Assembly: GCA_013178005.1 (NCBI GenBank)
Contig: JABLXL010000013.1
Span: forward strand, 1-52,629
Direction: 5' to 3'
Length of the DNA stretch: 52,629 nt
Origin: Actinomycetota bacterium
GTDB lineage: Bacteria; Actinomycetota; Geothermincolia; Geothermincolales; RBG-13-55-18
Positions 1-52,629 of the stretch are shown here, in pieces. A program made the position numbers and the translations under genes. Numbering within the stretch: the stretch's first letter is position 1; the number at the start of each line of letters is the position of its first letter. The notes under the pieces are model-generated. The model was not told the DNA's origin. It made no database searches and worked only from the letters and a program-made list of their open reading frames with translations.

Positions 1-34
1 GCGCATATACTGGTCTCGGGCAGGGTGCAGGGCG
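1..34 (+). repeat. 34-bp exact copy of the acylphosphatase 5' coding region
   Basis: Bases 1-34 are identical to 135-168, inside the acylphosphatase gene that follows. In frame 1 this copy reads as the start of the acylphosphatase core (AHILVSGRVQG), then diverges into unrelated sequence and stops at TGA 124-126, which overlaps the ATG of the intact gene at 123. It could be a partial tandem duplication, the tail of an upstream gene that captured the segment, or an assembly artefact at a contig edge. The copy may extend upstream of the window. Nothing else recognisable lies in 35-122. Confidence 0.85.
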
Positions 35-122
35 CAACCATGCTCTTTTCGCCTGGAAGGGATGACGGAAAAGCAAAAAGGGATTCTGACAAGCATGGAC
101 GAGAGGGCGTGTTGAGGCGGAT

Positions 123-404
123 ATGAGGGTAAGGGCGCATATACTGGTCTCGGGCAGGGTGCAGGGCGTATATTACCGCTCCTACGCCGTGGACATGGCG
201 AGGGAGTTGGGCTTGACGGGTTGGGTGCGCAACCGCTTCGACGGGCGCGTGGAGGCGCTGGTCGAGGGAGAGGAGGAAGCGGTCAGGAAGATGGTGGAGT
301 GGTGCCATAAGGGCTCCCCTTCCGCGCGCGTGGAGAGGGTCGAGGTATCGTGGGGAGAGGCGACGGGAGAGTTCGCCGATTTCGGGATCAGGCGGGGGGA
401 ATAG
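123..404 (+). CDS. acyP: Acylphosphatase
   Basis: 93-residue protein of the acylphosphatase family, the usual length for this small cytoplasmic enzyme, which hydrolyses carboxyl-phosphate bonds such as that of acetyl phosphate. The diagnostic loop GRVQGVYYR is at residues 11-19, with the phosphate-binding Arg19. The catalytic Asn is Asn37 in GWVRN. The ATG at 123 overlaps the stop of the reading frame entering from the window start. It ends 6 bp before the MgtC-like gene, so the two are probably co-transcribed. A 34-bp piece of its 5' end is duplicated at the window start. The family assignment is firm; the physiological substrate is not known for most bacterial members. Confidence 0.93.
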   Translation: MRVRAHILVSGRVQGVYYRSYAVDMARELGLTGWVRNRFDGRVEALVEGEEEAVRKMVEWCHKGSPSARVERVEVSWGEATGEFADFGIRRGE

Positions 405-410
405 GTCGGG

Positions 411-1070
411 TTGAGCGAGGGACAGATAATCCTCAGGTTGCTCATGGCCGTGGCCTGCGGCGGCCTCATCGGCATCGAGCGGGAAAGGGGGGACCGCCCC
501 GCCGGTTTCCGCACTTATATCATGGTCTCCCTAGGGGCCTGTCTGTTCACCATCATGTCCATAATCGCCTTTCCTGGCTCGGAGACGGCCCGCATCGCGG
601 CCCAGGTGGTCATCGGGATAGGCTTCCTGGGCGCCGGAGTCATCGTGTTCTACGGGGGGACGCACGTGGTGGGCATCACCACCGCCGCCACTATGTGGGC
701 GACGGCGGCGGTGGGCCTTGCGGCGGGGGCCGGCTACTTCAGGACCTGCCTCTACGCCACCGGTATCATCCTGGTAGTGCTCATAGCCCTGCCCTGGGTG
801 GAGGAGCGGGTGATCTCGCGCTTCCTGCGGCGCAGAGTCTACTTCACGGTAAAGAGCATCACCAGGCCCGGCCTGGTGGAGGAAGTGACCGCCACCCTGG
901 CCCAGTTCCAGGTGAAAGCGACCTTGCTGCGTTACGAGCAGTGCCTGGCCCCCAGCGCTGAATGCAGCCTCCTCCTGCGCGCCAACGTGAACGCGAAGGT
1001 GGACCTGTTCGCACTCATCGAGGCGCTGCGGCAGTTGCACGGCGTGACCTTCGTGGGCTTCGAGGAATGA
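411..1070 (+). CDS. MgtC/SapB-family membrane protein
   Basis: 219-residue protein. The N-terminal two thirds (about 1-135) is hydrophobic, with four to five predicted membrane segments, and carries the MgtC/SapB signature GGLIGIERERGDRPAGFRT near residues 17-35, including the conserved acidic and arginine residues. The C-terminal 85 residues form a soluble domain resembling the ACT-like tail of many MgtC relatives. Characterised MgtC proteins affect Mg2+ homeostasis, F-ATPase activity or membrane potential, but the role of generic family members is unclear. The start is TTG at 411, six bases after acyP. The last 23 bases of the gene form the first unit of a degenerate tandem repeat that continues into the spacer. 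Confidence 0.9.
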   Translation: MSEGQIILRLLMAVACGGLIGIERERGDRPAGFRTYIMVSLGACLFTIMSIIAFPGSETARIAAQVVIGIGFLGAGVIVFYGGTHVVGITTAATMWATAAVGLAAGAGYFRTCLYATGIILVVLIALPWVEERVISRFLRRRVYFTVKSITRPGLVEEVTATLAQFQVKATLLRYEQCLAPSAECSLLLRANVNAKVDLFALIEALRQLHGVTFVGFEE

Positions 1071-1225
1071 GCGAGGTTGAGATATTGTTGCTGGTCATCA
1101 GCGGAAATCCAAAAGCTGCCTTCGTGGGCTTAAAGGAATGAGAGGGGTTGAAAGATTAATGCTAGCCTTAGTGGAAAATTTTAAACAAGCATTCTTCATG
1201 GGCTTCGAGGGACGAGCGGGGTGAA
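1048..1225 (+). repeat. Degenerate tandem repeat of the mgtC-like gene's 3' end
   Basis: Three imperfect copies begin at about 1048, 1119 and 1193 (spacings 71 and 74 bp). Each starts with a version of CCTTCGTGGGCTTCGAGGAA, followed by a GAG(C/A)G(A/G)GG-type purine stretch. The first copy encodes the C-terminal VGFEE and stop of the MgtC-like protein, the second has decayed, and the third supplies the ribosome-binding region of the next gene (yggS, GTG 1226). The spacer is therefore built from duplicated gene end. No ORF of note lies inside it. Confidence 0.75.
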
Positions 1226-1912
1226 GTGCCGGTGGCCACGGTGGCGGAGAACCTGGCGACGGTGAGGGAACGCATCGCGGCGGCGGCGCGGCGTGCGGGC
1301 AGGGACCCGGGCGAGATAAGCCTGGTGGCGGTGAGCAAGAACGTTCCCGATGAGCTGTTGCTGGAGGCCGCGAAAGCCGGACAGAGGGCCTTCGGCGAGA
1401 ACCGAGCCCAGGAGCTCGTGGGCAGAATGAGGCGCATCGGCGAAGGGTATGAATGGCATTTCATTGGCCATCTCCAGAGGAATAAGGTTAATATGGTGGT
1501 AGGCAAGGCCGCCCTCATCCACAGCGTGGACAGCGAGAGGCTGCTGGAGGCGATCGCGGAAAGGGCGCGCTCGCTGGGCATCGTGCAGGATATCCTCCTG
1601 CAGGTGAACGTGACCGGCGAGGAGAGCAAGCACGGAATGGAGCCGGGAGAGGCGGCGGGCATGGCGGAGAAAGCCCTCGCCCTTCCCTCCGTGAGGTTGA
1701 GGGGGCTGATGACCATGGCGGCTTTGTCCGAGGAGGCGGAGGAAGCCCGCGATTGCTTCCGGAGGTTGCGGGAGCTCCGAGACCGCATCCAGGGGGAGGC
1801 GGCGGACGCGAGGCTGGAGATACTCAGCATGGGAATGACGCAGGATTTCGAGGTGGCCGTGGAGGAAGGAGCCAACATGTTGAGGGTGGGCACGGCCATA
1901 TTCGCGACCTGA
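1226..1912 (+). CDS. yggS: YggS/YlmE-family PLP homeostasis protein
   Basis: 228-residue pyridoxal-5'-phosphate-binding protein of the YggS/PROSC family, an alanine-racemase-like TIM barrel without known catalysis that buffers PLP. The PLP lysine lies in the N-terminal motif SLVAVSKNV (about residue 36), and the family motifs FGENRAQEL and HFIGHLQRNK follow. The length is normal. GTG 1226 is chosen because it gives the family's usual N-terminus and follows a purine-rich GACGAGCGGGG stretch. The gene is 20 bp from sepF and heads yggS-sepF-proC-yggT-divIVA, the arrangement seen in many Gram-positive division clusters, though ftsZ is not upstream here. Confidence 0.95.
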   Translation: MPVATVAENLATVRERIAAAARRAGRDPGEISLVAVSKNVPDELLLEAAKAGQRAFGENRAQELVGRMRRIGEGYEWHFIGHLQRNKVNMVVGKAALIHSVDSERLLEAIAERARSLGIVQDILLQVNVTGEESKHGMEPGEAAGMAEKALALPSVRLRGLMTMAALSEEAEEARDCFRRLRELRDRIQGEAADARLEILSMGMTQDFEVAVEEGANMLRVGTAIFAT

Positions 1913-1932
1913 ATGCATCGGGAGGTAACGGC

Positions 1933-2385
1933 ATGGCTGGATTCTTTCGCAGGGCGCTCATCTACCTAGGGCTGGTGGAGGACGACGAGTTCGAGGACAT
2001 GCTCGAATACGACGAGGTTCCCGCGGCACCCGCCGAGCCCGTGGTTTCACGTCGCGCGCATAGGGAGGAGGCGCGCCTCGCCACGGTGCAGCCGGTTCCC
2101 AACAAGCAGGTGCGGGTACACATGGTGGAGCCCAAATCCTTCAACGACGCCGAGCAGATAGGCCAGAAGTTCAAGTCCGACATACCGGTGATAATTAACC
2201 TCCAGCAGGCCGACGCGGAGCTGTCTAAGCGCCTCATCGATTTCGCCAGCGGCCTTACCTACGGGCTGGACGGGGGAATCCAGCGGGTGGCCGAGAGGGT
2301 GTTTCTTCTCACGCCGCACAACGTGGAGGTTTCCGCGGAGGATAAACGCTGGTTGCGCGAAAAGGGCTTTTTCAACCAGTTCTGA
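1933..2385 (+). CDS. sepF: Cell division protein SepF
   Basis: 150-residue SepF, the cytoplasmic membrane anchor and bundler of FtsZ in Firmicutes and Actinobacteria. Residues 1-13 (MAGFFRRALIYLG) form the amphipathic membrane-binding helix. An acidic linker leads to the SepF core from about residue 58 (VHMVEPKSFNDAEQIG), with the conserved stretch RLIDFASGLTYGLDG. ATG 1933 is selected because GGAGGT lies at 1921-1926 at good spacing and the helix starts there; a longer in-frame reading through the 3' end of yggS is not plausible. It probably acts with DivIVA, encoded four genes on. Confidence 0.96.
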   Translation: MAGFFRRALIYLGLVEDDEFEDMLEYDEVPAAPAEPVVSRRAHREEARLATVQPVPNKQVRVHMVEPKSFNDAEQIGQKFKSDIPVIINLQQADAELSKRLIDFASGLTYGLDGGIQRVAERVFLLTPHNVEVSAEDKRWLREKGFFNQF

Positions 2386-2421
2386 TCTTGAGGCGCTCTA
2401 CGATACGTCCCGGGAGAGAAG

Positions 2422-3219
2422 ATGAGAAAGATCGCTTTTATCGGCGCGGGGAAGATGGCGGAAGCCATACTTAGGGAGCTACTGCGTTCCGGATGGGTCG
2501 ATGCGGGCGGCGTGGTGATGTCCGACGTATCGGAGGAAAGGCTGCGCAAAATGGAGGGCGAATACGGCGTCGGGGTCACGGGCTCGAACACCGAGGCAGC
2601 TTCGGGCTCGGAAGTGGTGCTGCTGGCGGTCAAGCCGCAGAACATGGAGGATGTGCTGAAGGAGATAGCGGGCTCCCTGCGCCAGGGGCAGGCGGTGATC
2701 TCCATAGCCATGGGCAGGAAGACCGAGTTCATCGAGGGGCTACTGCCCGCGGGGACGGAGGTGGTGCGGGCCATGCCCAACAACCCCGCCATGGTGGGGG
2801 AGGCGGTTACCGTGCTAAGCTTCGGCGCGTACGCAGGGGAGAGGACGAAGGAGCTCGCGCGGGAGATATTCTCTTCCCTGGGAGAGGTGCACGAGGTGGA
2901 AGAGAGGCTCCAGGACGCCGCCATGGCTCTTTCCGGGTGCGGCCCCGCGTATTTCTACGTCATCGCGGAGGCCTTGAGCGACGCGGGGGTCAAGCTGGGG
3001 CTGGGGCGGGACCTTAGCTTGATGCTCGCCGCGGGAACCATGATCGGGGCGGGCAGGATGCTGAGGGAGACGGGAATGCATCCGGGCCCGCTCAAGGACA
3101 TGGTGACCTCTCCCGGGGGCTCGACCATCGTGGCGCTGGAGGCCCTTGAGGAGGCAGGCCTGCGCAACGCGTTCTACAAGGCGCTCACGGCGGCGTGGAG
3201 GAGGGCCCAGGAGGTCTGA
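2422..3219 (+). CDS. proC: Pyrroline-5-carboxylate reductase
   Basis: 265-residue enzyme for the last step of proline synthesis, reducing pyrroline-5-carboxylate with NAD(P)H. The N-terminal Rossmann glycine motif is IGAGKMAEAIL (residues 6-16). The P5CR signatures are visible: VKPQN, RAMPNNPAMVGE, the helix containing ALSGCGPAYFYV, and near the C-terminus MVTSPGGSTIVALEALEEAG. The length is typical. The ATG at 2422 follows GGGAGAGAAG. It lies inside the division gene run between sepF and yggT, an arrangement also known in Firmicutes, so co-transcription rather than a division role is the simplest reading. Confidence 0.97.
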   Translation: MRKIAFIGAGKMAEAILRELLRSGWVDAGGVVMSDVSEERLRKMEGEYGVGVTGSNTEAASGSEVVLLAVKPQNMEDVLKEIAGSLRQGQAVISIAMGRKTEFIEGLLPAGTEVVRAMPNNPAMVGEAVTVLSFGAYAGERTKELAREIFSSLGEVHEVEERLQDAAMALSGCGPAYFYVIAEALSDAGVKLGLGRDLSLMLAAGTMIGAGRMLRETGMHPGPLKDMVTSPGGSTIVALEALEEAGLRNAFYKALTAAWRRAQEV

Positions 3220-3220
3220 A

Positions 3221-3499
3221 TTGGAAACCATTGGCGATATCCTGTGGTGGATATTGCTTGCGTACCTCCTGGCGGTTTTCGCGAGGGTCATCATAGGCTG
3301 GTTGCCGGTGAAGTGGCCGCGCGGGATCAGGTCGGTGGTGGTCTTCATCTACGATATCACGGAGCCGGCGCTTTCTCCGTTGCGGAGATTCATCCCCACC
3401 ATCCCGGTAGGGGAGGGGGTGGCCCTGGACCTCTCGCCTACCGTGCTCATGGTGCTGATTTTCTTTCTGCAGTGGCTGGTGCGGAGGATCTTCGGATAG
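3221..3499 (+). CDS. yggT: YggT/YlmG-family membrane protein
   Basis: 92-residue YggT/YlmG family protein with two membrane helices (about 5-25 and 68-90) separated by a loop containing YDITEPALSPLRRFIP, the family hallmark. YlmG relatives sit in division clusters and affect division-site or, in chloroplasts, nucleoid organisation; no biochemical activity is established. The start is TTG 3221, one base after the proC stop, with its ribosome-binding site GGAGG inside the end of proC, which suggests translational coupling. A longer frame reaching back into proC is rejected because it would add a basic leader not seen in the family. Confidence 0.92.
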   Translation: METIGDILWWILLAYLLAVFARVIIGWLPVKWPRGIRSVVVFIYDITEPALSPLRRFIPTIPVGEGVALDLSPTVLMVLIFFLQWLVRRIFG

Positions 3500-3640
3500 A
3501 AGGAAAGATGGGGAGGGAGTTTAACTTGCGGGAGGAAAACCCCGATAGAATACTTGTGCGGGACCGTTGCGTAGCGGTCGCGCGGTCATGCGTCGGTAGG
3601 CGGGGAAAGGGTGTGGCGTATTCCGAAGGAGGCGGTTGAG

Positions 3641-4699
3641 TTGGCTATTGGCCCCATGGATATCCATCACAAGGAATTCAGCACCGTGCGCGTAGGCGGC
3701 TACAACAAGGAAGAAGTAGACGCATTCCTGGACATGGTGGCGGACGAGCTGGAGCGGCTTCTGCACCGCAATCAGGAACAGGCCGAGCTGGTCGAGTCCA
3801 TGCGACAGAAGGCGAGCCAGTTCGACTCCATGCAGCAGACCCTTCAGAACGCCATCATCAACGCCCAGAAAAGCGCCGACAACATCGTGCAGGAAGCCCG
3901 GGAGCAGGCCGAAGCCATGCTCAAGGAGGCCCAGGAAAAAAGCCTGCACATGCTCGAGGAAGCAAGGGCGGAACGCTCTCGCATCTCCCAGACCTTCGCG
4001 GGCATAAGGGAGCAGGTGATGAGCTATATAGCCACCATTAACGAGCTCATGGATAGGAACCGGGCGATGATCAGGGATTACGAGGCCAGGTTGGCGGCCG
4101 CAGAACCGGCGGAAGAGCCGCGTCAGGCCGCTGCCGCGCCCGTTCAGCCCCCATCAGTTCCCCCTGAGGCGCCCGCTTTCGCCGGGCCGCAGCCGGTGGG
4201 CGTGGAACAGGCGGTGGAGGTTCCTCCTCCGCCAGAGGAGGCGTACTCACCACGGCCTCAGGCGTTGGAGTTCGAAGCTCCATCCGTGCCCGAACCCGAC
4301 TTCGCGAAATACCGCCCTGCCGCGTCCGAGTACGCGCCCGCTCCCTTCCAGGAACCGGCTCCTTCACCGGTGGAACCGGCGGTAGCGCCGGCAGAGAGCG
4401 GGCTCTCGATGCCCGTGAGCGAACCCACGATATCGGCGCCCCCCGAGGTCGAGGTCCCGCCGTCCTTCGCCGAGCCTGCGCCCGCGCCGCCGGAAGCGGA
4501 ATTCGCGCCGCCGCCCCCGCGCGCGCCGGAGGGACCGGCTCCGGGTCCCGAGCCCGCGGTCCGGCCGGAGAGGCCTATGGTCACGCCGGAACAGGAAATG
4601 GAGATCATGCGCCGCAGCATGGAACAGGAACCGGCCCCCTCGGAACCGGCACCACCGCCGGAAGAGCCTGGCGGCGAAAAGCATTTCTTCTGGGAATAA
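3641..4699 (+). CDS. divIVA: DivIVA/Wag31-type polar growth and division protein
   Basis: 352-residue DivIVA-domain protein. The membrane-binding N-terminal crossed-loop region reads MDIHHKEFSTVRVGGYNKEEVDAFLD (residues 6-31, given as an interval), with the lipid-inserting segment somewhat altered, followed by a coiled coil to about residue 150. In Actinobacteria this protein marks curved membrane at the pole and septum and directs wall growth. The remaining 200 residues are low-complexity and rich in Pro, Glu and Ala, much longer than in Firmicutes. TTG 3641 is chosen because AAGGAGG lies at 3626-3632 and the protein then begins at the family N-terminus; the upstream GTG 3611 would add a non-conserved leader. 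Spacer 3500-3640 holds no gene. Confidence 0.93.
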   Translation: MAIGPMDIHHKEFSTVRVGGYNKEEVDAFLDMVADELERLLHRNQEQAELVESMRQKASQFDSMQQTLQNAIINAQKSADNIVQEAREQAEAMLKEAQEKSLHMLEEARAERSRISQTFAGIREQVMSYIATINELMDRNRAMIRDYEARLAAAEPAEEPRQAAAAPVQPPSVPPEAPAFAGPQPVGVEQAVEVPPPPEEAYSPRPQALEFEAPSVPEPDFAKYRPAASEYAPAPFQEPAPSPVEPAVAPAESGLSMPVSEPTISAPPEVEVPPSFAEPAPAPPEAEFAPPPPRAPEGPAPGPEPAVRPERPMVTPEQEMEIMRRSMEQEPAPSEPAPPPEEPGGEKHFFWE

Positions 4700-4736
4700 G
4701 CGGCGGGGCTCCAGGGGCGCGAGGGAAAGAACTCGC

Positions 4737-4783
4737 CTCAGCTTCCATTTGGCGCCTGGCGCCAAGGACAAGATAGAGCTGAG
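4737..4783. terminator. Nested hairpin between convergent divIVA and DUF167 genes
   Basis: An inner near-perfect palindrome TTGGCGCC-T-GGCGCCAA (4749-4765) is enclosed by a second inverted repeat, CTCAGCT (4737-4743) and AGCTGAG (4777-4783). It sits between the stop codons of two convergent genes, so a bidirectional terminator is the natural inference. There is no long T-tract on either side, so it may be a weak or factor-dependent terminator. Confidence 0.6.
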
Positions 4784-4810
4784 TCGAGGTCCGTGTTGAT
4801 CGTATGTTTA

Positions 4811-5119
4811 TTACCGCATCCCCAGGAGGCCGAGGGCTTCCCTTTTCGATAGCCCTCTCACCAGTATGGACTTCTCTCTCGAGGCCTCGCCCCTGACCAC
4901 CACCAGGCGCGAGGGAGGGACGCCCAGGAAAGCGGAAAGAACCTTCACGGCCTCGCGGTTGGCCCTGCCCTCACGGGGCGGAGAGTGCACGGAAACGACT
5001 ATTCTTCCGGAGGCCGTCCCCTCCACGAGGCTGCGCGACGAGCCCGGCTTGACCCGCACCTCGCATACGCAACCCTCGGGGTGTTCCCTCACCGGGGATT
5101 CGACCTCACCACCCAACAC
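4811..5119 (-). CDS. DUF167/YggU-family protein
   Basis: 102-residue protein of the DUF167 (UPF0235, YggU) family. The family core is clear: CEVRVKPGSSRS, then VHSPPREGRANREAV and LVVVRGEASREKSILV. It is a small alpha/beta protein of unknown function that in many bacteria is encoded just after yggT on the same strand. Here it lies after divIVA on the opposite strand, convergent, suggesting a local inversion relative to the common arrangement. The start at 5119 gives a short acidic leader; a start a few residues further in is possible. Confidence 0.85.
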   Translation of the reverse strand: MLGGEVESPVREHPEGCVCEVRVKPGSSRSLVEGTASGRIVVSVHSPPREGRANREAVKVLSAFLGVPPSRLVVVRGEASREKSILVRGLSKREALGLLGMR

Positions 5120-5637
5120 CGCATCGCCTCCGCGCGCATCGCAGGACCTGAGCTACAGGTGAATGATAAACCAACGAAGTAGACGTCGCACTATCGGCGA
5201 AAATATCGCCATGAATCCTCGACTTAGGTTCGGCGCAAGAAGAGGTGGCCGCATCGCGGATTCCAGGGTTAAACCCATATCCTACCAGCTAGAGCGCTTC
5301 GCCGTGCCGTCTCCCGTTGTCGCGCCCGTGGACGTAAGGGAAAGAGGAGAAGGCGCAAGGCTTTAAGGGGTGGGCCCACGCGGTTGTCTCCGAAAAGCCT
5401 CGCAGCCAAAGCTGCGACAGCCTGGTTGCGGGTTGCCGATGTTATTGCCTCCTCCTGGCAAACGATATGATGCGATCCCTATGGCGGGAACAATGACGCG
5501 GCCGTGCCGCCGGCGCGATAATGGGCGATGGAGAGCGCGGCAAGGCCCCCGGGAGGCGCCGCGCCCTCGGTTGCGCTATGATGGTGCGCGTGCTAATAAT
5601 GGAGCAAAATCCCAAGTTAAGACGGAGATGATAGAGG
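5120..5637. other. Gene-free region upstream of ileS with hairpins
   Basis: 518 bp without a credible ORF. Visible structures are GGCGA-aaata-TCGCC, the palindrome GTGGGCCCAC at 5370-5379, and a perfect stem-loop TCGCAGC-caaa-GCTGCGA at 5400-5417. Around the last two, AGGCTTT and AAAAGCCT (about 5357-5399) could pair to enclose the stretch AGGGGTGGGCCCACGCGG, which faintly resembles a T-box core. TATGAT boxes occur at 5466 and 5577 without good -35 partners. It is probably a promoter and leader region for ileS, and for the divergent DUF167 gene. Confidence 0.4.
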
Positions 5638-8391
5638 ATGGATTACCGCAAGACCCTTAACCTCCCGCGTACCGACTTTCCCATGAAGGCAGACCTTCCG
5701 CGACGCGAACCGGAGATACAGAGGTCGTGGAAGGAAAAAGACATCTACCGCAGGGTCCTTGAGAAGAACGGCGGCAAGACGCCCTTCATCCTGCACGACG
5801 GGCCACCCTACGCCAACGGAGACCTGCACCTTGGAACCGCGCTCAACAAGGTGCTAAAGGACATCATCATCCGCCACAAGACCATGACCGGTCGCTTCTG
5901 CCCCTATGTGCCGGGCTGGGACTGTCACGGGCAACCCATCGAGTACAACGTGGAGCGGCAGCTCGGGGAGGAAAAGGGCAAACTGGACGTAATGGAGATA
6001 AGGAGGCGTTGCCGCGATTACGCCATGCACTACGTGGGGCGCCAGTCCGAGCAGTTCCAGCGCCTGGGGGTGCGCGGGGATTTCGACAACCCCTACCTGA
6101 CCCTGAAGCCGTCATACGAGGCGGTGAACATCGGCGTGCTCGCGGACCTGCTGGAAAAGGGGTTGGTCTACCGCAGCCGAAAGCCCATACATTGGTGCCC
6201 GCGCTGCGTCACCGCCCTGGCCGAGGCGGAGCTTGAATACGCGGACAAGACGTCCCCTTCCATCTACGTAAAGTTCCCCCTCACAGGCGGGCTACCCGGT
6301 GACGGCGGTGATGCATCGGTGGTGATATGGACCACGACCCCGTGGACCCTGCCCGCGAACGTCGCCATCGCGCTGCACCCGGAGATGGAATACGTCGTGG
6401 CGGAGGCGGACGGAGAACGATTGTTAGTGGGCGCTCCTCTTCTGGAGCGCGCCATGGAGGAGATGGGATACGACGGCTTCGTGGAGAGGGCGCGCTACAC
6501 GGGGGCCCAACTCGCCGGGCTCAAGGCGCGCCATCCCTGGAGGGACAGGGAATCCGTCCTGGTGAACTCGGGATATGTAACCACCGAGCAGGGAACGGGG
6601 GCGGTGCACATAGCGCCCGGCCACGGGGAGGAGGACTACCACGTGGGGCTGGAATTCGACCTCCCCATGGTTATGCCCGTCGACGACCTTGGAAGGTTCA
6701 CCTCCGAGGCGCCAGAGTTCGAGGGCCTGTTCATAGAAGAAGCCAACCCGCGCATCATCGAGGACCTCTCGGCACGCGGCCTGTTGTTGGGTCGCGGGGA
6801 GCTCGTCCATTCCTACCCCCACTGCTGGCGCTGCAAGGGTCCGGTGATCTTCCGCGCCACACCGCAGTGGTTCGTGGGTGTCGACCGGGCATACGGCGGC
6901 TCCACCCTGCGCGAGCGTTGCCTCGCGGCCATGGAGGAGGTGGAGTGGATCCCCTCCTGGAACAGCCGCCGCATGAGGGGGATGCTGGAGTCCCGTCCCG
7001 ACTGGTGCATATCGCGCCAGAGGGCATGGGGGGTGCCTATCCCGGCGTTCTATTGCCTTGACTGCGGTGGAGAGCTGTTTACGCCTGCTTCGCTGCGCAA
7101 GGTGGAGGCGTTGATCGCCAGGGAAGGAGCGGACGCCTGGTTCACGCGCGAGCCGGCGGAGATATTGGGAGATGATTTCTCCTGCCCGGAATGCGGCTCG
7201 ACCAGTTTTCGCAAGGAGATGGACATCCTGGACGTGTGGTTCGAGTCGGGAGTGAGCCATGAGGCGGTGCTCAACCAGTGGGGGGGCCTTGCCTGGCCGA
7301 GCGACATGTACCTCGAGGGGAGCGACCAGCACCGCGGTTGGTTTCAAACCTCCATGCTCACCGCCGTGGGAAAGCGCGGCGCTCCTCCCTACCGTTCCGT
7401 GCTCACCCACGGTTTCGTGGTTGACGGCGAGGGGAGGAAGATGTCCAAGCTCTTGGGGAACGTCATCAACCCCATGGAAATCTGCGACTCCCTCGGCGCG
7501 GATATCCTGCGCCTGTGGGTGGCAGCGGCGGACTACACCGTGGATATCCCCGCCTCGCGGGAGATCTTCGACCGCCTGGTGGAAGCCTATCGCAGGATAC
7601 GCAACACCCTGAGATTCCTGCTGGGCAACCTCTACGATTTCGAGCCTTCGGAGCACGCACTGGAACTGGAGGACATGCAGGAACTGGACAGGTGGATACT
7701 CTCGCGGCTGCACGACCTCGTCCTGCGCTGCGCGCGGGCATACGACGAGTACCAGCTACACGTGGTTTACCATTCCCTGCATAACTTCTGCGCCGTGGAC
7801 CTGAGCGCCCTCTACCTCGATATGCGCAAGGATTGCCTCTATACCTTCGCGCCTGATTCCCCGCAGAGGAGGTCGGCGCAGACCGCCATATATCACCTCG
7901 CGGACAGCCTCATCCGCGTCATGGCCCCCGTGCTCTGCCACACCGCCGAGGATGCGTGGTCGAACCTGCGCGGCCGGGAAGAGGAGAGCGTGCACCTGGC
8001 GGATTGGCCCAGCCCCGATACGCGATGGAAGGATGCCGGCCTCGAGGAGGCGTTCGGGCGCCTCCTCGAGGTGAGGGATATGGTGACCAAGGCGCTGGAG
8101 GAAAAGCGCGCCGCAAGGGAGATCGGAACGTCCCTGGAGGCGGCGGTGCGTATCGCCGCGCCCGCCTCCCTGGCGGCCGAGTTGCGTGAGAGAATTGACC
8201 TGCTCCCCACCCTTTTTATCGTCTCCCAGGTGGAGCTTGAGGAAGGGGCGGAAGCGGACGGATTACGGGTCGAGGTGAGCGGGGCCAAGGGCACCAAGTG
8301 TGCCCGCTGCTGGAATTTCCGCACAACGGTGGGGGAGGATCCCGCCCACCCCGAGATCTGCGACCGTTGCCTGGCGGCGATCTCCCGCTGA
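5638..8391 (+). CDS. ileS: Isoleucyl-tRNA synthetase
   Basis: 917-residue class Ia synthetase of the bacterial type that attaches isoleucine to tRNA-Ile. Order: catalytic domain with the HIGH-equivalent HLGT at 64-67 in GPPYANGDLHLGTALNK; CP1 editing domain with TTTPWTLPANVA and GTGAVHIAPGHGEEDY; return to the Rossmann fold with DQHRGWFQTS; KMSKS-equivalent KMSKL at 601-605; anticodon-binding helices; and a C-terminal zinc motif CARCWNF...CDRC. The serine usually ending KMSKS is leucine here. ATG 5638 follows GGAG at 5624. The size matches the E. coli type rather than the eukaryote-like type. It is followed by the traR-like gene, lspA and lgt, an order common in Gram-positives. Confidence 0.98.
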   Translation: MDYRKTLNLPRTDFPMKADLPRREPEIQRSWKEKDIYRRVLEKNGGKTPFILHDGPPYANGDLHLGTALNKVLKDIIIRHKTMTGRFCPYVPGWDCHGQPIEYNVERQLGEEKGKLDVMEIRRRCRDYAMHYVGRQSEQFQRLGVRGDFDNPYLTLKPSYEAVNIGVLADLLEKGLVYRSRKPIHWCPRCVTALAEAELEYADKTSPSIYVKFPLTGGLPGDGGDASVVIWTTTPWTLPANVAIALHPEMEYVVAEADGERLLVGAPLLERAMEEMGYDGFVERARYTGAQLAGLKARHPWRDRESVLVNSGYVTTEQGTGAVHIAPGHGEEDYHVGLEFDLPMVMPVDDLGRFTSEAPEFEGLFIEEANPRIIEDLSARGLLLGRGELVHSYPHCWRCKGPVIFRATPQWFVGVDRAYGGSTLRERCLAAMEEVEWIPSWNSRRMRGMLESRPDWCISRQRAWGVPIPAFYCLDCGGELFTPASLRKVEALIAREGADAWFTREPAEILGDDFSCPECGSTSFRKEMDILDVWFESGVSHEAVLNQWGGLAWPSDMYLEGSDQHRGWFQTSMLTAVGKRGAPPYRSVLTHGFVVDGEGRKMSKLLGNVINPMEICDSLGADILRLWVAAADYTVDIPASREIFDRLVEAYRRIRNTLRFLLGNLYDFEPSEHALELEDMQELDRWILSRLHDLVLRCARAYDEYQLHVVYHSLHNFCAVDLSALYLDMRKDCLYTFAPDSPQRRSAQTAIYHLADSLIRVMAPVLCHTAEDAWSNLRGREEESVHLADWPSPDTRWKDAGLEEAFGRLLEVRDMVTKALEEKRAAREIGTSLEAAVRIAAPASLAAELRERIDLLPTLFIVSQVELEEGAEADGLRVEVSGAKGTKCARCWNFRTTVGEDPAHPEICDRCLAAISR

Positions 8392-8405
8392 GACGCTCGC
8401 GTCTC
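8390..8405 (+). terminator. Hairpin at the ileS stop codon
   Basis: A perfect stem GAGACG-ctcg-CGTCTC overlaps the last bases of the ileS stop codon. It lacks a following T-run, so it may be an RNA 3' stabiliser or a weak terminator. A promoter-like pair lies about 110 bp further on. Confidence 0.4.
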
Positions 8406-8517
8406 CGCTCATCAATCGCTGCGCCTGGATCGCGGAAGGCGTTCAATCCGCAATCCCCGGCCCGCGTTAGCTTCGTCGGCCGAGATTGAATCGTATCTTG
8501 TTCTCCCAAGCTGGCAC

Positions 8518-8545
8518 TTGTGCGACGAAAAGAATCGTGCATAAT
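8518..8545 (+). promoter_or_regulatory. Candidate promoter for the traR-lspA genes
   Basis: TTGTGC (8518-8523) and CATAAT (8540-8545) are separated by 16 bp, about 45 bp before the start of the DksA/TraR-like gene. The match to sigma-70 boxes is reasonable but unproven. Confidence 0.45.
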
Positions 8546-8588
8546 AGGGATAATGCCGGGAGCGAAGCTGAAGTGAGCGAGGATGGTG

Positions 8589-8963
8589 ATGAACAAGAAA
8601 CAACTTGCTTCCTTCAAGAAGATACTCCTTGAGGAAAAAGAATCCCTTGAGAAGGAATACCGCGAGCTTGAGGAGGGGAACCTCCATTCCTCGCAGTCGG
8701 AGTTCTCGGGAGAGATGCCCTTCGAGGAGGACTACGCCGCGAGCGGCACCGCCACTTTCGAGAGGGAGCGCGACCTCTCGCTGTCGGAAAACGTCAAGGA
8801 CATACTGCAGAAAGTGAACGAAGCCCTCGAGCGCATCGAGGCGGGGACCTACGGTAAATGCATTTCCTGCGGGGCCGACATCCCCATCGAGCGTCTCCAG
8901 GCCCTTCCCTACGCGAGCCTCTGTATCCCGTGCAAGCAGAAGGAAGAAAAGGAACTCCGCTGA
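8589..8963 (+). CDS. DksA/TraR C4-type zinc-finger protein
   Basis: About 124 residues. The N-terminal half is a charged coiled coil (KILLEEKESLEKEYRELEEG), and the C-terminal half has the four-cysteine zinc finger CISC...CIPC of the DksA/TraR family, preceded by the family motif IEAGTYGKCISCG. DksA proteins enter the RNA polymerase secondary channel and tune transcription with ppGpp; whether this homologue does so is not known. It lacks an obvious acidic DxxDxA tip. ATG 8589 has AGCGAGG at a normal distance, whereas ATG 8583 directly abuts it; both are possible. The 3' end overlaps or touches lspA. Confidence 0.88.
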   Translation: MNKKQLASFKKILLEEKESLEKEYRELEEGNLHSSQSEFSGEMPFEEDYAASGTATFERERDLSLSENVKDILQKVNEALERIEAGTYGKCISCGADIPIERLQALPYASLCIPCKQKEEKELR

Positions 8964-9433
8964 CCCTTGCTGTCGCCTCCCTGGCGACCCTGGCACTCGA
9001 CCAGTTGAGCAAAGCGCTGGTAAGAATCTATATGCCCCCGGAGAAGGAGGGCGTTTCCATCTCCTTCCTCACCTTGCGCCAGGTGCGCAATCCCGGTACC
9101 GCCTTCGGCATCATCCAGGGCAGGTCATGGCCGATTTTCCTGGCCAGCATGGCCGTCTTCGCAGCGTTGCTCCTGGTGCTATGGAGATGGGGAGGGCCGG
9201 GAGGGCGTTTTTTCCAGACCGGGCTGGGCTTGATAATAGGTGGGGCCATAGGTAACATCATCGACAGGATAGCCCTCGGCGCGGTGGTGGATTTTATCGA
9301 CGTGGGCTTCTGGCCGGTTTTCAACCTTGCCGACACGGCCATCGTCATCGGTGTGGGCATGACCATGGCGGTGGTGATAAAGGAAGGCCTGCTGAAAAAG
9401 CCGGGCGGTGAGAGCCGGAACCAGGAAGGATGA
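8930..9433 (+). CDS. lspA: Lipoprotein signal peptidase (signal peptidase II)
   Basis: Membrane aspartyl protease that cleaves the signal peptide of diacylglyceryl-modified prolipoproteins. Four hydrophobic segments are visible. The family boxes are DQLSK, RNPGTAFG, GNIIDRIALGAVVDFID and FNLADTA; the catalytic aspartates are those in VVDFID and NLAD. The conservative start is GTG 8930, overlapping the traR-like gene by 34 bp, but it lacks a ribosome-binding site. A CTG at 8960, overlapping the upstream stop as CTGA and preceded by AAAAGGAA, would give the usual family N-terminal length and is a serious alternative. The substrate pool includes the LivJ-like lipoprotein in this window. Confidence 0.94.
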   Translation: MQAEGRKGTPLTLAVASLATLALDQLSKALVRIYMPPEKEGVSISFLTLRQVRNPGTAFGIIQGRSWPIFLASMAVFAALLLVLWRWGGPGGRFFQTGLGLIIGGAIGNIIDRIALGAVVDFIDVGFWPVFNLADTAIVIGVGMTMAVVIKEGLLKKPGGESRNQEG

Positions 9434-9487
9434 CCCGCGGTTGTACCATCGTTTAATGCCGGCCAATAGACCAGGGAGGATTGCCGC

Positions 9488-10255
9488 TTGAAACCGGAGC
9501 TTTTCCGCGTCGGCCCCCTTACCGTGCATTCATATGGCTTCTTCCTGGCCCTGGCCTTCATCGTGGGGATGCTGGTCAGCTTCTGGTATCTACGGCGCCG
9601 TTTCGTGGACGCCTACGTGGTCTTCGAGTTGGTGTTGGCGGCCGCGGTGGGGGGGATAGTGGGCGCGCGTGCGTTCTATGTCATAGGGCACTGGAGCGAG
9701 TTCTCCTCCAGTTGGTGGGAGGCGTTCAAGTTCTGGAACGTGCAGGGCTTGGTGTTCTACGGAGGTTTCATACTCGGCGTTGCGGCCGCGGCGGCGGTGG
9801 TAAAGATGCGCGGCCTCTCCATCGGTGAGGTGCTCGATTCGGGGGGGCTCGCCGTTCCGCTGTCCCTCGCGGTAGCGAGAGTGGGGTGCTACCTGAACGG
9901 CTGCTGTTTCGGGAAATCGAGCGGGCTGCCATGGGCGGTGACCTTTCCCGCCGGCACCCAGGCAACTATGGGTATGCCACCCAACCCCGTCCATCCCACC
10001 CAGATATACGAACTGATCATGGACCTGGCTATTTTCGTCGTGCTGCTCGCCGTCCATAAACGCTTCCGTTACCGGGGCGAGATCATGCTCGCATTCGTTA
10101 TGCTCTACGCAGTGGCGCGTTTCGCCAACGAGTTCTTCCGCTACCATACAAAACCCTCCGGAAGCCTGTTCTTCCAGGTCCTGAGCGCGGCGGCGTTCGC
10201 GGTGGCCGGCCTGGTGCTGCTGTTCAGGCGGCGCCTGCTTCCGGAGGCGAGGTGA
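9488..10255 (+). CDS. lgt: Prolipoprotein diacylglyceryl transferase
   Basis: 255-residue polytopic membrane enzyme that transfers diacylglycerol from phosphatidylglycerol to the lipobox cysteine, the step before LspA. Features seen: the N-terminal HSYGFFLALAFIVG segment, the GLVFYGGF box, the Lgt signature region VARVGCYLNGCCFGK, HPTQIYE, and a late helix with ANEFFRYH. The length is slightly short but within the family range. TTG 9488 is supported by AGGGAGG at 9474-9480. It follows lspA by 54 bp and ends 1 bp before the pseudouridine synthase, so lspA-lgt-rluD are probably one transcript. Confidence 0.96.
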   Translation: MKPELFRVGPLTVHSYGFFLALAFIVGMLVSFWYLRRRFVDAYVVFELVLAAAVGGIVGARAFYVIGHWSEFSSSWWEAFKFWNVQGLVFYGGFILGVAAAAAVVKMRGLSIGEVLDSGGLAVPLSLAVARVGCYLNGCCFGKSSGLPWAVTFPAGTQATMGMPPNPVHPTQIYELIMDLAIFVVLLAVHKRFRYRGEIMLAFVMLYAVARFANEFFRYHTKPSGSLFFQVLSAAAFAVAGLVLLFRRRLLPEAR

Positions 10256-10256
10256 C

Positions 10257-11201
10257 TTGGGGGCTATCCGCTTCAAGGTAGGCGACGACGGAGAAGGCGT
10301 GAGGCTTGATGTCTACGTGTCCCTTCACGCCGAGATGACCCGTGCCGCTGCGCAGCGCCTGATCGCAGAGGGCAGGGTGACGGTCGACGGCATAACCGCG
10401 CGCAAGCGCCACCTCCTGCGAGCGGGGGAGCTGGTGGAGTTCACCGTTCCGGACCCCTCGCCTCCCGGTCCGAGGGCGCAGGAAATACCCATCCGCGTGC
10501 TGTACCAGGATGCCGACCTGGCGGTGGTATGCAAGCCGGCGGGAATGGTGGTGCACCCCGCCGCCGGACACCATGAGGGCACGCTGGTGAACGCGCTGCT
10601 GTTCGCCCTGGACGGGTTGTCAGGGGTGGGCGGAGTGAGCAGGCCAGGAATCGTCCACCGCCTGGATAAGGACACCTCGGGACTGATGGTGGTGGCCAAG
10701 AACGACCGCTCTCACCATCTCCTCCAGGGCATGATAAAGGATCGTTCCTTGCGTCGCTTCTACCTCGTCCTGGTGCACGGGGTTCCTGCCACGGATATGG
10801 GGACGGTAGCGGCGCCGGTGGGGAGGGACGCGAGGAACCGCAAGCGCATGGCGGTCACTTCCGCTTCCGGCAGGGAGGCCGTGACCCATTTCAAGGTCTT
10901 GCGCGATTTCGGGCGCGCGTCCCTGCTCGAGGCCGAACTACAGACGGGGAGGACACACCAGATCAGGGTGCACATGGCCTATATCGGGCATCCGGTAGCT
11001 GGGGACAGGGAATACGGGCGGCCCGGATCCCTGGAAGCAGAGCTGGGTTTGAAGCGCCAGTTCCTCCACGCCTGGAAACTGTCCTTCGAGCATCCCCTCA
11101 CCGGGGAAGTCCTGGTCTTCGAGGAGCCCCTTCCCGAGGACCTGAAGCTTGCCATTGACCGCCTGGCTTCAATATCCGAGACCACAAGACACTCCCGCTG
11201 A
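10257..11201 (+). CDS. RluA-family 23S rRNA pseudouridine synthase (RluD-like)
   Basis: 314-residue pseudouridine synthase. An N-terminal S4 RNA-binding domain spans residues 14-64 (RLDVYVSLHAEMTRAAAQRL), followed by the RluA catalytic domain with the signature HRLDKDTSGLMVVAKN; the Asp in RLDKDTSG is the nucleophile. Further motifs are LQTGRTHQIRVHMA and a C-terminal LHAWKLSFEHP. It resembles RluD/YlyB, which modifies helix 69 of 23S rRNA, but the target is inferred. TTG 10257 lies one base after the lgt stop with GGAGGCGAGG upstream. The position after lspA is conserved in many Gram-positives. Confidence 0.95.
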   Translation: MGAIRFKVGDDGEGVRLDVYVSLHAEMTRAAAQRLIAEGRVTVDGITARKRHLLRAGELVEFTVPDPSPPGPRAQEIPIRVLYQDADLAVVCKPAGMVVHPAAGHHEGTLVNALLFALDGLSGVGGVSRPGIVHRLDKDTSGLMVVAKNDRSHHLLQGMIKDRSLRRFYLVLVHGVPATDMGTVAAPVGRDARNRKRMAVTSASGREAVTHFKVLRDFGRASLLEAELQTGRTHQIRVHMAYIGHPVAGDREYGRPGSLEAELGLKRQFLHAWKLSFEHPLTGEVLVFEEPLPEDLKLAIDRLASISETTRHSR

Positions 11202-11225
11202 CGCCCCGGTTCCGACCATTCATGC

Positions 11226-11247
11226 CCCGAAAACATGCGTTTTCGGG
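11226..11247 (+). terminator. Terminator-like hairpin after the pseudouridine synthase gene
   Basis: A perfect 9-bp stem CCCGAAAAC-atgc-GTTTTCGGG is followed by AATCTTCTCA. It lies 25 bp past the stop codon and probably ends the ileS/lspA/lgt transcript unit. The stem is strong; the T-tract is poor. Confidence 0.6.
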
Positions 11248-11303
11248 AATCTTCTCATCGTCTGCGCGCCATGGGCGGATAATAGTAGTGAAAGGAGGTC
11301 TTC

Positions 11304-11624
11304 ATGAGTATGCTGTATGGCGATAGGACGTTCCTCGACGGGAATGGGGCCTGCGACAGCATCATACGCATCGAGCTCATCACCCACTTTCACCGCAATC
11401 CGGGCATGGAGGGGACGCCGGAGCGCATGGCGGATGCCATAGGCCGGGAGAGGAAACGGGTGGAGGCTCAGCTTAAAAAGCTTGTGCAGTTGCGTATCCT
11501 GGAGGAAAGGGTTAAGGAAGGCGTGAAAACCTACCGCTACCTCCCGCCCGTTTCCATATCCTCAAGGCGGTGCGTGGAGGGTAAGGCTCCGGACACGGAG
11601 AACGCGGTGGTCGGAGCCACCTGA
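11304..11624 (+). CDS. Small winged-helix-like protein, paralogue 1
   Basis: 106-residue protein not assigned to a named family. Residues 20-80 look like a winged helix: a helix IIRIELITHFHRNPG, a second helix MADAIGRERKRVEAQLKKLVQL, then ILEERVKEGVKTYRYLPP, which fits the wing. It is closely related to the protein at 11790-12158: over 47 ungapped positions (20-66 here, 5-51 there) 21 are identical. A very good ribosome-binding site, AAAGGAGGTC, precedes ATG 11304. DNA binding is inferred from the fold pattern; a HTH-like sensor or dimerisation module is the alternative. The C-terminal 25 residues are unstructured. It stands alone between two hairpin-rich spacers. Confidence 0.75.
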   Translation: MSMLYGDRTFLDGNGACDSIIRIELITHFHRNPGMEGTPERMADAIGRERKRVEAQLKKLVQLRILEERVKEGVKTYRYLPPVSISSRRCVEGKAPDTENAVVGAT

Positions 11625-11642
11625 GATGCGCGGGCACGGGAT

Positions 11643-11715
11643 GGGGCGCCCGCTCGCCCCCCAACGATTACCTTTAGGTAGCAAAATCACTCCGCTGGCG
11701 GAGAAAAAGTTTTTC
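11643..11715 (+). other. Cluster of three hairpins between the winged-helix genes
   Basis: Three consecutive stem-loops: GGGGCG-cccgct-CGCCCC (11643-11660), TACCT-tt-AGGTA (11669-11680) and CTCCGC-tg-GCGGAG (11690-11703). They are followed by the palindromic GAAAAAGTTTTTC (11703-11715), whose T-run makes the last stem terminator-like. This probably ends the first winged-helix transcript; the other stems could be regulatory. Confidence 0.55.
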
Positions 11716-11789
11716 AGCATGGAATGAAAAGGGATAATTCGTTCAGGGCGCATGTTCGGAGGCGAAGCACGGAGGCGCGGGGAGGAGAG

Positions 11790-12158
11790 ATGTCGGGCAA
11801 GATCATACGCGTGGAAGTGATATCCTTTTTCAATCGAAATCCCGGGCGACGGTGCACATGCGAGGAGATCTCCGGCATGCTGGCCAGAACGAAGGATGAA
11901 GTGGAACCGGAACTCAACAACCTGGTGCGCCTGGGCATACTGGACTGTATTGAGGACGGCAAAAAGATGTTATATGCCGCAAGGGAGGCCTATACAGGCG
12001 GCGCCAGACACCGCTCGCGCGAGGACGCCGATGACGGTTTCATGGGCGAGGGCAAGCGCCGGAGTGAGGCCGTGGACGCAGGCAAATTCCCTGTCGAGCG
12101 CCGTTACAACGATACGTCCGAGAAGACGGAGGTAGAATGGCGTTGCGATGCGGGGTGA
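11790..12158 (+). CDS. Small winged-helix-like protein, paralogue 2
   Basis: 122-residue protein whose residues 5-65 (IIRVEVISFFNRNPG, then LARTKDEVEPELNNLVRLGIL) match the predicted winged helix of the gene at 11304-11624; both share the RNPG turn and the LV-LxIL helix end. Beyond residue 68 it has a highly charged, probably disordered tail of about 55 residues unlike its neighbour. ATG 11790 is preferred over ATG 11724 because GGGGAGGAGAG lies directly upstream and the protein then aligns end to end with its paralogue. Function is unknown; a tandem pair of small DNA-binding regulators is the best guess. Confidence 0.72.
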   Translation: MSGKIIRVEVISFFNRNPGRRCTCEEISGMLARTKDEVEPELNNLVRLGILDCIEDGKKMLYAAREAYTGGARHRSREDADDGFMGEGKRRSEAVDAGKFPVERRYNDTSEKTEVEWRCDAG

Positions 12159-12270
12159 ACCCCCACGCCCAGGTCGATGCAGGCCGGGCTCACACGGTAC
12201 GGATTCTGAAACCCGCTCTAGCTCCCGATCTCTGCAGGTTGATCGCAAGCGTTCGCGCAACGCGTTTCTA

Positions 12271-12325
12271 ATCCTCCAGGGAAAAGCCCAGGGAGGACAT
12301 CTCCGCCTCCAGCTCTTAGATGAGC
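12271..12325. repeat. Partial decayed copy of the RecB-like gene's 3' end
   Basis: Bases 12271-12325 match 12417-12471, the 3' coding end of the minus-strand nuclease gene, at 52 of 55 positions by eye, offset by 146 bp. On the minus strand this copy encodes the EMSSLGFSLED end of that protein, with a stop nearby. The surrounding spacer (12159-12395) otherwise holds nothing recognisable. It is likely a tandem duplication remnant. Confidence 0.8.
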
Positions 12326-12395
12326 GGTCTCGATATCCTTATCTTTACGTAAGGCATGAGGGCGACACCAGCGTATCATGGCATCCTGGGTCGCC

Positions 12396-13259
12396 TCAGT
12401 CGCATTCCGTGGCGTCATCCTCAAGGGAAAAGCCCAGGGAGGACATCTCCGCCTCCAGCTCGGAGATGAGCTCATCTAACCTCTCGCGGCGCTTGAGCAA
12501 CGCCCTGTGGCGGGAGCGGAAGCTCCTCTCGGCGTCTTCCGCGCGGTCGAACGCGGGACAGATATCCCGGTACGAGCACCAGTCGCAAAGGCGGTTGGGC
12601 GTGGGTTCGAATTCGCCGTGGGAGATGAGCTCCGCGACTCCATCTATGCGCTCTCTGACCCGCGCGAGCCCCTCTTCGTCCAAAGGCCGGGTTGAGAAGC
12701 GCTGGTTGGGGACCAGGTAGTAGAAAGTGAGCTTCGAAGGGGTGATCCCCCAGACCTCTCCGCAAGCGAGCTGGTATATGGGCAACTGGAGGTCCTCGCG
12801 TAGCCTGGAGAGCTCGGGGAGGCGCCGGTTGGTCTTGTAGTCGATGATCTCGTACTTTCCATCGGGGTGGCGGTCCACGCGGTCGATTACCCCGCTCAGG
12901 ATATAGCCTCCCATGTTCAGCTCGAAACGCTCCTCCAACGCCACCGGGAGGCGGAAATCGGCCACGTTCGCGTGGTAATAGCAGGTCAACACCTCGCGGG
13001 CGTGCTCCAGGAACGACTCCTCCTGTTCCTCGTCCTCGAAACCCTCCCTGCTCCAGCAGGACAGCAGGTGTTCCTGGAGCTCTTCCAGGCTGGGGGGGAC
13101 GGGAACGTCGCGCCGGTAAAGCCATTCCAGCGCGGCGTGCAGGCTTCTCCCGAAGGAGAGGTGAGGACTCGGCTCCTCCTCGATGCCGTCCACGTAACGG
13201 TAGCGGTAGGCCAGTGGGCAACGCTCGTAGGAGCTGATGGCGGTATAGCTGAGTCGCAT
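12396..13259 (-). CDS. RecB/AddB-like PD-(D/E)XK nuclease with Fe-S cysteines
   Basis: 287-residue stand-alone nuclease of the RecB/Cas4/AddB superfamily. The active-site set is visible: His41, Asp126 (GVIDRVDR), Asp140-x-Lys142 (EIIDYKTN) and the helix QLPIYQLA at 158-165. Four cysteines arranged one plus three (Cys14; Cys225, Cys228, Cys234 in CDWCSYRDICP) match the 4Fe-4S clasp of AddB and Cas4. The last 45 residues form a charged helix. There is no helicase domain and no partner gene adjacent. ATG at 13259 has GGGAGGA five bases upstream. It is divergent from dnaE. A role in DNA end processing is inferred; with no Cas genes near, a CRISPR role is unsupported. Confidence 0.9.
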   Translation of the reverse strand: MRLSYTAISSYERCPLAYRYRYVDGIEEEPSPHLSFGRSLHAALEWLYRRDVPVPPSLEELQEHLLSCWSREGFEDEEQEESFLEHAREVLTCYYHANVADFRLPVALEERFELNMGGYILSGVIDRVDRHPDGKYEIIDYKTNRRLPELSRLREDLQLPIYQLACGEVWGITPSKLTFYYLVPNQRFSTRPLDEEGLARVRERIDGVAELISHGEFEPTPNRLCDWCSYRDICPAFDRAEDAERSFRSRHRALLKRRERLDELISELEAEMSSLGFSLEDDATECD

Positions 13260-13383
13260 GTCATTCCTCCCATACGCTGGACTCTACGCTAATGAAACGC
13301 CCGGATCGCGCTCTCACGCCCGGGGACTGGCACGGAAGCCGAGGCAACCGCATATTCCTCGCCGCGTTGTCGTAACGGAAAGT

Positions 13384-13404
13384 TATAATATCACCGACCG
13401 GTGA
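13384..13404 (+). promoter_or_regulatory. TATAAT box with adjacent palindrome upstream of dnaE
   Basis: A perfect TATAAT at 13384-13389 is followed after one base by the inverted repeat TCACCG-ac-CGGTGA (13391-13404), in the spacer between the divergent nuclease gene and dnaE. No convincing -35 box is seen at normal distance. The palindrome is where an operator would overlap the transcription start, so it is a candidate regulator site. Otherwise 13260-13514 holds no gene. Confidence 0.5.
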
Positions 13405-13514
13405 CGAAAGGACCCGGCCGCGAGAATGGCGAAAACCCGATCGAGGCGGAACCACCTCGTGCCCGAGGCAAGGACGGCGCGCGAGGCCCGTGCCCGGCAA
13501 ACGGAGGTAATGAA

Positions 13515-16500
13515 TTGGGAGTCCCCTTCGTGCACCTGCACAACCACACCGAGTACTCCATGCTGGACGGAGCGGCGCGCATCCCCGAGCTGCTCTCTGC
13601 GGCCAGGGAGATGGGCTTCGACGCCATGGCCATCACCGACCATGGCGGCATGTACGGAGTGATTCCCTTCTACCGCGAGGCCGAGAGGCAGGGGATCAAG
13701 CCCATCCTGGGCGTCGAGGTCTACCTCACGCTGGGATCGCGCTTCGATCGCAAGCCCGCAAAGGAGGATCCTAACTACCACCTCCTGCTTCTGGCCGAGA
13801 ACCTGGAGGGGTACCGCAACCTCATGAAGCTGGTCACCCTCTCTTTCATGGACGGCTTCTATTACAAGCCGCGGGTGGACAAAGAGGCTTTGAGGGCGCA
13901 CGGGAGGGGGATCATCGCGCTGTCCGCCTGCCTCAAGGGGGAGATCGCCTCCAGGTTGCTCGCCGACGATTACGAGGGCGCGGCCGCGGCGGCGCGGGAA
14001 TACCGGGATATCTTCGGGGAAGGCAATTTTTACCTGGAACTCATGGACCACGGCCTGCCGGAGGAGAAAAAGATCAACCCTGGGTTGATACGGCTCGCCA
14101 GGGAGCTGGGAATCGGGCTGGCGGCGAGCAACGACCTGCATTACGTGCGCAAGGAGGACAGCGTCCACCACGACGTCCTGCTCTGCATACAGACCAACTC
14201 CACCCTCGACCAGGAGGACCGGCTCAGGTTTTCCAGCGACCAGTTCTACCTGAAGACGTTCGAGGAGATGAGCGAGTTATTCCGGGATGCGCCGGAAGCC
14301 CTCTCCAACACGCTGGAGATAGCCGAGCGCTGCAACGTGGAGCTGGAGTTCGGAAGGTACCTGCTCCCCAGGTACCAGGTGCCCGAGGGATACGACCTCG
14401 ACGGCTACCTGGAGAAGCTGGCCTGGGACGGGCTGCGGCGGAGATACGACGAGATAACCCCCGAGCTAGAGGAGAGGCTCCGCTACGAGCTCTCGGTGAT
14501 AAGGGAGATGGGTTTTTCCGGCTACTTCCTCGTGGTGTGGGATTTTATCCGTCACGCCAAGGAGAAGGGGATTGTGGTGGGCCCGGGAAGAGGGTCGGCC
14601 GCAGGCTCCCTGACCGCCTACTGCCTGGGGATCACCACCGTGGACCCCATACGCTACGGCTTGCTCTTCGAGCGCTTCCTCAATCCCTCGCGCCGCACCA
14701 TGCCCGACATCGACATCGACTTCTGCTACAAGCGAAGGCCGGAGGTCATAGAGTACGTGAGCCGCAAGTACGGGGAGGACCGCGTGGCCCAGATCGTCAC
14801 CTTTTCCACCATGGCGGCGCGGGCGGCGATAAGGGACGCGGGCAGGGTGTTCAACCTGGAATACGGAAAGGTGGACCGCCTGGCGAAGATGGTGCCCGAA
14901 GGCGTGCTGAACATCACCATCGACCAGGCGCTGGATCTCTCGCCGGAGCTCAGGGAGACCTACGAATCAGACGAGCTCGCGCGCAAGATCATCGACACCG
15001 CCCGGAAGCTCGAGGGCATAACCCGGCAGGACTCCATACACGCCGCGGGGGTGGTGATAGCCGACGACGAGCTCTGCAATTACACCCCCCTGCAGCGCAG
15101 GGGCTCGGAAGAGGAAGTGGTAACGCAGTTCGACATGGCGGCGATACAGGAAATCGGCTTGCTGAAAATGGATTTCCTGGGTTTGCGCACCCTGACCGTG
15201 ATCAGCGATACCCTGGACAACATCCAGCGCATGCACGGCGTGCGCATAGACATCGACGACATCCCCCTGGACGACCCCATGACCTATGAGCTGCTGCAGC
15301 GCGGAGATACCGTGGGGGTGTTCCAGCTGGAAAGCGCGGGCATGCGCTCTCTGTTGCAGGAGCTGCGTCCGGACTGCTTCGACGACATCATAGCCTGCCT
15401 GGCCCTGTACCGGCCGGGGCCTCTGCGCGGGGGGTGGGTGAAGACCTTCGTGAACCGCAAGCACAAGCGCGCCCCGGTGGAGTATCCCCATCCTGACCTG
15501 GAGCCGGTTCTGGAGGAGACCATGGGCATCATCCTCTACCAGGAGCAGGTCATGCGCCTGGCGGTGGAGATGGCCGGCTACAGCATGGCGGAAGCGGACG
15601 TGCTGCGCGGGGTGGTGGCCAAGAGCAAGGCCAAGGAGATGGAGGTCCACCACGCCAAGTTCGTGGAGGGGGCGGTGGCCAGGGGATACGACCGCCGCCT
15701 GGCTGAGACGATCTTCAACCTGGTGAAGGAATTCGGGTTCTACGGCTTCAACAAGAGCCATTCCACGGCCTACGCCTTCGTTTCCTACCAGACCGCCTAC
15801 CTCAAGGCCCACTACCCGAGGGAATTCATGGCTGCCAACCTGACCAGTGTCACGGGCAACAAGGATAAGGTGCCGGTGTTCGTGAACGAGTGCCGCAAGC
15901 TCGGCATCCCCGTCCTCCCCCCGGACATCAACGAGAGCCTCAAGGAGTTCACCCCGGTGGAGGAGGGGATTCGTTTCGGATTGTCGGCGGTGCGCAACCT
16001 GGGGGATAACGCGGCGGAGCGCATAATCGCCCTGCGCCGGGAACACGGGCCCTACCAGTCGCTCCTCGATTTCTGCGCGAGGGTGGGTCCGGGAGCGGTT
16101 AATAAGCGCGCCCTGGAGAGCCTCATCAAGAGCGGCGCCTTCGACTATCTCGGGTACACCCGCAACCATCTCTTAAAGGTTTACGAACGCGTCGCCGACA
16201 TGGCCGCGGAACGCCAGCGCTTGATGGAGGAGGGACAGTTCTCCCTTTTCGGGGACGACGATGTGGGCGACCCCTTGTCCGACGAGCCGTTGGAAGAAGA
16301 GCTCCCCAAGGAAGTGCTCCTTGCGTACGAGAAGGAGATGCTCGGCATTTACGTCACCGACCATCCCCTCATGCAGGTGAAGGACGAGCTGCGACGCTAC
16401 GTGGAATGCGAGATAGCTGACCTCCCCGAACTCGGTGACGGATCCGTGAAGTGGATCGGAGGCATAATTGGCAAAATAAACCAACGCGTGACCAAGAAGG

Positions 16501-16952
16501 GCGACCTCATGGCCAGCTTCACCCTCGAAGACCTCACGGGAAGGGTGGACGTGACGGTCTTTCCCGCCCTTTACTCCCAGCACCGTGATATATTGCGCGA
16601 GGATGCCGTGGTATGCGTGAAGGCGAAGGTGGAGACGGGCGAGCGGGACGAGGAAGGCGGGGGCACGGTGCGGGTGGTTGCGCTGGAGCTGAACGAACCC
16701 CGCCTTCGCAAGGCAGAGGACTGCGAGCTCTCCATACATGTGCGTTCTTTCCAGGCGGAGAAGGAAGTCCTGGAGGAACTCAAGTTGGCCCTGAGGAGAC
16801 ATCCCGGAAGGACTCCTGTTAAACTCAAACTGGAGGAGGGGGGCACCATGAAGGTGTTCCGCCTTCCGGGCGAGTTCAACGTGGAGGCGGACGGCTCCCT
16901 GTACGGCGAGGTGTTGGCCCTCCTGGGCGAGGGATGCCTGGCCCTGGAGTAG
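13515..16952 (+). CDS. dnaE: DNA polymerase III alpha subunit
   Basis: 1145-residue replicative polymerase of the DnaE1 type. Order: PHP domain from residue 5 (VHLHNHTEYSMLDGAA), polymerase core with the catalytic aspartates Asp398 and Asp400 in PDIDID and Asp553 in LLKMDFLGLRTL, the fingers region with GFYGFNKSHSTAYAFVSYQ, tandem helix-hairpin-helix segment, and an OB-fold near residues 975-1060 (KWIGGIIGKINQRVTKKG). TTG 13515 is chosen because GGAGGT lies at 13503-13508 and the protein then begins right before the PHP motif; a frame open back to 13401 would add 38 unconserved residues. No separate exonuclease subunit gene is present nearby. Confidence 0.97.
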   Translation: MGVPFVHLHNHTEYSMLDGAARIPELLSAAREMGFDAMAITDHGGMYGVIPFYREAERQGIKPILGVEVYLTLGSRFDRKPAKEDPNYHLLLLAENLEGYRNLMKLVTLSFMDGFYYKPRVDKEALRAHGRGIIALSACLKGEIASRLLADDYEGAAAAAREYRDIFGEGNFYLELMDHGLPEEKKINPGLIRLARELGIGLAASNDLHYVRKEDSVHHDVLLCIQTNSTLDQEDRLRFSSDQFYLKTFEEMSELFRDAPEALSNTLEIAERCNVELEFGRYLLPRYQVPEGYDLDGYLEKLAWDGLRRRYDEITPELEERLRYELSVIREMGFSGYFLVVWDFIRHAKEKGIVVGPGRGSAAGSLTAYCLGITTVDPIRYGLLFERFLNPSRRTMPDIDIDFCYKRRPEVIEYVSRKYGEDRVAQIVTFSTMAARAAIRDAGRVFNLEYGKVDRLAKMVPEGVLNITIDQALDLSPELRETYESDELARKIIDTARKLEGITRQDSIHAAGVVIADDELCNYTPLQRRGSEEEVVTQFDMAAIQEIGLLKMDFLGLRTLTVISDTLDNIQRMHGVRIDIDDIPLDDPMTYELLQRGDTVGVFQLESAGMRSLLQELRPDCFDDIIACLALYRPGPLRGGWVKTFVNRKHKRAPVEYPHPDLEPVLEETMGIILYQEQVMRLAVEMAGYSMAEADVLRGVVAKSKAKEMEVHHAKFVEGAVARGYDRRLAETIFNLVKEFGFYGFNKSHSTAYAFVSYQTAYLKAHYPREFMAANLTSVTGNKDKVPVFVNECRKLGIPVLPPDINESLKEFTPVEEGIRFGLSAVRNLGDNAAERIIALRREHGPYQSLLDFCARVGPGAVNKRALESLIKSGAFDYLGYTRNHLLKVYERVADMAAERQRLMEEGQFSLFGDDDVGDPLSDEPLEEELPKEVLLAYEKEMLGIYVTDHPLMQVKDELRRYVECEIADLPELGDGSVKWIGGIIGKINQRVTKKGDLMASFTLEDLTGRVDVTVFPALYSQHRDILREDAVVCVKAKVETGERDEEGGGTVRVVALELNEPRLRKAEDCELSIHVRSFQAEKEVLEELKLALRRHPGRTPVKLKLEEGGTMKVFRLPGEFNVEADGSLYGEVLALLGEGCLALE

Positions 16953-17117
16953 CCCTTAAAACTGCAAGCCGGACGATCAGGCGGTGGGTCACGTTCAAGG
17001 GGAGTCCTGGATGGAAGGCAAGTGCGTGCGAGCCCTTCCACAAAGCCGCTGGAAGGCCGCAGGATTGGTTGTAGGGGCTGGAGAATAGTAGGCGGAGAAA
17101 GGATCGTCGGGCAAGAG

Positions 17118-18377
17118 ATGAAGATATTCAAACGGGACGATTTCACTGACCTGGACGAACTCAGACGTTCCCTGGGATGGGATTTCTGGATGGAGGAAAG
17201 CCCCGGCGCGGAGGTGAGGGAGATCGTGGCGCGCGTGCGGCGCGACGGGGACGCGGCCCTGGTGGAGCTGACGAGGGAATTCGATGGAGTGGATATATCT
17301 TCCAAGGGGCTGCGCGTGACCAAGGCGGAGCTGGACGCCTCCTCGTCCGCCGTGGGCAGGGAATTCAGCGAGGCGGCCCGCGCGGCGGTCAAATCCATCA
17401 CCGCCTTTCACCGACACCAGACCTGGGAATCGGATTTCTGGGATTCAGAGGAAGGGGCCCGCCTGGGACAGATGCTGAAGCCGATCCACCGCGTGGGGGC
17501 TTACGTCCCGGGAGGGATGGCCGCTTATCCCTCAACGGCCATGATGACGGTCATCCCCGCCAAGGTGGCCGGGGTGCAGGAGATCGCGGTATGCGTACCG
17601 CCCGCCCGCGACGGGAACGTGGATCCCCACACCCTCTTCGCCCTCAAACTTTTAGGGGTGGGGGAGGTCTACCGCGTGGGCGGGGCGCAGGCCGTGGCCG
17701 CCATGGCCTTCGGCACGGAGACCATCGGGGCGGTGGAGAAGATCGTTGGCCCGGGCAACATGTACGTTACGCTGGCGAAAAAAGAGGTGTTCGGGCTGGT
17801 GGGCATAGACATGCTGGCGGGACCCAGCGAGCTGGTGGTGATAGCCGACGAGGAGGCCGACGAGGAGTTCGTGGCCCTGGAGATGCTCGCTCAGATGGAG
17901 CACGGCGGCGGCGCGCGCGCGTGCCTCATCACCACCCGCGAGGAGCTGGCTCTCAAGGTGGGGAAAAGGCTGGAGGGATCCGGCTCCGCCTCCCGGGACA
18001 CGGCCACGTTCGTGCTGGTGGATGGCCTCGAGGAAGGGGTGAGGATCGCCAACCATCTCGCTCCCGAGCACCTGCTCCTGGCCGTCGCCGACTTCCCGTC
18101 CTTGCTGCCCAAGGTGCACAACGCCGGTTCCGTTTTCCTGGGCACGGAGTCCCCGGTGGCCCTGGGGGACTACGCCATCGGCGTGAACCACGTCCTTCCC
18201 ACCCGGGGGGCGGCGCGCTACGCCTCTCCCCTCGGGGTATACGACTTCGTCAAACGCTCAAACATCGTCTTCTCCAACCCCAAGGCGAACCGGGCTCTGG
18301 GGCGGGTGGTGCAGGCGCTCGCCGAGATGGAGGGGCTCCTGGGGCATGCCGAGGCCATGCGCAGGCACCTGCGCTGA
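17118..18377 (+). CDS. hisD: Histidinol dehydrogenase
   Basis: 419-residue zinc enzyme for the last two steps of histidine synthesis, histidinol to histidine with two NAD+. Seen: [32 protein letters not shown], the VGPGN box, the [13 protein letters not shown] segment, and the catalytic Glu-His pair in [12 protein letters not shown]. The length is typical. ATG 17118 gives the usual N-terminus; an open frame extends upstream to 17022 without family similarity, and no strong ribosome-binding site decides between them. It starts the run hisD-hisB-hisH-hisA-hisF. The preceding 165-bp spacer after dnaE contains no clear promoter. Confidence 0.97.
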
Positions 18378-18420
18378 CGCGGGACGCCTGCGCGGGGCCA
18401 TTTGTGCTAATCTAGTGGTC

Positions 18421-19005
18421 ATGAGAAAGTCAAGCCTGGAGAGGAATACCTCCGAGACGAGGGTGAAGCTGGAGCTCGACCTGGACGGTGAGGGCCGCTG
18501 CGAGGTTTCCACCGGCATAGGTTTTTTCGACCATATGCTGGAGCTCCTCTCCTACCACGCCGGCATGGATCTCAGCCTCGAGGCCAGTGGCGACCTGGAG
18601 GTGGACCAGCACCACACCGTGGAGGACGTGGGCCTGTGCCTGGGAAAGTGCCTCAAGGAGGCGTTGGGAGACAAGGCGGGCATCGAGCGTTACGGATGGG
18701 CGTTGCTGCCCATGGACGAAGCCCTGTGCATGGTCTCGCTGGACCTGAGCGGCAGGCCACACCTTTCCTACCGCTTGGAGCTCCCGGCGCGCCTGGTGTC
18801 GGACTTCGACCCCACCTGCCTGCGGGAGTTCCTGCAGGCGCTGGTCAACGAGGGAGGCATCACCCTGCACCTCGAGGGCTTGGCGGGGGAGAACCCCCAT
18901 CACGTTATGGAAGCGGCCTTCAAGGGCATCGGAAGGGCGCTTGGGGCGGCGATGCGGCCCGCGGCGGGAAGGCGAGGGATCCCCTCCAGCAAGGGGACCC
19001 TTTAG
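18421..19005 (+). CDS. hisB: Imidazoleglycerol-phosphate dehydratase
   Basis: 194-residue manganese enzyme converting imidazoleglycerol phosphate to imidazoleacetol phosphate. It is the monofunctional type, without a fused histidinol phosphatase. The two metal-binding repeats are visible: DHMLELLSYHAGMD with DQHHTVEDVGLCLG, and later HHVMEAAFKGIGRAL. The C-terminus IPSSKGTL matches the conserved end. ATG 18421 yields the family start RKSSLERNTSETR. It is 43 bp after hisD with no obvious ribosome-binding site. Confidence 0.97.
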   Translation: MRKSSLERNTSETRVKLELDLDGEGRCEVSTGIGFFDHMLELLSYHAGMDLSLEASGDLEVDQHHTVEDVGLCLGKCLKEALGDKAGIERYGWALLPMDEALCMVSLDLSGRPHLSYRLELPARLVSDFDPTCLREFLQALVNEGGITLHLEGLAGENPHHVMEAAFKGIGRALGAAMRPAAGRRGIPSSKGTL

Positions 19006-19024
19006 GACGGGCGGGGCGCGCGTG

Positions 19025-19630
19025 ATGATCTGCATCGTGGATTACGGCATGGGGAACCTCCGCAGCGTCGAAAAGGCGTTCGCCTTCCTGGGGCGTGAGG
19101 TCATGGTCAGCTCCGACCCGGAAGTCCTGAAGGCAGCCGACGGGGTGGTGCTTCCCGGGGTGGGCGCCTTCGGAGACGCCATGCGCGAGCTTGACGAGAG
19201 AGGGCTTGCCGATCCGCTTCGGGAATCCATCTCCTCCGGAGTCCCTTTCCTGGGCATCTGCCTGGGGCTGCAGCTGCTCTTCGAGGAGAGCGAGGAGAGT
19301 CCCGGGGTAAGGGGGCTGGGGGTGCTTCCGGGCAGGGTGGTGAGGTTCCCTTCCCTGGTGAAGGTGCCCCACATGGGGTGGAACGACATACGCCTGGCGG
19401 GGATGCATCCGGCGATGGCGGGGATCGAGGAGGGTTCCTACTTTTACTTCGTGCACTCCTATTACGTGGTCCCGGAAAGGGATGAGCATCGCCTGACCCT
19501 CACCGGGTACGGCGATGACTTCGTCTCCGGGGTGGCGGCGAAAAACCTGGTGGCATTCCAGTTCCACCCGGAAAAGAGCTCCAGCGCCGGCCTCAGGATC
19601 CTGGATAACTTCGCCTCCTTGTGCGGGTGA
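19025..19630 (+). CDS. hisH: Imidazole glycerol phosphate synthase, glutamine amidotransferase subunit
   Basis: 201-residue class I glutaminase that supplies ammonia to HisF. The triad is visible: Cys in FLGICLGLQLLFEES, and His and Glu in FQFHPEKSS. The N-terminus IVDYGMGNLRSVEKAF is diagnostic. Two adjacent starts, GTG 19022 and ATG 19025, are possible; ATG is chosen. It follows hisB by 19 bp and precedes hisA by 8 bp, so it is surely in the same transcript. Its partner HisF is encoded two genes on. Confidence 0.97.
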   Translation: MICIVDYGMGNLRSVEKAFAFLGREVMVSSDPEVLKAADGVVLPGVGAFGDAMRELDERGLADPLRESISSGVPFLGICLGLQLLFEESEESPGVRGLGVLPGRVVRFPSLVKVPHMGWNDIRLAGMHPAMAGIEEGSYFYFVHSYYVVPERDEHRLTLTGYGDDFVSGVAAKNLVAFQFHPEKSSSAGLRILDNFASLCG

Positions 19631-19638
19631 GGAATGAG

Positions 19639-20364
19639 ATGTTCCGCATCTATCCCGCAGTCGATATCAAGGGCGGCCGCTGCGTGCGCCTGTACCAGGG
19701 CGACATGAGCAAGGAGACGGTTTACGGCGGGAGGCCGTGGGAGGTCGCGCGTGACTGGGAGAGGATGGGCGCTTCCTTTCTGCACGTGGTGGACCTCGAC
19801 GGCGCGCGGGAGGGGAAGCCGGTCAATCTGGAATCGGTCGAGGCTATAATCCAAGCCGTGAAGGTTCCCGTGCAGGTGGGCGGAGGGGCGCGTAAGGGCG
19901 AGGACGTGGAGCTCCTGCTCTCACTCGGAGTCGCCAGGGTAATCCTGGGGACGCGGGCCCTCGAAGACCCCGGTTTCACAGCGGAGATGATGCGGGAATT
20001 CGGGGAACGCGTCATCGTGAGCGTGGACGCGCGGGGAGGCCGGGTTGCCCTCAAGGGATGGGAAGAGGAAACGGACATGGACGCCGTGGAGGCCGTGGAG
20101 CTTCTGGCGTCGCTGGGCGCAAGGCGCGCGATATACACGGACATAGCTCGCGACGGGACCCTGGGCGGATATGATACCTCGGGGCTTGATCTCCTGTTGG
20201 GGCGGGGCGTGGGCATCATCGCCGCGGGGGGAATTAGCGGCCTCGGAGACCTGGTCTCCTTGAAGGAGCGGGTGCCGAGGGGCGTGGAAGGCGCGGTGGT
20301 GGGGAAAGCCATCTACACCGGAGACCTGGACCTCGCCCAGGCCTTGGAGTTGGAGGAGGTTTGA
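19639..20364 (+). CDS. hisA: Phosphoribosylformimino-5-aminoimidazole carboxamide ribotide isomerase
   Basis: 241-residue TIM-barrel isomerase catalysing the Amadori rearrangement of ProFAR to PRFAR. The catalytic acid/base pair is in [13 protein letters not shown] near the N-terminus and [12 protein letters not shown] in the second half. The phosphate-binding stretch VQVGGGAR and a late AAGGISG loop are present. In Actinobacteria this enzyme can be the bifunctional PriA that also does the TrpF reaction; the sequence alone does not settle that here. ATG 19639 is preferred to GTG 19621 because GTGAGGA precedes it and the product then starts at the conserved FRIYPAVD. Confidence 0.95.
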
Positions 20365-20413
20365 GGTATGAGCGTGCTGACGGCGCCACGCGGGGCCGGT
20401 GGGGTAGTGGGCA

Positions 20414-20429
20414 CGAGAGTTTCCTCTCG
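20414..20429 (+). other. Hairpin between hisA and hisF
   Basis: A perfect stem CGAGAG-tttc-CTCTCG lies in the 95-bp gap between hisA and hisF. The gap is unusually long for this tightly packed run. It could be an RNA processing or attenuation element; no T-tract follows. Confidence 0.35.
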
Positions 20430-20459
20430 GCCTGGATATGCGAAGTCGGGAGGATGACC

Positions 20460-21221
20460 TTGCATACCAAGCGTATCATCCCCTGCCTGGACGTTGACCG
20501 CGGGCGCGTGGTCAAGGGCATCAACTTCGTGTCCCTGCGTGACGCCGGGGATCCGGTGGAGATGGCGGCGGTCTATGACCGCGAAGGCGCAGACGAGCTG
20601 GTGTTCCTGGACATCACCGCGTCCCACGAACAGCGCGACCTGGTTTTCGATATGGCGGCCCAGGTGGCGGAAAAGGTGTTCATCCCCTTCACCGTGGGCG
20701 GAGGACTGCGCGGGGAGGCGGACATACGCCGCATGCTGGCCACAGGCGCGGACAAGGTATCGTTGAACACCGCGGCGGTGAAGGACCCGGAGCTCATCTC
20801 CATCTCGTCGCGCAGGTTCGGTGCGCAGTGCGTGGTGGTCGCCATCGACGCCAAGAGGCGACCCGAAGGCGGATGGGAGGTTTACGTAAACGGCGGCAGG
20901 ACTCCCACCGGCCTCGATGCAGTGGAGTGGGCGCGCAAGGCCGAGGCGTTGGGGGCGGGCGAGATACTGCTCACCAGCATGGACCGCGACGGCACCAGGG
21001 ACGGGTACGACCTCGAGCTCACCTACGCGGTGGCGGAGGCAGTGAACCTGCCGGTGATCGCCTCGGGGGGCGCGGGACGCCTCGAGCACCTTGCGGAGGT
21101 AATCCTGCAGAGCGGGGCGGACGCAGTGCTAGCCGCCTCCATATTCCATTACGGCGAGTACAGCATCAGGGAGGCCAAGGAGTACCTGCATTCCCGCGGC
21201 ATACCGGTGAGGATGACCTGA
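20460..21221 (+). CDS. hisF: Imidazole glycerol phosphate synthase, cyclase subunit
   Basis: 253-residue TIM barrel that, with HisH, makes imidazoleglycerol phosphate and AICAR. Both catalytic aspartates are in place: [15 protein letters not shown] and [22 protein letters not shown] and ASGGAG form the phosphate sites. TTG 20460 is chosen because GGGAGG (20448-20453) lies six bases upstream and the protein then starts like typical HisF ([11 protein letters not shown]); ATG 20454 directly abuts that site. hisI, its usual neighbour, is displaced to beyond the liv genes. The 263-bp spacer after it (21222-21484) has a small hairpin CGGAAA-atcc-TTTCCG at 21426-21441 and no gene. Confidence 0.97.
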
Positions 21222-21484
21222 GAGGCGCGGTCCCAAGCGGTGCAGGATAGGCGGCGCTCCGGATACGCGATCGGGACGGGGCCGCAACATGCGCTCATAT
21301 ACGGGGTTGTGGACGCATAGAGGCGCTTGGGAGGACCTTCCTCTCATGCCGATACTGCAGGTACCGCAACGGTGGACATCAGAGCAGGCCGTGTGATAGA
21401 AATAACATCTATGACGGGAGCGCGACGGAAAATCCTTTCCGCGTGCGGGTCGGGAACTCGTGAGGATAAGGGGGTCGAGAGAGG

Positions 21485-22675
21485 TTGAGCGGAAAAAAGA
21501 TCGTGACGGTTGCGCTGTTGACGGCGGTGCTGCTCGCTTCCATGCTCGCGCATCTGGGATGCGGGGAGGAGGAGAGCGGGAGCAAGGAGCCCATCAAGAT
21601 CGGGGTGGTGCTCTCGGAGAGCGGGGCCAACGAGCCCTTGGGAAAGCCCGAGCGTAACGCCATAAAGCTCTTCGTGAAGCGCCTCAACGAGGCCGGCGGC
21701 ATCGACGGCCACCAGGTCGAGGTGATCATCAAGGACGATCAGAGCGACGCCAACAAGGCGAAGCAGGCCATGGTGGAGCTGCTGGAGCAGGACAACCCCG
21801 TGGCGGTGATCGGTTCCAGCGGCACCGGGCCCACCATAGCCATGAAGCAGGAGGCCGAAAAAGCCGGGATTCCCCAGGTGTGCATGGCGGCAGGCGCCAA
21901 CATCATGGACGGCGATATCACCTGGATATTCCGCACCCCACCCACCGCCACCGAGGCGGGGAAGAAGGCCCTGGCCTACATAGCAGACGTGCTCAAGGTA
22001 AAGCGCGTGGCGCTGCTCTACGACACCAACCCCTTCGGCACCGACGGCAAGGCGGTGGTCGAGAAGGAGGCGTCCGGATACGGGCTCGAGGTGGTCGTTT
22101 CCGAGGGATACCAGACGGACGAATCCGAGGAGGGCATGGATACCCACCTCACCAACGTCATGACCGCCAACCCTGAGGTGGTGTTGGTCTGGGGTACCAA
22201 CCCCGGTCCGGCGAAGATCGCCAAGCGCATGCGTGACAAGGGCATAACCATCCCCTACGTGGGAAGCCACGGCATCGCCAACCAGGCCTTCATAGAGCTG
22301 GCAGGTGAGGCGGCTAACGGGGTGGTCTTCCCGGCTGGAAAGATGCTCATCTACGAAAAGGTCCTCGAGCCGGGCAGCGAGGAATACGAGTTCATCAAGG
22401 ATTTCGACGAAGCCTATTTCGAGGAGTACGGCGAGGAGATAAACACCTTCGCGGGTCATGGCTGGGACGCCATCCTCATCATCACCGAGGCCCTCAAGCG
22501 GGCGGGCGCTGACGCCACCCCGGAGGAGCTTAGGGATGAGATCGAGGCCACGAAGGGACTGGTGGGGACGGCGGGCATCTTCAACTACAGCCCCACTGAC
22601 CACAACGGCCTCACTCCCGACGACCTGACCATGGTGGAGATCGTCGACGGGAAATGGGAGCCGGCCAAGGAATAG
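21485..22675 (+). CDS. livJ: Branched-chain amino-acid-type ABC transporter solute-binding lipoprotein
   Basis: 396-residue extracytoplasmic receptor of the LivJ/Leu-Ile-Val-binding (periplasmic-binding type 1) family. A signal peptide (SGKKIVTVALLTAVLLASML) leads to a lipobox-like HLGC, so the mature protein probably starts at Cys27 anchored by Lgt and LspA. The -3 residue is His, unlike the usual Leu. The receptor core begins PIKIGVVLSESG and contains VAVIGSSGTGPTIAM and the hinge-type AYFEEYGEEINTFAGHGWDA. TTG 21485 follows GAGAGAGG. The substrate could be branched-chain amino acids, other amino acids, amides or urea. A strong hairpin separates it from the permease genes, typical of receptors made in excess. 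Confidence 0.93.
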   Translation: MSGKKIVTVALLTAVLLASMLAHLGCGEEESGSKEPIKIGVVLSESGANEPLGKPERNAIKLFVKRLNEAGGIDGHQVEVIIKDDQSDANKAKQAMVELLEQDNPVAVIGSSGTGPTIAMKQEAEKAGIPQVCMAAGANIMDGDITWIFRTPPTATEAGKKALAYIADVLKVKRVALLYDTNPFGTDGKAVVEKEASGYGLEVVVSEGYQTDESEEGMDTHLTNVMTANPEVVLVWGTNPGPAKIAKRMRDKGITIPYVGSHGIANQAFIELAGEAANGVVFPAGKMLIYEKVLEPGSEEYEFIKDFDEAYFEEYGEEINTFAGHGWDAILIITEALKRAGADATPEELRDEIEATKGLVGTAGIFNYSPTDHNGLTPDDLTMVEIVDGKWEPAKE

Positions 22676-22695
22676 ACGCAAGCATAACGGCACGG

Positions 22696-22740
22696 AAGGA
22701 GGAGGCGGAGACTCCCTCCGGCCTCCTCCTTGATTTTTTA
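22696..22740 (+). terminator. Intrinsic terminator or attenuator between livJ and livH
   Basis: A perfect 11-bp stem AAGGAGGAGGC (22696-22706) and GCCTCCTCCTT (22721-22731) with a 14-base loop is followed by GATTTTTTA. This is the clearest rho-independent terminator in the window. Its place inside the liv operon suggests partial termination, giving more receptor than transporter message. Confidence 0.85.
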
Positions 22741-22758
22741 GCGAAGGGGAGAGGTTAA

Positions 22759-23664
22759 CTGGGATCGCTTTCGGATTTCCTGGGCAACTGCCCGCAGTAC
22801 ATCGCTAACGGGCTCGCCAACGGGTGCATATACATCCTGGTGGCCATGGGGTTCAACATCATCTTCAACTCCACCGGCATCATCAACTTCGCCCAGGGCG
22901 AGTTCAGCATGTTCGGGGGGTTGTTCGCTTATACCCTGGCGGTCTCCCTCAGTTTGCCGCTCTACCTTGCCGTACTGCTGGCCCTGGTCATCACCGCCCT
23001 CATTGGCGCCTTCATGGAGCGCCTCTTGATCTTTCCCCTGCGCAGGGCAAGCGTGCTGGTGGCCATCATCGCCACCATCGGGGCTTCCATATTCTACAAG
23101 TCCCTTGGGCGCATCCTCTGGCCGAAGGAGGCCTACAAGGTTCCCGAGTTCACGCCTGGGAACATTTCCCTCCCCGGTGCCACCATATCCCGACAGTCCC
23201 TGTGGGTGTTCGGGCTGACCGTGGTAAGCGTGACCGCGGTCTACCTTTTCCTCAACCACACCAGGGCCGGCAAGGCACTGCGGGCTTGCTCCGTCAACCG
23301 CCTGGCCGCCAGCCTGGTAGGGATAAACGTCGCGCGCATGTCCCTGTACTCCTTTATACTGGCAGCCACGCTGGGGGGGGTGGCGGGGCTTGCCAACGCG
23401 CCCTACGCCAGCTATTCCATCGGGCTGTTCCTGGGGGTGAAAGGCTTCACGGCGGCGGTGGTCGGCGGTCTGGGCAACACCTTCGGGGCGGTGACGGGCG
23501 GGATCTTTCTGGGCCTGTTGGAGGAGCTCATCCCCGGTTTCCTCACCGTGGTCCTGGGCGTTTCCACGGGATACAAGGACGCGGTGGCGGCCGTATTGCT
23601 CATCGCGGTGTTGCTGTCGAGGCCGCAGGGGATACTGGGCCGCGGAGTGGTGGAGAAGGTCTGA
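22759..23664 (+). CDS. livH: Branched-chain amino-acid-type ABC transporter permease LivH
   Basis: 301-residue inner-membrane permease with about eight membrane segments. The family N-terminus is present (QYIANGLANGCIYILVAMGF, then STGIINFAQGEFSMFGG), as is the mid-protein LRACSVNRLAASLVGIN coupling loop that contacts the ATPases. The frame is closed by TAA at 22756-22758, and the next ATG/GTG/TTG would remove the first conserved helix, so translation very likely begins at CTG 22759, behind GGGGAGAGG (22747-22755). This rare start is flagged. It forms the membrane heterodimer with LivM, whose ATG lies one base after this stop. Confidence 0.93.
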   Translation: MGSLSDFLGNCPQYIANGLANGCIYILVAMGFNIIFNSTGIINFAQGEFSMFGGLFAYTLAVSLSLPLYLAVLLALVITALIGAFMERLLIFPLRRASVLVAIIATIGASIFYKSLGRILWPKEAYKVPEFTPGNISLPGATISRQSLWVFGLTVVSVTAVYLFLNHTRAGKALRACSVNRLAASLVGINVARMSLYSFILAATLGGVAGLANAPYASYSIGLFLGVKGFTAAVVGGLGNTFGAVTGGIFLGLLEELIPGFLTVVLGVSTGYKDAVAAVLLIAVLLSRPQGILGRGVVEKV

Positions 23665-23665
23665 T

Positions 23666-24781
23666 ATGCGGCACGGGAGACGGGAGATGGGGGAGGATGC
23701 GGCGGCGAAAGGACCGCGTGCGAGGGCAATCGAGGCTTTTAACCTGCCCTTATTCCTGAAAAGGAACGCTTTGCTCATCGCGTTTTCGGCTTTCATCATG
23801 GTCATGCCCGCCTGGGCGTCGCCCCTGTCGAAGCCGCTCGGCATCCCCATCATACTGACCATGCGCCTGGTGGGAGTCTATGCCATCGTGGCGGTAGGCC
23901 TGAACCTTCTCATGGGCTACGCGGGCCAGGTGTCCCTCGGCCACGGAGCCTTCTTCGGCATAGGGGCTTACACCTCGGCGCTGCTCACCGCCAGGGCGGG
24001 ACTGCCGGTCTGGGTGGGGATACCCTGCGCGGTGCTCGTGGCCTTGATCTTCGGCGTGTTGCTGGCGCCGGTGCTGCGCCTCAAGGGACATTACCTGGCC
24101 ATGGCCACCCTGGCCATGGGCATCGTGATATTCGTGTTCATGCGCGAGATGACCTGGCTCACGGGCGGAAACGACGGCGTGCGCAACATACCCGACCTCG
24201 CGCTGCCCTTCCTGAAGGTCACCACCACCCAGGGGGAGTTCTACTACGTGTGGGTGATCGCCATTGTCGCTCTCGCGCTTTGCTCCAACCTGGTCAATTC
24301 GCGCGTGGGCAGAGCCATGCGCGCCCTGCACCAGTCCGAGGTGGCGGCGGAGGCCATGGGCGTCCCGGTTTCCTCCATGAAAAAAAGGACTTTCGTGCTT
24401 TCCGCGGCCCTGGGCGGGCTGGCCGGAGCCCTCTTCGCCCACCTGCAGGGCTTCATAGACCCGAACCAGTTCTCCATCCTGCTCTCCATATCGCTGGTCA
24501 CCATGGTGGTCATCGGCGGGATGGAGAGCGTGTGGGGTTCCGTATTCGGAGCCGGCCTCATCACCTTCCTCCCCAAGTTGGTGGAGGCGCTGCCGCGCTG
24601 GCTCGGCGACGTGCCTGATTGGCTGGAGAAATACAGCAATTACGAGGGCATGGTCCTCGGCGTCATCATCATGTTGACCATGGTGTTCATGCCCTCGGGG
24701 ATCACCAAGGGGCTGGTGGACTTGGTGCGTAATCGCAGAAGCCCCTTCGTCAACCCGTTCCGCAGAAAGGCGGTGGACTGA
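23666..24781 (+). CDS. livM: Branched-chain amino-acid-type ABC transporter permease LivM
   Basis: 371-residue second permease. A basic cytoplasmic leader of about 35 residues precedes roughly ten hydrophobic segments. The LivM signature VGLNLLMGYAGQVSLGHGAFFGIGAY is at about residues 75-100, and the coupling loop MRALHQSEVAAEAMGV is typical. A short charged C-terminal tail follows the last helix. ATG 23666 is used; ATG 23687, which has GACGGGAG upstream, is an alternative that trims seven residues. It ends directly against livG (TGA then TTG with no gap). Confidence 0.95.
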   Translation: MRHGRREMGEDAAAKGPRARAIEAFNLPLFLKRNALLIAFSAFIMVMPAWASPLSKPLGIPIILTMRLVGVYAIVAVGLNLLMGYAGQVSLGHGAFFGIGAYTSALLTARAGLPVWVGIPCAVLVALIFGVLLAPVLRLKGHYLAMATLAMGIVIFVFMREMTWLTGGNDGVRNIPDLALPFLKVTTTQGEFYYVWVIAIVALALCSNLVNSRVGRAMRALHQSEVAAEAMGVPVSSMKKRTFVLSAALGGLAGALFAHLQGFIDPNQFSILLSISLVTMVVIGGMESVWGSVFGAGLITFLPKLVEALPRWLGDVPDWLEKYSNYEGMVLGVIIMLTMVFMPSGITKGLVDLVRNRRSPFVNPFRRKAVD

Positions 24782-25582
24782 TTGGCCGCAGGGGCGACCG
24801 CGACGTCGTTTTCGGAAGGAACGCTGCTTTGCGCGCGTGAAATCACCAAATCCTTCGGGGGGTTGACCGCCGTAAAGGCTGTGTCCTTCGAGGTGCACGA
24901 GGGCGACATCAAGGCCATCATCGGACCCAACGGGGCGGGAAAGACCACCCTCTACGACCTCCTCACCGGGATCTACCGCCCCGATTCCGGCGCCATCTAC
25001 TTCGGCGGGAAAGATATCGTCGGACTCCCCCCACACCGCATCACCGCCATGGGGATCGCGCGCACCTTCCAGACCGTGCGCCTTTTCCCGGAGATGACGG
25101 TCGCGGAAAACGTCATGGTGGGGATGCACCACCGAACCCGCGCCGGGTTCACGACATGCGCCCTCAAGCTGCCCTTGTCCAGGCGCGAGGAAGCATGGAT
25201 GAAGGAGGAGGCCTTGGCCACACTCGATATCGTGGGACTGGAGATGCAGGGTGACAGCCTCGCGGGCTCTTTGCCCTTCGGCCAGCAGCGCCTGCTCGAG
25301 CTGGCTCGCGCCCTCGCCACCAAACCACGCTTGCTGCTCCTCGACGAACCGGCCTCGGGGCTCAACGCTTACGAGACCCGGGAACTGGGAGACATCATCT
25401 ACCGCGTGAGGGATATGGGCATAACGGTGGTGCTGGTGGAGCACGACATGGGCCTGGTGATGAGGGTCTCCGAGAAGGTCCTGGTGCTGGACTACGGGGA
25501 AACAATCGCCGAGGGGACGCCGGAGGAGATAAGGTCCGATCCGCGGGTTATCGAAGCCTACCTGGGATCGGAGGTGGACTGA
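24782..25582 (+). CDS. livG: Branched-chain amino-acid-type ABC transporter ATPase LivG
   Basis: 266-residue ATP-binding subunit. Walker A is GPNGAGKTT near residues 45-53, the signature is SLPFGQQRLLELARAL (a LivG-type variant of LSGGQ), Walker B is LLLLDEPASGLN, and the switch histidine is in VLVEHDMGLVM. The internal GIARTFQTVRLFPEMTV stretch is the LivG Q-loop region. TTG 24782 follows the livM stop without a gap. The first 16 residues are a non-conserved leader, so a later start cannot be excluded. It pairs with LivF to power LivHM. Confidence 0.96.
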   Translation: MAAGATATSFSEGTLLCAREITKSFGGLTAVKAVSFEVHEGDIKAIIGPNGAGKTTLYDLLTGIYRPDSGAIYFGGKDIVGLPPHRITAMGIARTFQTVRLFPEMTVAENVMVGMHHRTRAGFTTCALKLPLSRREEAWMKEEALATLDIVGLEMQGDSLAGSLPFGQQRLLELARALATKPRLLLLDEPASGLNAYETRELGDIIYRVRDMGITVVLVEHDMGLVMRVSEKVLVLDYGETIAEGTPEEIRSDPRVIEAYLGSEVD

Positions 25583-25710
25583 TGGGGGACGCGGTTTTGA
25601 ATGAGCGCATCGCGGAGAAGACCGGGGGAGGAGACGGACGGCTGGACGCCCTCGCTTACGGTGACACGTCCGCGAGCCCAGGTTCAGGAGGGACGATTTG
25701 CTGGAGATAA
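25582..25710 (+). CDS. Possible 42-residue ORF bridging livG and livF
   Basis: The 115-bp gap between livG and livF is the only sizeable gap inside the transporter permease/ATPase block. An ATG at 25582 overlaps the livG stop (TGATG) and the frame runs 42 codons, ending 12 bases inside livF. The product (starts MGDAVLNERIAEKTGGG) is hydrophilic and matches nothing I recognise. It may be a coupling ORF, a decayed segment or chance. Confidence 0.25.
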   Translation: MGDAVLNERIAEKTGGGDGRLDALAYGDTSASPGSGGTICWR

Positions 25711-26450
25711 AGGGCCTTTCGGCCTTCTACGGGAACATCGAGGCCCTTAGGGCGGTGGACCTCTGGGCGAGGGCCGGGCGCATCACCACCATCATCGGAG
25801 CCAACGGAGCCGGGAAGACGACCCTGCTGCGTGCGATATCCGGCCTTGTGCCGGTGCGTTACGGCGAGATCCGCTACGTGGGGCAGGATATAACCAACTT
25901 AGAGCCACACCGCATCGTGAAGATGGGGATATCGCATGTTCCGGAGGGACGCCAGGTCTTTTCCGACATGAGCGTGGAAGAGAACCTCATGCTCGGGGCC
26001 TACCTGCGCTCACGTCGCAGGGATGGAGCGGGCATAAAAAGGGACCTTGAGATGGTCTATGGGGTTTTCCCCGTGCTCGAGGAAAGGAAAGGGCAGGCGG
26101 CGGGAACGCTCTCGGGAGGGGAGCAGCAGATGCTCGCCATAGGCAGGGCGCTCCTGTCCAGGCCGCGCCTGCTGCTCCTGGACGAGCCTTCCATGGGGCT
26201 GGCCCCCCTGGTGATAAAGGACATCTTCTCGTGCCTGAAACGGCTGCACGAGGAAGGTCTTACCCTGCTTCTGGTGGAGCAGGACGCACAGATAGCCCTG
26301 AGCGTTTCCGATTACGGCTACGTGATGCGCGCGGGAAAGATCCGCATGGAGGGGGAAGCCCGCGAATTGCTGGGGAGGGAGGAGATCAGGAGCCTCTACC
26401 TGGGCGAGGAGGCGGCGACGGAAGGAGTCGGGGATGGAGATCAAGTTTGA
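25698..26450 (+). CDS. livF: Branched-chain amino-acid-type ABC transporter ATPase LivF
   Basis: 250-residue second ATPase of the importer. It begins [21 protein letters not shown] as LivF proteins do, with Walker [10 protein letters not shown], the LivF-type [18 protein letters not shown], signature [15 protein letters not shown], Walker [14 protein letters not shown], and VEQDAQIAL around the switch region. The C-terminus extends about 12 acidic residues beyond the usual end and overlaps hisI by 17 bp. TTG 25698 is supported by AGGAGGG at 25687-25693. Confidence 0.96.
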
Positions 26451-26802
26451 CGATCAGGGCCTGGTGCCCGCCATCATACAGGACGCGGAAAACGGCGAGG
26501 TGCTAATGCTGGCATACATGAACCGGGAGTCCCTGCGGCGCACCCTGGAGAGCGGCCGCACCTGGTTCTGGAGCCGCAGCCGCCAGGAGTACTGGTGTAA
26601 AGGGGAGACCTCCGGCCACCGCCAGTACGTGAGGGAGATCCGCTACGACTGCGACGGCGACGCCCTGCTGGTGAAGGTCCTCCAGGTAGGCCCCGCCTGC
26701 CATACCGGCGAGAGGTCGTGTTTCTATCGCGAGCTGGAAGGCGCGAAGGTGGACCTCGGCCCCGGGGAGCGGGAAGGAGAAGGAAGCTTTCCCAGGGAAT
26801 AA
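26434..26802 (+). CDS. hisI: Phosphoribosyl-AMP cyclohydrolase
   Basis: 122-residue HisI that opens the adenine ring of phosphoribosyl-AMP in the third step of histidine synthesis. The zinc/magnesium residues are visible in [23 protein letters not shown] and [12 protein letters not shown]. There is no fused HisE pyrophosphohydrolase domain. ATG 26434 has AAGGAG upstream and overlaps the end of livF, so expression is tied to the transporter operon rather than directly to hisF, which lies 5.2 kb upstream. The following spacer 26803-27006 contains no gene or clear promoter. Confidence 0.97.
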
Positions 26803-27006
26803 TCCAGATGAGCGTGTAGCGTGAGGCCGGAGCATCCATCGAGACCTGGGCCTGAGGGCGCACAGTCGCGGTAGTAGCGGATGACTGACATTTCGAGTAG
26901 CTACGGCGGAGCCCGCAAGCCCGACGTAAGGTAGAGGGGTGTTTAAGCCGGGAGGAATCGCTGCCGAAAAAACCTTGCAGGCCGCGGCGTGACGAAAGGA
27001 AGATAA

Positions 27007-27732
27007 ATGAAGGCGTGCCCGAGTTGCGGCGCCGAGAACCCCGACGAGTCCACTTTCTGTTCGCTTTGCCTCGCGAGATTCCAGGTAGCAACACCCAGCG
27101 CACCCGTGCAGGGATCTCCCTCCCCCGGGGTACCGGAACCCCCGGCGCAGCCCGTGCGGGAGGAATACGTCTCTCCGGGAGACTACCATTCCCTGGCGCG
27201 GGAGGAGTACGCGCAACCCGGGCCTTCCGGGAGCGCGTTCCGTTCGGCGGCCGTGAGCCACCCGGGGGCAATCGCGGGAGCGCCCCTGCCCTCCTGGGCG
27301 CGACAGCGAAGCAAGACGGATATCGCCCTGCTGGTGCTCAAGTACTCGTTCATCGCCTATCTGCTCCTGTTCGGGGTGAATTTCCTGATCGGCCTCTTCA
27401 TTTTCGGGGCCGCTTTCGGGGGAAGCGAATCTGGCTTCACCTTTGGCGTGGGAATGCTGTACCTTGCTGACGCCGTGGTATTGATCCTTTCGGGTTTCTG
27501 GGCTTCCAGGCAGGCCATGCATGCCGGACGCGGATGGGCCTACGGCCTCTCCACGGTCGCGGCGGTGGTTTTCTTCTGGGAGCCCTTGATATCGATCATC
27601 ATCGTGCTGCTCATATCCGGCGAGTTCTTCGTGCCCATCTTCAACCTGGCCGGCATCCTGGTGGCCATCTTTCTCTACCTGCCCCTGGGCGCCCTGGGTG
27701 GATGGGCGGCGGAAAAGAGGTACATGGGTTGA
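27007..27732 (+). CDS. Zinc-ribbon multi-pass membrane protein
   Basis: 241-residue protein of unknown function. Residues 4-21 form a four-cysteine zinc ribbon (CPSCGAENPDESTFCSLC). A Pro-rich low-complexity linker (22-105) follows, then four hydrophobic segments: about 110-135, 145-165, 177-200 and 205-232. The ribbon-linker-membrane layout resembles other prokaryotic zinc-ribbon membrane proteins, with no enzymatic motif. ATG 27007 has AAAGGAAG upstream. The next gene carries a near-identical N-terminal ribbon, so the two are a functional pair or share an assembly partner (inference). Confidence 0.75.
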   Translation: MKACPSCGAENPDESTFCSLCLARFQVATPSAPVQGSPSPGVPEPPAQPVREEYVSPGDYHSLAREEYAQPGPSGSAFRSAAVSHPGAIAGAPLPSWARQRSKTDIALLVLKYSFIAYLLLFGVNFLIGLFIFGAAFGGSESGFTFGVGMLYLADAVVLILSGFWASRQAMHAGRGWAYGLSTVAAVVFFWEPLISIIIVLLISGEFFVPIFNLAGILVAIFLYLPLGALGGWAAEKRYMG

Positions 27733-27858
27733 GAGGGCGATACGTTGCGGCAGGAGATGGGGTCCCTGATGCGATGGGCGTGAGTCCCCTGAAGGTATAT
27801 TGATGGTTTATCCTCATTAATGTGGAAATCTGGTTATGGGCGGGGAGGCTGAAGGGCG

Positions 27859-28494
27859 ATGAGATGTCCAAAATGTGGTGCCGAGAACCCGGAAGGCGCC
27901 GAGTTCTGTTCCCTGTGCATGGAGCGGCTGAGCGAGGGTGTCGCCGCGGCGGATCGGGGAATGGACCGTACGGCCCAGGGCCATTACGTGGCGCCGAGCG
28001 AATGGAGGGGGGACGCGGAGGTGCTGCGTCCCAAGCTCAGCCCGGCGGTGGAGAAGAAGGTGAGCAGGTTCCGCTTGAAATTGCTCATCTACGGCATCGC
28101 GGTCACCGCAGTGGTGGTGTGGCTGGCGCTGAGCCTCACGGTCTGGTCCAATCCCTCCCCGGGCGCTGTTTGCGAACGCCTACTGGACGCCGCCAACCGG
28201 AAGGACGCGGCGGCCTTCGTGGAACTCTTCGTCCCTCGGGACAGGGCGTCAGCGGAGGACATGTACCAGAGCGTGTCCATGTACCTGGGCGGGACCGGAA
28301 GGTACTCCGGCGTATCCGTGAGCGCCGACGTGCTCAGCCCCTACAACGCGCGTTGCTACTTGGAGGGGGGGCGGATCGAAACCTCGTCCGGTTCGGCTTT
28401 CGAGATCACGCCCGAAAGCAACCTCATCATCTCCCTGGAAAACCGCGACGGCCGCTGGTACGTAACCGCGTTGGGCACCGACATACTGCCCTGA
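27859..28494 (+). CDS. Zinc-ribbon single-pass membrane protein with extracytoplasmic domain
   Basis: 211-residue protein. An N-terminal zinc ribbon CPKCGAENPEGAEFCSLC (residues 3-20) and a charged linker lead to one membrane helix (LLIYGIAVTAVVVWLALSL, about 75-93). An outside domain of about 115 residues follows, beginning AVCERLLDAANRKDAAAFVELF and ending in beta-rich sequence (SLENRDGRWYVTAL). That pattern resembles NTF2-like or DUF4878-type domains of bacterial surface proteins (weak assignment). The ribbon is clearly related to that of the previous gene. The 126-bp gap between them has no strong promoter. Confidence 0.75.
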   Translation: MRCPKCGAENPEGAEFCSLCMERLSEGVAAADRGMDRTAQGHYVAPSEWRGDAEVLRPKLSPAVEKKVSRFRLKLLIYGIAVTAVVVWLALSLTVWSNPSPGAVCERLLDAANRKDAAAFVELFVPRDRASAEDMYQSVSMYLGGTGRYSGVSVSADVLSPYNARCYLEGGRIETSSGSAFEITPESNLIISLENRDGRWYVTALGTDILP

Positions 28495-28510
28495 AAAGAC
28501 GGCTTATTCC

Positions 28511-28540
28511 CCGCGTGATGCGCCCTTGACGCATTCGCGG
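28511..28540 (+). terminator. Hairpin after the zinc-ribbon genes
   Basis: CCGCG-tg-ATGCG and CGCAT-t-CGCGG pair around a 7-base loop, 17 bp after the stop of the second zinc-ribbon gene. The stem is strong but no T-tract follows, so terminator function is tentative. Confidence 0.45.
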
Positions 28541-28601
28541 AGGCGCCTGTCTGGTTCGCTCGGATGGACTTAGGTTCGATTCATGGGGAGGCTCCCGCGG
28601 A

Positions 28602-28814
28602 ATGGGTTGGAGCGAGAGTTATTACAGGGACATGGCCACGGAGGCGGCTCTGGAGCTGGAAGAGCGCTTGAGGGAACTGGAGGAGGCCTTCGGAAGGCTG
28701 CGCGGCTCCGCCTCAACCTACAGGCATTTCCATCCCCTCTACGAGGAGCTCGTCCGGCGGGTGGAGGTATGGGAAACGGAGCTTGAGGCTTTGCGGCGGA
28801 AAGATGGAAGTTGA
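28602..28814 (+). CDS. Small helical protein of unknown function
   Basis: 70-residue ORF with GGGGAGG at 28585-28591 ten bases before ATG 28602. The product is charged and almost entirely helical by appearance (ATEAALELEERLRELEEAFGRL, then YEELVRRVEVWETELEALRR), consistent with a two-helix coiled coil. No family recognised. The TTG-free reading frame, good site and amphipathic pattern favour a real gene, but it could be chance in GC-rich DNA. It is followed by TATAAT at 28816-28821. Confidence 0.5.
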   Translation: MGWSESYYRDMATEAALELEERLRELEEAFGRLRGSASTYRHFHPLYEELVRRVEVWETELEALRRKDGS

Positions 28815-28936
28815 TTATAATGGCCAGCGTCGACATGCCGATATCAATTGGAATTTTCATGGCCTACGTTTCCCTCCCGCCGTTATCCCGATATACAGAA
28901 AGGCCTAGCGCAAAGCGAAAAGCGCGGCTCGGTCCG

Positions 28937-28965
28937 TTCAACCTTTCGGCCCGGGGTGCTACAAT
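28937..28965 (+). promoter_or_regulatory. Promoter of the tRNA-Leu gene
   Basis: TTCAAC (28937-28942), a 17-bp spacer and TACAAT (28960-28965) end 13 bp before the first base of the tRNA. Spacing and position are those expected for a sigma-70-type tRNA promoter. Another TATAAT at 28816 lies further upstream. Confidence 0.7.
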
Positions 28966-28978
28966 AGCGGTCGGAGAC

Positions 28979-29065
28979 GCCGGAGTGGCGGAACAGGTAG
29001 ACGCGCTGGTCTCAAAAACCAGTGGGGGCAACCCCGTGCCGGTTCGAGTCCGGCCTTCGGCACCA
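28979..29065 (+). tRNA. tRNA-Leu (anticodon CAA)
   Basis: The acceptor GCCGGAG pairs with CTTCGGC (one G-U), followed by A and an encoded CCA (29063-29065). The anticodon stem CTGGT/ACCAG encloses the loop CTCAAAA with anticodon CAA at 29013-29015, reading UUG. A long variable arm (TGGGGGCAACCCC) identifies a type II tRNA, and the T arm is GCCGG-TTCGAGT-CCGGC. The G18-G19-type D loop is present in CAGGTAGA. UUG is notable here because TTG is also a frequent start codon in this window. Confidence 0.97.
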
Positions 29066-29071
29066 CAAGGA

Positions 29072-29095
29072 ATGCCCCGCTCGCCGGGGCATTTT
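29072..29095 (+). terminator. Intrinsic terminator of tRNA-Leu
   Basis: A perfect 8-bp stem ATGCCCCG-ctcgc-CGGGGCAT begins 6 bp after the tRNA CCA end and is followed by TTT then A. Confidence 0.8.
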
Positions 29096-29188
29096 ACACG
29101 TGAAGACGAGGTGGGCATGGCGGCTCGATCTCGAGCGCGTTTCTGTCACTGGGGGATACTATCATAAGGCTACGTTCTCCTTGGGTGA

Positions 29189-29217
29189 GGGGACGGGACG
29201 CAATGTATCCCGTCCCC
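29189..29217 (+). other. Strong hairpin 50 bp upstream of polA
   Basis: A perfect 10-bp stem GGGGACGGGA and TCCCGTCCCC encloses the loop CGCAATGTA. It has no T-tract. It may be a second terminator blocking read-through from the tRNA or a structure in the polA leader. Confidence 0.55.
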
Positions 29218-29266
29218 GAACCTCTCCCCCACGTTAAGGGACGTATTGGAATGGCAGGAGGCGACT

Positions 29267-31951
29267 TTGCGAGAACATAGACGGTGGGTGCTTATAGACG
29301 GGCACAGCCTGGCATACCGAGCCTATTATGCCCTCCCCCCCGAGATGGCGACCTCATCCGGCCAACCGACGAACGCGGTTTTCGGGTTTCTTTCCATGCT
29401 CATCAAGGTCCTCGAAGAGCTCAAGCCGGCCGCCCTCGTGGTGGCCTTCGACAAGGGCAGGCCGGAGTTCCGCACCGAGCGTTACGCAGAGTACAAGGCG
29501 CACCGCAAGCCCATGCCCGAGGATCTGAGGGAACAGATGGGGGTGATCCACGCCGTGCTGGATGCGCTGGGGATCCCCGCCCTGGAGGTGGAGGGTTACG
29601 AGGCGGACGACCTTCTGGCGACCCTGACCGACATCCTGCCGCAGGGGGATGAGGTATACGTGGTCACCGGCGACCGCGACGCCCTGCAGCTGGTGGACGA
29701 TAGGGTTCACATCATGGCCAACCGCAAGGGCATCACCGATATCGTGATTTACGATCCCTCGGGCGTGAAGGAAAAATACGGAGTCGAGCCAGGACAGATA
29801 CCCGACTATCTCGCCCTGAAAGGGGACACCTCGGACAATATCCCGGGCGTTCCGGGGATCGGGGAGAAGACCGCCGCCGCCCTTATATCCCGCTACGGAA
29901 GCCTGGAGAGCATATACGAGCACCTTGAAGAAATCACCCCCCCAAAGGCCAGGCGTGCCCTCGAGGAGCACCGCGAGGGCGCGTTCATGAGCCGCGAGCT
30001 CGCGACCGCGCGCAGGGATGTGCCCATTGACCTCGAGGACCCGCGGAGTTGGGAGCTTAAGCCCTGGGACGAAGGCGAGCTATACCGCGTCCTGGATTCC
30101 CTGGAGTTCAGGAAGCACTACGAGCGCCTGTTCCAACTGCGCCGCACCCTCTTCCCGTCGCAAGAGACGCCGGGCGAGAAGGGGGAGGAAAGTCGAGAAG
30201 CGGGTCCCCAGGTGGTCGAGATCGAGGACGAAGACGCGCTGAGGGAGATGATACGCCTCTTATCGGGGGAGGGAAGCGCCTCGATCTACCCGTCGCTCGA
30301 GGGCGAGGGTTTCACCCGCGGCGAGATGCATGCGCTTACCGTGGCGGTGGGGGAGCGGGCCTTCAGGCTCGATCTCCGGCGGGAAAAGGGGGCCTCCCTC
30401 TTGAGATCCTTCCTGGAGTGGGCCGCCGGTAACCGGGGCTTGAGGGTGGACATATACCGGGGCAAGGATTTCATGGTGCAGTGCCAGCGCCTGTGTGGCC
30501 TGCGCGGCGAGGTGGATTTCGACGTGGAGCTCGCATCCTACCTGGTAAATCCATCCGGGGCTCGGCACGACCTCGACAGCATCGCCGGCAGGCACCTGGG
30601 AAGGGCTGCGGCACCGGCGCAGATGGAGCTGGCATCGGATGGAGAAGCGGAGTTGGAGGACGCGCGCAGGGCCTTCACGGTGAGGGACCTGGTGCCGGTG
30701 CTGGAGTCCGAGATGTCCCTTCGCGAACTGGGCGACCTCTATCGAGAGATTGAGATGCCATTGGAGGCGGTGCTGGCGGAGATGGAGATAAGCGGCATCC
30801 GCCTCGACGCCTCGGTGCTCGAGGAGATGGAATCCGAGTTGAACGCCGAGCTCTCGAGCCTCGAGGAACAAGCCTACCGACTGGCGGGCGAGGAGTTCAA
30901 CCTCAATTCGCCCCAGCAACTCGCCCACGTGCTCTTCGAAAGGCTGGGGCTTCCCCCCGGCCGTCGCACCAAAACCGGTTTCGCCACGGACGTGTCGGTG
31001 CTGCAGTCCCTGGAGCGCGAGCACCCCATAGCCGGGGTTATCCTCCGCCACCGCGAGCTCTCCAAGCTCCTCAATACCTATATCGTCGCCCTGCCTCGCC
31101 TTGTGGATCCGCGCACCGGGCGACTGCACGCCTGTTTCAACCAGACGGTGACCGCCACGGGCCGCCTTTCCTCCAGCAACCCGAATCTGCAGAACATCCC
31201 CGTGCGCACCGCGCTGGGCAAATCCATACGCAAGGCCTTTCTGCCCAGCGATCCCGGGGGACGCATAATCTCCGCCGATTACTCCCAGATAGAGCTGCGC
31301 GTGATGGCCCACCTGTCGGGGGATCCGGGCTTAAAACGGGCATTCGAGGAGGACCGCGACATCCATGCCTCCACCGCCTCCGAGGTCTTCGGGATACCCT
31401 TCGACGAGGTGACGCCGGAGCATCGGCGCAGGGCAAAGGCCATTAACTTCGGCATAATCTACGGCATAAGCTCCTTCGGGCTTTCCGAGCAACTGGGGAT
31501 AGAGCAGGGGGAGGCCGAGGAGTACATAAGGCGATATTTCAGAGAATTCCCCGGGGTGCGTGCCTTCCTGGACCGCCAGGTGGAGCAGGCGGCCTCGCGA
31601 GGCTACGTAACCACCATCCTGGGGAGGAGGCGGGAGATACCGGAGCTGGCGCAGGGAAACGTGCGGCTTCGCAAGCTCGGTGAGCGCCTGGCCTTCAACA
31701 CCCCCATACAGGGAAGCGCCGCGGATATCATCAAAATTGCCATGCTGCGCGTGCACCGGCGCATGCGCGAGGAGGCCTGCCGCTCGCGCATGGTTCTTCA
31801 GGTGCACGACGAACTGGTCTTTGATGCGGTTGAGGATGAGTGCTCGCTGGTGGAGGAGCTGGCGCGGCAGGAGATGGAGAGCGCCTTTGAGCTGGACGTC
31901 CCCCTCAAGGTGGACGTGAGCTCGGGCGCATCTTGGTATGACGCAAAATAG
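29267..31951 (+). CDS. polA: DNA polymerase I
   Basis: 894-residue repair and Okazaki-fragment polymerase. Order: 5'-nuclease domain from residue 8 (LIDGHSLAYRAYYA, later EGYEADDLLATL and the ALKGDTSDNIPGVPGIGEKTA helix-hairpin-helix); a degenerate 3'-5' exonuclease domain (about 320-500) in which the DxE-type metal ligands are not recognisable; and the polymerase with motif A DYSQIELRVMAHLSGD, motif B RRRAKAINFGIIYG and motif C LQVHDELVFD. It should thus synthesise without proofreading, as Taq and mycobacterial Pol I do. TTG 29267 is favoured over TTG 29246 by AGGAGG at 29256-29261 and the family start. Confidence 0.97.
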   Translation: MREHRRWVLIDGHSLAYRAYYALPPEMATSSGQPTNAVFGFLSMLIKVLEELKPAALVVAFDKGRPEFRTERYAEYKAHRKPMPEDLREQMGVIHAVLDALGIPALEVEGYEADDLLATLTDILPQGDEVYVVTGDRDALQLVDDRVHIMANRKGITDIVIYDPSGVKEKYGVEPGQIPDYLALKGDTSDNIPGVPGIGEKTAAALISRYGSLESIYEHLEEITPPKARRALEEHREGAFMSRELATARRDVPIDLEDPRSWELKPWDEGELYRVLDSLEFRKHYERLFQLRRTLFPSQETPGEKGEESREAGPQVVEIEDEDALREMIRLLSGEGSASIYPSLEGEGFTRGEMHALTVAVGERAFRLDLRREKGASLLRSFLEWAAGNRGLRVDIYRGKDFMVQCQRLCGLRGEVDFDVELASYLVNPSGARHDLDSIAGRHLGRAAAPAQMELASDGEAELEDARRAFTVRDLVPVLESEMSLRELGDLYREIEMPLEAVLAEMEISGIRLDASVLEEMESELNAELSSLEEQAYRLAGEEFNLNSPQQLAHVLFERLGLPPGRRTKTGFATDVSVLQSLEREHPIAGVILRHRELSKLLNTYIVALPRLVDPRTGRLHACFNQTVTATGRLSSSNPNLQNIPVRTALGKSIRKAFLPSDPGGRIISADYSQIELRVMAHLSGDPGLKRAFEEDRDIHASTASEVFGIPFDEVTPEHRRRAKAINFGIIYGISSFGLSEQLGIEQGEAEEYIRRYFREFPGVRAFLDRQVEQAASRGYVTTILGRRREIPELAQGNVRLRKLGERLAFNTPIQGSAADIIKIAMLRVHRRMREEACRSRMVLQVHDELVFDAVEDECSLVEELARQEMESAFELDVPLKVDVSSGASWYDAK

Positions 31952-32258
31952 ACTCCGCCGAAGACGACATGATGTTGCGATGGCGAAGGCACGACCCAGA
32001 ACCCTGGTATGAACATCTTAACGACCGTGGCTTTACAGGAAGGATAATCGCGTTGTCGATATAGGCGAAAACATGTTCCCCCGGTCTCCGAAGCGAAGAG
32101 GATAGGCGAAAAAGAGGGGTGGATCCGGGTTCGTCCTTGAGCGCTGCGGACAATGCCTGTGCAAAGGGGCGATAAGATGTTAGAATAAGATGTCCGTGTG
32201 CCTTGACCGACGAGAGGAGGGGCCGTGGATAAAAAAATCTTTTGGAGGAAGAGAAAGT
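31952..32258. other. Gene-free leader region before rpsA
   Basis: 307 bp between polA and rpsA. No credible ORF, no strong stem-loop with T-tract. A TAGAAT box at 32181-32186 lacks a good -35 partner. The leader of a ribosomal protein gene is expected to carry the promoter and possibly autoregulatory structure, but nothing diagnostic is seen. Confidence 0.5.
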
Positions 32259-33911
32259 ATGCTGGATCAATCGGAAAGAGAGCGCGAGTTTGCTAACCCC
32301 CCTGAGACCCCCGAACTATCCACCCCGCTGACCAACTTCGACTACACCGATAGCGAAGCCCCCAACTACGACAAGACCATCAAGATCTTCTCGGAAGGCG
32401 ACATCATCGCCGGCACGGTGGTCAAGGTGGACAAGGATGAGGTCCTCCTGGACATCGGCTACAAGAGCGAGGGGGTGATCCCCGCCCGCGAGCTTTCCAT
32501 CCGCTACGGGGTGAAGGCGGAGGAAGTGGTGAAGGTGGGCGACGAGATCGACGCCCTGGTGCTGCAGAAGGAGGACAAGGAGGGGCGCCTCATCCTCTCC
32601 AAGAAAAGAGCCCAGTACGAACGCTCCTGGGACCTCCTGGAAAAGAAGATGATGGAGAACGAGCCCGTGGAAGGCGAGGTCATCGAGGTGGTGAAGGGAG
32701 GCTTGATCCTGGACATAGGGCTGCGCGGCTTCCTTCCCGCCTCGCTCATCGATGTGCACCGCGTCAAGGACCTCCATTCCTTCCTGGGCACGCAGCTCAC
32801 CTGCAAGATCATCGAGATGGACCGCAACCGCAACAACGTAGTGCTCTCCCGCCGCGCGCACATCGAGGAGACGGCGAGCGAACGGAGGAAGATACTCCTG
32901 GACAACCTGGACAAGGGCATGAGGGTGAGCGGGAAGGTGTCGAGCCTGGTATCCTTCGGGGCCTTCGTGAACCTCGGGGGCATCGACGGCCTGGTGCATA
33001 TCTCCGAGCTCTCATGGTGCCACGTGGAAAAGCCCAGCGAGGTGTTGTCGGTGGGCGACGAGGTCGAGGTGGAGATCCTCGACGTGGACCGCGATCGCGA
33101 ACGCATATCGTTGAGCCTAAAGGCCTGCCAGGCCGATCCCTGGGAGCAGCTCTCCCAGGACGTGAGGATAGGCGAGATCATCCAGGGCACAGTGACCAAG
33201 CTGGTTCCCTTCGGAGCTTTCGTGCAGGTTCGGCCCGGCATCGAGGGCTTGATCCACATCTCGGAATTGTCCCGCCGGCACGTGGAGCAGCCCGACGAGG
33301 TGCTCTCGGTGAATCAGGTGATAGACGTCAAGGTCATCGATATAGACATCGACCGCAGGCGCATCAGCCTCAGCCTCAAGCAGGTTCCCGGGGCCGTGGA
33401 TTTCGCTTACGAAGAGGAGGAGGAGGCGGAAGAGGCTGCCGAGCCCGAGTTCCTCGGTACGGAGGCCCCCGAGGAGGAACCCGTGGCGGAATCCGAGGCA
33501 GAGGAAGCGCAAGCGGAGAGCGTTCAGGAGCAGGCAGAGCCGGAAGTCGGGATCTCTGAAGAGGCTGCCGTTAGCGTGGAAGTCGCAGCGGAGCCTGCCC
33601 TGGAGGCGGAAGAGGCTATAGAGGAGGAGCAGCCTGCCGAGGCAGCCGCACTGAGTGAACCCCAGGTCGCGGAAGCAGCCGAGGAAAGCGAAACGGAGGC
33701 CGCCGCTGAGATCGAGCAACCGACGCCCGCCGCCGAACCCGAGGAAGCGGAGTCGGTGGAGCCCGAAACGGTGGAGGCGGAGCCCGAGCCCGAGTTCCTC
33801 GGTACGGAGGCCCCCGAGGAGGAACCCGTGGCGGAGGCCGAGGACGAGGAAGAGCTCCCGGAGGGAAGCCTCGAGTCCATCATCAGGGACATGAAGAGAA
33901 ACCGCGGCTGA
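32259..33911 (+). CDS. rpsA: 30S ribosomal protein S1
   Basis: 550-residue S1 protein that captures mRNA on the small subunit. Four S1 domains: about 45-117 (GDIIAGTVVKVDKDEVLLDIG), 130-203, 218-289 (SGKVSSLVSFGAFVNLGGIDG) and 303-375 (GTVTKLVPFGAFVQVRPGIEG). This four-domain form is usual in Actinobacteria. Residues 385-550 are an acidic Glu/Ala/Pro tail, longer than usual, ending ESIIRDMKRNRG. An acidic peptide of 17 residues (EPEFLGTEAPEEEPVAE) occurs twice in the tail, encoded by an exact 50-nt repeat. ATG 32259 has GGAGGAAG upstream; the frame is open to 32190 but has no better start. Confidence 0.96.
   Translation: MLDQSEREREFANPPETPELSTPLTNFDYTDSEAPNYDKTIKIFSEGDIIAGTVVKVDKDEVLLDIGYKSEGVIPARELSIRYGVKAEEVVKVGDEIDALVLQKEDKEGRLILSKKRAQYERSWDLLEKKMMENEPVEGEVIEVVKGGLILDIGLRGFLPASLIDVHRVKDLHSFLGTQLTCKIIEMDRNRNNVVLSRRAHIEETASERRKILLDNLDKGMRVSGKVSSLVSFGAFVNLGGIDGLVHISELSWCHVEKPSEVLSVGDEVEVEILDVDRDRERISLSLKACQADPWEQLSQDVRIGEIIQGTVTKLVPFGAFVQVRPGIEGLIHISELSRRHVEQPDEVLSVNQVIDVKVIDIDIDRRRISLSLKQVPGAVDFAYEEEEEAEEAAEPEFLGTEAPEEEPVAESEAEEAQAESVQEQAEPEVGISEEAAVSVEVAAEPALEAEEAIEEEQPAEAAALSEPQVAEAAEESETEAAAEIEQPTPAAEPEEAESVEPETVEAEPEPEFLGTEAPEEEPVAEAEDEEELPEGSLESIIRDMKRNRG
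33441..33490 (+). repeat. Exact 50-nt repeat in the rpsA acidic tail (copy 1)
   Basis: Identical to 33786-33835 (offset 345 bp), with further similarity for about 20 bases beyond. Identity at every wobble position shows a recent duplication or gene conversion rather than convergent selection on an acidic peptide. Confidence 0.9.
33786..33835 (+). repeat. Exact 50-nt repeat in the rpsA acidic tail (copy 2)
   Basis: Second copy of the repeat at 33441-33490, near the 3' end of rpsA. Recombination between the two would delete 345 bp (115 codons) in frame, so length variants of the tail are expected among relatives. Confidence 0.9.
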
Positions 33912-33978
33912 TTCCGGCAAGGGGATTTCCGCGACTCCATCCAGGGTTAAGGCATGGGAAGGCCCGATTCGGTATCCT

Positions 33979-34077
33979 TTGCGTAAAAACCGGTTAAGGG
34001 CATCCTTAACGACAGTTACGCAAGAGCAGCGAAGGACCATTTTGCCCTTGCGTAAAACCGGTTCGAGGACATCCTTA
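33979..34077. repeat. Repeated hairpin element between rpsA and coaE
   Basis: The unit begins TTGCGTAAAA(A)CCGGTT and ends CATCCTTA, and occurs at 33979-34008 and 34048-34076. The first unit folds well: GTTAAGG-gcat-CCTTAAC (33993-34010) nested within TTGCGTAA (33979-33986) and TTACGCAA (34016-34023). The 294-bp spacer has no ORF before coaE. It may act as an rpsA terminator or mRNA stabiliser, or be a small dispersed repeat; no further copy was noticed in this window. Confidence 0.7.
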
Positions 34078-34205
34078 CACATGACCGTTCGCGGTATGCT
34101 GGAGAAAAAATGGGCCTTCTTGGTCGAAGTATTTACACCAGCGTGGGAAGGGTTGCGTCCCGGGCGCTTTGTAGCAGGATAGGGAGCGGAGAGGGAGGTG
34201 TCGAA

Positions 34206-34835
34206 TTGTTCCTGGTGGCGCTGACGGGAGGGATCGCCAGCGGAAAAAGCACCGTTTGCAGGATGCTGGAGGAAAAGGGGGCCTTCGTGGTCGAGACCGA
34301 CCTCCTGGCGCGGGAAGTGGTGCGGAAGGGAGAGCCCGCGTGGAAGGAAATCGTGGAGCACTTCGGCTCCAACGTGCTTGACGGGGAAGGCGAGATAGAC
34401 CGCGCGAGGTTGGCGCAGATCGTGTTTACGGACGAAGAGGAAAGGGCCTTCCTCAACCGTGTCACCCACCCGCGCATCTTCCAACTCATGTTCGACCGCC
34501 TGCGCGCCTGGGAGGAGGCGAACGGGTCGGAAGGCGTGGCCATCCTGGACATACCCCTGCTCGTGGACGTGAAGGCGGGAGACATGTTCGATTTTACCCT
34601 GGTGGTTGACGCACCGCCCGAGCTTCAGGCGGAGAGGTTGGTCAACGACCGCGACAGCTCTTCGGAGGAGGCCTGGGCGCGCATCCGCTCCCAGGTGCCG
34701 AGGGAGGAGAGGCTCAAGCACGCGGATTTCGTGATCCGAAACGAGGGAAGCATCGAAGACCTCCGGCGCGAGGTGGATCGCGCATGGGAGGCCATCAGAT
34801 CAAGGGCGGAAGCTTCACGGCAAGGCGGAAGTTGA
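34206..34835 (+). CDS. coaE: Dephospho-CoA kinase
   Basis: 209-residue kinase for the last step of CoA synthesis, phosphorylating the ribose 3' hydroxyl of dephospho-CoA. Walker A is GGIASGKSTV at residues 8-17; the DxD-like VVETDLLAREVV segment and the helix THPRIFQLM are typical, with IPLLVD and VVDAPPELQAERLVNRD-like sequence (here VNDRD) for the lid. TTG 34206 follows GGAGAGGGAGGTG and yields the family start MFLVALTGGIASGKS; the open frame reaching 34110 adds unconserved sequence. It lies downstream of rpsA, a neighbourhood shared with many Actinobacteria. Confidence 0.95.
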   Translation: MFLVALTGGIASGKSTVCRMLEEKGAFVVETDLLAREVVRKGEPAWKEIVEHFGSNVLDGEGEIDRARLAQIVFTDEEERAFLNRVTHPRIFQLMFDRLRAWEEANGSEGVAILDIPLLVDVKAGDMFDFTLVVDAPPELQAERLVNDRDSSSEEAWARIRSQVPREERLKHADFVIRNEGSIEDLRREVDRAWEAIRSRAEASRQGGS

Positions 34836-34881
34836 GCGCCCAGAGCACCGGGACCGCCGCTCCTCCCCGCGGCCAGCGAGG

Positions 34882-35139
34882 TCAGCGGCGCTCCATGGCC
34901 CTTTCCCTTAAGGCCTCCTCGATCTCCTCCTTGTAGCGCTGATAGACGGGGCACCCGTACTGCATGCAGAAGCGCAGCTCGAGAGAGCAGCGCGGCTCCT
35001 CCACCTGCCAGCATTCAAGGCCTTTCCGGAAGGCCTCGCAGCTCAGGTACTGGCTTGCCGGGCATCCCCGCAGGGAACGGCACGTGTTGCGTGCGATCTC
35101 CATCAACCTCCGCGCATAACGGCGTGCTATCATGGACAT
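34882..35139 (-). CDS. Small cysteine-rich protein, possible metal binder
   Basis: 85-residue protein with seven cysteines at 20, 26, 34, 43, 51, 58 and 63, in contexts RGCPASQYLSC, LECWQ, PRCS and RFCMQYGCPVYQRY, flanked by basic and then charged helices. The CW and CxxxxCPVYxRY patterns recall cysteine-rich domains that bind iron-sulfur clusters or zinc, but I cannot name a family. The start at 35139 is favoured because the frame upstream is interrupted by a palindrome and is unconserved; Met at 35133 is an alternative. It is transcribed divergently from the HAD gene and faces coaE. Confidence 0.7.
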   Translation of the reverse strand: MSMIARRYARRLMEIARNTCRSLRGCPASQYLSCEAFRKGLECWQVEEPRCSLELRFCMQYGCPVYQRYKEEIEEALRERAMERR

Positions 35140-35157
35140 AGGGCTCGCGCGAGCCCT
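35140..35157. promoter_or_regulatory. Perfect 18-bp palindrome between divergent genes
   Basis: AGGGCTCGCGCGAGCCCT is perfectly self-complementary, directly adjoins the start codon of the cysteine-rich gene and lies 33 bp before the HAD gene start. It is a candidate operator for both directions, or a hairpin that hides the ribosome-binding region of the minus-strand gene, where no purine-rich site is otherwise visible. Confidence 0.6.
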
Positions 35158-35190
35158 TATTGGATTAATGATAGAGGACGGTAGGCGGGT

Positions 35191-35922
35191 ATGACAATCA
35201 CGCCAGAACGGCGCGAGACGGAAATAGTTTTCTTCGACGCCGGAGAGACACTCGTGCACCCCGAACCCTCCTTCCCCCAGCTGTTCGCGCGCGTTTGCGC
35301 TTCCCGCGGGCTGGAGGTGGACCTCTCGCATTTGCCGAAGGCCACGCGCCGCCTTATGGCGGGGGTGGAGGAACGCCAGAAAAAGGGCTACACCTTCACC
35401 AACGACGAGCATGAATCGCGGCGCTTCTGGTTGGACTTCTATTCGCGCTTGGTGCGGGAGCTGGGCTGCGGCGAGGTCGACGGGTCACTTCCCCAAGAGC
35501 TCTACCATACCTTCTCCGACCCCGCCAACTACGCCCTGTACCACGACGTCCCCGAGACCCTTTCCAGCCTGAGGGAGCAAGGTTACCGGCTCGGGATCAT
35601 CTCCAATTTCGAGGCCTGGCTCCAGGACCTCCTCGACCTGCTCAACGTGAGCCGCCATTTCGAGGTGGTGGTGATATCGGGAAGGGAAAAGTACGAGAAG
35701 CCGCACCCGGAGATCTACTCCACGGCGCTGCGCAGGGCCGGCGTCCCGCCGCGACATGCGCTGCACGTGGGGGATTCTCCCCTCTCCGATTACCAGGGGC
35801 CGAGCGAGACGGGAATGCGCGCGGTGCTCATAGACCGCTGGAACAGGTTCCCCGATTTCGACGGCAGCCGCGTTCGCGACCTCAGGGAACTGCCGGGCTT
35901 GCTGGCGCGAGGTGATATTTGA
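35191..35922 (+). CDS. HAD-superfamily hydrolase (HDHD3-like)
   Basis: 243-residue haloacid-dehalogenase-fold phosphatase. Motif I is [11 protein letters not shown] (nucleophile Asp17; the usual second Asp is replaced by Gly as in HDHD3-type members), motif II LGIISNF, motif III Lys in [14 protein letters not shown], motif [15 protein letters not shown] helical cap lies between about residues 30 and 115. It ends overlapping the region of the uvrB start. Substrate unknown; candidates include phosphoglycolate or sugar and nucleotide monophosphates. Adjacency to uvrB suggests co-transcription with the repair genes but not necessarily a repair role. Confidence 0.88.
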
Positions 35923-35923
35923 A

Positions 35924-37909
35924 ATGAGGGAGTTCCGCATCGCCGCCGAACTGACCCCGCGCGGCGACCAGCCCAAGGCCATCGCCTCCCTGGTTGAGGG
36001 TTTGTCTGAGGGGGAGAGGGTCCAGACCCTCCTGGGGGTCACGGGATCCGGGAAGACCTTCACCATGGCGCACGTGATCAACGCCGTGAACCGACCCGCC
36101 CTGGTGATCGCGCCCAACAAGACCCTGGCGGCGCAACTCTGCAACGAGTTCCGCGAGCTCTTCCCCGAGAACGCCGTGGAGTATTTCGTCAGCTACTACG
36201 ACTATTACCAGCCCGAGGCTTACGTCCCGCGCTCCGATACCTACATCGAGAAGGACACCTCCATAAACGAGGATATCGACCGCCTCCGCCATCGCGCCAC
36301 CTCGGCTCTGCTCTCACGCCGTGACGTCATCATCGTCGCCTCGGTCTCGTGCATATACGGTCTTGGCAGCCCCCAAGAATACCTCAAGCGCGTGCTCCCT
36401 CTCGAGCGCGGCGAGGAATACGACGTGGCGGCGCTGTTGCGCCGGTTGGTGGATATGCAGTACGTGCGCAACAACTACGAGCTCGCGCGGGGGAGCTTCC
36501 GCCTCAAAGGGGATACTTTGGAAATATATCCCAGCTACGAGGAGAGGGTGGTGAGGGCGGAGTTCTTCGGCGACGAGCTGGAGCGCATCACCGTCATCGA
36601 CCCCCTTACCGGGGAGGTGTTGAGCAGGGAGGATGCCCTGTCCATCTTCCCCGCCACCCACTACCTCACCGGCGAAGAAAACCTTCGCCGCGCGATCCAG
36701 TCCATCAAGGAGGAGCTGGAGGAGAGGGTGGCGGAGCTGGAGGGGGCGGGAAAGCTCCTGGAGGCGCAGAGGCTCCTTCAACGCACCTCCTACGACCTGG
36801 AGATGCTGCGGGAGATGGGGTACTGCTCGGGAATCGAGAACTATTCACGCCACCTCGACGGCAGGAAGCCTGGGGAACCCCCCTACACCTTGCTGGACTT
36901 CTTCCCCGAGGACTACCTGGTGTTCATAGACGAATCCCACATCACGGTTCCGCAGTTGCGCGGCATGTACGAGGGCGACATGTCCCGCAAGCGAACCCTG
37001 GTGGAATACGGGTTCCGCCTTCCCTCCGCCCTGGACAACCGGCCCCTGAGGTTCGAGGAGTTCCTCGCCCGGGTGGGGCAGGTGATATGCGTGAGCGCGA
37101 CCCCGGGGGACTGGGAGCTGGGGATGTCCAGGCGGGTGGTGGAGCAGATCATCCGCCCCACCGGATTGGTGGACCCGGAGCTTTCGGTGCGTCCAGCCCA
37201 GGGACAGATCGACGACCTCATGGCGGAGATACGCCGGCGCGTGGAGCGCAACGAGCGCACCCTGGTCACCACCCTCACCAAGCGCATGGCCGAGAACCTC
37301 ACCGACTACCTGTTGGAGATGGGGCTCAGGGTGCGTTACCTGCATTCCGAGATAGACACCCTGGACCGTGTGGAGATCATCCGCGACCTGCGCACAGGGG
37401 AGTTCGACGTCCTGGTGGGCATCAACCTGCTGCGCGAGGGGCTCGACCTCCCCGAGGTTTCACTGGTGGCCATCCTCGACGCCGACAAGGAGGGCTTTTT
37501 ACGCAACGAGAGGTCTCTTATCCAGACCATCGGGAGGGCATCCCGCAACGTGAACGGGCAGGTGATCATGTACGCCTCGGAGGTGACCGAATCCATGCGC
37601 CGCGCCCTGGAGGAGACGGAGCGCAGGCGCGCGCTGCAGATCGCCCACAACCGCGAGCACGGCATCGATCCCCAGACGGTGCGCAAGCGCGTGAGCGATA
37701 TAATGGACATGGTCCTCCTGCCCGACGACAAGGCGCCCTACCGCGTCAGGAAAAGGGAACACGAGGAGATGCCAGGGCCCGAGCTGGAGCGGCTCATCGC
37801 CGGGCTCGAAGAGGAGATGCGCCTCGCCGCGGACGACTTGCGCTTCGAGTACGCCGCGCGGCTGCGCGACGAGATCGCCGATCTCAAGAAAAGATTGCGC
37901 CGGCGCTAG
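35924..37909 (+). CDS. uvrB: Excinuclease ABC subunit B
   Basis: 661-residue helicase-like damage verifier of nucleotide excision repair. Walker A is [14 protein letters not shown], the beta-hairpin region includes [21 protein letters not shown], Walker B-type [12 protein letters not shown], helicase motif [13 protein letters not shown], and a C-terminal UVR motif ([22 protein letters not shown]) that contacts UvrC. ATG 35924 is chosen over GTG 35912 because GAGGTGA at 35910-35916 is then at normal spacing. It touches the HAD gene stop. No LexA-type box was seen upstream. Confidence 0.98.
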
Positions 37910-38175
37910 GGAGGCGCGAGGATGGATGGGGGAGGGAGGCCGCTGGCCGAGGACCTGCCCTGACCCCGACACGCTATCCTATCTGGATCATGCCCCGGGT
38001 GTGGAACCGAGCACTTGCCGGGGAGGTGAGATCGCAAAGCGCGAGCCCAGCGCCCGGGCCCCGTGACGCCTTTCTCGCTTGCCTGGAAGGGCGGACGCGC
38101 AGGCTGGGAACGTCATATCGTCATGGAAATGCGCGAAGGTATCGACGAGAGACCGTGCTGGAAAGACGGTGGAAC

Positions 38176-41016
38176 ATGGAATGGATTGTCATAAACGGGG
38201 CGAGGGAGCACAACCTCAAGAACGTGAGCCTCAAGCTGCCCCGCGATAAGCTAATCGTCATGACCGGGCTCTCGGGCAGCGGCAAGTCCTCCCTGGCCTT
38301 CGACACCATCTACGCCGAGGGGCAGCGCAGGTACGTGGAATCGCTGTCCGCCTACGCCAGGCAGTTCCTGGGCCAGATGGAGAAGCCCGACGTGGACCAC
38401 ATCGACGGCCTCTCGCCGGCGATCTCCATCGACCAGAAGAGCACCACCAGGAACCCCCGTTCCACGGTGGGGACCATTACCGAGATACACGACTACTTGA
38501 GGCTACTCTACGCGCGCATAGGAAAGGCGCACTGCCCTTCCTGCGGACGGCCCATCGAGCGGCAGACCGCGCAGCAGATCATCGAGAAGGTGCTCGCTTA
38601 CGAGCCCGGCACGCGCCTGCATATCCTCGCCCCCCTGGTGCGCGGGCGGAAGGGGGAATACGCGCGCCTCCTCTCCGAGGTGAGGGGGAAGGGCTTCGCC
38701 AGGGCGCGCGTCGACGGCGAGATCGTGGACCTGGACGAGGAAATACGGCTGGAGAGGTACGTGCGCCACGATATCGAGGTGGTGGTGGACCGCCTGGTGC
38801 TCAAGGAGGGGCTGCGCCGGCGGCTGGCGGATTCCCTGGAGACGGCCCTGGAGCTGGGAGAGGGGATGGTGGTGGTGTCCGTGGAAGGGGAGGGGGATCG
38901 CTGGTACAGCGAGCATTTCTCCTGCCCGCAGTGCGACGTCAACCTGCCCGAGCTTGAACCTCGCATGTTCTCCTTCAACAGCCCCTACGGGGCCTGCCCG
39001 GAATGCAGCGGTCTTGGATACCTCCAGGTCATAGACCCAGACCTGGTGGTTCCCGACCCTACCCTGAGCATAGAGGAGGGGGCCATAGCGGCATGGCCCA
39101 GCGCCGGGACCTCGACCTACGCTTACCGCCTCCTCGAGGCGCTGGCCGAGAAGTACGAGTTCAGCACGCGCACCCCTTTCGGCGAGCTCCCGGAGGAGGT
39201 GCGCGAAAAGATACTCTACGGCTCAGGGGACGAGAAGGTCTACGTGCGATACCGCAACCGCCGCGGGTACGCGCGCGCCTATTTCACCCACTACGAAGGC
39301 GTGATCAGGTGGCTGGAACGTCGTTACGCGGAGACGGACTCCGAGTACGCCCGTGCCAGGATATCCCAGTACATGAACCTGCGTCCGTGCCCGTCCTGCG
39401 GAGGCGCGCGGCTGAAACCCGCCAGCCTCGCGGTGACCGTGGGCGGCGTGAACATCCACCAGCTCTCGCGACTCTCCATCCGCGAATGCGCTCGTTTCCT
39501 CTCCGAGCTCGAGCTGGACGCCACCGAGGAGGCTATAGCGAGCCGCGTCCTCAAGGAGATCATGTCCCGCCTGGGATTCCTCATCGACGTCGGCCTGGAT
39601 TACCTCTCCCTGGACCGCGCGGCGTCCACCCTGGCGGGAGGGGAGGCGCAGCGCATCAGGCTGGCGACCCAGATAGGCAGCGGGCTGGTGGGGGTACTGT
39701 ACATCCTGGACGAGCCCAGCATCGGCCTGCACCAGCGCGACAACCGCCGCCTCATCGCCACCCTGGAGGGGCTGCGCGACCTAGGCAACACCCTCATAGT
39801 GGTGGAGCACGACGAGGCCACCATCCGCACCGCCGACTGGGTGGTGGACATCGGGCCGGGAGCGGGAGAGCACGGCGGCAAGATAGTGTACAGCGGACCG
39901 TTCAAAGGACTCCTGGAGCATGGTGAATCCATAACCGCCGCATACCTGCGCGGCGACAGGTCGATAACCCCGCCCACCACACGTCGCGCCGGAAACGGCC
40001 GCAGCCTGGTGGTGCTCAAGGCGGAAGAGCACAACCTCAAGGCCATAGACGTAAAGATACCGCTCGGCAAGCTGGTCTGCGTTACCGGCGTCTCGGGATC
40101 CGGAAAGAGCACCCTGGTGCACGAAGTGCTCTACCGCGGGCTGGCGAGGAGGCTCTACCGTTCCAGGATACCGCCCGGAAAGCACGCCGGCATCCAGGGC
40201 CTGGAGCATATCGACAAGGTGATCAACATCGACCAGAGCCCTATCGGGCGAACGCCACGCTCCAATCCCGCCACCTACACCGGGGTTTTCGACCGCATAC
40301 GCTCCGTGTTCGCGCAGACTGCGGAAGCCAGGGCAAGGGGGTACAAGCCGGGGAGATTCAGCTTCAACGTGCGCGGAGGGAGGTGCGAGGCGTGTCGCGG
40401 AGACGGCACCATCAAGATAGAGATGCACTTCCTCCCCGACGTCTTCATCCCCTGCGAGGTTTGCAAGGGGAAGAGGTATAACGAGGAGACCCTGGAGGTG
40501 ACCTTCAAGGGGAGGAACATCAGCGAGGTGCTGGACATGTCCGTGGAGGAGGCATTGCGCTTCTTCGAGGCCATTCCGCCCATACGCAGGCACCTGCAGA
40601 CCCTTTTCGACGTGGGGCTGGGCTACATAAAGCTCGGCCAGCCCGCGCCCACCCTGTCCGGAGGGGAGGCGCAGCGTGTAAAGCTCTCCTCGGAGCTGAA
40701 CAAGCGGGCTACGGGGCGGACCCTGTACCTCCTGGACGAGCCCACCACCGGACTGCACTTCGACGACATCGCCAAGCTGCTGGACATGCTCCAGGGTCTG
40801 GTGGATGCCGGGAACACCGTGCTCATCATCGAGCATAACCTGGATGTGATAAAATGCGCGGACTGGATTATCGACCTGGGCCCGGAGGGCGGGGAGGAGG
40901 GAGGCCGCGTGGTAGCCGAGGGCACTCCCGAGGAGGTCGCAGAGACCCCGGGCTCCTATACCGGGGAGTTCCTGAAGCCACTGCTGGAACGGAAACGCCG
41001 GGAGGAGGCGGTATGA
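38176..41016 (+). CDS. uvrA: Excinuclease ABC subunit A
   Basis: 946-residue damage sensor with two ABC ATPase modules. Module 1: Walker [13 protein letters not shown] near residue 32, zinc motif CPQC...CPEC around 250-280, signature [12 protein letters not shown], Walker [13 protein letters not shown]. Module 2: Walker [12 protein letters not shown], zinc motif CEAC...CEVC, signature [12 protein letters not shown], Walker [13 protein letters not shown]. Length and order are standard. ATG 38176 gives the conserved start [15 protein letters not shown]; the same frame stays open far upstream across uvrB, which is an artefact of GC-rich codon use. It ends overlapping uvrC by ATGA. The 266-bp spacer after uvrB has no gene. 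Confidence 0.98.
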
Positions 41017-42974
41017 AGCGGGTTGCGGGAGGGCTCAGGGAGGCGGCCGCCTCGCTCCCGGACGCGCCGGGTGTCTACCTCTTCAAGGACGGGAGCGGGA
41101 AGGTGATCTATGTCGGGAAGGCGGCTTCCCTGCGCAAGCGCGTTTCCTCCTATTTCCAGGGAGGGGAACGCGACAACCCCCGTCTGGAGATGCTGCGCTC
41201 AAGGGCGGAGGGATTGGATTTCATCGTCACCGCCAACGAGGTCGAGGCCCTCATCCTGGAGGCCAACCTCATCAAGCGCCATCACCCCGACTACAACATC
41301 GAGTTCAGGGACGACAAGTCATACCCCTATATGGCGATATGCGCCGGGGACGACTTCCCCCGCGTCATCTTCGTGCGGGGCAAGCGCAGGCCGGAGAATA
41401 TCTATTTCGGACCCTTCGCCCACGCCGGGGCGGTGCGGGAGACCATAGACACCCTGCGCAAGGTCTTCCCCTTCCGCGCCTGCCGGGGAAGGGAACCCGG
41501 GAAGAGCACGGGGAGCCCGTGCCTGGACTACCACATAGGGCTCTGCTGCGGACCCTGCACCGGGGGAGTTTCCAGGGAGGAGTACGGGCGGGTCATCGCC
41601 GGGGTGCGCGATTTCATGGAGGGCGGGCACGAGGAAATCCTGCGCGGTCTAGAGGAGCGTATGCGCGGAGAGGCGTCCCGCCTGGAATACGAGAACGCCG
41701 CGCGCACGCGCGACCGCATAGCCGCGCTGCGACGCATCCTTGAGAGGCAACAGGCCCACAGCCTGCGCGGCGAGGACCTGGACGTCTTCGGGATATACGC
41801 GGACGAACTGGACGCCTGCATCACCGTATTCACCGTGCGCTCCGGCAAGATACTGGGAAAACAAGATTATTATTCCATTCTGCCCGCCATGCAGACCGAG
41901 GGAGAGGCGCTCGCCGCCTTCCTGCCCGGCTACTACGAGGGCGCGACCTCCATCCCGTCGAGGGTGCTGCTCTCGCATTGCCCTCCCGACGAGGACCTGC
42001 AGCCGCTCCAGGCATGGATCAGGGAGAGGGCGGGAAGGGCGGTGCGTCTGAGCATACCCCAGCGCGGGGAAAAGAGGAGGCTGGTGGAGAAAGTAGTGGA
42101 GAACGCCCGCCTGGCCCACGGTCTCCAACGCGCCAGGCAGGCGAGCGACCTGGGCTGGATATCACGGGCGGTGGAGGGGATATACGAGGGGCTTTCCCTG
42201 CGACGGATCCCGTATCGCATAGAATGCTACGACATATCCAACCTGGGCGCCGACGACGCCGTGGGTTCCATGGTGGTTTACGAGGCCGGGGTCCCCGTGC
42301 GCGGCGATTTCCGCCGTTTCCGCATCCGCGGCGTGGGCGGTCAGAACGACGTGGCTATGATTGAAGAGGTGCTCGATCGCCGCCTCTCCAGGCTGGCCGG
42401 CGCGATGGAAAGAACCGCTCGAGCCGTGGAGGAGGGGAAGAGACCGCGCCTTGATTCCTTCCACAAGAAACCCGACCTCATCATCGTGGATGGCGGGGAA
42501 GGGCAGCTGGCGGCGGCCTTGAAGGCGCTCGAGCGCTATGATTGCGATGATATCGAGGTGGCCTCCCTGGCCAAGCGGCTGGAAGAGGTGCACCTGCCCG
42601 GGAGCCCCTCCAGGGTAATGCTCCCGCGCGACAGCGAGGCCCTGCGCCTCCTGCAGCTCATCCGCGACGAAGCGCACCGTTACGCCATCGAGTACCACAG
42701 GCGCGAGCGCAGCCGCAGGACCAGGGCGTCGATGCTCGACGAGGTGCCGGGAATCGGCGTAAAGAGGAAGAAGGCCCTGCTCCGGCACTATGGTAGCGTC
42801 GCGGCCATAGCCGCCGCCCCCCTCCAGGAGCTCGCTTCCCTCTCCTTCATGGACCGGCGCAGCGCTGAGAACCTCTACCGCGCCTTTCACCCCTACGGCG
42901 CGTCGGAGGAGGAACATGGCGTCCGGGCGTCCGTCAGCGACCAACCCGGCATGGGCGGCAAGGGAGGGTCGTGA
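41013..42974 (+). CDS. uvrC: Excinuclease ABC subunit C
   Basis: 653-residue dual incision nuclease. An N-terminal GIY-YIG domain ([19 protein letters not shown], residues 17-35) makes the 3' cut. A cysteine-containing linker ([13 protein letters not shown]), the UVR motif near residue 215, a RNase H-like 5' nuclease domain ([20 protein letters not shown], then [13 protein letters not shown]), and a C-terminal tandem helix-hairpin-helix ([20 protein letters not shown]) follow. ATG 41013 overlaps the uvrA stop with GGAGGAGGCGG upstream. It overlaps the methyltransferase start by one base, giving a tight repair operon. Confidence 0.98.
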
Positions 42975-43468
42975 TGTACAAGTTGGCCGTGCGCGAGGTG
43001 AGGACGCCGGTCGGCCCGGTGCGCATCTACATCATGGGGATCTTCCCGGTGCGGGTGACCCTGGGAGAAGAAGGGCCGGCGATCGCCCCTTATGCCCTGA
43101 GGCCACCCTCCCTGGTTTCGGAGATGGAGGGCGCCATCGCGGATTACTTCTCGGGCGGGGACATAAGCCGCGAACTCGCGCTGCGGCTCCTGGAGATAGA
43201 CCCCCACACTCCCTTCGAGTACGCGGTGTACCGGCGCGTGATCGACATACCGCGCGGCGAGACCCTCTCCTACGGCGAAGTCGCCGAGGCGGTTGGGCGT
43301 CCACGGGCGGCCCGCGCGGTGGGAAACGCTATGCGCTCCAACCTTTACCCCCTCTTCATACCCTGCCATCGCGTGATAAGGTCGGGCGGCGGCCTGGGGG
43401 GTTTCGGAGGCAGGGAGGAAATAAAGGCCGCCCTCCTCCGGACGGAGGGCATCGTGGTGGAACCTTGA
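42974..43468 (+). CDS. ogt: Methylated-DNA-protein cysteine methyltransferase
   Basis: 164-residue suicide repair protein that transfers alkyl groups from O6-alkylguanine to its own cysteine. The active site is FIPCHRVI with Cys131, preceded by the conserved helix YGEVAEAVGRPRAARAVGNAM (arginine finger and Asn hinge) and followed by LGGFGGREEIKAALL. The N-terminal domain is short and divergent. ATG 42974 overlaps the uvrC stop (TGATG); GTG 42971 is possible. Its place at the end of uvrB-uvrA-uvrC joins direct reversal with excision repair in one transcript. The gap 43469-43577 contains a TTATAAT-like stretch near 43537 that could start rapZ transcription. Confidence 0.95.
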   Translation: MYKLAVREVRTPVGPVRIYIMGIFPVRVTLGEEGPAIAPYALRPPSLVSEMEGAIADYFSGGDISRELALRLLEIDPHTPFEYAVYRRVIDIPRGETLSYGEVAEAVGRPRAARAVGNAMRSNLYPLFIPCHRVIRSGGGLGGFGGREEIKAALLRTEGIVVEP

Positions 43469-43577
43469 CGCGCGGGGTTTAGCGCCGGCGTTCCCGCCTG
43501 GCTGGCGAACGTATGCCCGAAAATTCGGCAAGGGGTTATAATCATGGCAGGACGTCCACGGGCGGGTGAGGTGCAGG

Positions 43578-44435
43578 TTGGAGATAACCATCGTTACCGG
43601 CCTCTCGGGTGCGGGTAAATCCATCGCCATAAAAAGCATGGAGGACCTGGGGTTTTTCTGCGTGGACAACCTGCCCCCCTCCCTTCTCCTCAAGATGGTG
43701 GAGCTCTGCTCGGGGGAGAGCACAAACATCGATCACCTGGCGGCGGTGATCGACGTGCGGGGGGGAGAGTTCTTCGACGACCTCAACGATTCCCTGGATG
43801 AGCTCGACCGCGGGGGGATTCCCTACCGGATAATCTTCCTGGAGGCCGACGACGAGGCGCTGCTGAAACGCTTCAAGGAGACCAGGCGTTCCCACCCCCT
43901 GCATGCCCAAGGGGGCATACTGGAAAGCATATCCAGGGAGCGCGAGCTCCTGCAGGGTTTGCGCGGCCGCGCGGATATCGTCATAGACACCTCGGCGATA
44001 AACGTCCACCAGCTGCGCGAGCAGCTGGTGGAGCTGTACCGAGGCGAGGAGGGCCTGGCCCTTCCCGAGATCGCCCTCGTTTCCTTCGGTTACAAGTACG
44101 GCCTCCCCCTAGACGCCGACATGGTGTTTGATCTACGCTTCCTCCCCAATCCCTTCTGGGTAGACGAACTGCGCGACCTGGACGGGAACGATGAGAGGGT
44201 GCGGGAATACGTCCTCGGAAGGGAGGAGAGCGCCGAGTTCCTGGAGCGCGTGTCTTCCCTGATCCTCTACCTCAAGGACAAGTTCCTGCGCGAGGGGAGG
44301 AGGTACGTCACGGTGGCCCTGGGATGCACGGGCGGCAAGCACCGCTCCGTGGTCCTGGTGAACGAGCTCGCGGGGCGGCTGGACGGAAGCGGTTGGCGCG
44401 TGAACGCCCGCCACCGCGACCTGCAGCGGGGATGA
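43578..44435 (+). CDS. rapZ: RNase adapter/nucleotide-binding protein RapZ (YvcJ)
   Basis: 285-residue P-loop protein of the RapZ/YvcJ family. Walker A is GLSGAGKSIAIK near residues 7-18, followed by the diagnostic GFFCVDNLPPSLL, and the C-terminal domain has VSFGYKYGLPLDADMVFDLRFLPNPFW and CTGGKHRSVVLV. In E. coli RapZ guides RNase E to GlmZ RNA; in Gram-positives YvcJ binds and hydrolyses nucleotides and affects competence and gene expression. TTG 43578 gives the family start EITIVTGLSGAGKS; GTG 43566 adds four residues. whiA follows after 3 bp. The yvcK gene usually between them is absent. Confidence 0.95.
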   Translation: MEITIVTGLSGAGKSIAIKSMEDLGFFCVDNLPPSLLLKMVELCSGESTNIDHLAAVIDVRGGEFFDDLNDSLDELDRGGIPYRIIFLEADDEALLKRFKETRRSHPLHAQGGILESISRERELLQGLRGRADIVIDTSAINVHQLREQLVELYRGEEGLALPEIALVSFGYKYGLPLDADMVFDLRFLPNPFWVDELRDLDGNDERVREYVLGREESAEFLERVSSLILYLKDKFLREGRRYVTVALGCTGGKHRSVVLVNELAGRLDGSGWRVNARHRDLQRG

Positions 44436-44438
44436 GGG

Positions 44439-45368
44439 ATGCCCTTCACATCAGAGGTTAAGGACGAACTAGCCCGCCTAAAGGCGCCGAGACGGTGCTG
44501 TCGCATGGCCGAGCTCAGCGCCCTCCTGCGACTGGAAGGCTCGCTGCATATACTGGGCCCGCACCGCGTATCCCTGCACACCGAGAGCGAGAACGCCGCG
44601 GTGGCCAGGAAGATGTTCGCCCTCCTCAAGGAGCTCTTCTCCCTAACCCCGGAGTTGAGGGTGGAGAGGGCGCCGCGACTCAAAGGGCACAACTGCTACT
44701 GCCTTTTCCTGGGAGAAAGTCCACAGGTGGTACAGGTCCTCAACGAGCTCTCCCTCCTCGATGATGCCATGCGACCCGTGATGGAGGTGCCCACCAGGCT
44801 GACCCGGAGGCAGTGTTGCTCCGCGTCCTACCTGCGCGGGGCCTTCCTGGGTGGAGGCTACGTGAGCAGGCCGGAGAGCCCCGCCCACCTGGAGATAAAC
44901 GTCCGCCACCCCGAGATGGCCGAGGGCCTGGCGCGCCTCGCGGAACGCCACGGGCTGGATATGCACGTGGCCCGGAGGAAGGACCTCTACTCCGTTTACG
45001 TGAAAAGCCGCGGCGAGCAGGCGGATCTGCTGGCGCTCATGGGCGCTCACCGGGCCGTGCTGCGCATGCAGAGCGACGCGGTGCTCAGGGAGATGAGGGC
45101 GGGTGTCAACCGCCGCGTGAACAGCGAGACCGCCAACCTGGAGCGCGCGGTGGACGCGGCTCAGCGGCAGCTTCGTGATATAAGGAGGATCGAGGAGACC
45201 ATAGGCCTGGAAGGGCTGACCCCCGCCCTGCGGGAGGTGGCGGTTATACGCCTGGAGCACCCCGAGGCGAGCATGCAGGAGCTTGGCGCGTTTATGCAGC
45301 CTCCCTTGAGCAAGTCCGCCGTGCACCACCGACTCCTGCGCATACGGCGCATAGCCGCGTCCTTGTGA
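44439..45368 (+). CDS. whiA: Sporulation/division regulator WhiA
   Basis: 309-residue DNA-binding protein. The N-terminal part is a degenerate LAGLIDADG homing-endonuclease fold: an opening FTSEVKDELARL, CCRMAELSALLR, then SYLRGAFLGGGYVSRP in place of the catalytic motif. A C-terminal helix-turn-helix (MQELGAFMQPPLSKSAVHHRLLRI) follows. WhiA is confined to Gram-positives and controls sporulation septation in Streptomyces and division or chromosome segregation elsewhere, with ftsZ among its known targets. The ATG at 44439 has GGGGATGAGGG upstream. Presence here supports an actinobacterial or firmicute origin. Confidence 0.97.
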   Translation: MPFTSEVKDELARLKAPRRCCRMAELSALLRLEGSLHILGPHRVSLHTESENAAVARKMFALLKELFSLTPELRVERAPRLKGHNCYCLFLGESPQVVQVLNELSLLDDAMRPVMEVPTRLTRRQCCSASYLRGAFLGGGYVSRPESPAHLEINVRHPEMAEGLARLAERHGLDMHVARRKDLYSVYVKSRGEQADLLALMGAHRAVLRMQSDAVLREMRAGVNRRVNSETANLERAVDAAQRQLRDIRRIEETIGLEGLTPALREVAVIRLEHPEASMQELGAFMQPPLSKSAVHHRLLRIRRIAASL

Positions 45369-46775
<1,407 letters not shown>

Positions 46776-46787
46776 GGGAAACCAGCC

Positions 46788-47984
<1,197 letters not shown>

Positions 47985-47990
47985 TGAACG

Positions 47991-48752
47991 ATGAGAACGC
48001 CGCTTGTGGCCGGCAACTGGAAGATGTACAAGACCAACCAGGAGGCGGTTGAGCTGGTGAGCGGACTGGCGAGTCTGTTAAAAGGGCTGGGCGGGGTGGA
48101 GGTGGCCGTATGCCCGCCCTTCACCTCATTGGCTGACGTGTCGCGCTTGCTCGAGGAGTTGGGGTCAAGCGTGGCCCTGGGGGCCCAGAACGTGTACCCG
48201 CGCAGCGAGGGCGCCTTCACGGGGGAGATATCCCCGCCCATGCTCAAGGCCCTGGGCGTGAAATACGTCATAGTCGGTCACTCCGAGCGCCGCGAGATCC
48301 TCGGGGAGAAGGACGATTTCGTGGCGGCCAAGGTGCGCGCGGTGCTCGACGAGGGCATGACCCCCATCCTCTGTGTGGGCGAGACGCTGGAGGAAAGGGA
48401 GGCGGGCGGCGCCCTCGGAAAGGTGGAGGGCCAGTTGGACGCCGACCTCGCGAACGTGAAGCTGGAGGAGGCTTCCGCGCTGGTGGTCGCATACGAGCCC
48501 ATCTGGGCCATAGGCACGGGAAAAACGGCCACGCCCGCTGACGCGCAGGAGATGAACTCTTTCATAAGGCGTCGACTTGCCGCCATGTTCGGGGAGTCGA
48601 CGGTGGAGTCTGTCCGCGTCCTTTACGGGGGCAGCGTGAAGCCCGATAACGCCGCCGAGCTCATGGCCATGCCCGATATCGACGGGGCACTGGTGGGAGG
48701 CGCGAGCCTGAAAGCGGAAGACTTCGCGGCCATCGTGCGTGCCGCTTCCTGA
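47991..48752 (+). CDS. tpiA: Triosephosphate isomerase
   Basis: 253-residue TIM barrel interconverting dihydroxyacetone phosphate and glyceraldehyde-3-phosphate. Catalytic Lys is in AGNWKMYKT, His in VGHSERRE, Glu in VVAYEPIWAIGTGKTA, with the phosphate loop VLYGGSVKPDNA near the C-terminus. ATG 47991 follows GGGGTGATG. It is the last glycolytic gene of the operon; secG follows after a gap with its own TATAAT. Confidence 0.98.
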   Translation: MRTPLVAGNWKMYKTNQEAVELVSGLASLLKGLGGVEVAVCPPFTSLADVSRLLEELGSSVALGAQNVYPRSEGAFTGEISPPMLKALGVKYVIVGHSERREILGEKDDFVAAKVRAVLDEGMTPILCVGETLEEREAGGALGKVEGQLDADLANVKLEEASALVVAYEPIWAIGTGKTATPADAQEMNSFIRRRLAAMFGESTVESVRVLYGGSVKPDNAAELMAMPDIDGALVGGASLKAEDFAAIVRAAS

Positions 48753-48768
48753 GCGAGCCCGGCCACTG

Positions 48769-48777
48769 TGGTATAAT
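48769..48777 (+). promoter_or_regulatory. Extended -10 promoter element for secG
   Basis: TGGTATAAT is a perfect extended -10 element 29 bp upstream of the secG start codon. No -35 box is evident, as expected for extended -10 promoters. It would let secG be expressed apart from the glycolytic genes. Confidence 0.6.
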
Positions 48778-48806
48778 AACACCTCGAATCGAGGAGGTTT
48801 TGCCGA

Positions 48807-49043
48807 GTGGATGTTCTGAAGTACATAATGCTCGTCCTGTTCTTCGCCTCCAGCCTGTCGATGACCGTTTTCGTCCTCCTGCACTCCGGCCGCGGAGGGG
48901 GGATGTCAAGCCTCTTCGGCGGCGCATCGGTGGGGGGAGCAGCCGGCACCCAGATCGTGCAGAAGAACCTGGACCGCGTTACCATAGCCAGCGCCGTGAT
49001 CTTCGTGATCTCGACCCTGGTGCTCATCTTCATATACAAGTAA
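48807..49043 (+). CDS. secG: Protein translocase subunit SecG
   Basis: 78-residue SecG with two membrane helices (about 4-24 and 56-76) and the conserved cytoplasmic loop ([14 protein letters not shown]). SecG assists the SecYE channel during SecA-driven export. GTG 48807 is supported by GAGGAGGT at 48791-48798. The location after gap-pgk-tpiA is common in Actinobacteria and Firmicutes. Confidence 0.95.
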
Positions 49044-49061
49044 CCGGGTATTACCTGCACG

Positions 49062-49119
49062 ACACGGTTTTCCTGGACGTCATCCACCCCCCTTTGGCGG
49101 GGAAGAAACCGTGTATAAT
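49062..49119 (+). promoter_or_regulatory. Inverted repeat and -10 box between secG and metK
   Basis: ACACGGTTT (49062-49070) and AAACCGTGT (49106-49114) form a perfect 9-bp inverted repeat, with a G/C-rich inner stem CCCC/GGGG. The right arm runs directly into TATAAT at 49114-49119. It may be the secG terminator, an operator overlapping the metK promoter, or both. Confidence 0.5.
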
Positions 49120-49144
49120 AATGCGGTTGAGGAGTTCGTCAACG

Positions 49145-49160
49145 CGCCGCGGCCGCGGCG
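49145..49160 (+). other. Perfect 16-bp palindrome in the metK leader
   Basis: CGCCGCGGCCGCGGCG lies between the TATAAT at 49114 and the ribosome-binding site at 49172. It could fold into a very stable RNA hairpin in the short 5' leader. The leader (about 60 nt) is too short for a known SAM riboswitch. Confidence 0.5.
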
Positions 49161-49182
49161 TCGCCGGAGGAAAGGAGGGGAA

Positions 49183-50379
49183 GTGCCCCAACGCCACCTT
49201 TTCACATCGGAATCGGTCACCGAAGGGCACCCGGACAAGATAGCCGACCAAATCTCGGACGCCATTCTCGACGAGGTCTACAAGGACGATCCCTTCGGAA
49301 GGGTGGCGGTGGAAACCCTGGTCACCACGGGGCTGGTGGTGGTGGCGGGGGAGATGACCACCTCGACCTACGTGGATATCCCGGGAACGGTGCGGCGGAC
49401 CGTAGAGGAGATCGGTTACACGCGCGCCAAGTACGGTTTCGACCACGAGACCTGCGGGGTGGTGGTCTCCATTGACCCGCAATCCTCAGATATCGCGCAG
49501 GGAGTGGACCACGCCCTGGAGGAGAGGACCGGCGAAGCCGAGGACGAGATGCTGGATTCCCTGGGCGCGGGAGACCAGGGCATGATGTTCGGTTATGCCT
49601 GCAACGAGACCCCCGAGCTGATGCCCATGCCCATCCTCCTCGCGCACAAGCTGTGCCACCGCCTCTCGGAGGTCCGTAAGGCGGGCATACTTCCCTACCT
49701 CAGGCCCGACGGCAAGAGCCAGGTCACGGTGGAATACGAAGGGGGCCGGCCGGTGCGCGTGGATACGGTGCTTATCTCCGCCCAGCACCGCCCTAACGTG
49801 GACATCGAGGAGCTGATGAAGCCCGACCTCATAGAGCACGTCATCCACCCCGTGCTTCCCCCGGAGATGTATGACCGGAGCCTGAGGGTGCTGGTGAACC
49901 CCACCGGGAAGTTCGTTACCGGCGGGCCCATGGGGGATACAGGCCTCACGGGGCGCAAGATAATCGTGGACACCTACGGCGGCATGGCGCGCCACGGGGG
50001 CGGTTGCTTCTCGGGCAAGGACCCGACCAAGGTGGACCGTTCCGCGGCCTACGCGGCGCGCTACGTGGCCAAGAACGTGGTGGCCGCGGGGCTGGCCGAC
50101 CGCTTCGAGGTGCAGCTCGCCTACGCCATAGGGGTCGCGCACCCGGTATCGGTGATGGTGGAGGCCTTCGGGACCGAGAAGGTCCCCATGGAGACCATCC
50201 AGGCGCTGATACGGGAGTACTTCGACCTGCGCCCGGCGGCAATCATCAGGGACCTGAAGCTGCGCCGTCCCATATACAGGAAGACGGCAGCCTACGGTCA
50301 CTTCGGACGCCAGGACAGGGACTTCACCTGGGAGCACACTGACAAGGCGGAGCTCCTGCGCTCGGAGGCGGGCCTGTAG
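49183..50379 (+). CDS. metK: S-adenosylmethionine synthetase
   Basis: 398-residue enzyme making SAM from methionine and ATP. Diagnostic stretches are [18 protein letters not shown], the loop [16 protein letters not shown] and the P-loop-like [22 protein letters not shown]. Normal length. GTG 49183 is chosen because AAGGAGGGG lies at 49172-49180 and the product starts [19 protein letters not shown]; the longer frame from 49111 begins within the promoter. It precedes def and fmt. Confidence 0.98.
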
Positions 50380-50459
50380 CGGCAGGCCCGAGGCCATTCG
50401 GGAGAGCGGTCGATATCCATGGCGGCATCGAGTTCACAAGGCGCGTAGGAGGATACGAG

Positions 50460-50981
50460 ATGGCGGTCCTTCCCATCAGGACCTTCGGAGACCCGGTGCT
50501 CAAGGAAAGGTGCGTGGAGGTCGAGCGCATAGATTCCGACGTGGAGAAGCTGGTGAGGGACCTCAAGGACTCCCTCCCCAGGCCGGGAGGCGCGGGCCTT
50601 TCCGCCAACCAGATAGGGGTTATCAAGCGGGTCTTCGTCTTCGACAACGAGGGCGAGATCGAGGCCTGCATAAATCCCCGCATCATCTCCATGTCCGAAG
50701 AGAAGGAGGAGGATAACGAGGGTTGCCTCAGCCTTCCGGGACCCATTCTCTCGGTTCCCAGGCACATCTCCCTGGAACTGGAATACCTTGACCTGGACGG
50801 GAACCTGCGCCGCGTGCGCGCCGAGGGATGGCTCGCGCGGGTCTTCCAGCACGAGATGGACCACCTGGACGGAAAGCTCATCCTGGACCGCACGGACCGG
50901 GAAAGCCGGGTGGAGGCCCTGCGCATGCTGGAGGAAGGATGGCCGCCGGGCGGGAACCCCTCAGGAGGCGGCGAGCTCTGA
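50460..50981 (+). CDS. def: Peptide deformylase
   Basis: 173-residue metalloenzyme removing the formyl group from nascent N-termini. The three boxes are present: GAGLSANQIGV (motif 1 with SAN in place of the usual AAP), EGCLSLPG with the metal-binding Cys, and FQHEMDHLDG carrying two His ligands and the catalytic Glu. ATG 50460 has AGGAGGAT upstream. It overlaps fmt by one base, pairing formylation and deformylation as in most bacteria. Confidence 0.97.
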   Translation: MAVLPIRTFGDPVLKERCVEVERIDSDVEKLVRDLKDSLPRPGGAGLSANQIGVIKRVFVFDNEGEIEACINPRIISMSEEKEEDNEGCLSLPGPILSVPRHISLELEYLDLDGNLRRVRAEGWLARVFQHEMDHLDGKLILDRTDRESRVEALRMLEEGWPPGGNPSGGGEL

Positions 50982-51958
50982 TGCCCCAAGGGGAGCCAAA
51001 TACCGGCAACGACCGCCCCGCGGTCGTTTTCGCCGGGAGCGGGGAGTTCTCCGCCGACCTGCTGCGTGAGCTGGCGAGGATAGGGTTCCTCCCGGCGATG
51101 GCGTTGACCCGTCGCGATAGACCCGCCGGCAGGGGGCGCAGGTTGCGTCCCACCCCCCTCAAGGCGGCCGCGGCGGAGCTCGGCGTGGAAGTCGTGGAGG
51201 CGGACGGCCCCTCGGACCCCGCTTTCATGGAGACCCTGGAGGCATTGCGGCCCGAGGTGCTGCTGGTGGCGGACTACGGCTTCATCCTCCCCAAGGCGGT
51301 CCTGTCATATCCCTCCAGGGGATGCGTCAACGTTCACCCTTCCTTGCTGCCGCGGCACCGTGGCGCCGCCCCCATCCGGAGGGCCCTGATGGAAGGGGAT
51401 TCCGAGAGCGGCGTATCCCTCATGCTCATGGACGAAGGCCTGGACACCGGCCCCATCATCGCCGCGAGCGCCGTTGCCATTGAAGATCGTGATAACGAGC
51501 TTTCCTTGCGCATGCGGCTGGCGGCGACCGGCGCGGACCTGGTGGCGCGGTTCATCCCGCTCTGGGTGGCCGGAGACGTTGAGCCGTGCCCCCAGGGAGA
51601 GGAGGGAGCCAGCTACGCTCCCCCCATAAGTCCGGAGGAGCTGCTCATAGACTGGGCGCTTCCGTCGCGCGAGATCCACAACCGCGTAAGGGCGTTGGCG
51701 CCGAGGCCCGGGGCCCATACCTTCATGCGCGGAAAGAGGCTGAAAGTCCTGCGCTCAGAACCTTGCCGTGTGGAATGGAGGCTGGCGCCGGGAGAGGTCT
51801 CCCTGGCGGAAAGCGGGGCGCTGGTCGTGGGCACCGGCGAGGGAGCGCTTCGCCTGCTGGAGCTCAAGCCGGAGGGAAAGCGCTCCATGCTCGCGGAGGA
51901 ATTCCTGCGCGGCTACCGCCCGTCAGAGGGGGAGATCCTGGGCCCGAAAGCACCTTGA
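50981..51958 (+). CDS. fmt: Methionyl-tRNA formyltransferase
   Basis: 325-residue enzyme formylating initiator Met-tRNA with 10-formyltetrahydrofolate. N-terminal Rossmann domain starts VVFAGSGEFSADLLREL; the substrate signature is VNVHPSLLPRHRGAAPIRRAL with the catalytic Asn-His-Asp set completed by DEGLDTGPI. The C-terminal OB-fold for tRNA lies beyond about residue 205. ATG 50981 overlaps the def stop (TGATG), with AGGAGGCGG upstream; a longer frame inside def is rejected. Confidence 0.97.
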   Translation: MPQGEPNTGNDRPAVVFAGSGEFSADLLRELARIGFLPAMALTRRDRPAGRGRRLRPTPLKAAAAELGVEVVEADGPSDPAFMETLEALRPEVLLVADYGFILPKAVLSYPSRGCVNVHPSLLPRHRGAAPIRRALMEGDSESGVSLMLMDEGLDTGPIIAASAVAIEDRDNELSLRMRLAATGADLVARFIPLWVAGDVEPCPQGEEGASYAPPISPEELLIDWALPSREIHNRVRALAPRPGAHTFMRGKRLKVLRSEPCRVEWRLAPGEVSLAESGALVVGTGEGALRLLELKPEGKRSMLAEEFLRGYRPSEGEILGPKAP

Positions 51959-52185
51959 TCATTTCCCTCCATCTTTTTCCTTTATAAATAACCGAGCTGT
52001 ATCTTGCTTTCCTTCTTGTTATACACGGTTTGAAATTGTAATATATGGATATGCTGATGCCATCGTTGGAATGTGGTTGAGTTGTAAGAAGCCTGAGCGG
52101 AATCTAAAGGTGAGCAGGGTTTTTGGTATCTCCGTATCTTGCCACACATGACGCCCGGTTGAGGGAAAGGGGGCCAGGGCTGGCT
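51959..52185. other. AT-rich spacer between fmt and the Yip1-like gene
   Basis: The most AT-rich stretch of the window, with T-runs right after fmt (CTTTTTCCTTT near 51973-51983) that could serve as a terminator region, followed by a good promoter. A minus-strand frame across 51982-52449 overlaps the membrane-protein gene and is not credible. No other gene seen. Confidence 0.5.
52016..52044 (+). promoter_or_regulatory. Candidate promoter for the terminal membrane-protein gene
   Basis: TTGTTA (52016-52021), a 17-bp spacer and TAATAT (52039-52044) form a good sigma-70-type pair in an AT-rich context, about 120-140 bp upstream of the Yip1-like coding region. Confidence 0.55.
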
Positions 52186-52629
52186 TTGCGCTCCGCCCTC
52201 TCCATGATCCTCAACCCGGCCCAGGCGGTGAAAGGCGCCCTGGAACGCATCCCCTGGGTCTTTTCCCTTTCCGTATCCGGCTTGGCCTTCACCCTCTTCT
52301 TCCTCCAGACCGGCCTGGACATGAAGGACGTGGGAACCGCCTCGGCGGGAAAGGTGGCGGGCTTCACCTTCCTGGGGCTGGCCCTGGGAACGGCCGGGGT
52401 GGCCCTGGTTGCCGCGCTTGCCTGGGCGGCCTCCTACCCCTTCGGGCAAGGGCGCTCCCTGGAGTGGACGGTCAGGGGCTTCTGCCTCGCCTACACCCCC
52501 ACACTCATCTTCTGCGCGGTGGGGCTCGTCTTCAACCTGGCCACGGGCTGGTACACCGCCGTGGCCTTCGGGGTCACCGGGGCGCTGTGGGCGCTTTACC
52601 CCATGCTCTCCATCGTCAAGGAGATGACC
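52186..52629 (+). CDS. Yip1-like multi-pass membrane protein, partial
   Basis: An open frame runs off the window end, so the 3' part is missing. The visible 148 residues begin with a short segment MILNPAQAVKGALERIPW, typical of Yip1-domain proteins, then hydrophobic helices at about 22-42, 53-85, 100-122 and 126-142 of the 52186 frame. Yip1-domain proteins in bacteria are of unknown function. The start is uncertain: TTG 52159, TTG 52186 (AAGGGGG at 52167-52173 upstream) and ATG 52204 are all in frame. It has its own candidate promoter. Confidence 0.7.
   Translation, partial: MRSALSMILNPAQAVKGALERIPWVFSLSVSGLAFTLFFLQTGLDMKDVGTASAGKVAGFTFLGLALGTAGVALVAALAWAASYPFGQGRSLEWTVRGFCLAYTPTLIFCAVGLVFNLATGWYTAVAFGVTGALWALYPMLSIVKEMT

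Follow-up and report, generated by a model that had tools for sequence, protein, structure and literature searches.

Two small adjacent genes, A and B, in a 52,629-nucleotide stretch of an actinomycetotal genome (the window; its genome is designated G000) are supported as a real and conserved pair of regulators, with DNA binding and a regulatory role predicted from the sequences and structural models. Three phased direct repeats lie upstream of both genes (Table 1), and the presence of the same array upstream of genes for surface proteins points to a previously undescribed circuit for cell-surface control. This shared, predicted operator array and the putative surface-gene regulon are the new content of the analysis.

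The two open reading frames of the preliminary description, encoding proteins of 106 and 122 amino-acid residues, are present at the positions given there, and each has the strong ribosome-binding site ascribed to it. The ungapped core common to the two proteins, previously put at 21 of 47 positions, is recovered by BLASTP as 21 identical residues in 48 (44%) with no gaps (E = 6e-12), and the tails yield no alignment, as expected of the unrelated tails that had been claimed. When the whole genome is searched with A, its best paralogue is B (E = 1.6e-7). The core of B is not basic (pI 6.3), which counts against the explanation favoured below. Within the genus, dN/dS for the coding sequence of A is 0.19–0.41, and that for B is about 0.25 between the window copy and that of genome G002, the remaining B comparisons being at or near saturation. 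Both genes are under purifying selection and therefore encode maintained proteins. The start codon of B is most likely the ATG at 11790, because orthologues retain the GGE derived from the ribosome-binding site ahead of MSGK, and because a longer frame would start inside the promoter. A 144-residue version starting at ATG 11724, which overlaps the promoter, is disfavoured.

Table 1. Genes and predicted control elements at the A–B locus (window coordinates)
Feature	Position	Strand	Basis
Putative rluD-type pseudouridine synthase, conserved upstream neighbour	10257..11201	+	Synteny
Promoter array of A, three repeats	11194-11204, 11215-11225, 11236-11246	+	21-bp period
-10-like hexamer GATAAT of A	11278..11283	+	42 bp from the start of site 3
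Ribosome-binding site of A, AAAGGAGGT	11291..11299	+	Precedes ATG 11304; kept in orthologues
Gene A, 106-residue winged-helix protein	11304..11624	+	Open reading frame; AF2 winged helix; orthologues; dN/dS
Promoter array of B, three repeats	11649-11659, 11670-11680, 11691-11701	+	21-bp period
-10-like hexamer GATAAT of B	11733..11738	+	42 bp from site 3, as in A
Ribosome-binding site of B, GGGAGGAGAG	11780..11789	+	Strong Shine-Dalgarno sequence before ATG 11790
Gene B, 122-residue paralogue of A	11790..12158	+	Open reading frame; homology to A; fold inferred by homology
PD-(D/E)XK nuclease (PF12705), conserved downstream neighbour	12396..13259	-	Pfam; synteny

The AF2 model of A, built with 13 A/B sequences, has a pLDDT of 94–96 across residues 21–80 and depicts a winged helix of α1-β1-α2-α3-wing topology, in which three helices are followed by two strands. 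The winged-helix prediction, which had been set beforehand as a refutation test, is thus borne out with confidence for A; for B the three helices and β wing are assigned by homology only. A winged helix is also modelled, at lower confidence, in the B orthologue at locus L095. The nearest PDB structures to the A model are the winged helices of the MarR, ArsR/SmtB, and Zα types (Foldseek probability 1.00, E-values of at least 2e-3), and a profile search matches 6uvu, an ArsR-type protein (E = 7e-5). A shares the overall fold with regulators of the ArsR, MarR, and SmtB types (PDB 6uvu AntR, 1smt SmtB, and 3r0a), but A and B match no ArsR or MarR Pfam family at E ≤ 1, so that the likeness is one of fold and profile only; they also differ from these regulators in that they give no evidence of a metal site or ligand, and in that the A model has no dimerisation helices. 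The cores of archaeal Lrs14 (NF040939), Sta1 (NF053606), and HVO_A0114 (PF25212) are weakly similar to A and B, but all of these fall below curated cut-offs: PF25212 gives 16.0 bits for A and 12.8 bits for B against a Pfam gathering cut-off of 27.6, and Lrs14 and Sta1 give 11.8 and 13.0 bits for B against NCBIfam cut-offs of 90 and 80, with no match for A. Every model in Pfam and NCBIfam scores below its cut-off for both proteins, and PHROGs yields nothing convincing for either.

The window belongs to the genus Ca. Solincola or to a very close relative of it, in the class Ca. Geothermincolia; at this locus the same-genus genome G001 agrees in sequence with Ca. Solincola daggyaiensis. Among 15 genomes of the Geothermincolaceae, A is present in 14, between rluD and nuclease/dnaE, and B in seven. 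The gene upstream of A putatively encodes an rluD-type pseudouridine synthase. Contig ends aside, each of the 13 further loci inspected has the gene order ileS-dksA-lspA-lgt-rluD-A-(B)-nuclease-dnaE, so that the proposed survey of the neighbourhood finds its rluD-A-(B)-nuclease-dnaE portion conserved across the family. The stand-alone nuclease and dnaE reported to adjoin the pair are indeed there, the nuclease belonging to the PD-(D/E)XK family PF12705 (E = 3.7e-45). Just past the stop codon of the nuclease gene lies a copy of its 3′ end, which forms a 55-bp direct duplication (12271-12325 and 12417-12471, 95% identical). Homologues in sister genomes, which had likewise been set as a refutation test, are found at the same locus; together with the fold of A, they support the earlier view of a lineage-specific pair of winged-helix regulators, with DNA binding as a prediction. 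The term lineage-specific holds at the level of the family or order and fails at that of the species. A, B, and X (a homologue in sister family f3, at a locus unrelated to that of A and B) form a clade (tree support 99/96) separate from C and D, which are additional paralogues encoded by the window genome. Wider relatives of A and B occur in other Actinomycetota.

Upstream of A, B, and X lie three direct repeats of roughly ACCGTTCRC with a 21-bp period, and X copies keep this array despite their unrelated locus. In most aligned promoters, site 3 starts 42 bp above a GATAAT-like -10 element; the alignment is anchored on the -10 element and is ungapped in nearly all copies, the exceptions in register being A of G005 and B of G001 and G003, which are off by one base, and a few A copies in which site 1 is off by about one base. 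The gapless alignment of the three repeats led to a sigma-28-like promoter being discarded as a candidate. Weight matrices transferred from A to B, from B to A, from family f1 to family f3, or from other genera to that of the window have their peak at 21 bp in every case; the control promoters of dnaE, ileS, and C/D give no peak. The A array, site 1 of which overlaps the rluD stop codon, outscores every other array both in the window and in the 1.31 Mb of the genome that were scanned. A strict pattern of three sites plus the -10 element, built from A and B, matched only the A and B promoters in 3.6 Mb, and its reversed control gave zero matches in 14 genomes.

The hairpin clusters that had been thought to separate the genes are for the most part putative operator sites. 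An inverted repeat does exist in the window copy: a perfect 9-bp pair, CCCGAAAAC/GTTTTCGGG, occurs upstream of A, and the stretch that contains it spans sites 2 and 3 of the conserved A array; in front of B, CTCCGC/GCGGAG makes up site 3 of the B array. This perfect repeat would favour an RNA element (hairpins, an attenuator, or a riboswitch) in the conserved upstream DNA, but the orthologues do not keep it, for which reason the RNA-hairpin reading is rejected. The conserved stretch moreover lies upstream of the -10 element and has no Rfam match apart from a distant tRNA, and an RNA element of any kind carries almost no weight as an explanation.

Since A and B keep strictly to their place beside rluD and nuclease-dnaE throughout the family, they could alternatively serve these neighbours, in translation or replication, the surface link being incidental. 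This is very improbable, as the X genes of the sister family keep the array at other loci, A and B have promoter elements of their own, and the dnaE and ileS promoters have no array.

The strict pattern also matched the promoter of a gene for a secreted protein of 174 amino acids in two genomes of genus g4. Orthologues of this protein were collected by protein homology and not by motif; their seven promoters have a mean score of 17.0 at 21-bp spacing and at most 7.8 at other spacings, compared with 0.87 ± 1.19 for shuffled promoters (maximum 6.34 of 2000). The window genome is among the seven, with an array of zero mismatches before the secreted-protein operon (G000:C35:30457-30508). A relaxed genome-wide search allowing three mismatches gave 10 matches for the reversed control and two for the real pattern in G000; therefore, only arrays with 0–2 mismatches, or those preceding a homologous gene in several genomes, were counted. 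The relaxed search places the array before one homologous family of secreted, partly fibronectin-III-like (fn3) proteins in five genomes (G000, G002, G014, G016, and G017), and in one genus (G012 and G014) the array also precedes a type IV pilin gene beside that for prepilin peptidase. Because the array precedes secreted-protein and pilin genes as well, A and B would belong to a surface-gene regulon.

The secreted-protein promoter of G010 (L208 7424-7539) has at least five tandem units with 21-bp spacing instead of three. Array-like matches at L205 1131-1183 and L206 6414-6466 lie upstream of a gene for a protein of 174–180 amino acids, a longer homologue of which adjoins the secreted-protein gene in G000.

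The best explanation, which we hold tentatively and at somewhat less than an even chance, is that A and B are second-tier regulators of the surface regulon and that the array is bound by a LytTR-type activator. A and B would be small winged-helix transcription regulators, probably DNA-binding, of a family spread across Ca. Geothermincolaceae and its sister lineages, and each would be transcribed alone. Their promoters would comprise three helically phased direct repeats of 9–11 bp above a poor -35 element and a GATAAT -10 element, a layout typical of activation that suggests an activated promoter. The array would most likely be bound by a LytTR-type activator, and A and B, once made, may then retune surface genes.

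A LytTR-type binder is preferred because the unit and the spacing match LytTR operators, which consist of 9-bp repeats such as ACCACTTAC, 12 bp apart and about 10 bp above the -35 element (PMC6193735, Tables 2-3); for the LytTR proteins RcoM and CoxC, operator triplets spaced two helical turns apart are described (PMC11347149). The operators of LRS systems, RcoM, and CoxC thus resemble the array in their 9-bp ACC-type units (e.g., ACCGTTCAC), their 12-bp gaps, their triplet form, and their position upstream of the -35 element, and the array follows the LytTR syntax of 9-bp direct repeats with gaps of about 12 bp above that element. Because this likeness to LytTR operators came to light only once the array was known, it carries somewhat less weight. 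Unlike in the known systems, neither a motif regular expression nor phmmer, with the E. coli LytTR proteins BtsR and YpdB/PyrR as queries, found a LytTR domain in the sampled 1.31 of 3.61 Mb (36%); about 16 other receiver-domain proteins occur in that 1.31 Mb.

LytTR systems often autoregulate, and none of the array matches is upstream of a LytTR gene. Behind the array, the pattern searches found no regulator genes other than A, B, and X, which is what self-regulation by these proteins would predict. A, B, and, in the sister family, X could then bind the 21-bp array as monomeric winged helices, combining auto- and cross-regulation with direct control of the secreted-protein and pilin genes, which is possible though somewhat doubtful. 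This would fit the presence of the array before copies of all three genes, X at its unrelated locus included. Beyond its winged helix, the A model lacks any helix for dimerisation, in keeping with a monomeric mode. Multimeric binding by small proteins of the winged or MerR-like kind is reported for BldC, on direct repeats (PMC5859096), and for RdfS (PMC11963761). Against self-binding, the unit and its 12-bp gap have been described for LytTR domains and not for winged helices, the gap is wide for head-to-tail contact, and a promoter may be inherited with its gene without autoregulation. The fuller proposal, that A, B, and X are an undescribed monomeric winged-helix family that acts on LytTR-like triple 21-bp repeats, autoregulates, and runs a regulon of surface-protein and pilus genes throughout an order of uncultured actinobacteria, some lineages of which sense through GAF domains while others have lost the sensor, we regard as unlikely.

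The array might instead be bound by another regulator, such as the NarL-type response regulator that, together with a hybrid kinase, is encoded beside the secreted-protein gene, in which case A and B would be two of its targets. In G000, G001, and G012, genes for a receiver-containing kinase-like protein and a LuxR-type response regulator lie near the secreted-protein gene that carries the array, and the same pair lies near another array in G005; the linkage is inconstant, however, the secreted-protein gene of G005 being elsewhere. To our knowledge, direct repeats of 9 + 12 bp are not the usual NarL arrangement, which also counts against such a binder, and we consider it decidedly improbable. 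In the window genome, the kinase-like protein and the NarL-type regulator are encoded at L198 2587-5140 (G000:C35), near the array-bearing operon. Binding by a LytTR-type protein, by A, B, and X, or by a NarL-type regulator is not separable by sequence alone.

There is also evidence, new here, of a relation between B and GAF-linked sensor regulators. In G012 and G014 (L042/L102), the B orthologue is a winged helix fused on the same chain to a C-terminal GAF region, as in GAF-coupled one-component regulators, and in sister family f3, X is followed by a separate gene for a GAF protein of 309–312 amino acids. The AF2 model of a 443-residue fusion has a pLDDT of 40, and only its N-terminal winged helix was used. 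This GAF region occurs in just four of 30 genomes of the class, namely those with the two fusions and two f3 genomes with the separate gene. B of the window, unlike these orthologues, has no GAF region on its chain, and the window genome contains no matching GAF region either. B would probably descend from a sensor regulator coupled to GAF, whose sensor was lost in the window genus, the direction of loss being presumed.

Paralogue D adjoins a gene for a single-domain KaiC in the window genome (L039 6185-7369, G000:C4), and winged-helix genes of the D group lie beside or within a few genes of those for single-domain KaiC ATPases in several families of Actinomycetota (L123, L133, L135, L136, L139, and L140); A and B themselves, unlike D and these relatives, are not near KaiC. 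In one family, a pair of ECF sigma and anti-sigma genes appears from the sequence to lie near the D-group and KaiC genes. In other families, a D-type gene adjoins DivIVA/YggU-like genes (L130 and L137), and that of L130 immediately precedes ileS-dksA-lspA, a chromosomal cluster of the kind that surrounds A and B.

The class to which these bacteria belong is known almost solely from metagenome-assembled genomes. A and B, small nameless open reading frames, become testable members of a putative regulon with a precise, repeated operator, and the array is a footprint with which the signal behind secreted surface proteins and pili may be sought. The two proteins would further represent a family of winged-helix regulators that lies outside all of the curated models tested and, in deep Actinomycetota, is paired with GAF or KaiC modules.
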